Source: Verrucomicrobiota bacterium (GTDB lineage: Bacteria; Verrucomicrobiota; Verrucomicrobiia; Opitutales; Opitutaceae). Taken from it: a stretch of DNA of 64,000 bases. Every line of letters starts with the position of its first letter. Position 1 is the first letter of the stretch. Below, piece by piece: positions 1 to 64,000 of this stretch. The DNA lies in contig JAFEGO010000054.1 in assembly GCA_018239845.1 (NCBI GenBank), positions 1 through 64,000 on the forward strand, in the 5' to 3' direction. Position numbers and translations under genes: made by a program. The notes beneath the pieces were generated by a model. The model was not told the origin of the DNA, made no database searches, and saw nothing but the letters and a program-made list of their open reading frames with translations.

Positions 1-693
1 AATTTGGTCTGCTCGGTATGAAAAAATTCCGATCAAATTTGATGCATATTCACGAAATCCGTATTTAAATACAGTCCGTATAAGCTGAAATTTGATAGGT
101 TCGCGCCGGACTTCTCCAAGCCAGCGGAGACATACTACAATAACTACACCTCGAGAAACCATTTGCACCGCGAGTGCTGCATTTGGCGTTAGTGCATTTG
201 CGGCGGATAACAGCAACATTCCTATTAAAATGCATAATTGCTGCAGAAGCAAGAGTATGTTGCTTTTAGAAACCAAGCCGTCTGCAACCAACAAGCCATT
301 CAAGGACTGCTGTACAACTGCGCTACCAACGAAAAGTGCCATACACAGGGACGGTATAAGAACTAGCCCAGCAACGGCGCTCGGATGAAAAAAATAAAAG
401 AAAAGAGTGAAGCCAATTATGAGAACAATGCATTCGATAGCCCAAAGGCGGTAAATCCCATCAAGCAGCTCACCCTTATTCGCATGATTCTTAGCCGAAA
501 AATAGGTAACGGATGAAGATATTCCAAAGTCGCAAAATTGTGCTGCTAATGTAGCAATTAGCATCAGTAGAGCGTACTCGCCGCGCTTCTCTAACTCCAT
601 TGAGCGGGCTGCAACAGCATCCGCAAAGATGGCTATTAGTAAGGCAGCCATTCGGCCTGCGGTAGCTCCACAAGCTTGTCTCAAGACCTTCAT
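1..693 (-). CDS. Wzx-like polysaccharide flippase, partial (N-terminal 231 residues)
   Basis: The frame is open from an ATG at 693 to the left edge, so the 3' end is missing. The translation starts MKVLRQACGATAGRMAALLI and contains several hydrophobic segments. A stretch reading FGISSSVTYFSAKNHANKGE resembles the early-helix region of O-antigen and exopolysaccharide flippases of the MOP superfamily. Such proteins flip lipid-linked repeat units across the inner membrane. It starts one base after the stop of a 33-residue leader ORF that follows the regulator at 826-1368. The gene is visibly AT-richer than the rest of the window and uses TTA, CTA and ATA codons that are rare elsewhere, which suggests recent acquisition. 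The membrane nature is clear; the family assignment is by pattern only. Confidence 0.72.
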   Translation of the reverse strand, partial: MKVLRQACGATAGRMAALLIAIFADAVAARSMELEKRGEYALLMLIATLAAQFCDFGISSSVTYFSAKNHANKGELLDGIYRLWAIECIVLIIGFTLFFYFFHPSAVAGLVLIPSLCMALFVGSAVVQQSLNGLLVADGLVSKSNILLLLQQLCILIGMLLLSAANALTPNAALAVQMVSRGVVIVVCLRWLGEVRREPIKFQLIRTVFKYGFREYASNLIGIFSYRADQI

Positions 694-694
694 G

Positions 695-796
695 TCAGTG
701 GCTTTTTATATTGTTAATCATCGACAGGGAAAGCTTCGCCCCGTCGCTTCTGTTGTCACGGGCGACCTTGGGAATTTCGGCACTGATATCGGGCAT
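695..796 (-). CDS. 33-residue leader ORF between regulator and flippase
   Basis: ATG at 796, TGA at 697-695, one base before the flippase ATG at 693. It begins MPDISAEIPKVAR. The same 13 residues, with almost identical DNA, form the N-terminus of the ORF that follows the second regulator (start 9684). There are no indels between the two copies over about 21 codons. Homology then stops abruptly after the shared GAAGC. It could be a translated leader that couples regulator and cassette translation, or simply the remnant of a gene start carried along with the duplicated segment. No function is recognised. Confidence 0.45.
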   Translation of the reverse strand: MPDISAEIPKVARDNRSDGAKLSLSMINNIKSH

Positions 797-825
797 GAGA
801 CCAACCCATCCGACCGCAGGCGCGG

Positions 826-1368
826 TCAGGTAAGTTGCAAAAATGTCTTGGCGAGCGGCACGACCGCCCGGGCCTTGCTGTGCCAGGCCTGCAATTGCTT
901 CAGGCGCTGGCGCAGCACCTCCGCGTTTTCACCGGTCTGCGTGGGCACGAGCTGCTTCAATGCTGTCAGCTTGTTATTGCCCGCAGTCAGCTGCTTCTGG
1001 AGGCGTTCCTCCAGCCAGCGGCGGATTAACTTGCGCAGCTCCAGATCCGGCACGAAGCGTTCGCGGCGGTCGCCCTCGCGCTCGACCGCCTTCACCGCCC
1101 CCACCTCGCGCAGGACGCGCAGACCCTGGCTGATCGAACCCTTGCTGATATCGAGGCGTTGCTCAATGTCAGTGAAGCTCAGCGGGTTGGGCGAGGCAAA
1201 GACCACACCGTAGATCGCGGCCACGGACTTGGGCACGCCGAGCAGCTCAGCCGCGTCCAAGAAAAACGACACCATTTGGTGGTCGAATGCCACCACGTCC
1301 GCCGCCCGATCGCCGGGCAACACTAAGGAATCCCGGGGGATTGGAGGAAGTGTTGTCGCGGCTGCCAT
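826..1368 (-). CDS. GbsR/MarR-like transcriptional regulator, copy 1
   Basis: This is a 180-residue protein with a winged helix-turn-helix region around residues 60-105. It includes FTDIEQRLDISKGSISQGL, a recognition-helix arrangement typical of GbsR/MarR-type regulators. A charged wing (EREGDRRERF) and a C-terminal amphipathic stretch probably used for dimerisation follow. It is the first gene of the leftmost polysaccharide cassette. A conserved palindromic motif lies 36-54 bases upstream of its start. A paralogue at 9715-10257 is about 90 percent identical, with the recognition helix and the C-terminal 30 residues unchanged, so both proteins probably read the same operator. The ligand is unknown. 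The helix-turn-helix call is firm; regulation of the neighbouring surface-polysaccharide genes is inferred from position. Confidence 0.85.
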   Translation of the reverse strand: MAAATTLPPIPRDSLVLPGDRAADVVAFDHQMVSFFLDAAELLGVPKSVAAIYGVVFASPNPLSFTDIEQRLDISKGSISQGLRVLREVGAVKAVEREGDRRERFVPDLELRKLIRRWLEERLQKQLTAGNNKLTALKQLVPTQTGENAEVLRQRLKQLQAWHSKARAVVPLAKTFLQLT

Positions 1369-1403
1369 GTCGTGGCTGCGTTAATGGCGCCCCAGCCCAC
1401 TCA

Positions 1404-1441
1404 TTTCAATTCAAAATGAACAGAATCGAGTTACGATTCCG
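1404..1441 (-). promoter_or_regulatory. Candidate operator/promoter element upstream of regulator copy 1
   Basis: The plus-strand sequence tttcaattcaaaatgaaca at 1404-1422 is repeated exactly at 10293-10311, at a similar distance upstream of the paralogous regulator. It contains the inverted repeat TTCA-TTT-TGAA. A second block, gttacgat followed by ccg, is also shared just beyond it. The surrounding bases differ between copies, so these islands look selected. This would fit an autoregulatory operator. Confidence 0.5.
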
Positions 1442-1566
1442 TTTCCGCCTCCCGTCCCGAAATCTCAGTTCCTGCCGCGGCGGGCAGCTCACGAATTTAT
1501 TTACTGCTGATGAACTCCATATTTCACCCACACCACAGAAATGGTGGGCCCCGCGAACTAAAATCG

Positions 1567-2775
1567 TTAGACCCAAAGGGCATAACCCCGTAAGGCGTTT
1601 ATACCCAACAAAAAGCCAACGATCATCAGCGCCAACGCCAACTTGGCACCAATGGGGTATGCGCGATTGCGACCTAGCAGGAGCAGGAAGGGAATCGCCG
1701 CCACCACATAACGGGAGCTGAACTGGGCTACGATAGCACCGCAGCTAATTATCACCAGAACTGCGCTCCCGATCCAGACAGCATCAGTGGTGCTGCGGTT
1801 AGCCCAAGCCTCGGCAGCCACGCTAAAGAAATAGCCAAAAGCCAGTCCTATTCCGGCACCGAAAAAAGCCCGGCTGAATATTGCGGCGGAGTAGCTGTGC
1901 TCCGGAAAAAGCGTCAGAAGCACAGGCTCCTCAATTAGCCCGAGCGCGATATTGCCGATCAGCGTCGTCGAGAGCGCTACCAACATCCATCGGTTGAGCA
2001 CGTAGCCCGGATTGATGATGCAGCCCATGACCGCGCAGTAGATCCCTGCCTGGATGACATGCGGCAGAGAAAAGCCTCCGCTCAAATGCTCTTGGCCCGG
2101 GGGCGTAAGGCCACCCCAAAGCATAAGCAGCGTCTCCAGCGCGACGGTGGGTAGCACTGCGAGGAGAATTAACTCGACGAATTTTATCCGTTCCACGGCG
2201 TACCACAATGCAGCGAGAGGCAGCGCAAAGATGAGCGAAGTCTGCCGCGTAAGGACAGCCAGCGCGAACAAGGTCCCGGACAGGATGATGCGCGCCAGTC
2301 GATTCCATGGCGCCCAGACCATCGCAAACGCCCCCAGAGCAAACGCAAGCGCGAGCATTTCTGTGAGGGCCAGCGCGCCCGAAACAACAAAAGGTGTACA
2401 ACCTAAGAGCAGCGCCGCCGGAAGGGGGGCCGCTCCCGTAGACTTGCTTTGCTTCAGCAAGAATGCCGTCAGAAAATATACCCCAATAGCAGATAACCAT
2501 ACAAAGAGCCTCACCGCCCGCACATCGGGTGTGATACAGCCGATCAACGCCGAACTGAGGGGGAAAATCGGTCCAACAGCCGAAGGACTTTTCTCAGTGA
2601 AAATATCGCGCCAAGGTCGGCCTGCCGCTAACTCGTCCACCCGTTCCAGATGATAGCGCTCGTCATAAATGCGCTCGCGTGTGCTAGTCAAAATGCCCAC
2701 CAGTAACACGAGGGCGAACAATGCAGCACACCACGCGAATAGTTTCGTGGAGTTCAATTGAAGACGGATGTGCAT
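1567..2775 (-). CDS. Polytopic membrane protein, GT-C (ArnT/PMT-like) glycosyltransferase candidate
   Basis: This 402-residue protein has roughly ten hydrophobic segments. The first is at residues 12-30, followed by a loop reading RERIYDERYHLERVDELAAG. Acidic residues in the first external loop are a feature of GT-C transferases that use polyprenyl-phosphate sugars. The protein is shorter than ArnT (about 550). It lies at the 3' end of the polysaccharide cassette and reads toward regulator copy 1. A start at the ATG at 2775 gives a short charged N-terminus before the first helix. It could instead be a polymerase-type (Wzy) protein. The membrane topology is clear; the enzymatic class is tentative. 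Confidence 0.6.
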   Translation of the reverse strand: MHIRLQLNSTKLFAWCAALFALVLLVGILTSTRERIYDERYHLERVDELAAGRPWRDIFTEKSPSAVGPIFPLSSALIGCITPDVRAVRLFVWLSAIGVYFLTAFLLKQSKSTGAAPLPAALLLGCTPFVVSGALALTEMLALAFALGAFAMVWAPWNRLARIILSGTLFALAVLTRQTSLIFALPLAALWYAVERIKFVELILLAVLPTVALETLLMLWGGLTPPGQEHLSGGFSLPHVIQAGIYCAVMGCIINPGYVLNRWMLVALSTTLIGNIALGLIEEPVLLTLFPEHSYSAAIFSRAFFGAGIGLAFGYFFSVAAEAWANRSTTDAVWIGSAVLVIISCGAIVAQFSSRYVVAAIPFLLLLGRNRAYPIGAKLALALMIVGFLLGINALRGYALWV

Positions 2776-3254
2776 CGGGTATTTCAGAATTTCAACTCCT
2801 AGCCTCGTTCAACTAAGATCATTCTGTCGCATGGGATGCGCGAGCCAAATATCCTTTCACGCTAAAAGCCGAGGGCTGGATGAAGTAAAGAGACCCATCG
2901 AAAGTACGGACTGCGCTGCCGAGCGCATCGCAGCAATGCCAGCCTGAGCACCCGGCAAGTGTACAGAGCGTGGCCGAACACGGGCGCAAATGGCGCATGT
3001 AAGGCGCTTCAAATATACGACGGCAATGATGAGCGACACGCAGTAGGCGTGATTGAATGGAGTCTAAAGTTGGTCCTGTGGCCCATTTTTGGCTGGTGCT
3101 GCGCCCGACAATTTGTTATTTTGAGAAAGTAATTCTTAAGCGTCACCTCACTAAAAGTAACGTTTCGGTAAATCGACTCGAGTGATCTCGACCGAGCACG
3201 AATGAGGTTGGGAGCATGTACGATTGTGTCCGATTATTTTTCTACCAGAGAGCC
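2776..3254. other. 479-base gap without a recognisable gene
   Basis: The gap is noticeably AT-richer than the window average. The only ORF (2857-3039, minus, 60 residues) has no recognisable features and no ribosome-binding site. I see no transposase remnant, tRNA or strong hairpin. It separates the GT-C-like gene from the GT2 gene and may hold the promoter of the former or decayed coding sequence. Confidence 0.5.
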
Positions 3255-4016
3255 TTAACACCCGTTTGAGGGGCGGTGAGTCCCTGGCGGGATGTCAAGG
3301 TGCATGTAGCGCTTGACCAAGGCGACGGGCCAGGGAATGCGGAGCAACTCCAGGCTCGTTTCGTTGCGCATCGTCAAAAAGTCCTGCCGGTCCATGTTGC
3401 GCGCCACCGGCGTGTAGTCGTGATACATGGTCAGCGCCGGATAATGAAAGATATCCCAACCGTGCAACAATGCCCGGTAAGACAAGTCGCGCTCTTCGTT
3501 CTGTTTCACCAGCCAAGGGGAATAGCCACCCAGTTCCCGGTATCCGGCGGTCCGGCACATGAAGGCGCAGGCGGCGAACATCCGCACGGGATAGGGCTCC
3601 CGCCGCTGGCTCGGATTCATCGGTTTGCGTGCGCGGCCTTCGACGTAGGGAAAGGACAAGCCGAATATCTCCGGATGCGCCTGGAGGTAACCCACTGCTT
3701 CACTCACACTGCCGTCGATGGGATAGGAGTCGTCATCGCAAGAGAGCAGGTAGGGCGTGCGGCAGGCTTGGGCGATTTCGTTGCGCGAGGGGATCACACC
3801 TTGCGAGGTCTCGTGCCGGATCAGCCGCAGGGGGAACGGCAGCGGGCCGAAGGTCGCGGGATCGATCGGCGGCTGTGAACCATCGTCCACCAGCAGGAGT
3901 TCGGCTGCCTCCGGCGCCATGCGTGCGAGTTCGCGCACGGTTTCGGCCACGACGGCAGGACGGTCCTTGGTCGTGATCGAGATCGTGAAAACAGACTCCG
4001 GGGATCTATGGTTCAC
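3255..4016 (-). CDS. GT2 family glycosyltransferase
   Basis: This 253-residue GT-A fold transferase probably adds a sugar to a lipid-linked repeat unit at the cytoplasmic membrane face. It shows the N-terminal nucleotide-binding strand FTISITTKDRP, the motif LLLVDDGSQPP, and LLSCDDDSYP as the DxD-type metal/nucleotide-sugar motif. NEERDLSYRALLHGW fits the family's acidic catalytic region. The GTG start at 4016 is chosen because it overlaps the stop of the preceding fucosyltransferase as GTGA and puts the family's first strand near the N-terminus. A longer reading frame to 4082 would overlap the upstream gene by about 70 bases. Donor and acceptor are unknown. Confidence 0.85.
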   Translation of the reverse strand: MNHRSPESVFTISITTKDRPAVVAETVRELARMAPEAAELLLVDDGSQPPIDPATFGPLPFPLRLIRHETSQGVIPSRNEIAQACRTPYLLSCDDDSYPIDGSVSEAVGYLQAHPEIFGLSFPYVEGRARKPMNPSQRREPYPVRMFAACAFMCRTAGYRELGGYSPWLVKQNEERDLSYRALLHGWDIFHYPALTMYHDYTPVARNMDRQDFLTMRNETSLELLRIPWPVALVKRYMHLDIPPGTHRPSNGC

Positions 4017-4894
4017 AACCAGTCGTTCTCCACTTGTATCCAGTCGGTCCGTCGCAAACGCCGCGAGGCGTTGCGCCCCCACCGCTCATCCAAGGCGAAC
4101 CAACGTGCGGGCATCACCACCGATTTTCCCGCCGAACGGTGTGCTGCAGCCCACCAGCTAAAGGAGGAATTGGCGATCACGACCCGGCGAAAACGGCTCA
4201 GTCCGAAAAAATCCTGCCACATATCGCGGCGTCCGGCGTAACGCACCCCGTCTTTTCTGCAATGCGAGACAAACCAGTCCGCCGCATCTTCGGTCTCGCT
4301 AAAGACCGTCACAGGGCGGTCCGAACCAAGCGCATCCAGCGCCGCACGATAGTAGCCGGGTCCGAGCAAACCGTGCCGACGGCGGTTTTGTTCGTCCGAT
4401 TTGTAATCACCCCAACGCAGGTGCACCGCGATGCCTTCGTCTTCTACCCCGGTCTCCGCACCGGCACCCGCCTGCGGCAGGGCATTGAGGCGGCGGTCCA
4501 TCACATCCAGCACTTCCTTGTCGACGAATGTCACATTCTGCCAAAAGCCGACGGCCCAGACCGGAGGGCGGGTTGGGACTGGCGCACTGTCACTACGGCC
4601 TTCGTCATCCAGAAACAAGACCGGCGTGCGGCCCAAACCGGTGGCGCGAACCATCTTTAGCAGCAGGGCGTTATATTTGCCGCCCAACCAGTACGCACGC
4701 CGCCAGCCGAGCTCACTCCGCTTGGTCGCGAACGCTGCGCCCCCACACAACGACAAGGGAAGCGCCGTGCGACCCGATCCCGCGAGCCCCGTGGTATCGT
4801 AAACGACCTCGCGGCCAAACCTACGGCCCAGCCACTCTCCCAATGCCACTTGGAACAGTTGGTTTCCAAAACCGCAATCCAGTCGTACGACCAT
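4013..4894 (-). CDS. GT11 family alpha-1,2-fucosyltransferase
   Basis: This 293-residue enzyme transfers fucose from GDP-fucose. The N-terminus reads MVVRLDCGFGNQLFQVALGE, the typical GT11 opening. The motif IAVHLRWGDYKS corresponds to the HxRRGDY GDP-binding motif, with W in place of the second R. VIANSSFSWWAAA is the conserved C-terminal motif. The ATG at 4894 is preferred because GT11 proteins begin exactly there. A longer frame to 4990 would overlap the upstream gene, and a GTG at 4936 is a further alternative. The stop overlaps the start of the GT2 gene. The product would put a fucose branch or linkage in the cassette's polysaccharide. Confidence 0.88.
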   Translation of the reverse strand: MVVRLDCGFGNQLFQVALGEWLGRRFGREVVYDTTGLAGSGRTALPLSLCGGAAFATKRSELGWRRAYWLGGKYNALLLKMVRATGLGRTPVLFLDDEGRSDSAPVPTRPPVWAVGFWQNVTFVDKEVLDVMDRRLNALPQAGAGAETGVEDEGIAVHLRWGDYKSDEQNRRRHGLLGPGYYRAALDALGSDRPVTVFSETEDAADWFVSHCRKDGVRYAGRRDMWQDFFGLSRFRRVVIANSSFSWWAAAHRSAGKSVVMPARWFALDERWGRNASRRLRRTDWIQVENDWL

Positions 4895-4938
4895 TGGTTT
4901 CAGTGCGAGATCGATTGAGCTGTTCGGCTTCGACACGA

Positions 4939-5850
4939 TCAATTCCGATAGCTGTGAAACGACAGCGATTTCCAGTCTTTCCCGTAGCACTCGTGCAATT
5001 CGGCGAGAGGACGGAGCAACCCCCGTGAAAGGCTGGTGTTATAAAATGGCCGTTCCTGCATCACATCCGGATGGCGGTGCCACATCCAATACGCATAATT
5101 ATCATAATCCGACGTGCACGACGGCTCGTCGGGTGAAGCACAGCTCCGATAAGCCTGATCCCAAGGCACGCCGTGCCGGCCCTCCAACTCAGCTTTCATT
5201 TGGCGCAAGTAGTCGCGGTTGAAGAGCATCATGTGCGCCGTATAGGAAATCGACCGCGGCGCCGGATATCCGAACAGTGCCCGAAAAGCGGAAAGATAAG
5301 GCGGGTGCCATTCACCGCTTGTGAGGACGAAATACCTGCCGCCATGAGTGAAGACATGTCGCCGGACCAAGATCGTATCGGAATCCAGGACAAGGTAATG
5401 GCTCCGCTGCACCAATCCGGCCGCCGCCAGCTTGAGCAGCTGTTGAAACAACCATCCACTGCGATCCTGTCCGAGGGCCACATAAGGCACCGCCTCCTTA
5501 CCGTAGCCGAGCAACGATCGTTCGTCGGCAAACACGCAGCCTTGCGCCCGGCAAAATTCGACGGTGGCGGCGCTGTGTGGCGCGACAATGTAGATCGTAC
5601 CGATGGGGTGCCCGACATGACGGCGCACCCCGGCAAGCACTTCGTTCAGCAGGTCCAAATCCTTGGGCACAGTCGGGATCACGACATCGATTTCGACCCC
5701 ATCCGGCAGGGCATCGTCGTTAAAACCCATGCGGAACAACCATGCCGCACATAGCTTGTGCCATGCGGCGAACCGCCGCATGGGAATGCCCCCACCGCGC
5801 AGCCGTTGCTTTATCCCGGCAAGATAGATGTGCGGTAGACTCGGGCTCAT
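4939..5850 (-). CDS. DUF6492-type glycosyltransferase-like protein
   Basis: This 303-residue protein has a GT-A-like core: DVVIPTVPKDLDLLNEVL near residue 53, YIVAPHS, SGWLFQQLLKL, and YLVLDSDTILV, which supplies a DxD-like motif. The pattern matches the DUF6492 family seen in polysaccharide clusters, thought to be glycosyltransferase-related. It starts seven bases after the flippase stop and is followed by the fucosyltransferase, so it is co-transcribed with both. The biochemical role is unproven and the family assignment is from memory of its motifs. Confidence 0.72.
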   Translation of the reverse strand: MSPSLPHIYLAGIKQRLRGGGIPMRRFAAWHKLCAAWLFRMGFNDDALPDGVEIDVVIPTVPKDLDLLNEVLAGVRRHVGHPIGTIYIVAPHSAATVEFCRAQGCVFADERSLLGYGKEAVPYVALGQDRSGWLFQQLLKLAAAGLVQRSHYLVLDSDTILVRRHVFTHGGRYFVLTSGEWHPPYLSAFRALFGYPAPRSISYTAHMMLFNRDYLRQMKAELEGRHGVPWDQAYRSCASPDEPSCTSDYDNYAYWMWHRHPDVMQERPFYNTSLSRGLLRPLAELHECYGKDWKSLSFHSYRN

Positions 5851-5857
5851 ATCCTGT

Positions 5858-7171
5858 TCAGACTTGGGATGGATTGAATGCCGCGGTCATGTAAACCGCA
5901 GCCATGAGGGCAAGTCCCGCGCCCTTGCCGTAGAGGGGCGCCAACTCCGCGACCTGATCCTTCAAGACGAAGGAGACCGCCAGATAAATCACCGCGCCCA
6001 GCAATGCCGTCCGCATCACCATGATCTCGCGCCCGCTATAGTTCAGCACGGCGATAAAGATGAGACAGAGGCAGTTCAGCAGACTGACAAGGACCATTAG
6101 AACGAAAGCCGGGGCGGCTGCGGCAAACGCCACACCTAGGACAAGCCGGACCGCAAGGGCTCCGCCCAGCAAAGCCGCAACCGCACCGATCAGCAGGCCG
6201 GGCCCGAGCCAGCGGAAGACGGCACCGAGCTGCTCGACGACCACCTCGCCGCCCTGGCCGCTCCAATCCAGAATACGGGCGGTAAGCACCACGGGGACAA
6301 TCGTGATGAAACTCTGCGCGGCATTGTTCATCGTCAGAGCCGCCCGATACGCTCCCGCTGGATGGTCGCCGAAGAAATATGCGACAAACAGTACATCCGT
6401 GGCCATGATCGCACCGGTCACGTTGGTGGCGATGAGCGGATAATTCTCCCGAGCCCGGGCACCGATGTCAGCCAGCCACCGATTCACAGTCTGGCGTCCA
6501 TCCAACCACGGTCCGCCCAATTTGCGTTTCGCGTAGCCGAGCGTGCCAATCAGCGCAAAGAGATTGGCCGCGGCCAGCGCGATCAAGTAGGTTTCCACTG
6601 ATGGGTATAGCACCACCAGCACAAGATACAGCAGACAGTTGGCGCCCGCCGTACCCAGCTGAATCCAACCCCAGGCGCGCAGGCTGTCATTGCCTTGGTG
6701 AAACCACTGCACGGTGAGCGAAGACGAGGTGATGGCCAGCACCGCGCAGCAAATCGTGACCACCGAGTGCATCGACCCAGCCGCCGATCCTACGCGGAGG
6801 AGCAGCATCAGGCCGACGCCCGCCACTGCCAGCAGGCCGCCGAGGAACAGCCGCATGCCCAGCAGCGACACGAACACCTGCAAACGTCGGGGTGGCTCTG
6901 TATGTGCGATCACCTGGGCTCCCCGAACATCGATACCTAAGTCCCAAATCAGGGCCAGTAGCGGAGTCAGCGCGACCAGCTCTGCCGCTATGCCCACCTT
7001 GTCCGGTCCAAGCACCCGGAGCGCGCTTGCCACTCCAAAGAATGACAATAACCGGGCTCCTAGCTGCGCCAAAGCCAAGCCCATCGCATCACCGAACACC
7101 CGCCCTCCGGATTGCAGCTTCAACACGGCTTTCCCCACACCTACGCCCGGTTGCGTGGCACCGACATTCAT
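5858..7171 (-). CDS. Wzx-like oligosaccharide flippase (MOP superfamily)
   Basis: This 437-residue protein has about twelve hydrophobic segments. A typical N-terminal section reads VFGDAMGLALAQLGARLLSF and then FGVASALRVLGPDKVGIAA. It should export lipid-linked repeat units made by the neighbouring transferases across the inner membrane. The ATG at 7171 is chosen because it overlaps the upstream gene's stop as ATGA. The longer open frame to 7384 lies inside that gene and has no membrane character. This is a second flippase besides the partial one at 1-693, consistent with two separate polysaccharide cassettes. Confidence 0.82.
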   Translation of the reverse strand: MNVGATQPGVGVGKAVLKLQSGGRVFGDAMGLALAQLGARLLSFFGVASALRVLGPDKVGIAAELVALTPLLALIWDLGIDVRGAQVIAHTEPPRRLQVFVSLLGMRLFLGGLLAVAGVGLMLLLRVGSAAGSMHSVVTICCAVLAITSSSLTVQWFHQGNDSLRAWGWIQLGTAGANCLLYLVLVVLYPSVETYLIALAAANLFALIGTLGYAKRKLGGPWLDGRQTVNRWLADIGARARENYPLIATNVTGAIMATDVLFVAYFFGDHPAGAYRAALTMNNAAQSFITIVPVVLTARILDWSGQGGEVVVEQLGAVFRWLGPGLLIGAVAALLGGALAVRLVLGVAFAAAAPAFVLMVLVSLLNCLCLIFIAVLNYSGREIMVMRTALLGAVIYLAVSFVLKDQVAELAPLYGKGAGLALMAAVYMTAAFNPSQV

Positions 7172-9684
7172 TTCGCTGGAACCTCCTCCGAGACGGAAGC
7201 CGCCGCGTTTTTCACGGCGATGAGGCAGAAATCGTGGCGGGCCAGCCGGAATTTCACCCGGCCATCGGGGTCGACCGGGAGTGCAGCACCGGTTTCCGCG
7301 TTCGCAGCGGTGATATCCCCGCCGAGGCCCAGTGCCCGCGCATCCAGTTTCAAGGCGAGTTCGCCGCCCTGGCCGTAGTCGCACACCACGACGAGCACCT
7401 CGCCGGGCTTGCTCAGGCAGAGCGTGGACGCATCCGTGCCTTCGACGGCAACCGGGTTGCCCTGCTGCCAGTAATTGTGCACCGCGACACCGGAGCGGCC
7501 GTAGCCGAAATTGACCAGCATGCGGTAGGCATCGCGCCAGACCTTCGGGCCACCGATGAACTTGACCTCATGCACCAGGGCGACGCCAGCGACCGTACGA
7601 TTGATCCACTCCACCTTGGCCGGGTCCGAGGTGTCGGTCAGCACCATGCCAAACGGCACCATCCCGTGCTGCCGGCCGATGCTCTCGGCCCGCAGGTATT
7701 CGCGGGTATGACGATCCTGGAAATCCCTGTCGCCTTTCTGATCCTCCCACGTGAGCAGCATCTGGCCGTAGGCCAGCACCGGCGCGACTGCGGCGTTGGT
7801 GGTGTGGAGCATGTTGCGCGCGGGGCGGTGCATCTCCTGGTCCAGCACCGCCGTGCGACGGATCAGCTCACGCATGGCCCACAGTCCGACCGCCGGCCGG
7901 ATCTGGCCGTCCGGCAGCCGGAAGGCGTCCGTGCCCGCCGGGATGTAGGTGGACTGCAAAAATGTATCATCCCAATAAATACCTTCGACAAACGTCCCGA
8001 GCATCCGGCGGTAGTACCACACACAGTAGTCCTGAAAGCTTTCCGCCAGGTTGGCGTCGTACCAGACGGCTCCGCCCTCCGGCCACTCCCGCTTGGGGTA
8101 GGCAAACCGGCACCACTCATTCAGGAAGGTCCGCCCCTCGGGCGTGTCGAAGCGCACACCACGCGGATTGGTGTAAACGACCACAGGGTCAGTCCCGCTT
8201 TCAGCGACCTTGCGGTAGCCGTAGCCGGTCTCACGGGCCGCTTGCTCCCGGCGGGGGCCGGCGGGCACGCGCTCCAGCCACTTTTCCATATAGGCCGGAT
8301 CGATGCGCCCCGCCTTGCGTGCGCGCACAAATTCATCCCATAGCCCGAAGTCCTCGCCCCAGGGATAGACGTCGGCGCAGGGCGTGAGCGCACCCCAGCT
8401 CCAGCCCGAGCCGAGAAACCGCAAATTCTCGCCACCTTCCCTCATCACCTCGGGATAATCCAGCGTGGTCAGCCGCCAGTTGGCCGGCATCGGCTTCGTC
8501 GGCGTGGCTTGGAAACCGAGGACGATCCGGCGCGGTGCATCAATCGTAACCGGACTGGCAATGAGGTTGAGCCTTAGCTCCAGTCCGCCGGGTCCGCGCC
8601 GCAGTTCCTGACAAGATACACCTTTCGCGGTCACCCAACCGCGTTCGTTTTCCCCAAACACCGCGAGGCCGCGCTCTTCACCGCCGAGCCAGATATAGGG
8701 CACATAGGTGCCGCCCAATGTGCGGCGGTCGGCCTTGCTGCCATCCCAGATCCGCCCGGTGCCGGCGGGCACTGCCCCGGCGTAGTTGATGCGGATGCCA
8801 TCCGTGCAGGCGTGCATCAGCGGGGCCTGCCGCTCATCGATGGGGATAATGAGGGTCAGCGCCTGGATCGGGCGGGTAGCGGGCGTCAGCTCCAGGGTCC
8901 AACGCAGCACGCCATCATAGCTCCACTCGCCCTCGGCGCGGCCCTCCTTGAACTTCGCCTCGGTCACCACGCGCGTCGGCGTCTTGGTCGTGATGCGGAA
9001 ATTCCGCGTAGTGATCTCGCGGGACTTTCCGTCCTGGACGATTTCCAGCCGCATGGGCCGCGTGAGCAGGCCGGCGCCCAGACTCGTCACTTGCAACCAG
9101 AGGCCGAGCGAGGTGAGGTCGTGCTCCCGGAGGATGGTGCTCACCCGGCGACGCTCCACGTGCAGCGGGGTGAAAGGCGGCACCACAATATCGGAGCGGC
9201 CGAGCTGGTTGTGCTCCCAAGGAAAAAACCGCCGCTCGAAGCGGAAGGTCTGCTCGGGCACGTCTCCGCCTTCCAATCGGACGCTGCATTCGTAGACGCC
9301 CTCGCTGAGGACCGGCAGCGGCCACTCCACGTTGGTCGGTTTGTCGGCGGTCACGGACAGTTGTTTTTCGGCAATCGGAGTGGCGCCGCCTTCCTGCCGG
9401 ATGACGAGGGGCGCCTGCTTTACTTGGGTGCGATCAGGACGACCGCTGAGGTCGATCTGCAGGACACAGAAATTGAAAGACGGATAGTACCCAAACTGCA
9501 CCACGGGGGCCTGAGGCTTGGCGGGGGCCGCAGCCGCCGCCGAAGCTGCCCCGCTCACGATCACCGTCATGATCCCCACCGCGCGCCACCAGGAGCGGCG
9601 GACCGCCGCCACGCGACCAGGCTTCGCCCCGTCGCTTCCGTTGAATCGGGCGACCTTGGGAATTTCGGCACTGATATCGGGCAT
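7168..9684 (-). CDS. Exported glycoside-hydrolase-like protein (GH123/DUF6067 type suspected)
   Basis: The ORF is 838 residues. Residues 1-24 repeat the leader seen at 695-796. A Sec-type signal peptide follows (VRRSWWRAVGIMTVIVSGA, then an alanine-rich cleavage region). A GTG at 9612 would start directly at that signal peptide, so the mature product may not contain the leader. The N-terminal half looks like beta-sandwich modules. The C-terminal half contains VEGIYWDDTFLQ, which fits paired acidic residues of a TIM-barrel hydrolase, and AVWYDANLAESFQDYCVWYY. It is translationally coupled to the flippase. It may trim or degrade the cassette's own polysaccharide. The family is suspected, not certain. 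Confidence 0.65.
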   Translation of the reverse strand: MPDISAEIPKVARFNGSDGAKPGRVAAVRRSWWRAVGIMTVIVSGAASAAAAAPAKPQAPVVQFGYYPSFNFCVLQIDLSGRPDRTQVKQAPLVIRQEGGATPIAEKQLSVTADKPTNVEWPLPVLSEGVYECSVRLEGGDVPEQTFRFERRFFPWEHNQLGRSDIVVPPFTPLHVERRRVSTILREHDLTSLGLWLQVTSLGAGLLTRPMRLEIVQDGKSREITTRNFRITTKTPTRVVTEAKFKEGRAEGEWSYDGVLRWTLELTPATRPIQALTLIIPIDERQAPLMHACTDGIRINYAGAVPAGTGRIWDGSKADRRTLGGTYVPYIWLGGEERGLAVFGENERGWVTAKGVSCQELRRGPGGLELRLNLIASPVTIDAPRRIVLGFQATPTKPMPANWRLTTLDYPEVMREGGENLRFLGSGWSWGALTPCADVYPWGEDFGLWDEFVRARKAGRIDPAYMEKWLERVPAGPRREQAARETGYGYRKVAESGTDPVVVYTNPRGVRFDTPEGRTFLNEWCRFAYPKREWPEGGAVWYDANLAESFQDYCVWYYRRMLGTFVEGIYWDDTFLQSTYIPAGTDAFRLPDGQIRPAVGLWAMRELIRRTAVLDQEMHRPARNMLHTTNAAVAPVLAYGQMLLTWEDQKGDRDFQDRHTREYLRAESIGRQHGMVPFGMVLTDTSDPAKVEWINRTVAGVALVHEVKFIGGPKVWRDAYRMLVNFGYGRSGVAVHNYWQQGNPVAVEGTDASTLCLSKPGEVLVVVCDYGQGGELALKLDARALGLGGDITAANAETGAALPVDPDGRVKFRLARHDFCLIAVKNAAASVSEEVPAK

Positions 9685-9714
9685 GGGAACAACCCACCCC
9701 GACCGCAGGCGCGG

Positions 9715-10257
9715 TCAGGTGAGCTGCAAAAATGTCTTGGCGAGCGGCACGACCGCCCGGGCCTTGCTGTGCCAGGCCTGCAATTGCTTCAGGCGCTGGC
9801 GCAGCACCTCCGCGTTTTCACTGGTCTGCGCGGGCACGAGCTGTTTCAGCGACGTCAGCTTGTTGCTGCCCGCCGTCAGCTGCTTCTGGAGCCGGTCCTC
9901 CAGCCAGCGGCGGACGAGTTTGCGCAAGGCCAGATCCGGCACGAAGCGTTCGCGGCGGTCGCCCTCGCGCTCCACCGCCTTCACCGCCCCCACCTCGCGC
10001 AGGACGCGCAGGCCCTGGCTGATCGAGCCCTTGCTGATGTCGAGGCGTTGCTCGATGTCCGCGAAGCTGAGCGGAGTCGGCGAGGCAAAGACCACACCGT
10101 AGATCGCGGCCACGGACTTGGGCACGCCGAGCAGCTCGGCTGCATCCACGAAAAACGTCACCATCTGGTGATCGAAGGCCACGAGCTCCGCCGGCCGGTC
10201 CCCGGGCAGGACCAGGGAATCACGCGGGATCGCGGTAAGTGACGCAGCGGCGGCCAT
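9715..10257 (-). CDS. GbsR/MarR-like transcriptional regulator, copy 2
   Basis: This 180-residue paralogue of the protein at 826-1368 has about 18 substitutions by eye. None falls in the helix-turn-helix core DISKGSISQGLRVLREVGAV or in the last 35 residues. It lies between the sugar aminotransferase gene (102 bases upstream) and the exported hydrolase-like gene (30 bases downstream), all on one strand. The start ATG at 10257 is preceded by the conserved palindromic motif. Its position suggests control of the hydrolase-flippase-transferase cassette and, given identical recognition residues, cross-regulation with copy 1. Confidence 0.86.
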   Translation of the reverse strand: MAAAASLTAIPRDSLVLPGDRPAELVAFDHQMVTFFVDAAELLGVPKSVAAIYGVVFASPTPLSFADIEQRLDISKGSISQGLRVLREVGAVKAVEREGDRRERFVPDLALRKLVRRWLEDRLQKQLTAGSNKLTSLKQLVPAQTSENAEVLRQRLKQLQAWHSKARAVVPLAKTFLQLT

Positions 10258-10292
10258 ATCGTGGATTCCCTTATGACGCCACCGATATGCAG

Positions 10293-10332
10293 TTTCAATT
10301 CAAAATGAACAAAACAAACGTTACGATCCGGT
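10293..10332 (-). promoter_or_regulatory. Candidate operator/promoter element upstream of regulator copy 2
   Basis: The sequence tttcaattcaaaatgaaca is identical to 1404-1422. The second conserved block, gttacgat followed by ccgg, starts at 10320. The element is 36-54 bases upstream of the regulator ATG, as in copy 1, while the bases between it and the start have diverged. Confidence 0.5.
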
Positions 10333-10359
10333 TCCCCGCCCGCCGATCCGCCACCTGGC

Positions 10360-11466
10360 TCAGCGGAACGAATTGACGCATCCGATCACATACGCGACCT
10401 CGGTCTCCCTCATGACCGGGCTGAGCGGCAGACTTATAATCTCACGGTGGATCGCCTCCGTGACGGGCAGGTGAGACTCCCGCAACATCGCCAGCGCCGG
10501 CTGGTGATGGGGCGGGATCGGATAGTGGATCATGGTCTCCACGCCATGGTCGGCAAGGTGGCGCTGAAACCGTTCGCGATCCGGCACGCGCACGGGAAAC
10601 ACATGCCAGACGTGTGATTCCGCCTCCGCCGGCACGGCGGGCAATGCGACCTGCGGGCAGGTGATCTCGTGGACATAGCGCATCGCAATCTGCCGGCGTC
10701 GCTCATTGTCGGCCGCGAGTAGCGGCAGTTTTACGCGCAGGATGGCGGCCTGCAGCTCATCGAGCCGGCTGTTGGGGCCTTGGTACTGGTTGTGATACTT
10801 TTTGTGCGAGCCGTAATTGCGCAGCGCGCGCAGGAGGAGCGCAAGCCCGGGGTCGGCGGTCGTGACCGCGCCTGCGTCGCCGAGGGCACCGAGGTTTTTG
10901 CCGGGATAAAAACTGAAACCCGCGGCATCGCCCCACGCGCCCACCGGCCGGCCGGCGTGCACCGCACCCTGCGCCTGCGCCACATCGCCGAGGACCTTGA
11001 GCCCGTGCTGCGCGGCAAAGGCGCAGATGCGCGTCATGTCCGCCGCGCGGCCGTAGAGGTGCACCACGAGGATCGCCTTGGTGCGCGGCGTCAGCGCCGC
11101 GACGAGCCGCACGGGATCGAGGTTGCACGTGAGCGGGTCGGGCTCGACCAGCACCGGCGCCAGACGGTTTTCCGTGATGGCAAGGATCGAGGCGATGTAG
11201 GTGTTGGCCGGCACAATCACCTCGTCGCCCTCGCGCAACACCCCTTGTTCCTTCCATGCGCGCAGCACGAGGGTGAGGGCGTCGAGCCCGTTGGCCACGC
11301 CGACACACTCCGGCGTGCCGCAGTGCGCGGCAAACTCCCGCTCGAAGGCCGCGTGCTCCGCGCCGTGTACATACCAGCCCACGTCGAGCACCCGCGTCAT
11401 CGCCTCGCGCAACGCGTCCCGCTGCCGCGCGTTGATCGCCTGCAAATCGAGAAAGGGAACCTTCAT
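10360..11466 (-). CDS. DegT/DnrJ/EryC1/StrS-type sugar aminotransferase
   Basis: This 368-residue PLP enzyme belongs to the family that aminates keto-sugar nucleotides, for example dTDP-3-keto-6-deoxyhexoses. It begins [18 protein letters not shown], as family members do. [20 protein letters not shown] and the cofactor region [20 protein letters not shown] with the Schiff-base lysine are present, as is [16 protein letters not shown]. The ATG at 11466 is chosen over a longer frame to 11727, whose extra residues are low-complexity and overlap the divergent EamA gene. It would supply an amino sugar for the surface polysaccharide, similar to FdtB or RmlB-dependent pathways. The exact substrate cannot be read from the sequence. 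Confidence 0.88.
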
Positions 11467-11559
11467 TCGCCAAGAAGGCTGCCGAAAAATCCGCGCGGGA
11501 TACACAATATTTCTCACGACCGTTGCACTCCGGCGGCGGACAGCCGCACACTGGCCCGC

Positions 11560-12426
11560 ATGACTCCGCTCGCCCTGTTGCTCCTGCTCGCTGCCGCGGG
11601 GTTGCACGCGACGTGGAACTACTGTGCGAAGCGCGCCGGCGGCGGCCTGCCCTTCGTGTGGCTCGTGGGCGCGATCATCTGTTCCTGCTACGTGCCGGTC
11701 GTGGTCTTTTGCTGGAGCCGCTGGCATCCAACCCTGCCCATGGAGGCGCTGCTGTGGATTTTCGGCAGCGGTGTGCTCAAGACCGTGTACTCGCTATTTC
11801 TCCAGCGCGGCTACCGCACCGGGGACTTTTCCCTGATCTATCCGCTGGCGCGCGGCACCGGCCCGCTGCTGTCCACCCTCGCGGCCATTTTTATCCTCGG
11901 CGAACGGCCCTCGGCCACCGCGCTCTTCGGCGGAGTCGTGATCATCGCGGCCATCTTCTTCCTCACCGGCGGGCCAAAACTGTTTCACCAGGACCGCGCG
12001 CATCTGCGCCACGCCCTGCGCTACGGCGTGCTCTCGGGCGTCTTCATCGCCGCGTACACGATCTGGGACCGACATGGCGTGGCCGCGCTGGTGATCGCGC
12101 CCGTGTTCTACGACGCGGGCACGGCCTTCACCCAGCTCGCCCTGCTCTCGCCTTTCGCCCTGCGCCGGCGGGCTGAGGTGGCGGACGAGTGGCGACGCAA
12201 CCGCCGCTGGGCCTTCGGCGTTGCGCTGCTCTCGCCCGTGGCGTACATCCTCGTCCTGACCGCCATGAAATTCACCCCTGTCAGCTACGTCGCGCCCGCG
12301 CGCGAGGTGAGCATCGTCATCGGGGCCTTCATCGGCGCGAAATACCTGAAGGAAGCGGACGGCCGCCGCCGGCTCTGGGCCGCCGTGGCCATGGCCGCCG
12401 GCGTGATCGCCCTCGCGCTGGGATAA
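11560..12426 (+). CDS. EamA/DMT superfamily transporter
   Basis: This 288-residue protein has about ten hydrophobic segments and the internal duplication of EamA permeases. The first repeat includes [20 protein letters not shown] and [21 protein letters not shown]; the second ends [21 protein letters not shown]. These motifs are shared by drug/metabolite exporters. The start ATG at 11560 begins directly with the first helix. It is divergent from the aminotransferase gene and followed after four bases by a small proline-rich membrane protein, with which it is probably co-transcribed. The substrate is unknown. Confidence 0.85.
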
Positions 12427-12430
12427 ATTT

Positions 12431-12862
12431 ATGCACCGTCGTTTTTACCTTCTCCTGGTCACCGTCGCCGCGGGTATCGCGCTGGGCTGGTGGCTCACCC
12501 GCCGCGCCACAGAGCCCACGCGTTCCCAGCCGCAGGCCGTTGACTCCACGTTCAGACCACCGACGATTCCCGCACCGGTGCCGCCTGCGCCGGTCGCACC
12601 CGCGCCCTTGTCAGCCCCGCCGGCAGCCATCACACCGCCGCCGGTCGTCGTGCCGGGATCGCGGCCCACCGTCCGGATTCAGGATGGCAAAACCATCGAC
12701 TTCTCCAGCGGCAAACCTGTCGTGAAGGATTCCGGTGAAGAAAAGGCCATCATCGACTCCGCGGTAAAAGAGATGGACGAGGCCGCGAAAAACGTACGTT
12801 TCAGCCCGAACGCGCCCAAGCCGGAGGAACAGAAAAAATCACCGGCGCCTTCAGGCGGCTGA
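12431..12862 (+). CDS. Small proline-rich single-pass membrane protein, function unknown
   Basis: This 143-residue protein has one N-terminal membrane segment (YLLLVTVAAGIALGWWLTRR), a Pro/Ala-rich linker at about residues 50-80 and a polar C-terminal region. The final ten residues are basic and proline-rich. It may be a periplasmic protein anchored by its N-terminus. It follows the EamA gene by four bases. I recognise no family. Confidence 0.6.
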   Translation: MHRRFYLLLVTVAAGIALGWWLTRRATEPTRSQPQAVDSTFRPPTIPAPVPPAPVAPAPLSAPPAAITPPPVVVPGSRPTVRIQDGKTIDFSSGKPVVKDSGEEKAIIDSAVKEMDEAAKNVRFSPNAPKPEEQKKSPAPSGG

Positions 12863-12871
12863 CGTCTTACG

Positions 12872-13297
12872 TTATCTCAACACCGGCTTCGCCTCGCGGA
12901 GGCGGATCGTGTATTTCTTCGCGAGCGCGTTGGTCGAGCGGAAGTTCAGGACCTCGGTCGCGTTGGGGGCGAGTTGCACGGGTTGGAACGCCGTCTCATC
13001 GCCCGTCAGGAAGCCCTGCGCATCGCGAAACACGCAGCTCACCTCCACGTGCAGCACGCGGTTCTCGCGGTTGCGGATGTTGGCCACGACCTCGAGGCGG
13101 CCGTCGCCGAGCACGTGTTCCTGCAGGCCGGTGCAGCTCACGTAGATCGGCGGGCCGTCGTTGATCAGCTCGAAACGGTCCGTGTTTTCGACGGTGTACT
13201 TGGTGTTTTCCTGCGGCGCGGAGTCGGACGAGACGCAGCCGGCGAGCAGCGCCAGGGCGGCGAGCGCGAGGATTCGGCAAAGGTGCTTGGTGTGCAT
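12872..13297 (-). CDS. YcfL/DUF1425-like outer-membrane lipoprotein
   Basis: This 141-residue protein has a lipoprotein signal peptide ending LALLAGC, so Cys21 is the likely lipidated residue. The mature domain contains ENRVLHVEVSCVFRDAQGF and TEVLNFRSTNALAKKYTIRL, matching the YcfL (DUF1425) fold. That family is found next to LpoB-type lipoproteins in other bacteria, but no LpoB is visible here. It converges with the proline-rich gene and is separated from the RND gene by 155 bases. Confidence 0.72.
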   Translation of the reverse strand: MHTKHLCRILALAALALLAGCVSSDSAPQENTKYTVENTDRFELINDGPPIYVSCTGLQEHVLGDGRLEVVANIRNRENRVLHVEVSCVFRDAQGFLTGDETAFQPVQLAPNATEVLNFRSTNALAKKYTIRLREAKPVLR

Positions 13298-13427
13298 GGT
13301 CGGTCAGTAGGTCAGGGAGGGTATGACTGCTGCGCGCGGCATTGGTTCACCGGGAATTTTCACCGCGCGCAAGGCGGCCTTGCCGGTCTCCAAAGTGAAG
13401 GGCCGCACGGGTTTGTCGAGCCAGCGT

Positions 13428-13449
13428 CCGGGGGGATGCGCCCCCCCGG
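13428..13449 (-). terminator. GC-rich hairpin just downstream of the RND gene
   Basis: An 8-base perfect stem, ccgggggg with ccccccgg, and a 6-base loop begin four bases after the RND stop codon. There is no T-run, so it may be a transcript-stabilising hairpin rather than a true intrinsic terminator. Confidence 0.45.
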
Positions 13450-13452
13450 GCC

Positions 13453-16400
13453 TCACTTCGCTCCGGCCGGCTCGCGCAACTCCGCCGCCGGCGTCGCCTT
13501 GTGCCGCTGGAGCCAGGCCGTGAATTTGTCCATGTAAACATAGACCACGGGCGTGATGTAGAGCGTGAGGAGCTGCGAGACGACGAGGCCGCCGACCACC
13601 GCGAGACCGAGCGGGCGGCGCGACTCCGCGCCCGCCCCGAGGCCGAGCGCGATGGGCACCGCACCCGCGAGCGCCGCGAAGGTCGTCATCATGATCGGGC
13701 GGAAACGCACCAGGCACGCCTCGAGGATCGCGGCCTCGGCGTTGAAGGCATCGCCCTGCTCGTGCTCCTTCGCGATGGCAAAGTCCACCATCATGATCGC
13801 GTTTTTCTTCACAATGCCGACGAGCAGGATCACGCCGACGTAGCCCATGATGTTGAGCTCCTGCTTGAAGAGCCAGAGCGTGAAGAGCGCGCCGAAGCCC
13901 GCCGCCGGCAGGCCGGAGAGAATCGTGAGCGGATGGATGAAGTCCTCGTAGAGCACGCCGAGCACGATGTAGATCACGACCACGGCAAGCAGGAGCAGCA
14001 GGCCCATGCCCTGGAGCGAAGAGGCGAAGGCCTGCGCCGAACCCACGAAGCTGTAGCTGATGGTCGCGGGCAGGTCCTTGGCGGCGATCTGGTCGATCAC
14101 CTTGGTGGCGTCGCCGAGCGAGTAGCCGGTCTTGAGGTTGAAGGAGATCGTGACCGCCGGGAGCTGGCCGAAATGGTTGACCGTGAGCGGGCCCACGTCG
14201 CGGTTGAGCTTGGCCACGGCGTCGAGCGGCACGAGGCGGCCCGAGCGCGCGCGCAGGTAGATCTGCGAGAGCGCGGTGGCGTCGAGCTGGAACTGCGGGG
14301 CCACTTCCATGATCACGTAGTATTGGTTGGTCGGCGTGTAGATGGTGGAGACCTGCCGCGTGCCGTACGCGCTGTAGAGCGAGTCCTCGATCTGCTGCGG
14401 CGTGATGCCCAGCGCGGCGGCGCGGTCGCGGTCGATGTCCACGCGCAGCTGCGGGCTCGTGATCTGGAGGTCGGAGTTCACGTCCACGAGCTGCGGGAGA
14501 TCGTGGAATTTTTTCTCCATGGCGATGGCGGCGGCGTAGAGCTCCTTGAGGTCGCTGCCGGTGAGCGACACCTGGTAAAGCGCCTTGGTGAGCTGGCCGC
14601 CGATGCGGATGGAGGGCAGCACCTGCGGATAGACCTTCAGGCCCGGGATCACGGAGAGCTGCTGGCGCAGCTGGTTGACCACCACGCCGATCGGCGGGCG
14701 CTGGCCGAGGGGCTTCAGGCGCATGAAGATGCGGCCCTGGTTGGCCGTGCTGGACGAACCGCCGCCACCGAGCGCGGACATGAAGACCTCGACATCGGGG
14801 TTCTTCGCCACGATGGCCGCCGCCGCCTGCTGGTGCCGGACCATCTCCTGAAATGAGATGTCCTGCGCCGCCTCGGTGAACGCGAATACGAAGCCGTTGT
14901 CGTCGTTGGGGATGAAGCCCTTCGGCAGCAGCGCGCCAAACCAGCCCGTGAGGAACACCATCGCGAGCGCCACGAGCAGGGTGACGATGCGGTGCCGCAT
15001 CACGACCTGCAGCGTGCGGCGGTAGAAGCCGAGCGAGCCCTCGAAGAGATTTTCCGTCCACTGGTAGAGCCGGCCGTGGAGCGCGGTCGCCGCGGCGCCG
15101 TGCGCGGCGTGCGGCTTAAGAAAGCGGCTGCAGAGCATCGGCGTGAGCGTCAGCGAGACGATGCCGGAGACGAGGATCGAGGCCGTGATCGTGACCGCGA
15201 ACTCGTGCAGCAGGCGCCCGAGGATGCCGCCCATGAACATCAGCGGGATGAAGACCGCGACGAGCGAGATCGTCATCGAGAGGATGGTGAAGCCGATCTC
15301 GCGCGAACCCTTCAGCGCGGCCTCGCGCACCGACATGCCGCCCTCGACGTGGCGCACGATGTTCTCGAGCATCACGATGGCGTCGTCCACGACGAAGCCG
15401 ACCGAAAGCGTGAGCGCGAGGAGCGAGAGGTTGTCGAGGGAGAAGCCGCCGAAGTACATCGCCACGAACGTGCCGAGCAGCGCGAGCGGGATGGCCACGG
15501 CGGGGATAAGCGTCGCCGCCAGCGAGCGGAGGAAGACGAAGATCACGAGCACCACGAGGGCGATCGCGAGCACGAGGGTGAACTGCACGTCGCGCACCGA
15601 GTCGTGCACGGCCTCGGAGGCATCGCGCAGGATGTCGAGCGACACGGACTGCGGCAGCTGCTCGCGGAAGACAGGGAGCAGGCCGCGGATGCGCTGCACG
15701 ACCTCGACCGTGTTGGTGCCGGGCTGCTTCTGCACGCCGAGGACGACGGCGCGCTGGACGATCTTTTCCGACGAGCCGGGCTGGTGCAGGCTGAACCAGC
15801 TGGCGACGCGGGTGTCCTGCACGCTGTCGATCACCTCGGCGAGTTCGCCGAGGCGCACGGGGGCGTTGTTGCGGTAGGCGACGACGATGTTGCGGAACTC
15901 GTCCACGTCCGCGAGCTGGCCGCTGGCGATGATCTGGAGCGACTGGCGCGTGCCGTCGAGGATGCCCGTCGGGAGGTTGACGTTGTGGGCGGCGAGCGCG
16001 GTGGCGACCTCGGAGAGCGCGATGCCGCGGCTGGCGAGGAGGCGCGGGTCGAGCCGCGCGCGCAGGGCGTATTTCTGCGAGCCGTACACCTGCACCTGGG
16101 AGACGCCCGAGATCGTGGAGATGCGCTGCGCGAGCGTGACCTCGGCGTACTCATCGACGGTCGAGAGCGGCAGCGTGGGCGAGCTCACGACGAGGAAGAG
16201 CACGGGCTGGTCCGCGGGATTGGTCTTTCGCAGCGAGGGCGGCGCGGGCATGTCGCTCGGCAGGCGGCGCTGCACGGCGGCGATGGCGGCCTGCACATCC
16301 TGCGCCGCGGCGTCGATGCTGCGGTCGAGCGCGAACTGGATCGTGATCGAGGTGCTGCCGGTGTTGCTCGTCGAGGTCATCGAGTCGATGCCTGCGATGG

Positions 16401-16617
16401 TGGAGAACTGCTGCTCGAGCACCGTCGCGACGGCGCTGGCCATGGTCTCGGGCGTCGCCCCGGGGAGGGAGGCGCTGACGACGATGGTGGGAAACTCGAC
16501 GTTGGGCAGGTCGCTCACCGGCAGTAGCCGGTAGGCCATCACGCCGAAGACGCACAGCGCCGCGGTGAGCAGCGTCGTCATCACCGGCCGGCGGATGCAA
16601 AGCTCGGGAAGGTTCAT
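13453..16617 (-). CDS. RND multidrug efflux permease (HAE1/MdtBC type)
   Basis: This 1054-residue protein is of the length expected for AcrB/MdtB-type inner-membrane pumps. It starts MNLPELCIRRPVMTTLLTAA. It contains the porter-domain motif GATPETMASAVATVLEQQF, and LSVGFVVDDAIVMLENIVRH carries the acidic proton-relay residues of TM4. A large second periplasmic loop precedes TM7 and the ILLVGIVKKNAIMMVDFAI segment of TM10. The ATG at 16617 is chosen over 16662 because it gives the standard N-terminus. It follows the adaptor gene by ten bases. Together with an outer-membrane channel not seen here, it would form a proton-driven efflux pump. Confidence 0.95.
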   Translation of the reverse strand: MNLPELCIRRPVMTTLLTAALCVFGVMAYRLLPVSDLPNVEFPTIVVSASLPGATPETMASAVATVLEQQFSTIAGIDSMTSTSNTGSTSITIQFALDRSIDAAAQDVQAAIAAVQRRLPSDMPAPPSLRKTNPADQPVLFLVVSSPTLPLSTVDEYAEVTLAQRISTISGVSQVQVYGSQKYALRARLDPRLLASRGIALSEVATALAAHNVNLPTGILDGTRQSLQIIASGQLADVDEFRNIVVAYRNNAPVRLGELAEVIDSVQDTRVASWFSLHQPGSSEKIVQRAVVLGVQKQPGTNTVEVVQRIRGLLPVFREQLPQSVSLDILRDASEAVHDSVRDVQFTLVLAIALVVLVIFVFLRSLAATLIPAVAIPLALLGTFVAMYFGGFSLDNLSLLALTLSVGFVVDDAIVMLENIVRHVEGGMSVREAALKGSREIGFTILSMTISLVAVFIPLMFMGGILGRLLHEFAVTITASILVSGIVSLTLTPMLCSRFLKPHAAHGAAATALHGRLYQWTENLFEGSLGFYRRTLQVVMRHRIVTLLVALAMVFLTGWFGALLPKGFIPNDDNGFVFAFTEAAQDISFQEMVRHQQAAAAIVAKNPDVEVFMSALGGGGSSSTANQGRIFMRLKPLGQRPPIGVVVNQLRQQLSVIPGLKVYPQVLPSIRIGGQLTKALYQVSLTGSDLKELYAAAIAMEKKFHDLPQLVDVNSDLQITSPQLRVDIDRDRAAALGITPQQIEDSLYSAYGTRQVSTIYTPTNQYYVIMEVAPQFQLDATALSQIYLRARSGRLVPLDAVAKLNRDVGPLTVNHFGQLPAVTISFNLKTGYSLGDATKVIDQIAAKDLPATISYSFVGSAQAFASSLQGMGLLLLLAVVVIYIVLGVLYEDFIHPLTILSGLPAAGFGALFTLWLFKQELNIMGYVGVILLVGIVKKNAIMMVDFAIAKEHEQGDAFNAEAAILEACLVRFRPIMMTTFAALAGAVPIALGLGAGAESRRPLGLAVVGGLVVSQLLTLYITPVVYVYMDKFTAWLQRHKATPAAELREPAGAK

Positions 16618-16627
16618 GGCGGCGGCC

Positions 16628-17794
16628 TCAGGATTTCGCGGCCGGCCCGGTAGCGGCAGCAACCTCGGAGAGTTTCTTGGGCTCGACCTTCGCGCCCGGC
16701 ACGAGGCGGAGCTGGCCGTCGGTCACCACGGTCTCGCCGGGGTTCACGCCGTCGGCGATGAGGGTGAGGTCGCCGCTGTTGCGGACGATCCGCACGTGGC
16801 GCAGCTCGACGGTGTGGTCGGCCTTGAGCACATAGACAATGGAGCCGTTTTGGCTGGTCTGCACCGCCGGCGTCGGCACCACGGTCGCGCCGGCATCGAC
16901 GCCGACCTGCGTGGTGACGTTGACAAAGCGGCCGGGCCACAGCGCGTGGTCGGCGTTGGGAAACACCGCCTTCAGCGTGATCATGCCGGTGGTGGGATCG
17001 ACGGTGTTGTCGAAGAAACCGAGCTTGCCGTCCTCGCGCTTCAGGCCGGAGGCACGGTCCACCACGGTCACGGCGACGTGCTGCTCGGCGAGGGCGGTGC
17101 GGATCGCCTCCAGCGAAGCCTCGGGCACCGAGTAGGCGACGGCGATGGGCGCGAGCTGGTTGATGGTGACGAGCTGGAAGCTGTTGTCGTTGGCCTTCAT
17201 CAGGGCGCCCTCGTGCAGCATGAGCTGACCGGTGCGGCCGGTGATCGGCGCGCGGATCTCGCTGTAGCCGAGCTGCAGCTCGGCGTTGGCGACGGCGGCC
17301 TCCTTGGCCTGCACGAGCGCCTTGGTCGTGGCGGCCTTGGTGAGGAGCTGGGCGAACTGCTCCTTGGAAATGGCGTTCTGCTGGTCGAGGCGCGTGTAGC
17401 GCGCGGCGTCAGCGTCGGCCTGCTCGGCCTCAGCCCGGGCGTTGGCGAGGTCGGCGCGCGCGATGCGCAGGTTGTTTTCGAACGGGCGCCGGTCGAGCGT
17501 CACGAGCAGGTCGCCCGCCTTCACGTCGTCGCCTTCCTGGAAATGCACGCGCGCGATGATCCCGTCCACCTGTGACTTCACGGTGACGGTGCGGAGGGAT
17601 TGCACGGCGCCGATCGATTCGATGCGGCGGGGCACATCCTGCCGCTCGGCCAAGGCGGTCTGCACCGGCACGGGCGGCGGCGCGGAGGCGACCTTGCTGT
17701 CGGAGCGGTCGCAGGCGGCGAGCGCCAGCAGCGCCGCGGCGGCCAGCAACCGCGCGACACGGGAAAAGGGCGAGACGGTGGGATCAGTTTTCAT
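16628..17794 (-). CDS. RND efflux periplasmic adaptor (membrane fusion protein)
   Basis: This 388-residue protein has a lipoprotein signal peptide ending LLALAAC. A lipoyl/barrel-sandwich half-motif (VTVKSQVDGIIARVHFQEGD) is followed by a helical hairpin rich in alanine and glutamine at about residues 115-180. The second half-motif, SEIRAPITGRTGQLMLHEGA, and beta-barrel regions follow. The layout matches MdtA/AcrA-like adaptors. Its start overlaps the stop of the MarR gene by 11 bases, so the operon order is marR, adaptor, pump. Confidence 0.93.
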   Translation of the reverse strand: MKTDPTVSPFSRVARLLAAAALLALAACDRSDSKVASAPPPVPVQTALAERQDVPRRIESIGAVQSLRTVTVKSQVDGIIARVHFQEGDDVKAGDLLVTLDRRPFENNLRIARADLANARAEAEQADADAARYTRLDQQNAISKEQFAQLLTKAATTKALVQAKEAAVANAELQLGYSEIRAPITGRTGQLMLHEGALMKANDNSFQLVTINQLAPIAVAYSVPEASLEAIRTALAEQHVAVTVVDRASGLKREDGKLGFFDNTVDPTTGMITLKAVFPNADHALWPGRFVNVTTQVGVDAGATVVPTPAVQTSQNGSIVYVLKADHTVELRHVRIVRNSGDLTLIADGVNPGETVVTDGQLRLVPGAKVEPKKLSEVAAATGPAAKS

Positions 17795-18257
17795 CTGGGC
17801 GTAATTTGGCCTGGGCGTCCATGCGGAGCAGCGCGCATTTCACCCGCAGCAGATCGTCGATCAGCGCCTCGCGCCGCCGCGGCGGGATACCGTGCATGTA
17901 CTCCTCGCGCAGTTGCGCCGCGATGGTCTCGAGCCGGCTCGCCACGCGCTGGGCCTTCGGCGTGAGACGCAGGCGGTAGGCGCGGGCGTCGTCGCGGTGC
18001 TCCGCGCGCTCGATCCAGCCCATGCGCTCGAGCCGCTGCGCCTGCCGGCTCACCGAGATGCGCTCCATCTGGAGCGTCTCCGCGAGGTCGCTTTGCGAGG
18101 AGCCCGGCTGCCGCGCCAGGTAGTAGAGAAACATCCATTGCGCGCGCGTGAGCCCGAGGCTGCGCACCCGCCGGTCGAATTCCTTGCGCGCCAGCCGGCT
18201 GATGTCATTCAAGATGAACCCGAGGGTGCGATCGGAATTGGGCGCAGGGGACGACAT
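17784..18257 (-). CDS. MarR family regulator of the RND operon
   Basis: This 157-residue protein has the MarR winged helix: LTRAQWMFLYYLARQPGSSQ, then SDLAETLQMERISVSRQAQR as the recognition element, then the wing DDARAYRLRLTPKA. It is the first gene of the efflux operon. A perfect 6-2-6 palindrome at 18273-18286, 16-29 bases upstream of its start, is a likely operator, so autorepression with release by a pump substrate is the expected mode. The inducer is unknown. Confidence 0.9.
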   Translation of the reverse strand: MSSPAPNSDRTLGFILNDISRLARKEFDRRVRSLGLTRAQWMFLYYLARQPGSSQSDLAETLQMERISVSRQAQRLERMGWIERAEHRDDARAYRLRLTPKAQRVASRLETIAAQLREEYMHGIPPRRREALIDDLLRVKCALLRMDAQAKLRPDEN

Positions 18258-18272
18258 GAAGAGAGGGAACTC

Positions 18273-18286
18273 GTAAGCTGGCTTAC
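18273..18286. promoter_or_regulatory. Perfect palindrome, candidate MarR operator
   Basis: GTAAGC-TG-GCTTAC, a perfect inverted repeat in the marR/glpK intergenic region, directly upstream of the marR start. Confidence 0.65.
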
Positions 18287-18373
18287 ATACCCGCGCAAGT
18301 CCTCACGCGGATTTTACCGGGCGCGCTTGCCGGGGGGCACCCAACCCGCGATGCTGCGTCCGCCCCCTCTCCC

Positions 18374-19873
18374 ATGAGCCGGTCCCACGTCATCGCCCTC
18401 GACCAAGGCACGACCTCCTCGCGCGCCCTCGTCTTCGACCGGCGCGGCCGTATCCGGTCCTCGGCCCAGCAGGAATTTGCACAACACTACCCGCAGCCCG
18501 GCTGGGTCGAGCACGACCCGCGCGACCTGTGGACCACCACGCGCCGCACCGCCCTCGCCGCGCTCTCGCGCGCGAAACTGACCGGGCGTCAGATCGCCGC
18601 CATCGGCCTCACCAACCAGCGCGAGACCACGCTGCTCTGGGAACGCGCCACGGGCCAGCCGCTCGCGCCGGCCATCGTGTGGCAGGACCGCCGCACCGCG
18701 GACCTCTGCGCGCAACTGCGCCGGCGCGGGGCCGAGCCGTTTTTCCGCGCGCGCACCGGCCTGCTGCTCGATCCGTATTTCTCCGGCACGAAGCTCCGCT
18801 GGCTCCTCGATCACATCCCCGGCGTGCGCCGTCGCGCCGAGCGCGGCGAGCTGGCCTTTGGCACCGTGGATACATGGCTGCTGTGGCAGCTCACCGGCGG
18901 GCGCGTCCACGCCACAGACGTCACCAACGCCTCGCGCACCCTCCTCCTCAATCTCCGCACCGGCGAGTGGGACGATGCGTTGCTGCGCCGCCTGCGCATC
19001 CCGCGCGAGGTGCTGCCCGCGGTGCGAGCGAGCAGCGAGGTTTACGGCGAAGTTTCCGCTGTGCCGGAGTTGCGCGGCGTGCCCATCGCGGGAATCGCCG
19101 GAGACCAACAGGCGGCGTTGTTTGGCCAGGCGTGTTTCCACCCCGGCATGGCCAAGAACACCTACGGCACCGGCTGCTTTTTGCTCCTGCACACGGGCGA
19201 AAAACCTGTCGCTTCGCGCCACCGGTTGCTCACCACCATCGCGTGGCGGCTCGGCCCGGATGCTCCGCTCGAGTACGCGCTGGAGGGCAGCGTCTTCACC
19301 GGCGGCGCCGTCGTGCAATGGCTCCGCGACGGCCTCGGCCTCATCAAAACCTCCGCCGAGGTGGAGGCGCTCGCCGCAGCCGCACCGGACAATGGCGGCG
19401 TCACCGTCGTGCCCGCCTTCACCGGCCTCGGCGCGCCGCACTGGGACGCCGCCGCCCGCGGCGCGGTCTATGGCATCACCCGCGGCACGACCGCCGCGCA
19501 CCTCGCCCGCGCCGCGCTCGAGAGCATCGCCCACCAGAGCGCCGACGTGTTGCGCGCGATGGAGGCCGACTGCGGCCACCGCCTCCGCGAGCTGCGGGTG
19601 GACGGTGGCGCGAGCGTCAACAATCCACTCATGCAGTTCCAGGCCGACCTCCTGCGCGTCCCCGTCGTGCGCCCGCGCGTCACCGAGACGACCGCCCTCG
19701 GCGCTGCCGCGCTCGCCGGCCTGGCCGTGGGTTTCTGGAAAAACCGGGCCGAGCTCACCACCCTCTGGCGCACCGACCGCACCTTCCGACCCGTCGCCAA
19801 AACCGCCGTCACCCGCCGGCTCGCCGCCGCTTGGCACCGTGCGGTCCGGCGGACCAAGTCCGGCGGCACCTGA
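18374..19873 (+). CDS. glpK: Glycerol kinase
   Basis: This 499-residue FGGY-family kinase phosphorylates glycerol to sn-glycerol 3-phosphate in the cytoplasm. It begins with the phosphate-binding loop [20 protein letters not shown]. It contains [19 protein letters not shown]-like [20 protein letters not shown], and [18 protein letters not shown]. The C-terminal FGGY signature region reads [20 protein letters not shown]. The length is that of E. coli GlpK. No glpF, glpD or glpR is adjacent. It is divergent from the marR gene and may share its upstream region. Confidence 0.96.
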
Positions 19874-19956
19874 GCGCGCCCGTCTCAGGTTAAACGCAAG
19901 TGTCTGTCTCACTCCCTGATTGTGTCCGGGCGGAAACCCCCTACGTTGCTCACGCT

Positions 19957-20667
19957 ATGCCCACGCCCAAGTCCGCCCTCCGCCTCGCGCTGATCCTCGC
20001 CCTCACCACGGTTTACTCACGGGCGGCCGACGCCCAGCCTGCCGCCGCCACGCCCGCGCCCGAGGCCGCTCCGGCCGCCGAGCCGGCCAAGACCGAGCCC
20101 GCTGCCGATCTCGCCCAGCAGCTCGCCGAGACCCAGGACAAACTCGCCACCGCGCTCCGCAGCTACTCGCTCCTGCAGACGGAAAACGACCAGCTCAAGG
20201 CCGATGCCGCCACCCGCGAGGCCGCGGTCCAGGCCGCCGCCGACAAGACCGTCAGCGAGACCCAGGCCGCCGCGGCCAAGACCACCTCCGACGCCCTCGC
20301 GCAGGCCGCCGCCCTCCGCGACGAGGTCCGCCAGCTGCAGTCTCAGTCCGCCGCGCTCGCCGCGGAAAACGCGCAGCTCCGCACCCGCCTCGCCCTCACC
20401 GGCAACCCGCCCGGCACCACCCTCGTCAACCCCACCCGCCCCGGCACCGCCGCCGCCGCGGTCCTCCAGCCCGCGCCCGCCACCCCGGCCCCCGAGGCCG
20501 CCCCCGCCCCGCGCACCCACACCATCGTCCCCGGCGACAGTCTTACCAAAATATCCAAAAAATATTACGGCACGCCGAACCGCTGGGAGGAGATCATGAA
20601 GGCCAACCCCGGCGTCATTAAGAACAGCGAGAGCATCCCCCTCGGCGCGGTCATCACGATCCCCTGA
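19957..20667 (+). CDS. Exported LysM protein with alanine-rich coiled coil
   Basis: This 236-residue protein has an N-terminal signal peptide (LRLALILALTTVYSRAADAQ) and a long Ala/Gln/Glu-rich region predicted to be coiled coil (about residues 45-150). A proline-rich linker follows. The C-terminal LysM domain reads HTIVPGDSLTKISKKYYGTP and ends in a hydrophobic strand. LysM binds peptidoglycan, so a periplasmic cell-wall role is likely. The ATG at 19957 is preferred over 19900 because it begins the signal peptide. The following gene has the same architecture. Confidence 0.8.
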   Translation: MPTPKSALRLALILALTTVYSRAADAQPAAATPAPEAAPAAEPAKTEPAADLAQQLAETQDKLATALRSYSLLQTENDQLKADAATREAAVQAAADKTVSETQAAAAKTTSDALAQAAALRDEVRQLQSQSAALAAENAQLRTRLALTGNPPGTTLVNPTRPGTAAAAVLQPAPATPAPEAAPAPRTHTIVPGDSLTKISKKYYGTPNRWEEIMKANPGVIKNSESIPLGAVITIP

Positions 20668-20702
20668 AGCCCTTTCGCCCCAGCCGCCCGCCTCTGCAGC
20701 CA

Positions 20703-21770
20703 ATGCTTCCCCTCCGCCTCCGGACCGCCCTCCTGGCCCTCCCGCTCCTCGTCCTCACCGGCTGCAACTATATCCACTTCGGCCGACTGCCCACCGTGGT
20801 CAGCGACCAGCAGCTCGCGGCGGAAAACACCGATCTCCGCGTCCAGCAGAAGATCCTCCAGCAGGAGCTCGTCCTCTCGCGCAAGGAGGGTGACGCCCTG
20901 CGCGCGCTGCTCGAAAACCGCGAGGCCCCCACCGGCGCCGCCGCCCAGGAGCTCGCCGCCAAGCTCAACGAAACCACCCGCGAGCTCGCCTCCCTCCGCG
21001 TCAGCTACTCGCGCCTCCAGGAGCAGCGCGCCGCGCAGGGCAGCCCCCTCCGCTCCGACAGCGCCTCCACCATGGCCGCGCTCGAGCAGGTCGCCGACGT
21101 GAAGTCCAAGCTCGCCGACACCGAGGACAAGCTTGCCTCCACCCTCCGTACCTACACCCAGCTGCAGGAGGAAAACGCCCGCCTCCGCGCCGACATCGAG
21201 ACCACGCGCACGGAAAACTCCCGCCTCACCGTGCAGGTCAAGGATCTCACCGCCCAGTACCGCGAGGCCCAGTCCGCCATCGCCGACCTCAACACCGAGT
21301 TCCTCGCCCAGAAGGTCGCCCGCGCCCAGGCCGAGCAGGACGCCGAGGCCGTCCGCGCCCAGCTCAAGACCGTGATCAGCTCCCTCGCCGAGGCCCGCGC
21401 CAAGACCGCCGGCGGTGCCCGCGAGCTCGAGGCTCCCCTCCGGGTCGCCGCCGCCCCGGCGAGCAACGCCCCCGCCATGCGGCTGGAGACAAATCCCGAC
21501 CGTATCCGCGCCCGCACCACCTCTGCCGCTCCCGCGTCCGCCGTCACGCCGCCGTCCGCCGCCGCGCCGGCCCCCGCGACTCCGCCCGCCACGCGCGTCA
21601 CCCGCGTCCACACCGTCCTCGAGGGCGACACCCTCGAGAGCATCGCCCAGCAGTACTACGGCAAACCCGAGCGCTGGGTCCTGATCTACGCCGCCAACAA
21701 CGCCCTCCTCAGCGGCGGCCGCCCCCTCAAGCGCGACATGCGCCTCGACATCCCCCCGGAGACGGATTGA
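20703..21770 (+). CDS. LysM lipoprotein with long coiled coil
   Basis: This 355-residue protein has a lipoprotein signal peptide ending LLVLTGC. A coiled-coil region spans about residues 35-240 with repeated leucines and ENxxLR patterns. A Pro/Ala linker and a C-terminal LysM domain (VHTVLEGDTLESIAQQYYGK) follow. It lies 35 bases downstream of the other LysM gene and is probably co-transcribed with it. The design, outer-membrane anchor plus rod plus peptidoglycan-binding tip, suggests an envelope spacer or tether. That is an inference. Confidence 0.82.
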   Translation: MLPLRLRTALLALPLLVLTGCNYIHFGRLPTVVSDQQLAAENTDLRVQQKILQQELVLSRKEGDALRALLENREAPTGAAAQELAAKLNETTRELASLRVSYSRLQEQRAAQGSPLRSDSASTMAALEQVADVKSKLADTEDKLASTLRTYTQLQEENARLRADIETTRTENSRLTVQVKDLTAQYREAQSAIADLNTEFLAQKVARAQAEQDAEAVRAQLKTVISSLAEARAKTAGGARELEAPLRVAAAPASNAPAMRLETNPDRIRARTTSAAPASAVTPPSAAAPAPATPPATRVTRVHTVLEGDTLESIAQQYYGKPERWVLIYAANNALLSGGRPLKRDMRLDIPPETD

Positions 21771-21810
21771 CCGCCCAACGGGCCGTTTGGGGCCTAGTCC
21801 GAAGGCCCGA

Positions 21811-21840
21811 ATCGAACACAATCGAACACAATCGGACAAA
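21811..21840. repeat. Three tandem decamers
   Basis: Units atcgaacaca, atcgaacaca and atcggacaaa lie between the LysM lipoprotein gene and the convergent AEC gene. Confidence 0.6.
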
Positions 21841-21891
21841 ACAGCCCCTCCGCGGCCATTTCGATCCACATTTACGCGCTCCTGCCGCGAT

Positions 21892-22824
21892 TTAGAACGC
21901 CCCCACGATCACCGCGAGTGCGACGATCGAGGTCAGCACGCTCAGCACGATCGAGCCCGAGGCCAGCGCCTCGTCGCCCTTCAGTTCCAGCGCGACCGTG
22001 TACGACACGACGGCCGTCGGCGCGGCCATCAGGATCAGCAGCACCTTCAGCTCCGCGGCGCCGAGGCCCAGCCAGCGCCCCGCGACCCAGCCCAGCGCGG
22101 GTGACACCGCCGTCTTCACCAGCGCCGCCGCTAAAGGCCGGGGCCACGTCCCGCCGAACTTCACCGTCATCAACGCGCCGCCCACGCCGAGGAGGCCCAG
22201 CGGCAGCGCCATCTCGCCGAGCGCGGTGAAGGTCTTGTCCACCGCCGACGGCAGCGGCCAACCCGTCAGCGCAAACCCGATGCCCGCCACCGTCGCCACC
22301 AGCGGCGGCGTCGTCACCAGCTGCTTCAAAAACGGCCGCACCATCTGGAAGCCGAGCGTGTGCTGGCTCAACAGCAGCACCACGACCCCGGCCACGTTGT
22401 AAAACACCATCATCGGCGCCACCGTGAGGATCGCCGCCGTGCGCACGCTGAGCCCGCCGGGCAGCGGCGTCTCCGGCAACGCGTAGATGATCGGCAGGCC
22501 GACAAACGCCAGGTTCCCCCGGAACGCCCCCTGCACAAACGTCCCCGTCGCCGCGCCCGGCACCCGCAGCGCGCGTGCCACGATCCAGCCGATGACGATC
22601 ACCGCCAGCGTCGCAAAAAACATCCCGCCCAGCATCCGGGTCGCCCCACCCGCGCCATGAAACGACGCCGCGAGCTGCGAAAACAGCAGCGCCGGCAGCC
22701 CCAGCCAGTACGTGACGCGGTTGGCCTCGCGTAAGAAATTTTCCGATACAAATTTGCTGCGCTGCAACAGGGCGCCGATCCCGATCAGCAGGAAGACCGG
22801 CGCCAGGGTATTGAGGATGAGCAC
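21892..22824 (-). CDS. AEC family transporter
   Basis: This 310-residue protein has about ten hydrophobic segments in the two-times-five arrangement of the auxin efflux carrier family. It starts with a GTG: LILNTLAPVFLLIGIGALLQ. NRVTYWLGLPALLFSQLA and later LGEMALPLGLLGVGGALMTV are family-typical. Bacterial members export malate, malonate or amino-acid derivatives. The substrate cannot be assigned. It converges with the LysM operon. Confidence 0.85.
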   Translation of the reverse strand: MLILNTLAPVFLLIGIGALLQRSKFVSENFLREANRVTYWLGLPALLFSQLAASFHGAGGATRMLGGMFFATLAVIVIGWIVARALRVPGAATGTFVQGAFRGNLAFVGLPIIYALPETPLPGGLSVRTAAILTVAPMMVFYNVAGVVVLLLSQHTLGFQMVRPFLKQLVTTPPLVATVAGIGFALTGWPLPSAVDKTFTALGEMALPLGLLGVGGALMTVKFGGTWPRPLAAALVKTAVSPALGWVAGRWLGLGAAELKVLLILMAAPTAVVSYTVALELKGDEALASGSIVLSVLTSIVALAVIVGAF

Positions 22825-22897
22825 GCCGCACTCTCAGCCCCGCCTCCTCCGCCCGTCCACCCCGAAAACCATCCGCGCCGCGCGCATCGTTGCCCAA

Positions 22898-22931
22898 GTA
22901 CCGCCGGCTGCCTGCTGGAAGCCGGCGCTAC
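22898..22931. repeat. Palindromic intergenic element
   Basis: Arms gtaccgccggc (22898-22908) and gccggcgctac (22921-22931) pair with one mismatch. The element sits directly at the 3' end of the acid phosphatase gene. Its gccggc core recurs in a second palindrome at 51399-51415. Confidence 0.55.
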
Positions 22932-22932
22932 C

Positions 22933-23697
22933 TCAGGCCGCCTTCTTCAGCAGATACGGCGCCGCCTCGGCCCGGCACTTCTTCACGTCCGCGCGGAAGC
23001 TTTCGCTCTTCATGAACTCCGCGAAGATCGCCTTCGCCACGATCTGCCCGCCGATCAGGTCGGAGGGGAAATGCGCCCCGCCGATCACACGGCCCCACGC
23101 CACCTGGTGCGCGCGCTCCAGCAGCGCCGCCCGCTGCTCGGGGAAAATCTCGGCCAGCACGTACGCCCAGACAAAGGCCTGCATCGTGTGCCCGCTCGGG
23201 TAGGACCCCGTCGTCGCGATCTCCACCACCGGCTGCAGCGTCGGGTCCACCAGCGGCGGCCGCGGGCGGGGATAAAGTTTTTTCCCGCCGCGGCCCGCCG
23301 CGTGCAGGTCGTCCGTCACATCCTTCAGGAAGGCCGCCGTCACCGGCAGGTTGTCCGCCTTGAACCAGCTGCCGAGCACCAGCGCGTTGTAATAGACGTC
23401 ATCGTTCACGATGAGCCGGGCCCACGCGATGTCGTTCGGCGTGCGCGCGGCCTGCGCGCGCTGCACGGTCTCGAGGTCCGCCTGCGCCGCCACCGAGCCG
23501 GGCTCCGGCGGCGGGGGCAGCACGTCCTTGTAGTCCACGGACCCGGGCTTGATGTAGTGCCCGCCCTTGGACGTCGTGTCCGACATGATCTTCGCCGGAT
23601 CGATGGCCTGGTCCTTCGCCGGCAGCGTGAGCGGCGCCACCAGGGCGAGCGCCGTGGCAGCGGTGAGGAGAAGTCGGGGCAAAATCCGGCGGACCAT
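22933..23697 (-). CDS. Class A (PhoN-like) acid phosphatase, PAP2 superfamily
   Basis: This 254-residue exported protein has an N-terminal signal peptide (LLLTAATALALVAPLTLPA). It carries the three PAP2 motifs: KKLYPRPRP, then GSYPSGHTMQAF, then GRVIGGAHFPSDLIGG with the catalytic histidine and aspartate. This pattern is that of periplasmic class A non-specific acid phosphatases, which release phosphate from organic esters. The ATG at 23697 starts the signal peptide. A longer open frame extends to 24954 but only because it is antisense to the peptidyl-prolyl isomerase gene. Confidence 0.92.
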   Translation of the reverse strand: MVRRILPRLLLTAATALALVAPLTLPAKDQAIDPAKIMSDTTSKGGHYIKPGSVDYKDVLPPPPEPGSVAAQADLETVQRAQAARTPNDIAWARLIVNDDVYYNALVLGSWFKADNLPVTAAFLKDVTDDLHAAGRGGKKLYPRPRPPLVDPTLQPVVEIATTGSYPSGHTMQAFVWAYVLAEIFPEQRAALLERAHQVAWGRVIGGAHFPSDLIGGQIVAKAIFAEFMKSESFRADVKKCRAEAAPYLLKKAA

Positions 23698-23802
23698 TCC
23701 GTCACACTGGCGATTCGTCGCGCGGTGGAAAACCTTTTCCGTCTCCTTCGCTTGGGAAGTTTCATTGTTCCCCGCCCGCAAACCCGCCACGCTTTGTCCA
23801 CC

Positions 23803-24981
23803 ATGAGACGCCACCCCCTCTTTCTCCTCATTCTCGCCGTCCTCTGCGCGCATTTCAGTTTTGCCGCCGCGCCCGCGCCGCTGCCCGACGGCCTTTACGC
23901 CGAGTTCATCACGCCGCGCGGCACGGCCACCGCCGAGCTCTTCTACACGAAGGCTCCGCTCATGTGCGTCAATTTCGTCGGCCTCGCCGAGGGCACGCTC
24001 GCGCCGCTCAACGGCAAACCCTTCTACACCGGCCTCACCTGGTACCGCGTCGTCCCGGGCTTCGTCATCCAGAGCGGCAATCCCGGCCTCAAGGACACCG
24101 ACGACGACCAGGAGGCGCACCCGCACCGCTTCCCCGACGAGTTCGTCCCCGGCCTCCGCCACGACACCGCCGGTACGCTCTCGATGGCCAACGCCGGCCC
24201 CGACACCAACAGTTGCGAATTCTTCCTCACCCTGCGCGACACCGACCGCCTCGACTACCTGCACAGCGTCTTCGGCCGCGTGGTCCGCGGCGTCGAGGTG
24301 CTCCCGCTGATCAAGCAGGACGACCCGCTCACCATCAAAATCATCCGCGTCGGCGCCGCCGCCCAGGCTTTCAAAGCCGGCCCCGCCGAGTTCGCCGCCC
24401 GCCGCGCCGCCGCGAAGAAATACGCCGACGCCTCCGGCCCCGCCGGCCACCCCACCGCGCAGCCCGGCCCCGCCGCGCACTTCGACGATCCCGGTCACCT
24501 GCTGCCGCAGGAGCCGCCGCGCGCGCAATATTTCAACTACAAGCTCGCGAACTTCGAACGCGTCACCGGCGTCCGCATCGTCGCGCGGCTCTTCCAGAAA
24601 TCCCCGCCGCCCGAGGAGGACAAGGTCCCCGGCGCCTACATGCGCGGCCTCGCCAAAAAATTCGGCACCGACCGCCGCGGCGCCTTCCTCGCCTATTTCG
24701 CTGACGAGGACGACTGGCGCGTCTGGATCGGCGACGAGAGTGCCTCCGCTTTCCTCGGTCGCCCCGCCACGCCCGCCGACCTCGGCCACGAGGCCGCACT
24801 GCACGACGCCAAGGAGGCCTATTTCCAGGCCGCCGCCGCACAGGGCGACGCCGACTTCGCCCAACAGCAACACGCCGCCCCGCCCGACAAGCAGCCCCCG
24901 CCGGCCCAGCATCTCAAGTTGCACGTGGACGCCCTCCTCGACCGCCTGATCCAAAAGCTCGAGCCCAAGTCCTCCCAGTAA
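23803..24981 (+). CDS. Exported cyclophilin-type peptidyl-prolyl isomerase with C-terminal extension
   Basis: This 392-residue protein has a signal peptide (FLLILAVLCAHFSFAAA). A cyclophilin domain at about residues 30-190 contains ELFYTKAPLMCVNFVGLAEG, YRVVPGFVIQSGNP, AGTLSMANAGPDTNSCEFFL and HSVFGRVV. The remaining 200 residues are not a known isomerase part. They contain a region around FERVTGVRIVARLFQKSPPP and an alanine/glutamine-rich tail, and may be a substrate-binding or oligomerisation module. It is divergent from the acid phosphatase gene, with 105 bases between the starts. The isomerase domain is certain; the extension is unassigned. Confidence 0.88.
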   Translation: MRRHPLFLLILAVLCAHFSFAAAPAPLPDGLYAEFITPRGTATAELFYTKAPLMCVNFVGLAEGTLAPLNGKPFYTGLTWYRVVPGFVIQSGNPGLKDTDDDQEAHPHRFPDEFVPGLRHDTAGTLSMANAGPDTNSCEFFLTLRDTDRLDYLHSVFGRVVRGVEVLPLIKQDDPLTIKIIRVGAAAQAFKAGPAEFAARRAAAKKYADASGPAGHPTAQPGPAAHFDDPGHLLPQEPPRAQYFNYKLANFERVTGVRIVARLFQKSPPPEEDKVPGAYMRGLAKKFGTDRRGAFLAYFADEDDWRVWIGDESASAFLGRPATPADLGHEAALHDAKEAYFQAAAAQGDADFAQQQHAAPPDKQPPPAQHLKLHVDALLDRLIQKLEPKSSQ

Positions 24982-24983
24982 GT

Positions 24984-25007
24984 GTGGCTGCGGCGTCCTC
25001 GCCGCAG
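24984..25007 (+). repeat. REP-like palindrome, family A, single copy
   Basis: A gtggctgcggcg...cgccgcag unit: an 8-base stem ctgcggcg/cgccgcag around tcct, preceded by gtgg. It lies two bases after the stop of the isomerase gene. Confidence 0.8.
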
Positions 25008-25067
25008 TTCCGGGCGCGCCCAGCCTCCGTCATTGCCGCCCCGGCTCGAAACGTGCATCAGGGAGGC

Positions 25068-26408
25068 ATGCCCCCTCGCCTGCTCCTCGCCGCGCTCGGC
25101 CTGTTTGCGAGCACCTTACACGCCCTCGCCCAGTCGCAGCCCGGTTTTCCCGCCGACCTGACCGCCCAGCTCAACGCCGACTACCCCGCCCTCGACGCTC
25201 TCTATAAAGATCTGCACACCGACCCCGAGCTCTCGCTCATGGAGGGCAAGACCGCCGCCAAGCTCGCCATGCGCCTCCGCGCCGCGGGTTTCGCGGTCAC
25301 GGAGAAATTCGGCGGCACCGGCCTCGTCGCCGTCCTGAAAAACGGTCCCGGCCCCACCCTTCTCATCCGCACCGACCTCGACGCCCTGCCCGTCGCCGAG
25401 GAGACCGGTCTGCCCTACGCCAGCACCAAGCGCGTCACCAATCTTTCAGGACAGGACGTCCCCGTCATGCAGGCCTGCGGCCACGACATCCACATGACGG
25501 TCTTCACCGGCACCGCGCAGCTCCTCGCCGCGCACCGCGACCGCTGGTCCGGCACCCTCGTCATGATCGGCCAGCCCGCCGAGGAGATCGGCGTCGGCGC
25601 CCGCGCGCTGCTCTCGGCCGGACTCTACCGGCAGTTCCCCAAGCCTGATTTCGCCCTCGCGCTCCACGACAGTGCCACGCTCCCCGCCGGCACCGTCGGC
25701 ACGGTCGAGGGCTACGCCATGGCCAATGTGGACACCGCCGAGATCCTCGTCCGCGGCATCGGCGGCCATGGCGCGTACCCGCATGCCACCAAGGACCCGA
25801 TCGTCCTCGCCGCCCGCATCGTCGTCGCGCTTCAGACCATCGTCAGCCGCGAGACGCGCCCCATCGAGCCCGCCGTCGTCACCGTCGGCTCCATCCACGG
25901 CGGCACCAAGTCCAACGTCATCCCCGACGAAGTGAAGCTCCAGCTCACCCTCCGCTCCTACTCCGACAAGGTCCGCCAGCACACCATCGAGGCCGTGCGC
26001 CGCATCTGCCGCGGCGAGGCCATCGCCGCCGGCATCCCCGACAATCTTATGCCCATCGTCACCGTCGCGGAGGACCAGTTCACCCCCGCCACCTACAACG
26101 ATCCCGCCCTCACCCGCCGCGTCCGCGCCGCCCTCACCGCCACCCTCGGCGCCGATAATGTCCGCACCATCGACCCCGAGATGGGCGGCGAGGACTTCGG
26201 CCAGTTTGGCCGCACCGTCGAAAAGGTCCCGGTCTGCCTCTTCCGAATCGGTGCCGTCGCCCCGGAGAAAGTCGCCGAGAGCGAGCGCACCGGCGTGGCC
26301 CTGCCGTCGTTGCACTCCAGCAAGTTCGCCCCGGTGCCCGAGCCCACGATCAAGACCGGCGTCACCGCCATGACCGCCGCCGCCCTCGACCTCCTCGCCA
26401 AAAAGTGA
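25068..26408 (+). CDS. Exported M20 family metallo-amidohydrolase
   Basis: This 446-residue protein has a signal peptide (LLAALGLFASTLHALAQ). The M20 core contains LHTDPELSLMEGKTAAKLA, LLIRTDLDALPVAEETGLPY with a metal-ligand aspartate, and MQACGHDIHMTVFTGTAQLL, GQPAEEIGVGARALL and MGGEDFGQF with further ligands. This is the M20D type (amidohydrolase/hippurate hydrolase, IAA-amino acid hydrolase-like). A periplasmic role in deacylating amino-acid conjugates is likely. The ATG at 25068 is chosen because it begins the signal peptide. Confidence 0.9.
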   Translation: MPPRLLLAALGLFASTLHALAQSQPGFPADLTAQLNADYPALDALYKDLHTDPELSLMEGKTAAKLAMRLRAAGFAVTEKFGGTGLVAVLKNGPGPTLLIRTDLDALPVAEETGLPYASTKRVTNLSGQDVPVMQACGHDIHMTVFTGTAQLLAAHRDRWSGTLVMIGQPAEEIGVGARALLSAGLYRQFPKPDFALALHDSATLPAGTVGTVEGYAMANVDTAEILVRGIGGHGAYPHATKDPIVLAARIVVALQTIVSRETRPIEPAVVTVGSIHGGTKSNVIPDEVKLQLTLRSYSDKVRQHTIEAVRRICRGEAIAAGIPDNLMPIVTVAEDQFTPATYNDPALTRRVRAALTATLGADNVRTIDPEMGGEDFGQFGRTVEKVPVCLFRIGAVAPEKVAESERTGVALPSLHSSKFAPVPEPTIKTGVTAMTAAALDLLAKK

Positions 26409-26521
26409 CCTTCCGCCCGATTGTCAGAACTTCGTAATTTGTCCCACCCCGGGTGACAATTGGCGCGCAATCGGGTCCGGGGTGTGTCTAGCTTTCCGTA
26501 TCCAGCCCAACCCCCGCCCCC

Positions 26522-26869
26522 ATGAAAACCCACGCCCGCTCCGGCTTCACCCTCGTTGAGATCATGATCGTCGTCGTCATCATCGGCCTGCTCGCCGCGA
26601 TCGCGATCCCCGGTTTTCAGAAAGTCCGCCGCGCCTCGCAGGACAAGGCCGTGCTCAACAACGCCCGCCAGCTCGCCGCCGCCGCCGACCAGTACATGAT
26701 GGAATACGGCGTCTCCTCCGTCACCTACGGCAGCCTCGTCGGCCCCACCAATTACGTGAAGTCGATCAACCTCGTGGCCAACGAGACCTACCCCGGCGGC
26801 TACACGCAGGCGCAGGCCCTCACCATCGCCGGCGTCGCCGGCGCCCGCACGATCACCTACGGCCTGTAA
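26522..26869 (+). CDS. Type IV pilin-like protein with prepilin cleavage motif
   Basis: This 115-residue protein starts MKTHARSGFTLVEIMIVVVI. The G|FTLVE motif is the prepilin peptidase site, with Glu at +5 and a hydrophobic N-terminal helix. The short C-terminal domain (GPTNYVKSINLVANETYPGG) resembles the minimal pseudopilins common in Verrucomicrobiota and Planctomycetes. No assembly genes are nearby, so it relies on machinery elsewhere. It could be a structural subunit or a type II secretion pseudopilin. Confidence 0.85.
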   Translation: MKTHARSGFTLVEIMIVVVIIGLLAAIAIPGFQKVRRASQDKAVLNNARQLAAAADQYMMEYGVSSVTYGSLVGPTNYVKSINLVANETYPGGYTQAQALTIAGVAGARTITYGL

Positions 26870-26896
26870 GCCGCAGGATTGCCCATTAGCGGCCCA

Positions 26897-26987
26897 GTGG
26901 CTGCGGCGTCCCCGCCGCAGAGCGCCCGAGTGGATTGAAGTGGAGCCGTACCGTGGAGCCGTACTGCGGCGAGGACGCCGCAGCCAC
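26897..26987. repeat. REP-like inverted pair, family A (REPIN-like)
   Basis: A plus-oriented unit at 26897-26920 and an inverted unit at 26964-26987 flank about 43 bases. The spacer contains accgtggagcc, also found with small changes (accgtggaggc) in the pair at 62432-62522, so the whole hairpin is one mobile unit. Confidence 0.82.
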
Positions 26988-27112
26988 TACGCTGCTATTC
27001 CGCCATTAGACATCAGTCATTAGGCCTTCGTCATTCGTGCCCGGCGAGCCTCGCCGTGCACGTCCGGGTTTGCAAAAAACTCCGCCCGCGCTTGATCTCA
27101 ACTCCCCTTCCC

Positions 27113-27646
27113 ATGCGCAACTTTCTCTACCTTCTCCTGCTCGGCGTCATTCTCGGCACCATCGCCATCGTCGTGCGCTCCGGCCTCCTCGCGCGCAAGA
27201 ACCCCGGCGTACCCATCAACAGCACGATGCGCCAGTCCCTGGCGGAGGAGACGCCCGAACTCAGCGAAAGCGACGCCACCCTCATCCGCTCGCGCTACGC
27301 CAACGCCCACCGCCTCCGCTCCGGCCTGCTCTACGTCGAGCGCGCCCCGGGCACCGGCAACGAGGTCGCGCGCGAGGGCCACGAGATCGTAGTCCACTAC
27401 GACGGCCGCCTGCTCGACGGCACGCCCTTCGACAGCTCCTACAAGAGCGGCGTCCCCCTCACCTTCCGCATCGGTGCCGGCCAGGTGATCAAGGGTTGGG
27501 ACGAAGGCTTCCTAGGCATGAAGCGCGGCGAAAAGCGCACGCTCGTCATCCCCTACTGGCTCGCCTACGGCGTTCGCGGCAACCCGCCCTCGATCCCGCC
27601 GCAGGCCACCCTGGTCTTCGACGTCGAGGTCCTCGACGTCCGCTGA
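27113..27646 (+). CDS. FKBP-type peptidyl-prolyl isomerase, membrane-anchored
   Basis: This 177-residue protein has an N-terminal hydrophobic anchor (FLYLLLLGVILGTIAIVVRS). The C-terminal FKBP domain contains IVVHYDGRLLDGTPFDSSYK, FRIGAGQVIKGWDEGFLGMK and KRTLVIPYWLAYG. It probably acts on exported proteins in the periplasm. The ATG at 27113 is chosen because it begins the anchor. It is flanked on both sides by family A palindromes. Confidence 0.92.
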   Translation: MRNFLYLLLLGVILGTIAIVVRSGLLARKNPGVPINSTMRQSLAEETPELSESDATLIRSRYANAHRLRSGLLYVERAPGTGNEVAREGHEIVVHYDGRLLDGTPFDSSYKSGVPLTFRIGAGQVIKGWDEGFLGMKRGEKRTLVIPYWLAYGVRGNPPSIPPQATLVFDVEVLDVR

Positions 27647-27654
27647 GGCAAGGA

Positions 27655-27715
27655 GTGGCTGCGGCGTCCTCGCCGCAGTTTCCTATAAACCCTGCGGCGA
27701 GGACGCCGCAGCCAC
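27655..27715. repeat. REP-like inverted pair, family A, short spacer
   Basis: A plus-oriented unit at 27655-27678 and an inverted unit at 27692-27715 are separated by 13 bases. It lies between the convergent FKBP gene and the small gene at 27719 and may act as a bidirectional terminator. Confidence 0.82.
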
Positions 27716-27718
27716 TGC

Positions 27719-27946
27719 TCACTCGTGAAACCGTGTGAGCGGGGCGTGCAAACTGTCCACGAGGCCGCTGTCGAACAGCTCCCACTTCTGCGCCGCCTCG
27801 GGCGTCACGAACTGCACCGCCGTCAGGCCCACCGCGATCAGCGTCCCGCGCGTCACGCGGCGCACCAGGTTCGACCGCTTGCGCGTCGCGCCGGCCGCGG
27901 GTTTCGCGACCGTCGTTTTGCCGTGCTGTGCCTTGGGCCGAGTCAT
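27719..27946 (-). CDS. Small hypothetical membrane protein (75 residues)
   Basis: A basic N-terminus (TRPKAQHGKTTVAKPAAGAT) is followed by one hydrophobic segment (GTLIAVGLTAVQFV) and a polar tail. The ATG at 27946 is inside a much longer open frame (to 28669) that is antisense to nothing recognisable and overlaps the GH20 gene. Only the 3' part has protein-like composition. No family is recognised and it may not be a gene. Confidence 0.4.
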   Translation of the reverse strand: MTRPKAQHGKTTVAKPAAGATRKRSNLVRRVTRGTLIAVGLTAVQFVTPEAAQKWELFDSGLVDSLHAPLTRFHE

Positions 27947-28077
27947 GTCGATTCCTTCCGACTCGGGAAAGACGGCTTTGCTCCCACAAAGTTTCACCGC
28001 GCGGCGTTGGCCCGCTGCGCCTTCGCCGCCCGGTCGTTTTCCGCGCGCCCTTCGCGGCGGAAAGCCAGCCGCCCGCC

Positions 28078-29613
28078 TTACTTTCGCGGCCGGCGGAAAT
28101 TTACGTCGAGCCGGTCCAGCCGCGCCAGCAGCCAGGGCAGCCGCGCGCGGAAGTCCGCATAATCGCGCCGCTCGCGGGCCGACCACACGACCTCCGCCAG
28201 CGCGGTCAGGCGCGGATAGGCGCGATATTCCGTCCGCGCGAAGCTCGGCATGCGCTCGCGCCACAGCTGGCCCTGCGCGCCGAGTACGCGGGCATGATGC
28301 TCCGGCTCCAGCTCCGCGGGGATCGGCTCGTAGGAATAAACCTTCTCCAGCGTGGTCTGCGCGCCGATCGTGCCGCCTTCCTCCGCCTCGTCGCCTTCGC
28401 TGTAGTCGAAGTAGGTGTGCGACGTCGGCGCCAGCACCACGTCGTGCCCGTGCCGCGCAGCCTCGACCGCCCATTTCACGTCGCGCCACGCCATCATCGC
28501 CGCGCCGGGGGCGAGGCCGCCTTCCTGGATCTCGTCCCAGCCGATGAGCCGGCGGCCGCGCGCCGCGAGGAAGTTTTCCGTACGGCGGATGAACCAGCTT
28601 TGCAGCTCGTGGCCGTCCTTCAGGCCGTTGGCCCGCATGAAGGCCTTGCCGGTGGGCGAGGCCTCCCACTGGTCCTTCATCGCCTCGTCGCCGCCGATGT
28701 GGATGAACGTGCTCGGGAAGAGCGCCAGCACCTCGGTGAACACGTCGTCGAGGAACTGCAGCGTCTCCGCCTTCGGCGCGTAGGTCTCGGGGAAGATCGC
28801 CCAGCGCTCCTGCACGCGCGGCGCGTAGCCGGGCGCATCGGTGTTACCAAACTGTGGATACGCCGCGAGCGCCGCCGAGCTGTGGCCCGGCACCTCGATC
28901 TCCGGCATCACCGTGATGAACCGCTCCGCCGCGTAGGCCACCACGTCGCGGATCTCGTCCTGCGTGTAGAAGCCGCCGTGCGGCACGCCGTCGAGCTCCT
29001 GTTCGCGGTACTGGATTACGGTCTGCGCGCGCCACGCGCCGACCTCGGTGAGCTTCGGGTACTTCTTGATCTCGATGCGCCAGCCCTGGTCGTCCACGAG
29101 GTGCCAGTGGAAGACGTTCAGCTTGTGCAGCGCCATCAGGTCGATGTAGCGCTTCACCTCCGCGACGGTCGCGAAGTGGCGCGACACATCGAGCAACGAG
29201 CCGCGCCAGCCGAAGCGCGGCCGGTCCACGATCTCCGCCGCCGGGGCGGTGAGTTTCCCGTTCTGCGTGCGCAGCTTGCTCTGCTCCACATCGGGCGGCA
29301 GCAGCTGGCGCAGCGACTGCAGGCCGTAGAAAACACCCGCCGCCGCCGCGCCGCGGATCGCCACGCCGCCCGCACCGCACGAGAGCTTGTAGCCCTCGCC
29401 GCCGAGCTCGCCCGCCAGCGCCGGATCGACGGTGAGCGCGATGTCCGCGCCCGTACCCTTCGCGCTGTCGTCGAGCCCGAGCCACTTCATGAACCACGCG
29501 GCGACGCCGACCGAGGCCGCATCGAAGCGGACGCGCGTGGCCGGCGTGAGCACAAACGGCGCACCGCCGGTCAGTTGAAATGACACAGGATGGGGGATGA
29601 TCGCGGGGTTCAT
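28078..29613 (-). CDS. GH20 beta-N-acetylhexosaminidase
   Basis: This 511-residue enzyme removes terminal N-acetylglucosamine or N-acetylgalactosamine. The N-terminal GH20b domain (IIPHPVSFQLTGG) is followed by the barrel beginning FGWRGSLLDVSRHFATVAEV. LHKLNVFHWHLVDDQGWRIE and ALFPSTFIHIGGDEAMKDQW carry the Asp-Glu catalytic pair, and LGAQGQLWRE is in the C-terminal part. There is no obvious signal peptide with the ATG at 29613, so it may be cytoplasmic. It could act in peptidoglycan recycling or glycan use. Confidence 0.93.
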   Translation of the reverse strand: MNPAIIPHPVSFQLTGGAPFVLTPATRVRFDAASVGVAAWFMKWLGLDDSAKGTGADIALTVDPALAGELGGEGYKLSCGAGGVAIRGAAAAGVFYGLQSLRQLLPPDVEQSKLRTQNGKLTAPAAEIVDRPRFGWRGSLLDVSRHFATVAEVKRYIDLMALHKLNVFHWHLVDDQGWRIEIKKYPKLTEVGAWRAQTVIQYREQELDGVPHGGFYTQDEIRDVVAYAAERFITVMPEIEVPGHSSAALAAYPQFGNTDAPGYAPRVQERWAIFPETYAPKAETLQFLDDVFTEVLALFPSTFIHIGGDEAMKDQWEASPTGKAFMRANGLKDGHELQSWFIRRTENFLAARGRRLIGWDEIQEGGLAPGAAMMAWRDVKWAVEAARHGHDVVLAPTSHTYFDYSEGDEAEEGGTIGAQTTLEKVYSYEPIPAELEPEHHARVLGAQGQLWRERMPSFARTEYRAYPRLTALAEVVWSARERRDYADFRARLPWLLARLDRLDVNFRRPRK

Positions 29614-29695
29614 AGGGGAACCGCACTGAACCACGCTTTCCCCCACCCGACACGAAAAAACCCGCGCCGCCAGGTGAATATTACGCGCATTTCAA

Positions 29696-29750
29696 GTAGC
29701 GCAGGCGTCTCGCCTGCCATCGTCATTTGCAGGCGGGACGCCTGCGCTAC
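29696..29750. repeat. Palindromic intergenic element, family B
   Basis: Arms gtagcgcaggcg (29696-29707) and cgcctgcgctac (29739-29750) with additional internal pairing form one hairpin. The sequence is unrelated to family A. Confidence 0.75.
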
Positions 29751-29759
29751 TCCTTCACC

Positions 29760-29826
29760 GTAGGAGCGTGCTTGCACGCGATTCCACCTCTGCTCTCACG
29801 TCTCATCGCCTGCAAGCAGGCTCCTA
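29760..29826. repeat. Palindromic intergenic element, family C
   Basis: Arms gtaggagcgtgcttgcacgc (29760-29779) and its near-inverse ending gcaggctcctac (29815-29826). Each arm contains its own small palindrome (gcgtgc..gcacgc and gcctgc..gcaggc), and the differences between arms preserve that internal pairing. Confidence 0.75.
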
Positions 29827-29881
29827 CCCCAAGCCGCCTTAATATGTGCCCATCTGTGTAATCTGTGGCTAAAAAAACAGC

Positions 29882-30670
29882 TCACAATCCCACCAGCGCG
29901 CCGTTGCGCTTGATCCACGCCTCGGCCTCGCGCCACGCCGGGCACACCTCTTCCACCCGAGCCCAGAAGCGGTCCGAGTGGTTCATCTCCTTCAGGTGCA
30001 TGAGCTCGTGGTAAATGATATAGTCGCGCACGAGGTCGGGCGTCTGCACGAGCCGCCAGTTGAGCGAGATCGTGCCGTTGGCTGAGCAGGAGCCCCAGCG
30101 CGAGCGCTGGTTGCGCACGGTCACGTTGGTCACGCCCACGCCGGTCACCGCCGAGAGTTCCCACGTGCGGCCCGGCAGCTCGATCTTCGCCTTCCGCGCG
30201 AAATGCGCCTCCAGCGTCGGCCGCAGGTCGCCGTCCAGGGCCGCCACGCGAAACACATCCGCCGCGAGGCACACCATCGGCTTTTCGCCCGCCGCGGCCG
30301 GACGGATCTCCGTCAGCTCGCCGCGCCAGAGCACGTGCGTGCCGAGCGTCCAGACCGCGGCGCCCTTGGGCCGCTTGGCCTGCCGCGCGCGGGCGCGCTC
30401 CAGCCATTCGCCGTGCTGCTCGACGAAATGCCGGGCCTCGCGCTCCGAGCCGCGCGCCGGGATCGTGGCCACCGCGGTGCCGTCGCGCCGCAGCGTGAGC
30501 CGGTAGTTGCGCGCCTTCAGGCTGCGCACGAAGACGATCTCCCCCGGCGCTTCCGCCGTGGTCCCCGCCGCCCCGAACAAATCCTGCTGCGCTGGGTCGC
30601 TCACGTGCCGCAGTGAAGCGATTAGTCCGCGCCGCGCCAGTGCGTTGTGCCAATATCCGGCTCGCCCCAC
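29882..30670 (-). CDS. YgjP-like (DUF45/M48-type) metallopeptidase
   Basis: This 262-residue protein ends with the zinc-metallopeptidase signature DYIIYHELMHLKEMNHSDRF, that is HExxH plus a downstream histidine. RNQRSRWGSCSANGTISLNW, highly conserved in the YgjP family, precedes it. The N-terminal half reads VRSLKARNYRLTLRRDGTAV. A GTG at 30670 is the likely start because AGGAGG sits six bases upstream. A GTG at 30604 is an alternative. Family members are linked by context to restriction systems and DNA repair, but none is nearby here. Confidence 0.82.
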   Translation of the reverse strand: MGRAGYWHNALARRGLIASLRHVSDPAQQDLFGAAGTTAEAPGEIVFVRSLKARNYRLTLRRDGTAVATIPARGSEREARHFVEQHGEWLERARARQAKRPKGAAVWTLGTHVLWRGELTEIRPAAAGEKPMVCLAADVFRVAALDGDLRPTLEAHFARKAKIELPGRTWELSAVTGVGVTNVTVRNQRSRWGSCSANGTISLNWRLVQTPDLVRDYIIYHELMHLKEMNHSDRFWARVEEVCPAWREAEAWIKRNGALVGL

Positions 30671-30698
30671 CCGCGCCCTCCTGTGTAGCTTGAACCGA

Positions 30699-31172
30699 GT
30701 GAAGACCTCCTATCGCGTCACCCTCCTGCGCCTTTCGGCGGACGCGAGCGTCATCGACCCCCTCAACCACCTGCCGCTTGAGCTGGGCGAGGTCAGCACC
30801 GACACCCTCCGGCAGCTCCTCGAAAACCTGGCGCAGTTCGACGTGCTCGCCCTGAGCGACGAGGACCCCGTGATCGTGATCCGCCGCGGTGACCAGGGCT
30901 GGCGCGTCACCCCCGGCACGCGCTGCCTGATGTTTCACGACGGCACGGGCACGCTCGACCCGATCTACCCGCTCGACCCCGCCGGCATCCTCACCGCCAT
31001 CGCGCCGGGCGGCACCATCCCGCCGTTTTCCGTCCCTTCCGCCCGGGGTGCGCCCGCCCCCGCCCCGCGGCCGTGCCGGGCCGCGCCCTGCTGGTGGATC
31101 TTCCTGCTGGTGCCCGCGGTCGGCGGCGCGCTCGCGCTCCTGATCTGGCTGCTGCTGCGGAAATTTCTCTGA
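30699..31172 (+). CDS. Tail-anchored protein of unknown function
   Basis: This 157-residue protein has a soluble N-terminal domain (about 1-125; for example VIVIRRGDQGWRVTPGTRCL) and a C-terminal membrane segment (WWIFLLVPAVGGALALLIWL) preceded by a proline/cysteine-rich linker. The GTG start at 30699 lies 28 bases from the divergent YgjP start. The N-terminal region has an even mix of strands and helices by inspection. I recognise no family. Confidence 0.65.
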   Translation: MKTSYRVTLLRLSADASVIDPLNHLPLELGEVSTDTLRQLLENLAQFDVLALSDEDPVIVIRRGDQGWRVTPGTRCLMFHDGTGTLDPIYPLDPAGILTAIAPGGTIPPFSVPSARGAPAPAPRPCRAAPCWWIFLLVPAVGGALALLIWLLLRKFL

Positions 31173-31183
31173 CCGGCGCCCGC

Positions 31184-31780
31184 TCAGGAGCCGGTGGAGC
31201 CGTCCGCCGCGGCCCGCCGCGCCTGCCGCAGCCGCCACGCATGCCAGATCGTCGGCACCTGGCCCTCGTACCAGGGGATGAGCATCGCAATCGCCAGCTC
31301 CTCCACGCTGCCCGCCACCTGCAACGATTGCACGATGCGGAAGGGCAGCGGCGTCCAGCCCGCGAGCAGCGGCACGAGGGTCAGCGCCAGCGCCACGGCG
31401 AGCACTTTCGCGGCCCACGTGTGGTAACAGGGCGCGCGGCCTAGTACGACGAAACCGTAAATCACCACCGCGAAGAAGCCCACGAGGCCCGCGATCACCC
31501 AGGGCAGCTCGCGCCGCATCGTCTCCGGCCAGAGCAGCGCGATCCCGGCGACGCCCGTCAGCAGCAGCAGGTAGTCCGCCGCGCTGTCGAGCTTGCGCCC
31601 GAACTCCGTCTCGGCGTGGAGCCGCCGCGCGAGGTACCCGTCGAGCGCATCCGTCAGCAGCGCGCCGGCCACCAGCCCGATGAACCACGGGCGCGAGCCC
31701 TGGATCGCCGCGACCAGCGCCGCGGGCATCAGGCCGAGGCGTGCCGCGCTCAGAAGGTTGGGCCAGGGCGACGTCTTCAT
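31184..31780 (-). CDS. CDP-alcohol phosphatidyltransferase
   Basis: This 198-residue integral membrane enzyme carries the complete family motif D-x2-D-G-x2-A-R-x8-G-x3-D-x3-D within LTDALDGYLARR and FGRKLDSAAD. It transfers a phosphoalcohol from a CDP-activated lipid or alcohol. Candidates are phosphatidylglycerophosphate synthase or a related synthase, but the acceptor cannot be read from the sequence. It converges with the tail-anchored gene and is followed by a GNAT gene upstream on the same strand. Confidence 0.9.
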   Translation of the reverse strand: MKTSPWPNLLSAARLGLMPAALVAAIQGSRPWFIGLVAGALLTDALDGYLARRLHAETEFGRKLDSAADYLLLLTGVAGIALLWPETMRRELPWVIAGLVGFFAVVIYGFVVLGRAPCYHTWAAKVLAVALALTLVPLLAGWTPLPFRIVQSLQVAGSVEELAIAMLIPWYEGQVPTIWHAWRLRQARRAAADGSTGS

Positions 31781-31792
31781 GGGGCCACTATA

Positions 31793-32323
31793 TCACAGGT
31801 CCGCGCGAAGGTTTTTGAAATAAATCGCGTTCTTCGCCGGCGTCCCGTCCGGATCGAGCGCGTAGCCGGGGATGCCGCCCGCGTAGGTATAGCCGAGCTG
31901 CTCGTACAGGGCCTGCGCGCCGCTCCGACCCTCGCTCGTGTCGAGAAACAGCAGGGTGATCCCGCGGGTCCGGGCCCGCGCCTCCACCTCGGCCATCAGC
32001 CGCCGCGCCAGCCCGCGCCGCCGGTGTGTGGGCCGCACCAGCACCTTTTGCACCTCGGCGCGGTGGCGGCCGTTGGCCCGCGTCTCGGCCGCGAGCTGCG
32101 CCGTGCCGATGATTTTCCCGTCCGCCTCGCGCACCACCAGAATCGTCCGCGCGCCGCCCGCGAGCTCGGCTGTCACTTTTTTCCAATACGTCTCCACCTC
32201 GGCGCGCGGCACCGGGGACATGAAGCCGAGCGACGCCCCGCCCTCGACACACTCCGTCAGCACCTCCGCCAGCGCCGCGCAATCCTCCGCGGTCACGTCG
32301 GGGCCGAGCGTTTCGATCTTCAT
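31793..32323 (-). CDS. GNAT family N-acetyltransferase
   Basis: This 176-residue protein has the acetyl-CoA binding motif in VQKVLVRPTHRRRGLARRLM (Q/RxxGxG/A type), followed by LLFLDTSEGRSGAQALYEQL and GYTYAGGIPGYA. The substrate is unknown. It lies 12 bases upstream of the phosphatidyltransferase gene and is probably co-transcribed with it. Confidence 0.87.
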   Translation of the reverse strand: MKIETLGPDVTAEDCAALAEVLTECVEGGASLGFMSPVPRAEVETYWKKVTAELAGGARTILVVREADGKIIGTAQLAAETRANGRHRAEVQKVLVRPTHRRRGLARRLMAEVEARARTRGITLLFLDTSEGRSGAQALYEQLGYTYAGGIPGYALDPDGTPAKNAIYFKNLRADL

Positions 32324-32366
32324 GGCCGGAGGTTCTCGCCGCGTTCGGCCGCGGGCTCAAGCCGCG

Positions 32367-32801
32367 TTACAGCCGGATCACCTGCCACATCACGATCCGC
32401 CCCGCCTCGACCGTCAGCCAGGCGAAGCTCGGCGGCGTGGTGTGCGGGCGCGTGATGCAGCCCGGGTTGAGCCAGCGCACCCCGCCGATCATCTCGTCGC
32501 GTGTCACGTGCGTGTGCCCGTGCAGCACGGCCGCCACCCCGGCGGGCGCGCGGGCCGGCGGGATGTGCGTCAGGTAGAATTTCACGCCTTCGCGCTCCAG
32601 CTGCAGCGACGCCGGCCACGCCCAGTTGTCGTCGCAGTTGCCCATGACGACGTGGAGCGGACCGCCCAGCGCGCCGAACTCCGCCAGCGTCGCCGGGTCG
32701 CATACGTCCCCGAGATGCCAGATCTCGTCCGCCCCCTTCAGCCGCTTGGGCAAGGTGGCCGGAAACCGGTCGTGCGTGTCGGAAATGACGGCGATGCGCA
32801 T
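32367..32801 (-). CDS. YfcE/MJ0936-type metallophosphoesterase
   Basis: This 144-residue protein has the metallophosphoesterase motifs MRIAVISDTHDRFPATLPKR (DxH), IWHLGDVCD (GD), VVMGNCDD (GNCD), and VLHGHTHVTRDEMIGG (GHTH). The size matches YfcE phosphodiesterases. The start ATG at 32801 places the first strand at the N-terminus. It belongs to a minus-strand run with the GNAT gene. Confidence 0.92.
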   Translation of the reverse strand: MRIAVISDTHDRFPATLPKRLKGADEIWHLGDVCDPATLAEFGALGGPLHVVMGNCDDNWAWPASLQLEREGVKFYLTHIPPARAPAGVAAVLHGHTHVTRDEMIGGVRWLNPGCITRPHTTPPSFAWLTVEAGRIVMWQVIRL

Positions 32802-32869
32802 GGCCCAGCCCCGCACACCACCGCCCTGCGGCGCAAAGCAAAATTCGGCTCAATCGCGTAACAACTTCG

Positions 32870-33577
32870 TCAGCGTCGCCGCACGTACCGCGGCGCCGTC
32901 CCGACCTCGAACACCGCCGCCGGCACCCCGCGCTGCTCAAGGCGTCCCGCAGCGAGCACGAGCACATCGTCGCACAGCGCCATCACCTCGTCCGGCGCGT
33001 GCGTCACGTAGAGCATCGGGATCCTGAACTCGTCGCGCACCCGCGCGAGGTACGGCAGCAGCCGGTCCCGCAGCCCCGCATCGAGGCCGGCCAGGGGCTC
33101 GTCGAGCAGCAGCAGCAGCGGCGCCGCCAGCAAAGCCCGCCCCAGCGCCACGCGCTGCCGCTCACCGCCGGACAACGTGCCGATCCGCCGCTCCGTGAGC
33201 GCCGTGATTTCCAGCACCTCCGCCACGTGCGCAAAGGTCAGTCCCGCCGTCGGTTCCGCGCCGGCGCGCGCTTGGCCAAAAGCCAGGTTTTCCCGCACCG
33301 TCAGATGAGGAAACAGCGCGCCCTCCTGCGGCACGTAGCCCACCGCGCGCCGCTCCGGCGGCACGAAGATTTTCCCGGCCACATCGGTCAGCGCTGCCCC
33401 GTCGAGGCGCACCGCGCCCGCCGCGGGGCGCCGCAGGCCCGCGATGATTTCCAGCAGCGCGGTCTTCCCCGCGCCCGACGCGCCGAAGATCGCCGTCACG
33501 CGGCCCGCGAGCACGACGTCCACCTCGAGAACGAAGGTGGCGAGCGGGAGCCGGAGGTTGTTCAGCTCCACGCTCAC
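32870..33577 (-). CDS. modC: Molybdate-type ABC transporter ATPase
   Basis: This 235-residue ATPase has a Walker A (AIFGASGAGKTALLEIIAGL), a Q-loop (VGYVPQEGALFPHLTVREN), the signature GTLSGGERQRVALGRAL, and a Walker B (LLLLLDEPLAGLDAGLRDRL). It powers import by the adjacent permease. It is shorter than E. coli ModC and lacks the C-terminal MOP domain. The GTG at 33577 is chosen because it overlaps the permease stop as GTGA and has GGAGG eight bases upstream. A longer frame to 34228 is antisense shadow of the permease. Confidence 0.9.
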   Translation of the reverse strand: MSVELNNLRLPLATFVLEVDVVLAGRVTAIFGASGAGKTALLEIIAGLRRPAAGAVRLDGAALTDVAGKIFVPPERRAVGYVPQEGALFPHLTVRENLAFGQARAGAEPTAGLTFAHVAEVLEITALTERRIGTLSGGERQRVALGRALLAAPLLLLLDEPLAGLDAGLRDRLLPYLARVRDEFRIPMLYVTHAPDEVMALCDDVLVLAAGRLEQRGVPAAVFEVGTAPRYVRRR

Positions 33578-34239
33578 GACGTTTTCCTCCGTAAAAAACA
33601 TTCGCTGGCCCAGACCGCGCCCAACGCGATCGCCACCGAGATGCCGAGCATGACCAGCGCCTCGTCGTCGCGGCCGAGCTGCACCGAGTGGTAGATTGAG
33701 AGCGCGAGCGTCGCGGTTTTGCCGGGGATGTAGCCCGCCACCATGATCGTCGCGCCAAACTCCCCGAGCGCGCGCGCAAACGCCAGCAGCGCCCCCGCCA
33801 CGAGTCCGCGCCGCGCCAGCGGCAGCGTGACCCGCCAGAACACCCGCCACGGCCCCGCGCCGAGCGTGCGCGCCACCTGCTCCAGCCGCGGGCTCACGCC
33901 TTCGAAGGCCACCCGCGCCGTCCGCACGAGGAGCGGAAACGACATCACCGCCGTCGCGATCACCACCGCGCGCCAGGTAAAAACGATCTCCCACCCCCAC
34001 GTGCGCTCCAGCCAGCCGCCGAGCGGCCCGCGCCGGCCGAGGAATTTCAGGAGCAGCAGTCCCGTCGCCACCGGCGGGATCACGAGCGGCAGGGCGACAA
34101 GCGTTTCCACGAGGGATTTCCCGCGCCACTCCTTCCGGGCGAGCAGCCACGCCAGCGCGATCCCACCCGGCAAAATCACCGCCGTGCTGAGCGCAGCGAC
34201 GCAGACGGTAAACCAGGTGATCTCCCAAATCTCAGCCAT
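33574..34239 (-). CDS. modB: Molybdate ABC transporter permease
   Basis: This 221-residue permease has about five hydrophobic segments. The EAA-type loop reads EQVARTLGAGPWRVFWRVTLPLARRG, followed by LLAFARALGEFGATIMVAG, a signature of molybdate and sulfate permeases. It is the first gene of a two-gene operon with modC. No periplasmic binding protein (ModA) or regulator (ModE) is adjacent. The ATG at 34239 is chosen; a preceding GTG at 34242 is possible. Confidence 0.9.
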   Translation of the reverse strand: MAEIWEITWFTVCVAALSTAVILPGGIALAWLLARKEWRGKSLVETLVALPLVIPPVATGLLLLKFLGRRGPLGGWLERTWGWEIVFTWRAVVIATAVMSFPLLVRTARVAFEGVSPRLEQVARTLGAGPWRVFWRVTLPLARRGLVAGALLAFARALGEFGATIMVAGYIPGKTATLALSIYHSVQLGRDDEALVMLGISVAIALGAVWASECFLRRKTS

Positions 34240-34316
34240 CACCTCCTATTTTCTCCACCCACCCATTCAATGTCCACCCGTTTGACAGCGCTCCGGCGCG
34301 CGCGACAATTTTCCGC

Positions 34317-35645
34317 GTGCTCCGGGCCATCGCCATCGATTTCAATTCCTACTTCGCCTCCGTGGAGCAACAGGAGCGGCCGGAGCTGCGCGGCAAGCCC
34401 GTCATCGTCGTGCCCGTGCTCGCCGAGACCACGGGCTCCATCGCCGTCAGCATCGAGGCGAAGCAGCGCGGCCTCCAGCGCAACGCCCGCGTCTTCGAGG
34501 CGCGCCAGCAATGCCCCGACGTCATCGTCGTCGAATCCCGCCCCGATGTTTACATCCGCTATCACCGGCTGCTGAGGGATATCGTCGATCGCTTCGCCCA
34601 CGTCAAAAAGGTGCAGTCCATCGACGAGTTGGAGTGCGAGCTCTCCGTCGAGTTTCACGAAGATCCCGCCGGAGCCCTCAAGCTCGCCGAGAAAATCCGC
34701 GCCGCCATCATCCGCGAAGCCGGCCCGTGCCTGCGTTGCTCCATCGGCATCGGTCCGAATTGGTTTCTCGCCAAACTCGCCTCCGACCTTGAAAAGCCCG
34801 ACGGCCTTGTGCTCTTCGACGACAAGGATCTCCCGCACGCGCTCATCGCGCGCAACGTACAGCTCGGCGATTTCACCGGCGTCGGGCCCAATATGGTGAA
34901 GCGCCTCGAGGCCGCCGGTCTCACCGATGTCGCCAAGCTCTGGGATGCCGAGTCGGCTTTGCTCCGCCGCGTGTGGGGCAGCGTCGAGGGCGCGCGGTTT
35001 CACAGCTGGCTGCACGGCGGCCTGCAGGAGCGCGAGCCGCCCAAGCACAACACGATCGGCCACAGCCAGGTGCTGTCGCCGGAGAAGCGCAACCCCACCG
35101 ACGCCCTCGCCGTGCTCCACCGCCTCCTGCAAAAAGCCGCGATGCGCCTGCGGCACGAGGGCTTTTACGCCGGCGGGCTCCAGCTCTCCGTCAGCTACCG
35201 CGACGACACCGACTGGAGCGCCGACCTGCAGTTCAACGAGACGCAGGACACGATCCATTTCACCCACGCGCTCAACGAGCTTTGGTCCCGCCGCCCGCGC
35301 GCGCACCAGACGAAGACGCCGATGCACGTCGGCGTGATCCTGCACCGCCTGCTCGCCGCGCACCTGCACACCGCGGATCTTTTCGAGAGCGAAAAAGAGG
35401 CGTCGCGCACGAAGCTCCTCAGCGCCGTGGACACGCTCAACAAGGCCCTCGGCAAAAACTCCGTGTACTTCGGCGGCGCGCACGGCGCCACCGGCTACAC
35501 GCCCATGCGCATCGCCTTCACGCGCATCCCCGAGCCCGAGATCGAGGAGATCGACCCGAGCTTCGGGCGCCGCGTGGCGCCGAAGAAAAAGCCCGCCCCG
35601 CCCCAGCCCGACATCGACGAGTTTCCGCCGGACGGGCCGCAGTAG
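34317..35645 (+). CDS. Y-family DNA polymerase, divergent DinB-like
   Basis: This 442-residue translesion polymerase-like protein has the first catalytic aspartate in AIAIDFNSYFASVEQQERPE. SIDELECELSVEFHED carries the second acidic pair at the place of SIDE in DinB. A helix-hairpin-helix region (FTGVGPNMVKRLEAAGLTDV) and a little-finger region follow. The finger segment TTGSIAVSIEAKQRGLQR differs from the usual YEARKFGV. The tail is proline-rich with no clear clamp-binding peptide. The GTG at 34317 is the start. The polymerase family is clear; the subgroup (DinB or a distinct clade) is not. Confidence 0.85.
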   Translation: MLRAIAIDFNSYFASVEQQERPELRGKPVIVVPVLAETTGSIAVSIEAKQRGLQRNARVFEARQQCPDVIVVESRPDVYIRYHRLLRDIVDRFAHVKKVQSIDELECELSVEFHEDPAGALKLAEKIRAAIIREAGPCLRCSIGIGPNWFLAKLASDLEKPDGLVLFDDKDLPHALIARNVQLGDFTGVGPNMVKRLEAAGLTDVAKLWDAESALLRRVWGSVEGARFHSWLHGGLQEREPPKHNTIGHSQVLSPEKRNPTDALAVLHRLLQKAAMRLRHEGFYAGGLQLSVSYRDDTDWSADLQFNETQDTIHFTHALNELWSRRPRAHQTKTPMHVGVILHRLLAAHLHTADLFESEKEASRTKLLSAVDTLNKALGKNSVYFGGAHGATGYTPMRIAFTRIPEPEIEEIDPSFGRRVAPKKKPAPPQPDIDEFPPDGPQ

Positions 35646-35655
35646 TTTTTATCCG

Positions 35656-37461
35656 TTAGAAAAACAGCGGCACAATTTCCATCTGCGGCACGGTCACGAG
35701 GCCCTTGTCGGTGATGCGGATCTCCGGGATCACCGAGAGCGGGATGAGGTTGAAACCCATGTAGGGCAGCGTGCAGCCCGCGGCGGTCCATGCGGCCTTG
35801 AGCGCCGTCGATTCCGCGGCGACCACCGTGGCGCGCTTGTCCGAGAGCAGGCCGGCCACGGGCAGCGCGACCTGCGCGACGACCTTGCCGTCGCGCACCA
35901 CGCACACACCGCCACGCATGGCCTTGATCGTCTTCAGCGCCAGCTGCAGGTCCGCCTCGTTGGTGCCGGCGAGGATGATGTTGTGCGCGTCGTGGCCCAC
36001 CGAGCTGCCGACCGCACCCGCCTTGAGATTGAAATCCTTGAGCAGCCCGTGCGCGACCGCGCCCGACTTCCCGTGCCGCTCGACCACCGTGACAAAACAC
36101 AGCCCGTGCCGCGCCAGCACGTCCGGCCAGGACTCGCCCGGCGCGGGGGCCAGCGCCACCTGGTCGTGAAAGAGCAAAATGCCCGGCAGCTCCGTGCGGA
36201 TGACGTTCGCCGTGACCGGCCCCGTGGGCAGTGCGGGCGTGAGCCGGAGTTTTGGCGCGACCTTCACCGTCTGGTAGGCGGCGCGGGGATATTTGTAGCG
36301 CTTCGAGAGGGCACGGTCCAGCAACGGCGTGATCCGCCGGCCCTCGACCACGAGTTCGCCGCCGTACCAGGTGTTCTGCGGCACGAGGTCGTCGTTGAGC
36401 AGCACGATGTCGGCGCGGCGCGCGGGCGCGAGGCCGCCGATCTCGCCGTCCTGCGCGTATCGGGTAGCCGGATGCAGCGAACCCATGCTCCAGGCCGTGA
36501 CGGGCTTCATGCCGTGCTTCACCGCCTCGCGCGTCACCCAGTCCAGGCCGAAGAGAAACAGGTCGTCCGCATCGCGGTCGTCGGTGCACACGCACACGCG
36601 CTTGGGGTTCGCGCCCAGCTCCGTGACCGTCTTGATCGCCAGCGGCAGCGAGTGCCACGGCGTGGTCGGCGGGCCGCCGCGGAGGAAGATCCACAGGCCG
36701 TTTTCCAGAAAATCATCCGCGATCTCCCGGTCGATCGACTCGTGCGTGTCGGTGATGCCGCTGGCCGCGCCCGCCGCCACGAACTCGCGGCCGTAGATGT
36801 GGCCCGACACCGGCCGGCCGCGCTTGAGCGCCTCCGCGAGCACGCCGTGGCTGCGTTTGTCGCCCAGCGCCACCTGCACGAAGTCCATTTTCTCGCCGAG
36901 TGCCACGGCCTCCGGCCAGCGGTCGAAAATACGCCCGACCTTCGCCGGCGTCAGGTCGCCTCCCGCCGTCTCGAAATGAGCCGAGGTCGCCGGCACCGTG
37001 CTCGGCACGGTGAGGAAGATATTGAGCGGCGCCTGCCGCGCATCGCGCAGCATCCACTCGATGCCGGCGGCATCGCAGACATTGCCGATTTCGTGGCTAT
37101 CGCAAAATATTGTAGTCGTTCCATTTAATAACGCCCCCTCGGCATACGCACAGGCCGTCATCATCGAGCTCTCGATGTGGATGTGCGGATCGACGAGCCC
37201 CGGCGCCAGCACCCCGCCGCGGGCGTCATAAACCACCGGTTTCCCTTTGGCCGCGGCCTTGAAGGTCCCCGCCGGCTTCACCGCCGCGATGCGCCCGGAT
37301 TTCACCCAGACCTCGCGGTCCGCATGGATGCGCTCCGTGTAGGTCGAGAGCACCCGCGCCCCGGTGATGACGAGGTCGGGCGCCTCCCGCCCCATGGCCA
37401 CGGCAGCCAGCGAACGGGTGACACGATGCAGGGGCGGGACGGAAAAGCGGGTCAGCGGCAT
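35656..37461 (-). CDS. ade: Adenine deaminase
   Basis: This 601-residue member of the amidohydrolase superfamily converts adenine to hypoxanthine. It shows [20 protein letters not shown] (metal-binding HxH), [34 protein letters not shown], and the C-terminal domain with [19 protein letters not shown]. The length and order match bacterial Ade. The ATG at 37461 gives a typical N-terminus; a longer frame to 37488 is possible. It converges with the polymerase gene and is divergent from rpmH. Confidence 0.94.
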
Positions 37462-37539
37462 ACCCGCTTTTAGCAGGCCCGATACCAACGGCCGGGAAAA
37501 TCGCGCCCCACCCCGTTAGCATTACCCAATTAACCACCC

Positions 37540-37569
37540 TTGACACACCCCGGCCAGTCAGGCTTTGTT
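37540..37569 (+). promoter_or_regulatory. Candidate rpmH promoter
   Basis: TTGACA at 37540-37545 matches a -35 box; TTTGTT at 37564-37569 is a weak -10 with an 18-base spacer. The rpmH start is 24 bases further on. Confidence 0.4.
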
Positions 37570-37592
37570 AACCCTCTTTTTCTCAGAAAGTC

Positions 37593-37730
37593 ATGCAACC
37601 TACATTCCGCCCACATCGTAAGAAGCGCGCCCGCAAGATTGGTTACCGTGCCCGTATGGCCACCAAGGGCGGCCGCAAAGTCATCAAATCTCGCCGTCTC
37701 AAAGGCCGTAAGCGCCTGACGGTCGTCTGA
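37593..37730 (+). CDS. rpmH: 50S ribosomal protein L34
   Basis: This 45-residue protein reads [20 protein letters not shown] and continues through [12 protein letters not shown] and RKRLTVV. This is the invariant L34 pattern, although it is shorter than many gene-finder cutoffs. It heads the conserved rpmH-rnpA-yidD-yidC block and lies 26 bases before rnpA. It is part of the large ribosomal subunit. Confidence 0.98.
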
Positions 37731-37756
37731 TTCGACCCGCTTCCTCCCGCGCACCC

Positions 37757-38113
37757 ATGCGCTTCCGCCCTGAGCAGCACCTCCGCCGCCAGAGCGATTT
37801 TCTCGCCGTCCGGGAGAAAGGCCGCCGCCTGAACTGCGGCGCCTTCCTCCTTTCCTACGTGGCCCGCGAGCCCGCTTCCGCGGTCCGTCGCGTCGGCTTC
37901 GTCGCCTCGACCTCCGCTGTCGGCGGTGCTGTCGAGCGCAACCGCGCCCGGCGCCGCCTGCGCGCCCTTTTCCGCCAGCACCAGGCCGCCCTGCCGCCCG
38001 GCATCGATCTCGTCATCGTCGCCCGCGCCGCGGTCAACCGGCTGCCTTTCGCCGAGCTCGCGCAAAAATTCACCGCGGCCTGCCGCCAGCTCGCCCCTGC
38101 CGCCGATGCCTGA
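37757..38113 (+). CDS. rnpA: Ribonuclease P protein component
   Basis: This 118-residue protein has the N-terminal [20 protein letters not shown] region. The RNR-type motif reads [20 protein letters not shown] (RNxxKR consensus), followed by [15 protein letters not shown]. It supplies the protein subunit that helps the RNase P RNA mature tRNA 5' ends. It lies directly after rpmH, as usual, and overlaps yidD by eight bases. Confidence 0.96.
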
Positions 38114-38429
38114 GCGAGCCTCCCTTTTCCGCCGCGCCGGGCAGCTGCCCGCGCGCGCCCTCCTCGGGTTGATCTGGCTCTACCAGAAGACCCTTTCGCC
38201 CGCCCTGCCCGCCCTCTTCGGCCCCGGCTGCGGCTGTCGTTTCGCCCCGACCTGCTCCCACTACGCCGCGGACGCCGTGCGTACCCACGGCGCCATCACC
38301 GGTTCCTGGCTCGCCCTCCGCCGCCTCGCGAAGTGCAGCCCCTTGCATCCCGGCGGCTTCGATCCCGTGCCGCCCCGCGCCAAACCTTCCTGCTTCAGCG
38401 TCGCCAAGGCCATCCCGGCCAAAGGCTGA
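38106..38429 (+). CDS. yidD: Membrane protein insertion efficiency factor YidD
   Basis: This 107-residue protein contains [20 protein letters not shown] and the conserved [20 protein letters not shown] and [14 protein letters not shown], the YidD signature with its cysteines. It is thought to aid YidC/Sec-dependent insertion at the inner membrane. The ATG at 38106 overlaps the rnpA stop. Confidence 0.95.
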
Positions 38430-38455
38430 ACCCTCCGCCCTTAATCTCCTTTTTC

Positions 38456-40255
38456 ATGGATAAGAAAAACACCACGATCGGCGTCATCCTGCTCCTCGCA
38501 GGCATTGCCGGCCTCTTTTACTCCGCCAAGCAACAGGCCTCGCGCCCGGTCCCGCCGCCTGCGGCCACCGCTTCCTCCACGCCCGCTTCCGTCGCTCCGG
38601 CCGCCGCCGGCACCGCCACCCCGGCCCAGGCCGTCGCCGATGTCCCGCCGCCGGCCAACGCCGCGTTCGCTTCGATTGCCAAGGCTCCCGCCGCCGGCAC
38701 CGTCACCACCCTCAGTAACGATGTCATCGCGGTGAATTTCACCAGCGACGGCGGCTCGATCCGCGACATCGCCCTGAAGCATTTCCCCGCCACGCTCGGC
38801 GGCCACACGCCCATTGTCCTCAATGAGCTCCACGCCGACCCGATGCTCGGCTTCGTGGACCTCCCCGGCCTCGACCGCCGCACGCCCTACGAGCTCGTCT
38901 CCGCCACCGCCACCGAGGTCGTTTATCGCGCGACGTTCAACCACGCCATCGAGGTCACCCGCCGCTACACCCTCACCGCCCCGGGCGACAAGAGCAACGA
39001 CCCCTACCAGATCCGCCACGAGACCACCTTCCGCAATCTCACCGCCGCGCCCGCCGCCTTCCCGCGCTTCGAGCTCAGCCTCGGCACGGCCGCCCCGGTC
39101 GATGAGCACGACCTCGGCACCCAGCTCACCTCGGGCCATTCCAACGGCGAGGACCACACCTTCACGGCCCGCAACAAGCTCGAGGCCAGCGGCGGCTTCC
39201 TCGGCATGGGCGCCCATGGCGAACAGTCCTCCATCACCGCGCCCGGCCCCATCGTCTGGGCCTCCACGACGAACCGTTTCTTCGCCACCATCCTCACGCC
39301 CGACGAGCCCGCCGCCGGCACCGTCACGCGCCGCGTGAAGATCTTCCCCGACCAGCCCGACACGAACCACAACGCCTTCGGCCTCGCCGAGGCCACGCAG
39401 TTCGACCTGAAGACCCTCCCCGCCCACGGCACCGCCAAGGTCGGGCTCAACTTCTACGCCGGCCCCAAGGAGTACAGCCGCCTCTCCCAGTCCGACTACT
39501 TCAAGGCCAACCAGGACAAGGTCATGCAGTTCGGCTTCTTCAAGTGGTTCAGCCAGCTGCTCCTCGTCCTGATGACGTGGATGCACCATCTCGTCCCCAA
39601 CTGGGGTGTCGCGATCATCCTCACCACGCTCTCGCTGAAGATCGTCTTCCTGCCCCTCACGCTCAAGGCCTCCAAGTCCATGAAGCGCATGGCCAAGCTC
39701 GCGCCCGAGATGACGGCCCTCCGTGAGAAATTCAAGGACAACCCCGCCAAGCAGCAGACCGCCCTCATGGAGCTCTACAAGGCCCACAAGATCAACCCGC
39801 TCGGCGGCTGTATCCCCATGCTCCTGCCGCTGCCGTTCTTCTTCGGCTTCTTCCAGATGCTGCAGGGCACCTCCGAGCTGCGCTTCGCGCCATTCCTCTG
39901 GGTGCACGATCTCGCGGCGACCGACACCGTGACCCATCTCTTCGGCTTCCCGATCAACGTCCTCCCGATTCTGTTCACGGCGGTCACCTTCGTGCAGATG
40001 CACATCACGCCGACGCCGAACATGGACAACGCGCAGGCCAAGATGATGAAGTTCATGCCGCTCATCTTCCTCGTCTTCTATTACAGCATGCCGGCGGCCC
40101 TCTCGCTCTACTCGGCCGTCAACGGTCTCTTCACCATCGGCCAGCAGATCATCATCAACCGCATGAAGGATGACGGCGATCCCATCCATGCCGCGCCTGC
40201 GGCCGGTCCCGGCGGCAAGCCCATCAAGAACGTCACCCCCCCGAAAAAGAAGTAA
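38456..40255 (+). CDS. yidC: Membrane protein insertase
   Basis: This 599-residue protein has an N-terminal membrane anchor (NTTIGVILLLAGIAGLFYSA) and a large periplasmic beta domain (about 90-370). The conserved insertase core includes LTLKASKSMKRMAKLAPEMT and LYKAHKINPLGGCIPMLLPL, and the C-terminal helices end LSLYSAVNGLFTIGQQIII. The order of the Gram-negative YidC is preserved. The ATG at 38456 begins the anchor and is 26 bases after yidD. A 12-base terminator hairpin follows. Confidence 0.96.
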   Translation: MDKKNTTIGVILLLAGIAGLFYSAKQQASRPVPPPAATASSTPASVAPAAAGTATPAQAVADVPPPANAAFASIAKAPAAGTVTTLSNDVIAVNFTSDGGSIRDIALKHFPATLGGHTPIVLNELHADPMLGFVDLPGLDRRTPYELVSATATEVVYRATFNHAIEVTRRYTLTAPGDKSNDPYQIRHETTFRNLTAAPAAFPRFELSLGTAAPVDEHDLGTQLTSGHSNGEDHTFTARNKLEASGGFLGMGAHGEQSSITAPGPIVWASTTNRFFATILTPDEPAAGTVTRRVKIFPDQPDTNHNAFGLAEATQFDLKTLPAHGTAKVGLNFYAGPKEYSRLSQSDYFKANQDKVMQFGFFKWFSQLLLVLMTWMHHLVPNWGVAIILTTLSLKIVFLPLTLKASKSMKRMAKLAPEMTALREKFKDNPAKQQTALMELYKAHKINPLGGCIPMLLPLPFFFGFFQMLQGTSELRFAPFLWVHDLAATDTVTHLFGFPINVLPILFTAVTFVQMHITPTPNMDNAQAKMMKFMPLIFLVFYYSMPAALSLYSAVNGLFTIGQQIIINRMKDDGDPIHAAPAAGPGGKPIKNVTPPKKK

Positions 40256-40276
40256 CGGTAACGGCGGCCTTTACCT

Positions 40277-40305
40277 GAAAACCGCGGCCTCCCGCCGCGG
40301 TTTTC
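40277..40305 (+). terminator. Intrinsic terminator after yidC
   Basis: A perfect 12-base stem, gaaaaccgcggc with gccgcggttttc, and a loop of ctccc lie 21 bases after the yidC stop. The T-run is the descending arm's tttt. Confidence 0.75.
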
Positions 40306-40321
40306 TCGCGTACCGCCGTGC

Positions 40322-40341
40322 GTCATCCGCCGCCGGATGAC
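40322..40341 (+). promoter_or_regulatory. Perfect hairpin upstream of metX
   Basis: gtcatccg-ccgc-cggatgac, an 8-base stem, lies 57 bases before the metX start. It does not match any S-adenosylmethionine riboswitch consensus I can recall. It might be part of a leader regulating methionine synthesis. Confidence 0.35.
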
Positions 40342-40398
40342 AAACCCCGCCCTTGTCTCCGCGGTGCTTCCGGGCGACCTTGCCGCTCCCGCTTCCGT

Positions 40399-41601
40399 AT
40401 GACTGACGAAATCGATACGCCGCCCGCTCCCGGGCCCGCCGCCACGCCGCGCCACCTCGCGCCCGGCGAGGTCGGGCTCGTCACGCCGCGCGATTTTGTC
40501 CACCCGGAGCCCTTCCGTTTCAGCAGCGGCCAGACGCTCCCCGGCTTCACCCTCCGCTACGAGACCTACGGCACGCTGGGCGTCACGCGCGACAACGCCG
40601 TGCTCATCTGCCACGCCCTGAGCGGCGACCACCACTGCGCCGGCCACCACACCCCCGAGGACCGCAAGCCCGGCTGGTGGAACAATCTCATCGGCCCCGG
40701 CAAGGCCGTCGATACCAACCGCTTCTTCGTCGTCTGCGCCAACGTCCTCGGCGGCTGCCAAGGCTCCACCGGCCCCACCTCGCTCGACCCCGCGACCGGC
40801 CGGCCTTACGGCGTCGCCTTCCCCTTCGTCACCATCCACGACATGGTGCACGCGCAGAAACTCCTGCTCAACCACCTCGGCGTCGCCTCCCTCCACGCCG
40901 TCATCGGCGGCTCGATGGGCGGCATGCAGGCCCTCCAGTTTTCCATTTCCTACCCGGCCTTCACCCGCCGTGTCCTCGCCATGGCCACGACGTCGCGCGA
41001 GGGCGCGCAGGCCATCGCCTTCAACGAGGTCGGCCGCCAGGCCATCATGCAGGACCGCGACTGGAACAACGGCGACTACCCCAAGGGCGGCGGTCCCCGC
41101 ACCGGCCTGGCCATCGCGCGCATGATGGCGCACATCACCTACGTCTCCGACGCCAGCATGGACCGCAAGTTCGGCCGCCGCAAAAAGGACGGCGCCAACG
41201 GCAACGGCTACACCTTCGGCACGCAGTTCGAGGTCGAGGGCTACCTGCGCCACCAGGGCCAGGCCTTCATCAACCGCTTCGACGCCAACTCGTACCTCTA
41301 CATCACGCGCGCGCTCGACCACTTCGACCTCGCGCAGGCCTACGGCTCGCTCGAGGCCGCCTTCGCCGCCGTGCAGGCCGAGACGCTCGTCGTCGGCTTC
41401 ACCAGCGACTGGCTCTTCCCGCCCGAGCAGAACCGCACCATCGCCCACGCCCTGCTCCGCGCCGGCAAGCGCGCCAGCTACGCCGAGCTCACCACCGACC
41501 TCGGCCACGACTCCTTCCTTCTCGAGTCCGAGGAGCTCTACAACCTCGTCCGCGGCTTCCTCGACCGCAGCGATCCGCCCGTCTTCGACTTCAGCATATG
41601 A
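40399..41601 (+). CDS. metX: Homoserine O-acetyltransferase
   Basis: This 400-residue alpha/beta hydrolase-fold enzyme acetylates homoserine in methionine synthesis. It has ICHALSGDHHCAGHH, NVLGGCQGSTGPTSLDPATG, the nucleophile elbow AVIGGSMGGMQALQF with the catalytic serine, and the late Asp and His in VGFTSDWLFPP and LGHDSFLL. The start ATG at 40399 is chosen because earlier in-frame codons are not conserved. The stop overlaps the metW start as ATGA, the usual metXW arrangement. Confidence 0.95.
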   Translation: MTDEIDTPPAPGPAATPRHLAPGEVGLVTPRDFVHPEPFRFSSGQTLPGFTLRYETYGTLGVTRDNAVLICHALSGDHHCAGHHTPEDRKPGWWNNLIGPGKAVDTNRFFVVCANVLGGCQGSTGPTSLDPATGRPYGVAFPFVTIHDMVHAQKLLLNHLGVASLHAVIGGSMGGMQALQFSISYPAFTRRVLAMATTSREGAQAIAFNEVGRQAIMQDRDWNNGDYPKGGGPRTGLAIARMMAHITYVSDASMDRKFGRRKKDGANGNGYTFGTQFEVEGYLRHQGQAFINRFDANSYLYITRALDHFDLAQAYGSLEAAFAAVQAETLVVGFTSDWLFPPEQNRTIAHALLRAGKRASYAELTTDLGHDSFLLESEELYNLVRGFLDRSDPPVFDFSI

Positions 41602-42203
41602 GCCCCCAGGTCGAAAAACGCACGGTGGACATGCAGATCATCGGGGAGTGGGTCGAGCCCGGCGCCAAGGTCCTCGACCTCGGCTGCGGCCGCGGCGCGC
41701 TGCTCGACTACCTCGTGCAGACCAAGGATGTCTCCGCCGTCGGCGTGGACCTCAGCTTCAGCCGGATCACCGCCTGCGTGACGCGCGGCCTCTCCGCCTA
41801 CCAGGGCGACATGCACGCGTTCATGCGCGAGTTTCCCGACCGCCATTTTGATCGCGTGATCTGCTCCCGCACCGTGCAGGAGCTCGACGATCCCACTGCC
41901 GTCATCCTCGAGGCCCTGCGCGTCGGCCGCGCCGTGACGGTCGGCTTCGTGAACCATGGTTTTTGGAAAAACCGCGTCGATGCCCTCCTCCGCGGCCGCA
42001 AGGTCCGCAACGAGGTGTACACGACGGAGTGGTTCGAGAGCCGCCCCGCGAATCCGCTCACGATCGCGGACTTCGAGAATTTCTGCGCCGTGAAGGGCAT
42101 CCGCGTCGCCCGCCGCGTACATCTCAGCGGCAACTGGCGCACCCCCCGCGTGGTGCTCCCCAATCTCCTCGCCGGCTACGCCCTCTACGACCTCACGAAG
42201 TGA
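41598..42203 (+). CDS. metW: Methionine biosynthesis protein MetW
   Basis: This 201-residue methyltransferase-fold protein has the SAM motif WVEPGAKVLDLGCGRGALLD. VGVDLSFSRITACVTRGL and HFDRVICSRTVQEL follow, with the tail LPNLLAGYALYDLTK. MetW is co-encoded with MetX and activates it; its exact role is not settled. The four-base overlap implies translational coupling. The longer open frame upstream is a shadow of metX. Confidence 0.95.
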   Translation: MSPQVEKRTVDMQIIGEWVEPGAKVLDLGCGRGALLDYLVQTKDVSAVGVDLSFSRITACVTRGLSAYQGDMHAFMREFPDRHFDRVICSRTVQELDDPTAVILEALRVGRAVTVGFVNHGFWKNRVDALLRGRKVRNEVYTTEWFESRPANPLTIADFENFCAVKGIRVARRVHLSGNWRTPRVVLPNLLAGYALYDLTK

Positions 42204-42222
42204 GGCTTTTTAAGGCTTTTTA

Positions 42223-42289
42223 TTTACACCAAGGCCGCAAAGAGAGCAAAGAACCGGAAACTTCGCGGCCTTTGCGCCCTTGGTGTAAA
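42223..42289. repeat. Palindromic intergenic element, family E
   Basis: Arms tttacaccaaggccgcaaag (42223-42242) and ctttgcgcccttggtgtaaa (42270-42289) pair with few mismatches around a roughly 27-base spacer. It lies between the convergent metW and prmB genes and probably doubles as a terminator. Confidence 0.75.
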
Positions 42290-42343
42290 AAATTCGGGCA
42301 GGCTTCTCCGTTCCCTCCGTTTCCTCCTGTAAAATAGCCAGCC

Positions 42344-43258
42344 CTACAGCCGCGCCGCGTGGATTACGCAGACACAGTCCGCGCCGTCCTCCGTGTGCAG
42401 CCAGTGCGGCTCCATCGCCGAAAATTCCCGGTCCATCGCCGCACGCAGGCCGCCGACCTCGATCAATACGATGCCGGTTTTCGTCAACCGGGTCTTGGCC
42501 TGCCGCAGCAGCTTGCGGATGATGTCGAAGCCGTCACCGCCGCCATCGTGCGCCATGCGCGGCTCGGCCTTGAACTCCGGCGCCTGCCCGTCCACGACCG
42601 CGCTCGGCTCGTAGGGCGGGTTGCTCAAAATCACATCGTACTTCACCGCCGGCACGGCGTCGAAGACGTCGCTCTGGTGCAGCGTCACGCGTTTGGCCAG
42701 GCCGTGCTCGCGCACGTTGATCGCCGCGACTTCCAGGGCCTCGGCCGACAGGTCCACCGCATCCACCTTCGCCTGCGGGAAATGGTGCGCCAGCAAAATG
42801 CCCAGGCACCCCGATCCCGTGCAGACATCGGCCACGCGCTTCACCTTCGCGCCGTGCTCCGGCAGCCAGTCGTTGAGCTGCCCGGGGATGATTTCCAAAA
42901 AATAGCTACGCGGGATGATCACCCGTTCGTCCACATAAAACCGGTGCTCCCCCAGCCACGCCTCGTGCGTGAGGTAGGCCGCGGGCACGCGCTCCAGCAG
43001 CCGGCGGCGGAACATCGTCTCCACCGCGGCGTCCTCGGCCTGGGTCAGGCGCTTCGTCAGCACCTTGGCCTGGCTGTCGAGCGGGAGTCCGAGCGTGCGC
43101 AGCAGCAGGTACAGCGCCTCGTCGTGCGCGTTGGTCGCGACCTGCCCGAGCGCCACGCGGTGGCGGGCATAGAGTTTTTCCGCGAGCCGCAGCCAGCCGC
43201 CGAGGGTCGCGGGGCGCGGGGCGCCGGCCAGCAGGTCAGCTTTTGCGGGCTTCGCCAT
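42344..43258 (-). CDS. prmB: Ribosomal protein L3 glutamine N5-methyltransferase
   Basis: This 304-residue protein has the PrmB/HemK layout. The N-terminal helical domain includes RVALGQVATNAHDEALYLLL. RRLLERVPAAYLTHEAWLGE and FYVDERVIIPRSYFLEII follow. The Rossmann domain contains VADVCTGSGCLGILLA and the NPPY glutamine-binding motif (VILSNPPYEPSAVV). The VDERV and PRS combination points to PrmB rather than PrmC. It overlaps the next gene upstream by 23 bases. Confidence 0.92.
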   Translation of the reverse strand: MAKPAKADLLAGAPRPATLGGWLRLAEKLYARHRVALGQVATNAHDEALYLLLRTLGLPLDSQAKVLTKRLTQAEDAAVETMFRRRLLERVPAAYLTHEAWLGEHRFYVDERVIIPRSYFLEIIPGQLNDWLPEHGAKVKRVADVCTGSGCLGILLAHHFPQAKVDAVDLSAEALEVAAINVREHGLAKRVTLHQSDVFDAVPAVKYDVILSNPPYEPSAVVDGQAPEFKAEPRMAHDGGGDGFDIIRKLLRQAKTRLTKTGIVLIEVGGLRAAMDREFSAMEPHWLHTEDGADCVCVIHAARL

Positions 43259-44054
43259 CGGTCAGCACGTGCTCGTGATTGAAGATATGCTCGGGGCAGT
43301 AGCACTGGTCGCCCGCGCACTTCGAGCAGTAGCGGAAATCCATCTCGGGATTCGTCACGTCGGTCTTGCCGCAGACGTGGCAGCGGTGGCGGGCCGCCGG
43401 GGCCTCGTCCTTCGCGGCCAGCCGCCGGGCACCCGTCTCCATCTGCCGCCGCCGGTAGCGCATGGTCATCACGATGTCGCGGGCGAAGAAGAGCAGGAAG
43501 TTGATCACCGAGGCGAGCACCTGGAGCTTCACCGGCCAGGGGCCGACGATGAACTGCACCGCGTAGAGCACCCACGTGAGCAGCGCGAGGTACTTGATCT
43601 TCACCGGCAGGATGAAGAACAGCATGATCTCGAAGTCGGGATTCAGCCACGCAAACGCCAGGAAGACCGAGCCCGCGATGAAGAGGTTCGTCGCGATCGA
43701 ATTCGGGAAGATGAAGGCCACCGCCACCGTGAACACGTAGCCCGTCAGCAGGAACACGTTGTAGCGAAAGGCGCCCCAGTAGTGCTCCAGCGCGCTGCCC
43801 ATGAGGTAGAACATGTACCAGGCGAACGCCACGAGCGCGTATCCGAAGAAGCCCGGCGGCGGCGGGAAGAAGACAAAGGCGATCACCCGCCACCACTCCC
43901 CCTGCTTCACCAGTTCCGGGACCATCATGAAATTGCTGAGGTCCAGCATGCCGGTCAGGTACGCGAGCAACACGAACACCTGCCCGATGACGATGTAGAG
44001 GGAGATGTTCGGGATCGCGAGGCGGCCGAAGGCGCGTTCAAGTTTGTCGAGCAT
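43236..44054 (-). CDS. Rhomboid-like membrane protein with C-terminal zinc ribbon, probably inactive as protease
   Basis: This 272-residue protein has six or so hydrophobic segments. It contains the rhomboid L1 pattern KQGEWWRVIAFVFFPPPPGF and the turn GSALEHYWGAFRYNVFLLTG. The expected catalytic GxSG is absent; AGSV is present but not at the right distance. No histidine occurs in the late helix LQVLASVINFLLFFARDIV. A cytosolic tail contains two CxxC pairs (CHVCGK and YCSKCAG) followed by CYCPEHIFNHEH, a zinc-ribbon-like arrangement. Its 3' end overlaps prmB by 23 bases. A pseudoprotease or chaperone-like role is an inference. Confidence 0.65.
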   Translation of the reverse strand: MLDKLERAFGRLAIPNISLYIVIGQVFVLLAYLTGMLDLSNFMMVPELVKQGEWWRVIAFVFFPPPPGFFGYALVAFAWYMFYLMGSALEHYWGAFRYNVFLLTGYVFTVAVAFIFPNSIATNLFIAGSVFLAFAWLNPDFEIMLFFILPVKIKYLALLTWVLYAVQFIVGPWPVKLQVLASVINFLLFFARDIVMTMRYRRRQMETGARRLAAKDEAPAARHRCHVCGKTDVTNPEMDFRYCSKCAGDQCYCPEHIFNHEHVLTDGEARKS

Positions 44055-44084
44055 GGAAAAAGGGTGGCGCGGCGGCGCGCCGCC

Positions 44085-44933
44085 TCACTTGTCGGGCAAG
44101 GCCGGGAGCTGCGCAACGAGCTTTTGCTTCTGCTCCTGCAGCGCCTTCTCCGTCACCGTCGAGAGCACGATGCGCGCGTGGTCCGTCTTGCCCTGCTTGA
44201 TGAGGATGTTGGCCGCGTGCAGCCGCATGGTCTCGCGCTCGAGCGACGTCTGCGCCTTCTCCTCCAACGCGGCCCAGACCTTCAGCGCGGCGTCCCAGTC
44301 CGGCGGGTCGAGGTCGTAGAAGGACTCGCCGTAGCGGTAGGTGAATTCGATGCGGTCCGGCGCCAGCTCCGCCGCCTGCTTGAAGGCGTCGTGCGAAGCC
44401 TTGTCCAGCGCCTCGGCCTTCCACTCGCCGGCCTTCAGGAAATCGTCGCGCGCCTCGTGCAGCAGCGTGCCGATCTGATAGTGGTACAGCGGCTCCTTCG
44501 GCGCGAGCTTGGCCGCGGCGAGGTAGTACGTGAGCGCATCGACCGGGTGACCCTGCTCGGCGAGGATGTTGCCGATCTGGTTTTTCACCAGCGGCTGGTC
44601 CTTGTCGAGTTCGTTGGCCTTGAGCAAAATCCGGATCGCCTCCTTGTCCTGCCCGAGCTTGCTCAGCAGGTAGCCGTAGGCGGCGAAGCCTTCGGCCATG
44701 TTGGGGTTGTCGCGCAGCAGCACTTCGTAGCCGCTGCACACGCTTTCGATCTGCGTGCGAAAGCTGTCCTGGTTGACTTTCGAATGGTCCTTCGCCGCCT
44801 CCGCCAGCAGCTCCTGTTGCTGGGCGACGAGCTTCTTCAGGGTGCGCTCCGGCAGCGTCTCATCCTCCGCCGCCCGCAGCGGCAGCGCGAGGAGGAGGGC
44901 GAGGGCAAAAATCCAGGTCGTGATCCGTTTCAT
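44085..44933 (-). CDS. Exported TPR-repeat protein
   Basis: This 282-residue protein has a signal peptide (ITTWIFALALLLALPLRAA). Several tetratricopeptide-type helical pairs follow, for example PNMAEGFAAYGYLLSKLGQD, KEAIRILLKANELDKDQPLV and VDALTYYLAAAKLAPKEPLY. TPR proteins mediate protein contacts. It has 30 bases to the rhomboid-like gene and may form an operon with it. The partner is unknown. Confidence 0.8.
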   Translation of the reverse strand: MKRITTWIFALALLLALPLRAAEDETLPERTLKKLVAQQQELLAEAAKDHSKVNQDSFRTQIESVCSGYEVLLRDNPNMAEGFAAYGYLLSKLGQDKEAIRILLKANELDKDQPLVKNQIGNILAEQGHPVDALTYYLAAAKLAPKEPLYHYQIGTLLHEARDDFLKAGEWKAEALDKASHDAFKQAAELAPDRIEFTYRYGESFYDLDPPDWDAALKVWAALEEKAQTSLERETMRLHAANILIKQGKTDHARIVLSTVTEKALQEQKQKLVAQLPALPDK

Positions 44934-44985
44934 CCGTAAAATACGTGGTTTAAATTGGGTGGTCTGCGAGCGGAGTCCGACACCC

Positions 44986-45795
44986 CTACCCGGCCAAAGT
45001 GCCCGCGTAAACGTTCATCCGCTCCCCGCGCAGGAAGCCCACGAGCGTCTGCCCGCTCTCCGCCGCGAAGGCCACCGCCGCGCTCGTCGGCGCCGAGATG
45101 GCCGCCACGCAGGGAATGCCCGCCGCCAGGGCCTTCTGCATGATCTCAAAACTCACCCGCCCGCTCACCAGCAGGATCTGTCCGGCCAGCGGCAGCCGCT
45201 CCGCGAAAAACGCGTGGCCCACGACCTTGTCGAGGGCGTTGTGCCGGCCTACATCCTCGCGCACCACGGCCAGGTTGCCGTCCGCATCGAAGAGCGCGCT
45301 CGCATGCAGCCCGCCCGTCGCCGCAAAGCCCGCCTGAGCCGCCCGCAGCCGGTCCGGCAGCGCCACCAGCACTTCGCGCCGCGGCGAAAATTCTTCCGCG
45401 ATCGGATCAAACCGCCCGCGCACCGCATCGATGCTGGCCTTGCTACAAATCCCGCAGCTCGACGAGGTGAACACATGCCGCGTCAGCCGCTCGAGGTCCA
45501 CTGTGGCACCCGGGGCGAGCACCGCGTCCAAAATATTCTCCTCCGGCTCGCCGCTCTCGCCCGTGCAGCGCACGAGATCGAGCACCTCCTCACGCCGGCG
45601 TACGATGCCCTCCGTCACGAGGAAGCCCGCCGCCAGTTCCCGGTCATGGCCCGGCGTCCGCATGACGACCGCCACGCTGCGCCCGCCCACGCGGATTTCG
45701 AGCGGTTCTTCCGTCGCGAGCAGGTCCGTGCGCACCTCCGCCGTCCGCGCCTCGATGCGCGTCATGGAAACCGGCTGGGTGGCCTTCGTGGACAT
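44986..45795 (-). CDS. fdhD: Formate dehydrogenase accessory sulfurtransferase
   Basis: This 269-residue protein contains HDRELAAGFLVTEGIV, then the CxxC pair in TSSSCGICSKASIDA used for sulfur transfer to the molybdenum cofactor. GGLHASALFDADGNLAVVRE, DVGRHNALDKVVG and SGRVSFEIMQKALAAGIPC follow. The ATG at 45795 gives the family N-terminus. No formate dehydrogenase is in the window, but modBC is, so a molybdenum-dependent enzyme exists elsewhere. Confidence 0.95.
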   Translation of the reverse strand: MSTKATQPVSMTRIEARTAEVRTDLLATEEPLEIRVGGRSVAVVMRTPGHDRELAAGFLVTEGIVRRREEVLDLVRCTGESGEPEENILDAVLAPGATVDLERLTRHVFTSSSCGICSKASIDAVRGRFDPIAEEFSPRREVLVALPDRLRAAQAGFAATGGLHASALFDADGNLAVVREDVGRHNALDKVVGHAFFAERLPLAGQILLVSGRVSFEIMQKALAAGIPCVAAISAPTSAAVAFAAESGQTLVGFLRGERMNVYAGTLAG

Positions 45796-45850
45796 ACCTT
45801 CATCGAAGCCAACAACTCCGCCAACGCCAGCCGCAACGCCGAACATTGGG

Positions 45851-45882
45851 CATTAGTCATTGGTCATTGGTCATTAGTCATT
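45851..45882. repeat. Tandem heptamer repeat (CATTRGT)
   Basis: Units cattagt, cattggt, cattggt, cattagt and a final catt lie between the fdhD start and the divergent radical SAM gene. A degenerate relative occurs at about 27003-27034. Confidence 0.65.
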
Positions 45883-45933
45883 CGCGGCGCAGACAAATAT
45901 TGCTTCTGCTCGCGTGCGCCGGACATTCCGCGC

Positions 45934-46998
45934 ATGGACCCCGCGCATCCTCTCGCTCCCATCCCCGGCCGGGGCGCGCACACCAACCCGCCCAACCGTT
46001 TCGAGCGGCTCCACGTCGAGCCCGATCCCGACGTCGAGCCCGAGGAGCGCCCGCATCCCCGCACCCAGTTTTTTGTCGATGGCACCGCTTCGCTCCTCAC
46101 GGAAAATGACAGCCCCGACCTGCCGTACACCGTCGGGCTCAACCCCTACCGCGGCTGCGAGCATGGCTGCGCCTATTGTTTCGCGCGGCCTTACCACGAG
46201 TACCTCGGCTGGAGTTCCGGCCTCGATTTCGAGACCAAGATCATGGTGAAGACCCGCGCGCCGGCGATTCTCCGCGAGGAGCTTTCGTCCCCGCGCTGGA
46301 AGCCGCAGAGCATTTCCATGAGCGGCGCCACCGACTGCTACCAGCCCGCCGAGCGCCAGTTCCGCCTCGCGCGCGCCTGTCTCGAAGTCTGCGCCGAGTT
46401 TCGCCAGCCCATCTCGATCATCACCAAGAACGCGCTCGTCACGCGTGATATCGATCTCCTCGCCGATCTCGCCCGCGACCAGTGCTCCGCCGTGTACGTC
46501 TCGGTCACCACGCTCAACACCGAGCTCGCCGGCAAGCTCGAACCCCGCGCCTCGCGGCCCGCCGCCCGGCTGCGCGCGATCCGCGAACTCTCCGCCGCGG
46601 GCATTCCCGTCGGGGTGATGGTCTCGCCCGTCATCCCCGGCCTCACCGACCACGAGATGCCCGCGATCCTCGCCGCCGCCGCCGAGGCCGGGGCCAGGCG
46701 CGCCAGCTACATCATCCTGCGCCTGCCGCACGCCGTGAAGGATGTTTTCCTCCAGTGGCTCGACGACCACGCTCCCGGCAAGAAGGCCCGCGTAATCGAC
46801 CGGCTCCGCGACCTCCGCGGCGGCAAACTCTACGACGCCACCTGGGGCAAGCGCCTGAAGGGCGAGGGCATCTTCGCCGACCAGATCGCGGAGCTCTTCC
46901 AGGTCACCGCCCGCCGCGCCGGCCTCAACAACGACCGCCTTTCCCTCTCCTCGGAAAAATTCCGGCGCCCCGGAGGGCAACAGCTCTCGCTGTTCTGA
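45934..46998 (+). CDS. PA0069-type radical SAM protein
   Basis: This 354-residue protein begins with the family N-terminus IPGRGAHTNPPNRFERLHVE and then has the iron-sulfur motif CxxxCxxC in GCEHGCAYCFARPYHEY. SMSGATDCYQPAERQFRLAR and RLPHAVKDVFLQWLDDHAPG follow. The pattern fits the spore-photoproduct-lyase-related PA0069 family. The reaction is not established. The ATG at 45934 is chosen. It is divergent from fdhD. Confidence 0.87.
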   Translation: MDPAHPLAPIPGRGAHTNPPNRFERLHVEPDPDVEPEERPHPRTQFFVDGTASLLTENDSPDLPYTVGLNPYRGCEHGCAYCFARPYHEYLGWSSGLDFETKIMVKTRAPAILREELSSPRWKPQSISMSGATDCYQPAERQFRLARACLEVCAEFRQPISIITKNALVTRDIDLLADLARDQCSAVYVSVTTLNTELAGKLEPRASRPAARLRAIRELSAAGIPVGVMVSPVIPGLTDHEMPAILAAAAEAGARRASYIILRLPHAVKDVFLQWLDDHAPGKKARVIDRLRDLRGGKLYDATWGKRLKGEGIFADQIAELFQVTARRAGLNNDRLSLSSEKFRRPGGQQLSLF

Positions 46999-47046
46999 GT
47001 GCTCGCCGCTGCTTGCGCTCGTCTCCGGCCCTTGTTGCATACCCTC

Positions 47047-47748
47047 ATGCCCGCTCCCCGCGTAATCGCCTTCGACGCCGACGACACCCTCTGGCACAAC
47101 GAGATCATCTTTGCCAAGACCCACGAGCGCTATCGCGCGCTGCTCGCGCATTACCACGACGCCGCCACGGTCAACCGCACGCTCTTCGCCACCGAGATGC
47201 GCAACCTCGAACTCTACGGCTATGGCGTGAAGGGTTTCACGCTCTCCGCCATTGAGACGGCCATCGAGCTCACGCAGGGCAAGATCAGCGCCGAGGAAAT
47301 CCGCACGCTCATCGAGCTCGGCCGCTCCATGCTGGCCCACCCCGTCGATCTCCTGGAGGGCGTGATCGACACCCTCGCCGCGCTCACCCCCGCGCACCAG
47401 CTCCTGGTCATCACCAAGGGCGACCTCCGCGACCAGCAGCGCAAGCTCGCGAAGTCCGGCCTGGCCGGGCATTTCGCCGCCATCGAGATCGTCACCGAGA
47501 AGGACACGGCCTCCTACGCCGCGATCCTCGACCGCCATGAGATCGCGCCCCGCGATTTCCTCATGATCGGCAACTCCGTGAAATCCGACATCCTCCCGGT
47601 CCTCGACCTCGGCGGCGCCGCCGTCCACGTGCCCTACCCGATCCTCTGGGACCACGAGCACGTCGAAAAGCTTCCCGAGGCCCCCGGCCGTTTCTTCCAG
47701 CTGAAGACCATCCGCGAACTTCCCGCTCTCCTCTCCACGCTGGCCTGA
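47047..47748 (+). CDS. HAD family hydrolase
   Basis: This 233-residue protein has the nucleophile motif VIAFDADDTLWHNEI (DxD). A helical cap is followed by LLVITKGDLRDQQRKL (motif II region), and FLMIGNSVKSDILPVLDLGG supplies the late Asp pair. This arrangement is typical of phosphatases acting on small phosphorylated compounds. The substrate is unknown. The ATG at 47047 is chosen over an upstream in-frame start that lacks conservation. It follows the radical SAM gene by 48 bases. Confidence 0.87.
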   Translation: MPAPRVIAFDADDTLWHNEIIFAKTHERYRALLAHYHDAATVNRTLFATEMRNLELYGYGVKGFTLSAIETAIELTQGKISAEEIRTLIELGRSMLAHPVDLLEGVIDTLAALTPAHQLLVITKGDLRDQQRKLAKSGLAGHFAAIEIVTEKDTASYAAILDRHEIAPRDFLMIGNSVKSDILPVLDLGGAAVHVPYPILWDHEHVEKLPEAPGRFFQLKTIRELPALLSTLA

Positions 47749-47762
47749 GGCATCTTGTCGTC

Positions 47763-48518
47763 ATGAGTTCATCCGCCGCCGTCAACCGCGTGCCGCAGGT
47801 CATCTGGATCTACTGGGTGATCAAGATCGCCTCGACCACGCTGGGCGAGACGGGCGCCGACATGTTCTCGATGACCTTCAACCTGGGGTACATTACCACG
47901 ACGCTGGTCTTCCTCGCGTTGTTCGGCGTACTGCTTGCCGCCAAGCTGGCCGCGGGGCGCTATGGCCCGGTGCTCTACTGGCTGGTCTTCACCGCTTCGG
48001 CCATCGCCGGCACCGCGATCTCGGACTACATCGACCGGACGTTGCAGCTCGGATACGCCACCGGCTCCGCCCTGCTGGCCGCCTTGTTGGTGGTGATCCT
48101 CGTCTGCTGGCAGCGCACTGAAAAGAGCATCGCCGTCGAGACCATCACGACGCGCCGCGCGGAGCTCTTCTACTGGCTCGCCTTCCTCCTCGCCAACACC
48201 CTCGGCACCGCCGCCGGGGATTTCCTCGCCGACAACCTCGGCCTTGGCTTCTGGCACAGCGCACTCCTGATTTCCGGCATATTGGTCGGGCTCGCGCTGC
48301 TGCACTTCTTCACCAAGGTCCCCGGCCTGCTGCTCTTCTGGCTGGCGTTTGTGCTCACGCGGCCGTTTGGCGCGACCTTCGGCGACCTCCTGACCAAGTC
48401 CCGCGACAAGGGCGGCCTCGATCTCGGCACCATCGGCTCCTCCCTCTTTTTCGCGGTCATGCTCGTGCTCGCCGTCTTGTGGGAGATGCGCTTGGAGAAG
48501 CGCCGCGTCGCGGCCTGA
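47763..48518 (+). CDS. COG4705-type membrane protein with internal repeats
   Basis: This 251-residue protein has seven or so hydrophobic segments. The element TLGETGADMFSMTFNLGY recurs as TLGTAAGDFLADNLGLGF and PFGATFGDLLTKSR, with GISDYIDR-like variants, so the protein is built of repeated two-helix units. It matches uncharacterised COG4705 membrane proteins. It starts 14 bases after the HAD gene. The function is unknown. Confidence 0.72.
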   Translation: MSSSAAVNRVPQVIWIYWVIKIASTTLGETGADMFSMTFNLGYITTTLVFLALFGVLLAAKLAAGRYGPVLYWLVFTASAIAGTAISDYIDRTLQLGYATGSALLAALLVVILVCWQRTEKSIAVETITTRRAELFYWLAFLLANTLGTAAGDFLADNLGLGFWHSALLISGILVGLALLHFFTKVPGLLLFWLAFVLTRPFGATFGDLLTKSRDKGGLDLGTIGSSLFFAVMLVLAVLWEMRLEKRRVAA

Positions 48519-48530
48519 GCGCTCCGCCGT

Positions 48531-49250
48531 ATGTGCACGCGCTTTTTCCTCAAGCAGGCCGACTACCGCGCCGCGCTGGCCAAGCTCGGCATCCCGGCGC
48601 CCGCGGAGTTTGTCTCGCGCTACAACATCCCGCCCGGCTCCGCCCTGCCCGCTGTCCGCGTGCGAGCGAAGACCAAGGCGCTCGAAAGCGTCCCGCTCCG
48701 CTGGGGCTTCGTCCCCGCGTGGTCGCAGACCGACACCGCGACCAAGCTCACCAACGCCCGCGCCGAGACCCTCGCCGACAAACCCTCTTTCCGCGACGCC
48801 TACCGCGCCAGGCGCTGCGTAATTCCCGCCAGCGGTTTCTACGAGTGGGAAGTCCTCGGCCGTGCGCGCAAGCCGTGGCTCTTCCGCCGCGTCGATGAGC
48901 GGCCTTTCTGCCTCGCCGGTCTCTGGGAGAGCTGGCGCGCGCCCGACGGCACCGTCATCGAGAGCTGCGCCATCGTCACCACCACGCCCAATGCCGTGAT
49001 GCGCCCGATCCACCACCGCATGCCCGCGATGCTCGACCTCGCGCGCAGCCGCCGGTGGCTCGACCCGGAGCTCTCGACGCCCGCCGAGCTCGCCCCGCTC
49101 CTCACCCCGGCCGACGACGACAAGGTCACCGCCACGCCCGTCCACCCCCGCGTCAACAGCGTCCGCTACGATGCCCCCGACTGCCTCGCGCCCTTGGCCC
49201 CGGGCGAGGACCCGTTCGCCGGCCCGCAATTCTCGCTCGGTCTTGGTTGA
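48531..49250 (+). CDS. SRAP/YedK-type abasic-site protein
   Basis: This 239-residue protein starts [20 protein letters not shown], so Cys2 is available to attack abasic sites after Met removal. [20 protein letters not shown] carries the conserved Glu and [16 protein letters not shown] the His. It forms a protective crosslink to abasic sites in single-stranded DNA. It is in a plus-strand run that begins with the radical SAM gene. It is not next to the Y-family polymerase. Confidence 0.93.
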
Positions 49251-49314
49251 TCCCTCCCCGCGCGAACCGTCTTGGCATGGGGCGGTCTCTCTGCGATGAA
49301 CCCAGCGCCTCCGC

Positions 49315-50466
49315 GTGACCCTCCTCGACCGCTACATTTTTAAGAGCGTATTTTTCACCTGCGCGGCCGCGGTGGGCGTCTTCACGTTCATCATGGTCGT
49401 GCCCAACGCGGCGCGCGACCTCATGGCCTACGTGCTGTCGGGGCAGCTCACCCTGGGCGCCTTCGTCCGGCTCGTCCTCCTCATCATCCCCTTCGTGGTG
49501 ACCTACGCCCTGCCCATGGGCATGCTCACCGGCGTGCTCCTCACGCTCGGCCGCCTCTCGGCCGACAGTGAGATCACCGCCATGCGCGCCGCCGGCCTCG
49601 GTCTCGGCCGCATCGCCCGACCGGCCATCCTCCTCGCCGCCCTCGGCGTCGCGCTCGGCCTGTATTTCAACTTCTACTCCATGCCCCGCGCCCGCGTGGA
49701 ATACCACCGCGAGCTCGGCACCATCATCCGCGCCAATCCCCTCCGCATCATCGTCCCCAAGACCTACATCCGCGACTTCCCCGGCTACGTCGTGTACGTC
49801 AACGAGAAGACCGGCGGCCTGATGAAGGACTTCTGGCTCTGGCAGCTCGACGACGAGCGCCGCGCCGTCCGCCTCGTGCACGCCGCCTCCGGGCGCTTCG
49901 AGTACGATGAAAACGACAACGCGCTCATCCTCACGCTCACGCACGCCCAGGTGGAGACGCGCAATGTAAAGCAGCCCGAGCAGTTCGCCGAGCCCCAGCT
50001 CCTCGGCTCCTTCGAGCAGTCCGAGCCCATCCGCCTCTCGCTCGACCGCTTCTTCCGTGCCGGCAGCGTCCACGTGAAACAGGAGTGGCTCACCTACGAC
50101 CAGCTTCAGGCCGAGCGCGCCCGCCTCGCCGCGCTCCCGCTCCCCACCGACCCCGCCGAGCGCAAGGAGGAGATCAAGGCGCGCATGAAGCTCGACCTGA
50201 TCTACCACGAGAAATTCAACACCGCCCTCGCCATCCTCTCGCTCGCGCTGATCGGCGTGCCGCTCGGCATCAAGGTCTCGCGGCGCGAGACCTCGGCCAA
50301 CTTCGCCGTGGCCCTCGGCCTGACGCTCGCCTACTACCTGATGACCGTCGCCGTGAAGGTCCTCGACCGCCACCCCGAGTACCGCCCCGACCTCCTCCTC
50401 TGGGTGCCCAATTTGATTCTTATCGCCGTCGGCGTGTGGCTCTTCAGCCGCATCGGAAAGAAGTAG
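49315..50466 (+). CDS. LptF/LptG-type LPS export permease
   Basis: This 383-residue membrane protein starts with GTG as TLLDRYIFKSVFFTCAAAVG. It continues with helices 2-3, including YALPMGMLTGVLLTLGRLSADSEITAMRAAG, a periplasmic beta-jellyroll (about 120-285) and C-terminal helices. LptF/G partner with LptB to move LPS from the inner membrane. Whether this is LptF or LptG cannot be decided. It is the last gene before the convergent arn operon, with seven bases between the stops. Confidence 0.85.
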   Translation: MTLLDRYIFKSVFFTCAAAVGVFTFIMVVPNAARDLMAYVLSGQLTLGAFVRLVLLIIPFVVTYALPMGMLTGVLLTLGRLSADSEITAMRAAGLGLGRIARPAILLAALGVALGLYFNFYSMPRARVEYHRELGTIIRANPLRIIVPKTYIRDFPGYVVYVNEKTGGLMKDFWLWQLDDERRAVRLVHAASGRFEYDENDNALILTLTHAQVETRNVKQPEQFAEPQLLGSFEQSEPIRLSLDRFFRAGSVHVKQEWLTYDQLQAERARLAALPLPTDPAERKEEIKARMKLDLIYHEKFNTALAILSLALIGVPLGIKVSRRETSANFAVALGLTLAYYLMTVAVKVLDRHPEYRPDLLLWVPNLILIAVGVWLFSRIGKK

Positions 50467-50473
50467 GCCCGTC

Positions 50474-51388
50474 TCACGCCGCCTGCGCGGCAACGGTGCC
50501 GGAGCGGCCGTCGATCTCGACCATCACCTGGTCGCGCACCGGAATCGTCTCGCGGCGCGCGAGCAGTTCGCGGGCGTAGTCATCCATGCGGATGAACTCC
50601 ACGCCTTCGCGCTGGCAGGCCGCAAGGAGGTCCTGAAAAAGTTTCCGGCGGCCCATGCCCTCGATCTCGGCGTGCAGGGTGAACACCTCCGCCTCGGGCC
50701 GGCCTTCACGCGCGCGCATCAGCTTGAGATAGTGCGCCACGATCTGGTCGTCGGGATACTCCGGCCGGCCCATCAGCTCGTCGAAGGTCGGCAGCGTGCT
50801 GGGGATCTCGAGGGTTTTGAAAACCTGCCCGCCCACCCTCGGGAAAAACGGCACGCCGCCCCGCGTGTCGCTCGCGTAGAGCAGGCCCGCCTCGTCGTAA
50901 ACGGCGCGGCTCTTCGCGTTGCTCTGCCAGCCGGGCGCGCCGGCCGTCTGCGCCGGATGACCGAAGATCCGCGAAAACTCCGCGCGCGCCGCGACGAACT
51001 CCGCGCGCACACCCTCGATCGGCATCGTCTGCACGTAGTCCTGCCAGCGGTAGTGGTTGAAGCAGTGGATGCCGACCTCGAAGCCCGCGGCCTGCACGGC
51101 GCGCATCGTGGCCGTGTTGCGCCGGCCAATGTGCGGCGCAGGCAGCAGCGTGCCGTTGAGCAGCGTCCGCACCCCGTAGATCTGCACGACGCTCGTCCGC
51201 GACACCTTCTGGAAAAACCCCGGCCGGAACACGCGCGTGATCGCCCGGCCCGTCTGATCCGGCCCGAGCGAAAAGAGAAACACCGCCGGCGCCGCCACCG
51301 CCTGGCAGTCCGCCACGAGGTTCGGCACGCCCTCCCGCGTCCCGCGGTCGGTATCGACGTCAACCTTGAGGACGAGTCGGATCGGCAT
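50474..51388 (-). CDS. arnD: 4-deoxy-4-formamido-L-arabinose-phosphoundecaprenol deformylase
   Basis: This 304-residue polysaccharide-deacetylase-family enzyme removes the formyl group from undecaprenyl-linked L-Ara4FN. It has LVLKVDVDTDRGTREGVPNL with the metal-binding aspartates, GFEVGIHCFNHYRWQDYV, AQTAGAPGWQSNAKS and VFTLHAEIEGMG. The length is close to E. coli ArnD. The ATG at 51388 gives the family N-terminus. It is the 3' gene of the arn operon. Confidence 0.93.
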   Translation of the reverse strand: MPIRLVLKVDVDTDRGTREGVPNLVADCQAVAAPAVFLFSLGPDQTGRAITRVFRPGFFQKVSRTSVVQIYGVRTLLNGTLLPAPHIGRRNTATMRAVQAAGFEVGIHCFNHYRWQDYVQTMPIEGVRAEFVAARAEFSRIFGHPAQTAGAPGWQSNAKSRAVYDEAGLLYASDTRGGVPFFPRVGGQVFKTLEIPSTLPTFDELMGRPEYPDDQIVAHYLKLMRAREGRPEAEVFTLHAEIEGMGRRKLFQDLLAACQREGVEFIRMDDYARELLARRETIPVRDQVMVEIDGRSGTVAAQAA

Positions 51389-51398
51389 GGTAAATAGA

Positions 51399-51415
51399 GC
51401 CGGCATCCTGCCGGC
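51399..51415. repeat. Short palindrome in the arnD/arnA gap
   Basis: gccggc-atcct-gccggc, a perfect six-base stem. The same gccggc arms occur at 22898-22931. Confidence 0.55.
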
Positions 51416-51421
51416 GCGACC

Positions 51422-52459
51422 TCACTCCAGCTGATAGTCCTTGTGCGCGAGGTGGTAATCGAGCGTGAGCTTGATCGCCGTCTTCAGATTCACCTTCGGG
51501 GTCCAGCCGAGCTGCTTCTTCGCGTTAGCGATCGAAGGCACGCGCTTCTGGATGTCCTGGTAATATTTACCGAAGTACTTGCCCGAGGGCACGACCACGG
51601 TCTTCGCCGCCTTTACGTGCTCGGCGTACTCAGGATAGTCCTTGAAGGCCGTGATGATCAGCTTCGCCAGCTCGGCGACGCTCACGTCGTTCTTCGGGTT
51701 GCCGAGGTTGAAGATCTGGCGCGAGGCGCAGCCGTCCTTGTTCTCGATGATGCGTAGGAGCGCGTCGACGCCGTCATCGATGAAGGTGAAGGAGCGGCTC
51801 TGCTTGCCGCCGTCCACGAGCTGCAGCGGCTTCTTGAAGATGACGTTGGAGATGAACTGCGTGAAGAGGCGCGAGCTGCCCTCCTTGGGCTCCATCACGT
51901 CGTCGAGCTTGGGCCCGATCCAGTTGAAGGGGCGGAAGAGCGTGTAGTCGACGTTGTCGCGCACGCCGTAGGCGTAGATCACGCGGTCGAGGAGCTGCTT
52001 CGAGCAGGCGTAGATCCAGCGCTGGCGCTCGATCGGGCCGTACACGAGCGACGTCGTCGCCTCGTCGAGCTTCGGGTCCTGCGCCATGCCGTACACCTCC
52101 GAGGTGGAGGGGAAAATGATGCGCTTCTTGTACTTCGCGCACTGGCGGACGACCGCGAGGTTGGCCTCGAAATCCAGCTCGAAGACGCGCAGCGGGTCCT
52201 TCACGTACTGAATCGGGTTGGCGATGGCGACGAGCGGGATGACCGCGTCGCACTTCTTCACGTGGTATTCGATGTACTCCTTGTTGATCGTGATATCGCC
52301 CTCGACGAACTTGAAGCGCGGGTTGCCCAGGCTGTCCTCCAGCTTGTGGGAGCCGATGTCCATGCCATAGACCTCCCAATCCTTCTGCTTGAGGATCGCT
52401 CGCGTGAGCGAGCTGCCGATGAAACCGTTGGCGCCGAGGATGAGGACTTTGAGAGGCAT
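51422..52459 (-). CDS. arnA: UDP-glucuronate oxidative decarboxylase (ArnA C-terminal half as separate gene)
   Basis: This 345-residue SDR-fold enzyme has the NAD site VLILGANGFIGSSLTRAILK and the catalytic serine-threonine PSTSEVYGM. The YxxxK pair lies in YACSKQLLDRVIYAYG, and FRPFNWIGPKLD and DIQKRVPSIANAKKQLGW carry the arginine equivalent to Arg619 of E. coli ArnA. It converts UDP-GlcA to UDP-4-keto-L-arabinose. In Enterobacteria this domain is fused to the formyltransferase; here it is separate, 75 bases downstream of it. Confidence 0.93.
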   Translation of the reverse strand: MPLKVLILGANGFIGSSLTRAILKQKDWEVYGMDIGSHKLEDSLGNPRFKFVEGDITINKEYIEYHVKKCDAVIPLVAIANPIQYVKDPLRVFELDFEANLAVVRQCAKYKKRIIFPSTSEVYGMAQDPKLDEATTSLVYGPIERQRWIYACSKQLLDRVIYAYGVRDNVDYTLFRPFNWIGPKLDDVMEPKEGSSRLFTQFISNVIFKKPLQLVDGGKQSRSFTFIDDGVDALLRIIENKDGCASRQIFNLGNPKNDVSVAELAKLIITAFKDYPEYAEHVKAAKTVVVPSGKYFGKYYQDIQKRVPSIANAKKQLGWTPKVNLKTAIKLTLDYHLAHKDYQLE

Positions 52460-52507
52460 GGGGATAGAAAGACTGAAAGGGCGAAGGGCTGAAAGACTGA
52501 AATGGCC

Positions 52508-52531
52508 GTGGCTGCGGCGTCCTCGCCGCAG
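52508..52531. repeat. REP-like palindrome, family A, inside the arn operon
   Basis: The same 24-base unit as at 24984-25007. It lies three bases beyond the arnA formyltransferase stop, in the gap before the decarboxylase gene, where it may modulate readthrough. Confidence 0.82.
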
Positions 52532-52534
52532 CCG

Positions 52535-53428
52535 TTAAAGCACCTGCCCGACGCGCAGTTCCGGCGAGGGACCGTTGCGCCACTCGGTCTTGGTCAGCTC
52601 GAGCGCACCGTCGCCGGTCGCGACGATCAGCGGCGCGAGCGAGAGGATTTCGCCGGGTTGGCCGCGTTTGCCCGGCACGAGCTCGGCCCACCAGACCATG
52701 AGACGCGCGGCGCCCACGTCGATGAAGGCCCCGGGATACGGGTCGGTCACGGCGCGGATGAGGTTGAAAATCTGCGCGCTCGTCTGCGTCCAGTGGATGC
52801 GGCCGTCCTCGGGTTTGCGCCCGCTGAAATAAGTGACCTGCGACTCGTCCTGCGGCGTCTCTTTCGCGGTGCCGGTGAGGAGCGCGTCGATCTGCCGCGC
52901 GAGCACGGCGCGGGCGCAGGGCATGACCTTGCGGAAGGCCTGCTCGGCAGTATCGCGCGGACCGATCTCAGCCCCTTCCTGATCGACGACGGCCCCGGCG
53001 TCGGGGTCCTTCACCATGCGGTGGAGGGTCATGCCGATGCGGGGCTCGCCGTGCAGCACCGCCCAGTTGATTGGGGCGCGGCCCCGATACTTCGGAAGGA
53101 GCGAGCCGTGCATGTTCCAAGCGCCGAGGGGCGGCATCGCGAGAATCTTCGTCCCGATCATGTGGCGGTAGTACACCGAGAGGATCAGGTCGGGCTTGAG
53201 CGCGGCGATCTTTTCGCGCCACTCGGGGTTGTTGACCGACTCAGGCGTGAAGACCGGGATACCCCGCTCGCGGGCGGCGACCGCCGGGGTCTTGAACCAG
53301 ATTTTCTCGTGCGGGTTGTCCTCGTGCGTGATGAGGGCGACGACGTTGTCACCGCGCTCGAGGAGGAGCGAGAGGCAGGAGTAGCCGACTTCGCTGTAGC
53401 CGAAGAAAAGGATGCGGGGCTTGGACAT
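52535..53428 (-). CDS. arnA: UDP-L-Ara4N formyltransferase (ArnA N-terminal half as separate gene)
   Basis: This 297-residue formyltransferase of the FMT/ArnA family has ILFFGYSEVGYSCLSLLLER, HEDNPHEKIW and NMHGSLLPKYRGRAPINWAV with the Asn and His catalytic residues. GMTLHRMVKDPDAGAVVDQE carries the aspartate. HEDN and the C-terminal region favour ArnA over methionyl-tRNA formyltransferase. It uses 10-formyl-THF to formylate UDP-L-Ara4N. The ATG at 53428 is four bases after the CHASE3 gene stop. Confidence 0.92.
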   Translation of the reverse strand: MSKPRILFFGYSEVGYSCLSLLLERGDNVVALITHEDNPHEKIWFKTPAVAARERGIPVFTPESVNNPEWREKIAALKPDLILSVYYRHMIGTKILAMPPLGAWNMHGSLLPKYRGRAPINWAVLHGEPRIGMTLHRMVKDPDAGAVVDQEGAEIGPRDTAEQAFRKVMPCARAVLARQIDALLTGTAKETPQDESQVTYFSGRKPEDGRIHWTQTSAQIFNLIRAVTDPYPGAFIDVGAARLMVWWAELVPGKRGQPGEILSLAPLIVATGDGALELTKTEWRNGPSPELRVGQVL

Positions 53429-53432
53429 GAAA

Positions 53433-54095
53433 TCAGGCGGGCACCGACAGGCTGAGCACGCGCGGCAGGCGGCGGGTGCGCGCCAACGCCAGCGCGATGA
53501 GCGCGCCGACCAGCGCCGCATCGGCCACGAGCAGGGCCAGGGCGACCGCCCCGTAAAACTGCGCGGCCTGCGACCGCTCCTTCAGCAGCCCGCGCTCCTC
53601 CGTCTCCATCGCGGCGACGAGCGTGCGGATGCTGTCGAGCACGCGCTTGCCGCTGCCATCGGCCGTAGCGGCGCTCGCAGCGGTCAGGCCCCCTTGCCGG
53701 CGGGCGGTGAGGCGCTGCTGCATTACCGCGACCTCCTCGTTGATGAGCGAGGCGAGGTGGTCCACCCGGCCGCGCTGGCGGACGTTGTCGGCGGTCAATT
53801 CCTTCAGCTTGGCGACGGAGAGTTGGATTTTGACCAAGCCGGATTCATAAGGCGCGAGAAAACGATCCTGCCCTGTCAGCGCAAAACCGCGCGCCCCTGA
53901 TTGGATCGAGACGGCGTGCATCAGGGTCGATTCGAGCTCATACAAAACCTGATGCGTGTGATCGACCCAGCCAAAGGTCTCCATCACGCGCTTCGCACTC
54001 CACCACCCGGACGAACCGAGCCCGACCAAAATCACCAACGCGACGGCGAGGAGCCGCAGGATTTGTTTGATGGAGGAGAGGGCGGGTGCGGTCAT
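53433..54095 (-). CDS. Stand-alone CHASE3-domain membrane protein within the arn operon
   Basis: This 220-residue protein has a membrane segment at about 12-30 (LAVALVILVGLGSSGWWSA). A helical periplasmic region of about 150 residues contains the CHASE3 hallmark SIQSGARGFALTGQDRFLAP. A second membrane segment lies near residues 183-205 (ALALLVADAALVGALIALAL), with only a short basic tail. No HAMP, kinase or cyclase output follows. It sits between arnC (17 bases) and the arnA formyltransferase gene (four bases). It may sense an envelope signal and act on an Arn partner, but no such link is known to me. Confidence 0.75.
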   Translation of the reverse strand: MTAPALSSIKQILRLLAVALVILVGLGSSGWWSAKRVMETFGWVDHTHQVLYELESTLMHAVSIQSGARGFALTGQDRFLAPYESGLVKIQLSVAKLKELTADNVRQRGRVDHLASLINEEVAVMQQRLTARRQGGLTAASAATADGSGKRVLDSIRTLVAAMETEERGLLKERSQAAQFYGAVALALLVADAALVGALIALALARTRRLPRVLSLSVPA

Positions 54096-54112
54096 GGTTT
54101 TGAGTGCGGGGC

Positions 54113-55060
54113 TCAGGGCTTGTTCTCCAACATTTCCTTCACGTGGTAGCGCTGGCGGGCGCGCACGACCTGGTAGGTACGGCCCACGTATTCGCCGATC
54201 AGGCCGATGCCGATCATGGCCACGCTCAGCAGGAAAAACAAAATGCCAAACAGCGTGAAGACGCCGAAGGTCTCACGGTCCAGGTTGAAGATGAAACGGC
54301 GCACGAAAATCGCCGCCACCAGCACGAGGCTGCCCAGCGAACAGAGTCCCGCGAACATCGTGAAGTACTGCAGCGGCGCGAGCGAGAAGCCGGTGATCAG
54401 GTCGAAGTTCAGCCGGATGAGCGAGTAGAAGGAGTAGTTGGACACGCCAGCGTGACGCTCCTCGTGCTTCACGCCGACCTCGCCGGGGTTGCCGGAAAAG
54501 CTGTACGCCAGCGCAGGGATGAAGGTGTTGATCGCACCGCTGCGGACGATGGCGTCGATGATCGGCCGCTTGTAGGCGCGGAGCATGCAGCCTTGGTCGG
54601 TCATCTCGATGCTCGTGGTCTTCTCGCGCACGAAGTTGATGAGCTTCGAAGCGTATTTGCGGAAGAAGGAGTCCTGCCGGTTGAGCCGGTAGCCGCCGAC
54701 GTAGTCGTAGCCGGCGTCGATTTTTTCCAGCAGCTTGCCGATCTCCTCGGGCGGGTTCTGCAGGTCGGCGTCGAGCGTCACGATGATCTCGCCGCGCACG
54801 CGCTCGAAGGCCGCCATGATCGCCATGTGCTGGCCGTAGTTGCTGTTGAAATCGATCACGCGCGTCACGTCCGGGCGCTTGGCGTGCTGCGCGCGGAGCA
54901 GCTCGATGGAGCGGTCGGCGCTGCCGTCGTTGGTGAAGATGATCTCGTAGCTGCGGCCGAGCGCGTCGAGCGACGGGTAGAGGCGCGCGAAGAGCGTGGG
55001 GAGGTTGAGCTCCTCGTTGTAAACCGGGATGACGATCGAGAGCTGGGGGGTGGCGCTCAT
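54113..55060 (-). CDS. arnC: Undecaprenyl-phosphate 4-deoxy-4-formamido-L-arabinose transferase
   Basis: This 315-residue GT2 protein has LSIVIPVYNEELNLPTLFAR and IIFTNDGSADRSIE. FNSNYGQHMAIMAAFERVRG and IIVTLDADLQNPPEEIGKL follow. Two C-terminal membrane helices (about 230-255 and 265-290) precede a basic tail. It attaches L-Ara4FN to undecaprenyl phosphate. The ATG at 55060 overlaps the arnB stop as ATGA. Confidence 0.93.
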   Translation of the reverse strand: MSATPQLSIVIPVYNEELNLPTLFARLYPSLDALGRSYEIIFTNDGSADRSIELLRAQHAKRPDVTRVIDFNSNYGQHMAIMAAFERVRGEIIVTLDADLQNPPEEIGKLLEKIDAGYDYVGGYRLNRQDSFFRKYASKLINFVREKTTSIEMTDQGCMLRAYKRPIIDAIVRSGAINTFIPALAYSFSGNPGEVGVKHEERHAGVSNYSFYSLIRLNFDLITGFSLAPLQYFTMFAGLCSLGSLVLVAAIFVRRFIFNLDRETFGVFTLFGILFFLLSVAMIGIGLIGEYVGRTYQVVRARQRYHVKEMLENKP

Positions 55061-56223
55061 GATTTTTGGTGGGCCGAGAGTATCTTGGTGAGGGCGGCGA
55101 CCACGCGCGTCACATCGGCGCGCGTCATCGTGGGGAAGAGCGGGAGCGTGAGGATATTGCGGCACACGCGCTCCGCGATCGGGAAGTCGCCTTCCTTCCA
55201 GCCGAGGCGACGGTACAACGCGAAGAGGTGGATCGCCGGATAATGCACGCCGGTGCCGATGCCCGCGGCGTGGAGCTGCGCCATGACCTCGGCGCGCTTG
55301 ATCGTGAGGCGCTCCTCGGGGAGCACGACCTGGAACATGTGCCAGTTGGTCTGCGAGAAATCCGCCGGCGGCAGACCGAGCCCGAGCGCGCGGGCCGCAG
55401 GCGCGGCCAGCTCCTCGAAGTACGCGCGGGCGAACTCGGTACGCTTGGCGTTGAAGGCGTCGAGGTGCGGGAGCTGGCCAAGGCCGACGCGCGCGGCGAC
55501 GTCGGTGAGATTGAATTTACCACCCACAATCTCGACCTCCATGCCGTCGAATCCGCTGCGCACCACGCCTTGCAGGCGGTACTGCTCGGCGAGCTTGGCC
55601 TCTGCCTCGGTGTTCATCACCAGGCAACCGCCCTCGATGGTCGTGATGTTTTTATTCGGATGAAAGCTGACGGAGACAAAATCGCCGAAGGTGCCGATGC
55701 GCCGGCCGCGCCAGTTGCTGCCAAAGGACTGTGCGGCGTCCTCGATGACACGGAGATTGCGCTTCTTGGCGATGGCGTAGAGGCGGTCGCGGTCCACGGG
55801 CAGGCCGGCAAGGTCGACAGGGATGATCGCGCGCGTGGCGGGCGTGATCGCGGCCTCGATGCGGTCGAGGTCGATATTGCGCGTGACGGGGTCGATATCG
55901 ACGAACACCGGCTTCGCGCCCACCTCGAGGATGACGTTGCTCGTGGCGACCCACGAGAGCGGCGTGGTGATGACTTCGTGCCCCTCACCGATCCCAGCGA
56001 TGCGCAGTGCGATCTCCATCGTGCAGGTGCCGGAGTTGAAGACGCGCACCGGGCGACCGCCGCAGTACTCGGAGAGCTTCGCCTCGAGGGCTTTCACGTT
56101 GGGCCCGGAAGTGATCCAGCCCGAGCGCAGCACGTCGGCGACCCCGGCGATCGTCTCCTCGTCGATGGTCGGGCGCGTGAGCGGCAGGAACGGTTGGGCG
56201 GAAGGATGGGCAGGCGCAGACAT
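55057..56223 (-). CDS. arnB: UDP-4-amino-4-deoxy-L-arabinose aminotransferase
   Basis: This 388-residue DegT-family PLP aminotransferase begins FLPLTRPTIDEETIAGVADV. It has GHEVITTPLSWVATSNVILE, AAQSFGSNWRGRRIGTFGDF and the Schiff-base lysine in VSFHPNKNITTIEGGCLVMN. The C-terminal GIGTGVHYPAIHLF is also conserved. It aminates UDP-4-keto-pentose to UDP-L-Ara4N. The start is one base after the arnT stop. Confidence 0.94.
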   Translation of the reverse strand: MSAPAHPSAQPFLPLTRPTIDEETIAGVADVLRSGWITSGPNVKALEAKLSEYCGGRPVRVFNSGTCTMEIALRIAGIGEGHEVITTPLSWVATSNVILEVGAKPVFVDIDPVTRNIDLDRIEAAITPATRAIIPVDLAGLPVDRDRLYAIAKKRNLRVIEDAAQSFGSNWRGRRIGTFGDFVSVSFHPNKNITTIEGGCLVMNTEAEAKLAEQYRLQGVVRSGFDGMEVEIVGGKFNLTDVAARVGLGQLPHLDAFNAKRTEFARAYFEELAAPAARALGLGLPPADFSQTNWHMFQVVLPEERLTIKRAEVMAQLHAAGIGTGVHYPAIHLFALYRRLGWKEGDFPIAERVCRNILTLPLFPTMTRADVTRVVAALTKILSAHQKS

Positions 56224-56224
56224 G

Positions 56225-57934
56225 TCAGGGCTGATTGCTGAAAAGGTAATGGTCGCGGGAGGCGGCGATCAAATGATAACGGAACGTCGGGTCGGCAAAG
56301 AGCTTGGCCCCGCCGGACTTGGAGGCGGGATCAACGTCCTTGATGCGGGCGACTGCCCAGACGCGGCCCGGGCCGGTCCAGAGCCGCCGAAACGTTGCCT
56401 CATCCATGAAGCGCCCGCTGGCGCGGGCCGCGGCATCCTCCTCCAACTCGAGCTCGCCCTTGAAATCGACGACATCCACCAGGCGGTGTGCGTAGAAGGT
56501 GAAGTCGTGGAAAAACTCGTGGTAGTGCAGCACGCGGTCGCCGGGCTGCGCGCGCGCCGTCACGATCGCCGCCAGCTCCTTGGTGCCGGGCTTCTGGATG
56601 TGCGGCGCTGCAAACGTGAGCACGCCGAGGAAGAGCGCCATCGTGTAGATCACCGCCGCGAGCGCCGCCCCCGCGCCGCGGTTCCGGGCGAGCCAGGGAG
56701 CCATCACCCCGCCGGCCAGCAGCATCGCCGCCATGATGAAGGCGAAGGGTCGCAGCGCCAGGAGTTGCTGCGGGTCTTTGATGACATCGGACCGCAGCAC
56801 CACGACGATCAGCGCGACCCCGAGGATACCGCAGATAAAGGAGAAGGCCCGCAGACCGATCTTCAGCTCGGCGGACGCCGCCGCGCCTTTTTTCAGCGCG
56901 TTGGCGATGGAGATACCGATCAGCACCGCAAGCGGTGGGAAGACCGGCAGGATGTAGGGCACGAGTTTCGAATTCGACTTGGTGAAAAAGAGAAAAATGA
57001 AGACCGCCCACGTCACGAGGAACCACGCGTCGGCGTTCTCCTTCCGCGCCGCCCAGCCGCCGCGAAGGTTGTCGCGCAGCGCCGTCCAGAGAAAGCCCGT
57101 CCAAGGAAACAGCCCGAGCAGCACGATCGGAATAAAGTACCACCACGCACCCGGCCGGTCAGCGACGGGCGAGGTGAAGCGCTGCCAGTGCTCATAATAG
57201 AAATAGCGGTGCACCCACGTCTCGTTGTGCAACGCCGCGAGCACGTGCCACGGCGCGGCGATCGCGAGGAAGAGCAGCGAGCCCGTCGGCAGATAGAGCG
57301 GCAGGAGGCGCTTCCACTGGTTGAAGACCAGCAGCCATAAGAACATCACCGCCCCCGTCACCATGAAACCGATCAGGCCCTTCGTGAGCGTCGCGAGCGC
57401 CATCGCCGCGTAGAGCCCGTAGAAGAGCCAGCGCCGCCGCGACCCCGCGGGCTCGCGCACGCCGAGGATGAAGCAGAAGAGCGCCGCGCTCATCAGCGCC
57501 GACACGGCCATATCGAGCAGCATGATGCGCCCGAGGGCAAACCACAGGAGCGACGTCCCCAGCACCGCCGCAGAAGCGAGGCCGGCTTCGCGGCTGTGCA
57601 GCCGCCGCCCCGCCGCGTAGGCCAGCAACACGCCACCGAGCCCGAAGAGCGCGGGCATCGCGCGCATCGACCACTCGCTCGGGCCGAAGACCTTCAGGCA
57701 GGCCGCCGTGGCCCAGTACATGAGCGGCGGCTTTTCAAAATAGTTCACACCGTTGAGGCGCGGCGTCACCCAGTCGCCCGTCGCGACCATCTCGCGCGGG
57801 ATCTCCGCATAGCGGCCTTCGTCGGGGTTTGACAGCGGATAGCTGCCGAGCCGGAAGCCAAACAAAACGGCGAAGACCAGCACAAGCACCAGCAGGTCGC
57901 GGCGCCACGACGGGGAATTTTGAGCGGTTAACAT
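56225..57934 (-). CDS. arnT: Lipid A 4-amino-4-deoxy-L-arabinose transferase
   Basis: This 569-residue GT-C membrane enzyme has the family N-terminal loop GSYPLSNPDEGRYAEIPREM with its acidic pair. GVNYFEKPPLMYWATA follows, then about twelve hydrophobic segments. The C-terminal periplasmic domain contains KELAAIVTARAQPGDRVLHY. It transfers L-Ara4N from undecaprenyl phosphate to lipid A, lowering surface negative charge and giving polymyxin resistance. The ATG at 57934 is the operon's first start. The upstream gap to holA is 93 bases. Confidence 0.92.
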   Translation of the reverse strand: MLTAQNSPSWRRDLLVLVLVFAVLFGFRLGSYPLSNPDEGRYAEIPREMVATGDWVTPRLNGVNYFEKPPLMYWATAACLKVFGPSEWSMRAMPALFGLGGVLLAYAAGRRLHSREAGLASAAVLGTSLLWFALGRIMLLDMAVSALMSAALFCFILGVREPAGSRRRWLFYGLYAAMALATLTKGLIGFMVTGAVMFLWLLVFNQWKRLLPLYLPTGSLLFLAIAAPWHVLAALHNETWVHRYFYYEHWQRFTSPVADRPGAWWYFIPIVLLGLFPWTGFLWTALRDNLRGGWAARKENADAWFLVTWAVFIFLFFTKSNSKLVPYILPVFPPLAVLIGISIANALKKGAAASAELKIGLRAFSFICGILGVALIVVVLRSDVIKDPQQLLALRPFAFIMAAMLLAGGVMAPWLARNRGAGAALAAVIYTMALFLGVLTFAAPHIQKPGTKELAAIVTARAQPGDRVLHYHEFFHDFTFYAHRLVDVVDFKGELELEEDAAARASGRFMDEATFRRLWTGPGRVWAVARIKDVDPASKSGGAKLFADPTFRYHLIAASRDHYLFSNQP

Positions 57935-57940
57935 GCAGAA

Positions 57941-57956
57941 AGTCTCCAGAGAGACT
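57941..57956. promoter_or_regulatory. Perfect inverted repeat upstream of arnT
   Basis: agtctc-caga-gagact, a six-base stem, lies six bases upstream of the arnT start in the arnT/holA divergent gap. It may be an operator or an RNA hairpin affecting arnT translation. No regulator gene is adjacent. Confidence 0.45.
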
Positions 57957-58027
57957 CAGCCGCCGCCGCCGCACTGGCGATTTTTTTCGTGCGCCCGCGC
58001 CCCCTTCCCGGCCAACTCATCCCCGCC

Positions 58028-59125
58028 ATGGCCGACGCCAAACCTTTTACGTTCATCTGCGGCGCCGACGATTTCCTCGTCGGCCGGCTCGGCAGTGAGC
58101 GCTACGCGGCCCTCGCCGCGGAGGTGACCGACGAGTTTTCCCGCGAGGTTCTGAGCGGCTTTGCCAACAACGTCGGCGAGGTCGAGGAGACCGTGAACCG
58201 CTTCCGCGACACCGTGCAGACCGTCTCGATGTTCGGCGGGCGGCGCGCGGTGTGGCTGAAGGACGTCAATTTCCTCGCCGACACCGTGACCGGCCGCGCC
58301 GAGAGCACGCTTAAGCTCGTCAACGATCTCCAGGAAATCCTCGCCGCCATCAACCCCGCCGAGACCGCCGTGCTCATCACCGCCGCACCGGTGGACCGCC
58401 GCCGGGCCTTCCCCAAGTGGTGCGAGAAAAACGCCGACTTCACCCTCGTGGGCGGCGATGGCGACGACGGCGAGGCGCTGGTGAGCGTGGTGCTCGCCGA
58501 GGCGCGCACCCTCGGCGTGCAATTCGCCCCCGACGCCGTGCGGCTGCTCCTCGCGAAAGTCGGCGCCAACACCCGCCTCATCGTCGCCGAGGTGCACAAG
58601 CTCGCGGCCTACGCCGCCGACGGCGAGCGCATCGAGGACCACCACGTGGCCGAGCTCACCCCCAACGTCGCCGAGGGCGATTTCTTCGAGGCGGCGGAGG
58701 CCTTTTTCAGCGGCGACCTCAAGTGGACCCTCGCGGCGCTGGAGCGGCAGTTCTTCGCCGAGCCCAACGCCGCGCGCCCGATCATCTCCTCCCTGCAAAA
58801 CCGCAACCGCCTCCTCCTTCAGGTCCGTGCGCTCGTGGACGCGGGCGAGGTCAAGATCGGCCCGCGCGGCCTCGACGGCTTCCCGAAGGCACAGGCCACG
58901 TACGGCCCCAAGTTCGTCGGCGCGACGGAGAAGAATACGTTCAACGTCTTTTCCCAGCACCCGTTCTATCTCAGCAAGGTGGTCGGCGGTGCGAAGCTCC
59001 CGCCCCTGCGCCGGCTGATCGACAACCAGCAGGAATTCATCACCGCCTTCGAGGAAATCATCCAGCGCCCCCACGAAGCCGAGGAAGTGCTCCGCGAAAT
59101 GGCCGTCCGCTGCCTCGCGAGCTGA
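58028..59125 (+). CDS. holA: DNA polymerase III subunit delta
   Basis: This 365-residue protein begins FTFICGADDFLVGRLGSERY. SMFGGRRAVWLKDVNFLADT and LLAKVGANTRLIVAEVHKLA are conserved, as is ELTPNVAEGDFFEAAEAFFS. The helical C-terminal domain follows. The sequence pattern and length match the HolA clamp-loader subunit that opens the beta clamp. The ATG at 58028 is chosen; an in-frame start at 57989 lacks conservation. Confidence 0.9.
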   Translation: MADAKPFTFICGADDFLVGRLGSERYAALAAEVTDEFSREVLSGFANNVGEVEETVNRFRDTVQTVSMFGGRRAVWLKDVNFLADTVTGRAESTLKLVNDLQEILAAINPAETAVLITAAPVDRRRAFPKWCEKNADFTLVGGDGDDGEALVSVVLAEARTLGVQFAPDAVRLLLAKVGANTRLIVAEVHKLAAYAADGERIEDHHVAELTPNVAEGDFFEAAEAFFSGDLKWTLAALERQFFAEPNAARPIISSLQNRNRLLLQVRALVDAGEVKIGPRGLDGFPKAQATYGPKFVGATEKNTFNVFSQHPFYLSKVVGGAKLPPLRRLIDNQQEFITAFEEIIQRPHEAEEVLREMAVRCLAS

Positions 59126-59189
59126 GCGGGTATGATTATGACCCGGCGGCGTGCTTGCGTCGCGGAGGCCGGCGGGCTTGCATCGCGGC

Positions 59190-59516
59190 ATGTCTTCCCT
59201 TCCCGCGCAGTTTGCCAACGTCACCGTCGTCACCAAGGCCAACCTCTATTTTGATGGCAAGGTCGTCAGCCACACCGTGCTGTTTGCCGACGGCGCCAAA
59301 AAGACCCTCGGGCTCATCTACCCCGGCTCCTACCATTTCGGCACCGGCGCCCCCGAGCGTATGGAGATCATCGCCGGCGCCTGCCGCGTGACGCTCGACG
59401 GCTCCACCGCCGTCAAGGACTACGCCACGGGCCAGCACTTCGACGTCCCCGGCAAGTCGGGTTTCACCATCGAGGTGGCGTCCGGCATCTGCGAGTACAT
59501 CTGCTCTTTCCTCTAA
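59190..59516 (+). CDS. ppnP: Pyrimidine/purine nucleoside phosphorylase
   Basis: This 108-residue cupin-fold protein matches Ppn[41 protein letters not shown], and [18 protein letters not shown]. It cleaves nucleosides with phosphate. The ATG at 59190 is chosen because it gives the standard length. It is between holA and purB on the same strand. Confidence 0.92.
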
Positions 59517-59540
59517 GCCGCGGTCCCCTTCCCTTTTCTC

Positions 59541-60977
59541 GTGAACGACGCCGCTGCCGCCGACTCCATTCCCAACGTCCTCGCCGAGCGCTACGCCTCG
59601 CCGGCGATGAGAGCCATCTGGTCGCAACGCGGCCGTGTGGCCCTCGAGCGCGATTTCTGGATCGCCGTGATGAAGGGCCAGCGCGAGCTCGGCGTCGCCA
59701 TCCCCGCCGAGGCGATCCGTGACTACGAGAAGGTGAAGGACCAGATCGACCTCGAGGCCATCGCCGCCCGCGAGCGCGTCACGCTCCACGACGTGAAGGC
59801 GCGCATCGAGGAGTTCTCCGACTTGGCAAAGCGTCAGTTCATCCACCTCGGCCTCACGAGCCGCGACCTCACGGAAAACGTCGAGCAGCTCCAGATCCTC
59901 CGCGGTCTGAAGGTTGTGCAGCTCAAGTCCGCCGCGGCGCTCCTCGCGCTCGGCAAGCAGGCTTCCGCCCACCGCGACCTGATGATCACGGGCCGCACGC
60001 ACAATGTCCCGGCCCAGCCCACCACGCTCGGCAAGCGCCTCGCGATGTTCGGCCAGGAGCTGCTCGTCGCCTTCAACCGCCTCGAGGACCTCCTCGGGCG
60101 CTACCCGGTCCGCGGCCTCAAGGGCGCGGTCGGCACCCAGCTCGACCAGCTCACCCTCCTCGGCCACGACGCCGCGAAAGTGGATAAACTCGAACAAAGC
60201 ATCCTAAAGCACCTCGGCTTCAAGTCCGTGCTCGGCTCGGTCGGACAGGTGTATCCACGCAGCTTGGACTTCGAGGTGGTCAGCGCCCTCCACCAGATCG
60301 GTGCCGCGGCCGCGAGCTTTGCGACCACGCTGCGCCTGATGGCGGGCGCGGGCCTGCTCACCGAGGGCTTCCAGGCCGGCCAGGTCGGCTCCTCGGCCAT
60401 GCCGCACAAGGTCAATGCCCGCAACTGCGAGCGCATCTGCGGTTTCTCCACCATCCTCTCCGGCTACGTGACGATGACCGGCGCGCTCTCCGGCCACCAG
60501 TGGAACGAGGGCGACGTCTCCTGCTCCGTCGTGCGCCGCGTGGCGCTGCCCGACGCCTTCCTCGCGATCGACGGCCTGCTCGAGACCTACCTCACCGTGC
60601 TGCGCCAGATGGATGTTTTCCCGGCCGCCATCGCCGCGGAGAACGAGCGCAACCTCCCATTCCTCGCCACGACCACGATCCTCATGGAAGCCGTGAAAGC
60701 CGGCGCGGGCCGCGAGACCGCGCACGAGGCGATCAAGGAGCACGCCCTCGCCGCGGCCAAGGCCCTGCGCACCGGCGGCGACGCCGACCTGCTCGGCCGC
60801 CTCGCGGGCGACAAGCGCGTGGGCCTCAGCAAGAAAGCCCTCACCTCGATCCTCGCCGACAGCGCGCGCTTCGTCGGCGCAGCCCCGCACCAGGTGGACG
60901 CCTTTGTCGCCGAGGTTAAGCCCTTGGCGAAGAAGGTCCGCGGCTCCGCCGACTACGCCCCCGGCAAGCTGCTGTAA
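59541..60977 (+). CDS. purB: Adenylosuccinate lyase
   Basis: This 478-residue fumarase-superfamily enzyme acts twice in purine synthesis. It has IPNVLAERYASPAMRAIWSQ, the signature FQAGQVGSSAMPHKVNARNC in the catalytic loop, and FIHLGLTSRDLTENVEQLQI. LMITGRTHNVPAQPTTLGKR carries the catalytic histidine. GTG at 59541 is the start. It follows ppnP by 24 bases. Confidence 0.95.
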   Translation: MNDAAAADSIPNVLAERYASPAMRAIWSQRGRVALERDFWIAVMKGQRELGVAIPAEAIRDYEKVKDQIDLEAIAARERVTLHDVKARIEEFSDLAKRQFIHLGLTSRDLTENVEQLQILRGLKVVQLKSAAALLALGKQASAHRDLMITGRTHNVPAQPTTLGKRLAMFGQELLVAFNRLEDLLGRYPVRGLKGAVGTQLDQLTLLGHDAAKVDKLEQSILKHLGFKSVLGSVGQVYPRSLDFEVVSALHQIGAAAASFATTLRLMAGAGLLTEGFQAGQVGSSAMPHKVNARNCERICGFSTILSGYVTMTGALSGHQWNEGDVSCSVVRRVALPDAFLAIDGLLETYLTVLRQMDVFPAAIAAENERNLPFLATTTILMEAVKAGAGRETAHEAIKEHALAAAKALRTGGDADLLGRLAGDKRVGLSKKALTSILADSARFVGAAPHQVDAFVAEVKPLAKKVRGSADYAPGKLL

Positions 60978-61102
60978 CATCGGCCACGGCTCAGGGGCGG
61001 CATCCTACCCGAGGATTCGCCCAAATTAGGGTTTGCATAGGCCATGGCCGAACGGCTTTCCTTGTCGTTCACGTTGTTTCCAACCCTTTATCTAAAACTG
61101 TC

Positions 61103-62359
61103 ATGGCTGAACTCGTAGGAAATGTCTTGGTGGGCCAGTCCGGCGGCCCCACCGCCGTCATCAACGCCAGCGTCGCGGGCATCATCGCGGAAGCGCTGAA
61201 CCATGAATGCATCGAAGAGGTTTACGGCGCGCTCAACGGCGTGCTCGGCATCCTCCAGGAGGACCTCGTGGACCTCGCCTCGGAGTCGCAGCAGCAGATC
61301 CGCGCCCTGAAGCACACGCCCGGCGCCGCCCTCGGCACCTGCCGCTTCAAGCTGAAGAAGCCCGCCGACTTCGAGCGCGTGCTCGAGGTGTTCAAGGCCC
61401 ACAACATCCGCTACTTTTTCTACATCGGCGGCAACGACTCGCAGGACACCGCGGACAAGATCTCCAAGCTCGCCCAGCAGCAGAACTACGAGCTCCGCGT
61501 CATCGGCGTGCCGAAGACGATCGACAACGATCTCCCCAGCACCGACCACTGCCCCGGCTATGGCAGCGTGATCAAGTACATCGCCACCACCGCCCGCGAG
61601 ATCGCGTGCGACAGCGAGGCCATGGGCCAGGGCGACCTCGTCTCGATCATCGAGGTCATGGGCCGCAGCGCGGGCTGGATCGCCGCCGGCGCCGCCCTCG
61701 CCAAGCGCAAGGATCATCCGAATGATCCCCCGCACCTCATCTACCTCCCCGAAGTTCCCTTCGACCAGGCCAAGTGCCTCGAGGACATCAAGCGCGTCCT
61801 CAAGCGCGAGCGCTTCTGCCAGATCGTCGTCTCCGAAGGCCTGACCGACAGCGACGGCAACTACGTCTCGGCCGATGCCGCGACCGATGCCTTCGGCCAC
61901 GCCCAGCTCGGCGGCGCCGGCGACTTCATCAAGGAACTCGTCGAGAACAACCTCCCGGGCGTGAAAGCCCGCCTCGCCAAGCCCGGCCTCATGCAGCGCG
62001 CCGCGGCCCATGCCGCCTCCAAGACCGACGCCGACGAGGCCTTCCTCGCCGGTCAGGCCGCGGTCAAGGCCGCCATCCGCGGCGAGACCGACAAGATGGT
62101 CACGCTCGTCCGTGGCGACACCGATCACTACACCTGCGAGACCGGCCTCACCACCCTCAGCGACGTCGCGAACAACGTGAAGAAGCTGCCCCGCGAGTGG
62201 ATCAACGAGGACGGCGTGAGCATGAACTTCCAGTTCCTCCGCTACGCCCAGCCCCTCATCCAGGGCGAGGTCGCCGTGCCCTACGACAACGGCACGCCCT
62301 CCTTCGCGCGTCTCGACAAGGTGCGGGTCGACAAGACCCTCGCCGCCTACATCGCCTGA
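61103..62359 (+). CDS. pfp: Pyrophosphate-dependent 6-phosphofructokinase
   Basis: This 418-residue PFK-family enzyme has NVLVGQSGGPTAVINASVAG, IGGNDSQDTADKISKLAQ, and RVIGVPKTIDNDLPSTDHCP with GYGSVIKY. The Asp in GGNDSQD (Gly in ATP-dependent PFKs) and the Lys in PKTIDND indicate PPi use. EVMGRSAGWIAAGAALAKRK and GDTDHYTCETGL complete the pattern. It interconverts fructose 6-phosphate and fructose 1,6-bisphosphate reversibly. A strong terminator follows. Confidence 0.93.
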   Translation: MAELVGNVLVGQSGGPTAVINASVAGIIAEALNHECIEEVYGALNGVLGILQEDLVDLASESQQQIRALKHTPGAALGTCRFKLKKPADFERVLEVFKAHNIRYFFYIGGNDSQDTADKISKLAQQQNYELRVIGVPKTIDNDLPSTDHCPGYGSVIKYIATTAREIACDSEAMGQGDLVSIIEVMGRSAGWIAAGAALAKRKDHPNDPPHLIYLPEVPFDQAKCLEDIKRVLKRERFCQIVVSEGLTDSDGNYVSADAATDAFGHAQLGGAGDFIKELVENNLPGVKARLAKPGLMQRAAAHAASKTDADEAFLAGQAAVKAAIRGETDKMVTLVRGDTDHYTCETGLTTLSDVANNVKKLPREWINEDGVSMNFQFLRYAQPLIQGEVAVPYDNGTPSFARLDKVRVDKTLAAYIA

Positions 62360-62382
62360 GTGCGGTTTAGGGAATAGATTTC

Positions 62383-62413
62383 AAAGGCCGGTCTTAAATG
62401 ACCGGCCTTTTTT
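62383..62413 (+). terminator. Intrinsic terminator after the PPi-phosphofructokinase gene
   Basis: A perfect stem, aaaggccggtc with gaccggccttt, and a six-base loop are followed by a T-run, 23 bases after the stop codon. Confidence 0.92.
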
Positions 62414-62431
62414 GCGGGCAAATGATCCGTA

Positions 62432-62522
62432 GTGGCTGCGGCGTCCCCGCCGCAGAGCGTCTCCTCAGGGTAGGGCGGAAACGCACCGTGGAGGCGAACT
62501 GCGGCGGGGACGCTGCAGTCGC
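62432..62522. repeat. REP-like inverted pair, family A, partly degenerate
   Basis: A plus-oriented unit at 62432-62455 and an inverted unit at 62499-62522 with several substitutions flank a 43-base spacer. The spacer shares accgtggaggc with the pair at 26897-26987. Confidence 0.78.
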
Positions 62523-62566
62523 TGCTTTTTGATGGCGGGCGGGGACGCGGGCGCTACTAAACACGT

Positions 62567-63679
62567 ATGGCGAAAAAACGGCTCGGGATTCTCTTCGGCG
62601 GCAAATCGGTGGAGCACGAGGTGTCGCTCCAGTCGGCGCGCAATGTGTTCGAGGCGATCGACCCGCAGAAATTCGACGTCGTGCTCATCGGCATCGACAA
62701 GGCCGGCCAGTGGCAGGTGCGCGACACCGCGCTGCTGAAGGCGGCGACCGGCCCGACCGCCGAGCTCGAGACCGGTGACAGCAAGCAGTCCCTCGCGCTC
62801 GTGCCCGGCGCGACGGGCGGCGCGTTGCAGCAGAGCGGTGCGCCGAGCGCCCTGCCCGCGCTCGATGTAGTGATCCCTTTGTTGCATGGCACCTACGGCG
62901 AGGACGGCACGGTGCAGGGCCTGCTCAAGCTCGCCAATGTGCCCTTCGTCGGCGCGGGCGTGCTCGGCTCGGCCGTGGGCATGGACAAGGATGTGGCCAA
63001 GCGGCTGCTCCGCGATGCAGGCATCCCGGTCGCCCGGTTCGTCACGCTCACGCGGACGGGAGCGGAGCAGACGGACTTTTCAAAACTCGCGGCGGAATTT
63101 GGCGCGCCGTTCTTCGTGAAGCCGGCCAACTCGGGTTCATCGGTCGGCGTGAGCAAGGTGGCCAACGCCGCGGAGTGGTCCGCCGCGCTCACCGAGGCAC
63201 TGCGCTACGACCGCAAGGTGCTCGTCGAGGAGTACATCCGCGGCCGGGAGATCGAAGTCGCGGTGCTCGGCAACGAAAAGCCGGAGGCCTCGGTCGCGGG
63301 CGAGATCGTGCCGCAGCACGAATTCTACTCTTACGAGGCGAAGTACCTCGATGAAAACGGCGCACTGCTGCGCATCCCCGCTGACTTGCCCGCCGCGACG
63401 GCCACGCTGGTCCGCGAGCTGGCGGTGAAGACCTTCCTCGCGCTGGAGTGTGCGGGCATGGCGCGCGTGGACTTTTTTGTGACGCCGGACGGCCGCGCGT
63501 ACGTGAACGAGATCAACACGATCCCGGGTTTCACAAAGGTCAGCATGTATCCCAAGCTCTGGGAGGCGACCGGCGTGAGCTACAAGGACCTGATCGAGAA
63601 ACTCGTGGCGCTCGCCATCGAGCGGCACGCGGCGGAGACGGGCTTGGAGACGTCGTACCGGCCGCGGCTGCAGGGATAG
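62567..63679 (+). CDS. ddl: D-alanine-D-alanine ligase
   Basis: This 370-residue ATP-grasp enzyme makes D-Ala-D-Ala for peptidoglycan. It has LGILFGGKSVEHEVSLQSAR, VVIPLLHGTYGEDGTVQGLL, and FFVKPANSGSSVGVSKVANA. LVEEYIRGREIEVAVLGNEK, DFFVTPDGRAYVNEINTIPG and FTKVSMYPKLWEATG follow. The omega-loop and length resemble the DdlA type. The upstream gap holds the family A repeat; a palindrome of another family follows the stop. Confidence 0.95.
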   Translation: MAKKRLGILFGGKSVEHEVSLQSARNVFEAIDPQKFDVVLIGIDKAGQWQVRDTALLKAATGPTAELETGDSKQSLALVPGATGGALQQSGAPSALPALDVVIPLLHGTYGEDGTVQGLLKLANVPFVGAGVLGSAVGMDKDVAKRLLRDAGIPVARFVTLTRTGAEQTDFSKLAAEFGAPFFVKPANSGSSVGVSKVANAAEWSAALTEALRYDRKVLVEEYIRGREIEVAVLGNEKPEASVAGEIVPQHEFYSYEAKYLDENGALLRIPADLPAATATLVRELAVKTFLALECAGMARVDFFVTPDGRAYVNEINTIPGFTKVSMYPKLWEATGVSYKDLIEKLVALAIERHAAETGLETSYRPRLQG

Positions 63680-63681
63680 GA

Positions 63682-63773
63682 ATGTAGGGGCGTGGCTTGC
63701 CCACGCCCTGTATCGCGAGCGGACGTTGTTCGCGGTCGGAGATGACGGGCGTGGACGAGCCACGCCCCTACAT
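63682..63773. repeat. Palindromic intergenic element, family D
   Basis: Arms atgtaggggcgtggcttgcc (63682-63701) and its near-inverse ending cacgcccctacat (63761-63773). Nearly the whole 92-base gap between ddl and the convergent dioxygenase is this one element. Its last base is the first plus-strand base of the dioxygenase stop codon. Confidence 0.78.
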
Positions 63774-64000
63774 CAAGCGCGGCCGTTGCGGCGTTCGCCG
63801 TTGACGAGGAAGGGCTCGGCGAAGGCGGCGAGCTTGCCATCGGGCCGGCGGAGGGGCTCGGCGGAGTACTGCGGCAAGTACACGCGGCGCCAGTTGGGCG
63901 AGGTGTTGAAGCCGCTGCGGTGCAGTACCGTGCTGGAGAAACAGGCGATGCTGCCCGCAGGGATGATAACAGGGTCGCCGGGATCGGAGCCGAAGTAGCC
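63773..64000 (-). CDS. PhyH-like Fe(II)/2-oxoglutarate dioxygenase, partial (C-terminal 75 residues)
   Basis: The frame is open from the right edge to the TGA at 63775-63773, so the start is outside the window. The translation includes PVIIPAGSIACFSSTVLHRS, GFNTSPNWRRVYLPQYSAEP and then a polar tail. PAGS..FSS.LHRSGFNTS..RR is the distal histidine/arginine region of phytanoyl-CoA dioxygenase family proteins. It is close in sense to ectoine- or natural-product-type hydroxylases. The substrate is unknown. It converges with ddl across a palindromic element. Confidence 0.75.
   Translation of the reverse strand, partial: GYFGSDPGDPVIIPAGSIACFSSTVLHRSGFNTSPNWRRVYLPQYSAEPLRRPDGKLAAFAEPFLVNGERRNGRA

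Follow-up and report, generated by a model that had tools for sequence, protein, structure and literature searches.

To our knowledge, the recognition targets of NusG paralogs beyond RfaH and LoaP are largely open. In the JUMPstart/ops system of RfaH (RF01707; PMC2864571, PMC5995543), the leaders of polysaccharide operons carry a stem-loop and, directly after it, a G-rich core that ends in AGC, an arrangement shared by the element described here. The ops core can form a GC-GGTA-GC hairpin with a C3:G8 pair (PMC5995543). RNA hairpins also serve the recruitment of a NusG paralog in the case of LoaP (PMC12691694).

The locus compared here with these systems lies in the window (the whole stretch of DNA that was analysed, 64,000 nucleotides of an Opitutaceae genome, G000). 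It contains a duplicated regulator block, the most informative part of which is an antitermination-type element that the initial annotation missed. On the best reading of the comparative evidence, the element and its factor would be a new variant of JUMPstart/ops with a specialised NusG paralog related to RfaH and UpxY.

The duplicated block and the genes below it

The segment at 733–1441 recurs at 9621–10332 in direct orientation with 87% DNA identity, confirming the 0.7 kb duplication first noticed from the sequence alone. The copy starts are 8.89 kb apart, and a search of the whole 4.23 Mb assembly found these two copies only. On the minus strand, each copy runs from an operator palindrome through a MarR/GbsR-like regulator and a short non-coding tail with the leader element to polysaccharide genes. 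The features are as follows.

1–693, minus strand: second flippase, opening the gene set of copy 1 and truncated at the contig end (PF01943, 31.8 bits)
729–768, minus strand: copy 1 leader element, stem GTCGC (766–762)/GCGAC (747–743), core GGGGCGAAGC (742–733) (model R1, 42.7 bits)
826–1368, minus strand: copy 1 MarR/GbsR-like regulator, 180 aa (PF12802, 31.8 bits, cut-off 27)
1405–1421, minus strand: copy 1 operator palindrome GTTCATTTTGAATTGAA (pattern search)
1567–2775, minus strand: multi-spanning GT-C-like protein (weak NF046093 match, E 3.6e-5, below cut-off)
3255–4082, minus strand: GT2-family glycosyltransferase (Pfam)
4013–4990, minus strand: GT11-family glycosyltransferase (Pfam)
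4939–5850, minus strand: DUF6492 protein (Pfam)
5858–7167, minus strand: Polysacc_synt flippase (Pfam)
7168–9612, minus strand: GH123_N-like protein, first gene under copy 2 (Pfam)
9617–9656, minus strand: copy 2 leader element, stem GTCGC (9654–9650)/GCGAC (9635–9631), core GGGGCGAAGC (9630–9621) (model R1, 43.5 bits)
9715–10257, minus strand: copy 2 MarR/GbsR-like regulator, 180 aa (PF12802, 32.3 bits, cut-off 27)
10294–10310, minus strand: copy 2 operator palindrome GTTCATTTTGAATTGAA (pattern search)

The initial annotation placed two complete polysaccharide gene sets between the copies. Pfam bears out the gene families, and also a DegT gene at the locus, but the GT-C call comes from one weak match below the cut-off. 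All genes lie on the minus strand, so that copy 2 heads the GH–flippase–DUF6492–GT11–GT2 operon, which runs from 9.6 to 3.3 kb, and the GT-C gene comes last. The GH123_N-like gene probably starts with the GTG at 9612, which lies 5 nt past the modelled element. The window and contig C73 begin at the same base, and the remaining genes under copy 1 therefore fall outside the contig. The assembly break at this point may itself be repeat-related. GC3 is near 0.9 in the flanking housekeeping genes and 0.41–0.80 in the polysaccharide genes; a lowered GC3 is usual for exchanged surface loci.

The regulator proteins of the two copies are 90% identical over 180 aa. The copies have diverged (dS 0.38, dN 0.05), and they are old and constrained. 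Their longest identical runs are 97, 59, and 43 nt, and the regulators share an identical stretch of 31 codons (permutation p 0.0007), which hints mildly at gene conversion or at local constraint. Downstream, the alignment of the copies breaks off a few bases past GGAAGCGACGGGGCGAAGC, and this 3′ edge of homology, just after GGGGCGAAGC, is the probable functional boundary of the block. That the duplication ends at the core suggests at least one move of the whole cap as a functional unit.

What is the function of the upstream palindrome? The 17-bp operator GTTCATTTTGAATTGAA occurs genome-wide only at its two sites in the block, even when two mismatches are allowed. Both regulator copies score above the PF12802 gathering threshold, which places them among the MarR-type winged-helix proteins. 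Of 39 homologous regulators, 26 have the pattern TTCA-N8-TGAA upstream, where shuffled sequences predict 0.09, and this conservation suggests that GTTCATTTTGAATTGAA is a likely autoregulatory site. A second regulator subtype (L057, L058, L059, L062, L063) has no leader element, and instead of TTCA-N8-TGAA its upstream palindromes are mostly of the ACAAAAATTTTTGTAA kind.

The leader element: stem and core

The element consists of a short stem (5′ GTYRY...RYGAC 3′), closing directly before GGGG, and an invariant 10-nt core, GGGGCGAAGC. This non-coding hairpin and core are the conserved part of what had been annotated as the start of a leader ORF; the 21-aa peptide of that ORF has no convincing match in any fetched locus other than the window copies, and we no longer regard it as a gene.

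Covariation was assessed on 60 distinct rows, which had been collected under a nearly invariable 3′ arm and fitted to a model of the same stem. In these rows, 98.1% of the stem cells are paired, compared with 93.5% after shuffling, and two-sided changes are seen in three of the five stem pairs. The R–Y pair alternates between G–C (24), A–U (22), and G–U (11), and this use of G–U pairs favours an RNA stem. When the partner is slid by 1–3 columns, pairing falls to 12–59%. Stem position 6, which lies outside the model, pairs in 34 cases, against a shuffled mean of 20 and a maximum of 29.

Because these rows were fitted to a stem model, a separate test was made, which is the independent one. A 19-mer comprising the 3′ arm and the core, and thus leaving the 5′ arm free to vary, was run against 84,980 species genomes. 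It gave 111 stretches, and nearly all of the titled ones belong to Opitutae/Verrucomicrobia. A register-exact stem of at least 5 bp is present at 68 of 103 Opitutae/Verrucomicrobia sites (untitled ones included), compared with 1 of the 10 sites from other phyla.

When copy 1 was folded by itself as RNA, another pairing was preferred, and the window copies have weak folding z-scores. In DNA, the core can form a GC-GAA-GC mini-hairpin, whose predicted stability is modest and depends on the flanks.

RF01707 gave no match to the window copies (L001, L002) at E up to 10, and Rfam otherwise returned nothing relevant there. In the open-access literature, no paper joins RfaH, the ops element, and Verrucomicrobia; co-mentions of RfaH with Verrucomicrob are passing only, as judged by counts and titles, and the subject of the one paper matching Opitut and antiterminat is sigma54. 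The hairpin-plus-GGGGCGAAGC leader element is so far undescribed, a novelty that is provisional and refers to the open-access literature.

Distribution of the element and its co-occurrence with a NusG paralog

The element follows homologous regulators at 19 of 27 Opitutaceae regulator loci, and in about half of the fetched neighbourhoods of homologous regulators, the regulator's stop codon is followed by the string GGAAGCGACGGGGCGAAGC or a close variant. At a few loci from other Opitutales families, GGGCGGTAGCGTG or GGGCGGCAGC takes its place; GGGCGGTAGCGTG, the ops sequence of E. coli, is present in L050. At that locus, from an Opitutales genome outside Opitutaceae, a classical JUMPstart RNA (RF01707, 35.4 with a gathering score of 35) directly follows the regulator at L050:9670–9726 on the minus strand. 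In related genomes, regulators with the same operator and 3′ element front differing polysaccharide genes. The initial proposal of a modular 5′ cap is thus supported, in revised form, by many relatives, but this genome holds a single pair.

The 15-mer GYGACGGGGCGAAGC has 75 sites in 95 genomes, compared with 5 for its reversed control. A loose 13-mer with one mismatch was indistinguishable from its control (34 and 31 sites), and only the 15-mer or longer strings and the stem model were therefore used. Of the 113 sites considered in the 19-mer scan, 50 precede an amidotransferase (CGI[AS]G), with none on the opposite side. The genes under the element encode asparagine-synthase/GATase proteins, epimerases, GT4 enzymes, flippases, ABC-2 exporters, nucleotidyltransferases, and GFO/IDH proteins. 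The next gene begins from about 5 to more than 300 nt away, with the start codon often at 8–35 nt; this spacing is too variable for a ribosome-binding site. In some genomes (G140, G213, G386), the element sits ahead of the regulator's own gene. A third, weaker element in G000, at C41:17102–17139 (L244:3001–3038; 27.6 bits), has no regulator block and lies 11 nt before a gene for an asparagine synthase–GT4 fusion.

Most genomes hold 1–3 copies, in sense orientation and before the same kinds of genes across genera. The G006/G053 and G041 lineages have many elements before small non-polysaccharide genes. Exact 15-mers number 18 in G006 (L214–L225) and 10 in G041 (L234–L238), several of them arrayed at a spacing of 1.4–2.2 kb before small hypothetical or secreted proteins. 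Inspection of the G006 arrays by eye revealed no core site matching an integron attC. Two other RNAs were seen among the fetched loci: a Guanidine-II riboswitch above its gathering score (L214:9585–9632) and a partial MISL RNA (L076:19824–19901), which is cut off at the end of the fetched sequence and, with 70 bits, falls far short of its gathering score.

Which factor might read the element? The genome encodes NusG (C83) and one divergent paralog.

C11:21543–22043: orphan NusG paralog, 167 aa (PF02357, 35.7 bits, cut-off 22.2)

The NGN domain of the paralog scores above the PF02357 gathering threshold and thus belongs to the NusG-domain family. Its E-values are 9e-19 for UpxY, 3e-9 for RfaH, and 0.009 for NusG. 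The best of all families, UpxY (NF033644), gives 68 bits, short of the cut-off of 100, and RfaH (TIGR01955) gives 36.9 bits, short of the equivalog cut-off of 144.5.

With orthologs of the paralog taken at E below 1e-20 and elements at E up to 1e-5, 31 of 95 genomes have both, 11 the paralog only, 1 the element only, and 52 neither (Fisher p ~1e-14). In 305 further genomes, the counts are 24, 12, 3, and 266 (Fisher p ~1e-23), and within the family alone in the first set, p is 1e-7; since the genomes are related and the co-occurrence is phylogenetically structured, these p-values overstate independence. Local contrasts are the stronger evidence. Within genus g44, the paralog and strong elements are confined to G213, whose paralog gene is divergent from an operator–regulator–element–epimerase/glycosyltransferase operon (L288:6700–9321). 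In another family, f24, the paralog and the element occur together in G140, G159, G171, and, weakly, G083. Outside Opitutaceae, seven genomes (G061, G068, G071, G079, G086, G087, G090) have a NusG-domain gene within about 100 nt after the regulator, one of which scores 4e-25 with RfaH. Four genomes (G058, G100, G181, G367) have a strong element match without a detected ortholog of the paralog. The congener G001 has the paralog and no convincing element, and the homologue search in relatives found no regulator copy in it. A query of genome contigs with a single regulator protein gave no match.

The element could instead be a signal in the RNA that has nothing to do with NusG paralogs, such as an attenuator, a site for an RNA-binding protein, or a translational element. 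The G–U pairs suit an RNA, and the element often lies shortly ahead of a start codon, but the distance to the next gene varies widely, the element co-occurs strongly with one NusG paralog, and the same position in L050 is taken by a JUMPstart RNA. We consider a signal of this kind unlikely. A REP/MITE-like palindromic repeat landing between genes would account for a short palindrome that has expanded in G006/G053 and G041; it hardly accounts for the low copy number, sense orientation, and constant kind of downstream gene elsewhere, nor for an invariant core just 3′ of the stem, and of the explanations weighed here it is the least probable.

The block as a whole might be mainly a recombination substrate, with the paired copies allowing cassettes to be deleted, duplicated, or swapped. 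Direct 0.7 kb repeats with identical runs of up to 97 nt, the identical 31-codon run, and the sharp end of homology at the element speak for this, but the genome has a single pair with a dS of 0.38, and relatives have just one cap or a small number of them, located at different loci. This role is improbable, somewhat more so than that of a signal independent of NusG paralogs.

Proposed control and comparison with known systems

We think it likely, from the anatomy of the locus and its relatives, that each copy is a two-layer control cap, with a repressor acting at initiation and a specialised NusG paralog at elongation, and that the caps head two polysaccharide operons. In the first layer, the MarR/GbsR-like protein would bind the GTTCAttttgaatTGAA palindrome in its own promoter, and through autorepression the regulator and the co-transcribed polysaccharide genes would share one gated promoter. 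In the second, RNA polymerase moving past the regulator gene would transcribe the stem-loop and then GGGGCGAAGC, which would act together as a JUMPstart/ops-type element, with pausing, and recruit the C11 paralog. The paralog-loaded polymerase could then cross a long operon of foreign composition by antitermination, without stopping early. Duplication of the entire cap, whose 3′ junction coincides with the end of the core, would have placed it before two polysaccharide gene sets.

Across hundreds of genomes, an invariant 10-nt core and its covarying stem follow the distribution of a single paralog, which makes the pairing directly testable. Model R1 provides a sequence tag for finding polysaccharide operons in Verrucomicrobiota, and the results suggest that the hairpin and ops-like architecture is used beyond Proteobacteria. 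More tentatively, at slightly less than even chances, the portable operator–repressor cap would be part of a two-layer switch for surface polysaccharides that is distinct from E. coli ops.

How does this arrangement compare with the described systems? Like JUMPstart, the element has a conserved stem directly 5′ of a core in the leaders of polysaccharide operons, and in both a mini-hairpin closed by C–G on G–C is possible, GC-GGTA-GC in ops and GC-GAA-GC here. However, its core is GGGGCGAAGC rather than the ops core GGCGGTAGCG, T6 is absent, and the stem has its own sequence. Unlike JUMPstart/ops, it often lies behind a MarR/GbsR regulator, and it is found in Opitutaceae. The UpxY antiterminators of Bacteroides (NF033644), the best-scoring curated family for the C11 paralog, also have polysaccharide operons as targets; however, UpxY sits inside each operon, whereas the C11 paralog is encoded apart from its putative targets and scores below the family cut-off. 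LoaP, with the dfn/mln leader hairpin, is likewise a NusG paralog working with an RNA hairpin in the leader, but that hairpin has a UNCG tetraloop without an ops-like core, and the targets of LoaP are antibiotic clusters (PMC12691694). Finally, the window regulator most resembles GbsR/CudC (NF047500) within NCBIfam (E 3e-10), where its 40 bits stay far below the equivalog cut-off of 218, and its context is polysaccharide genes rather than choline.
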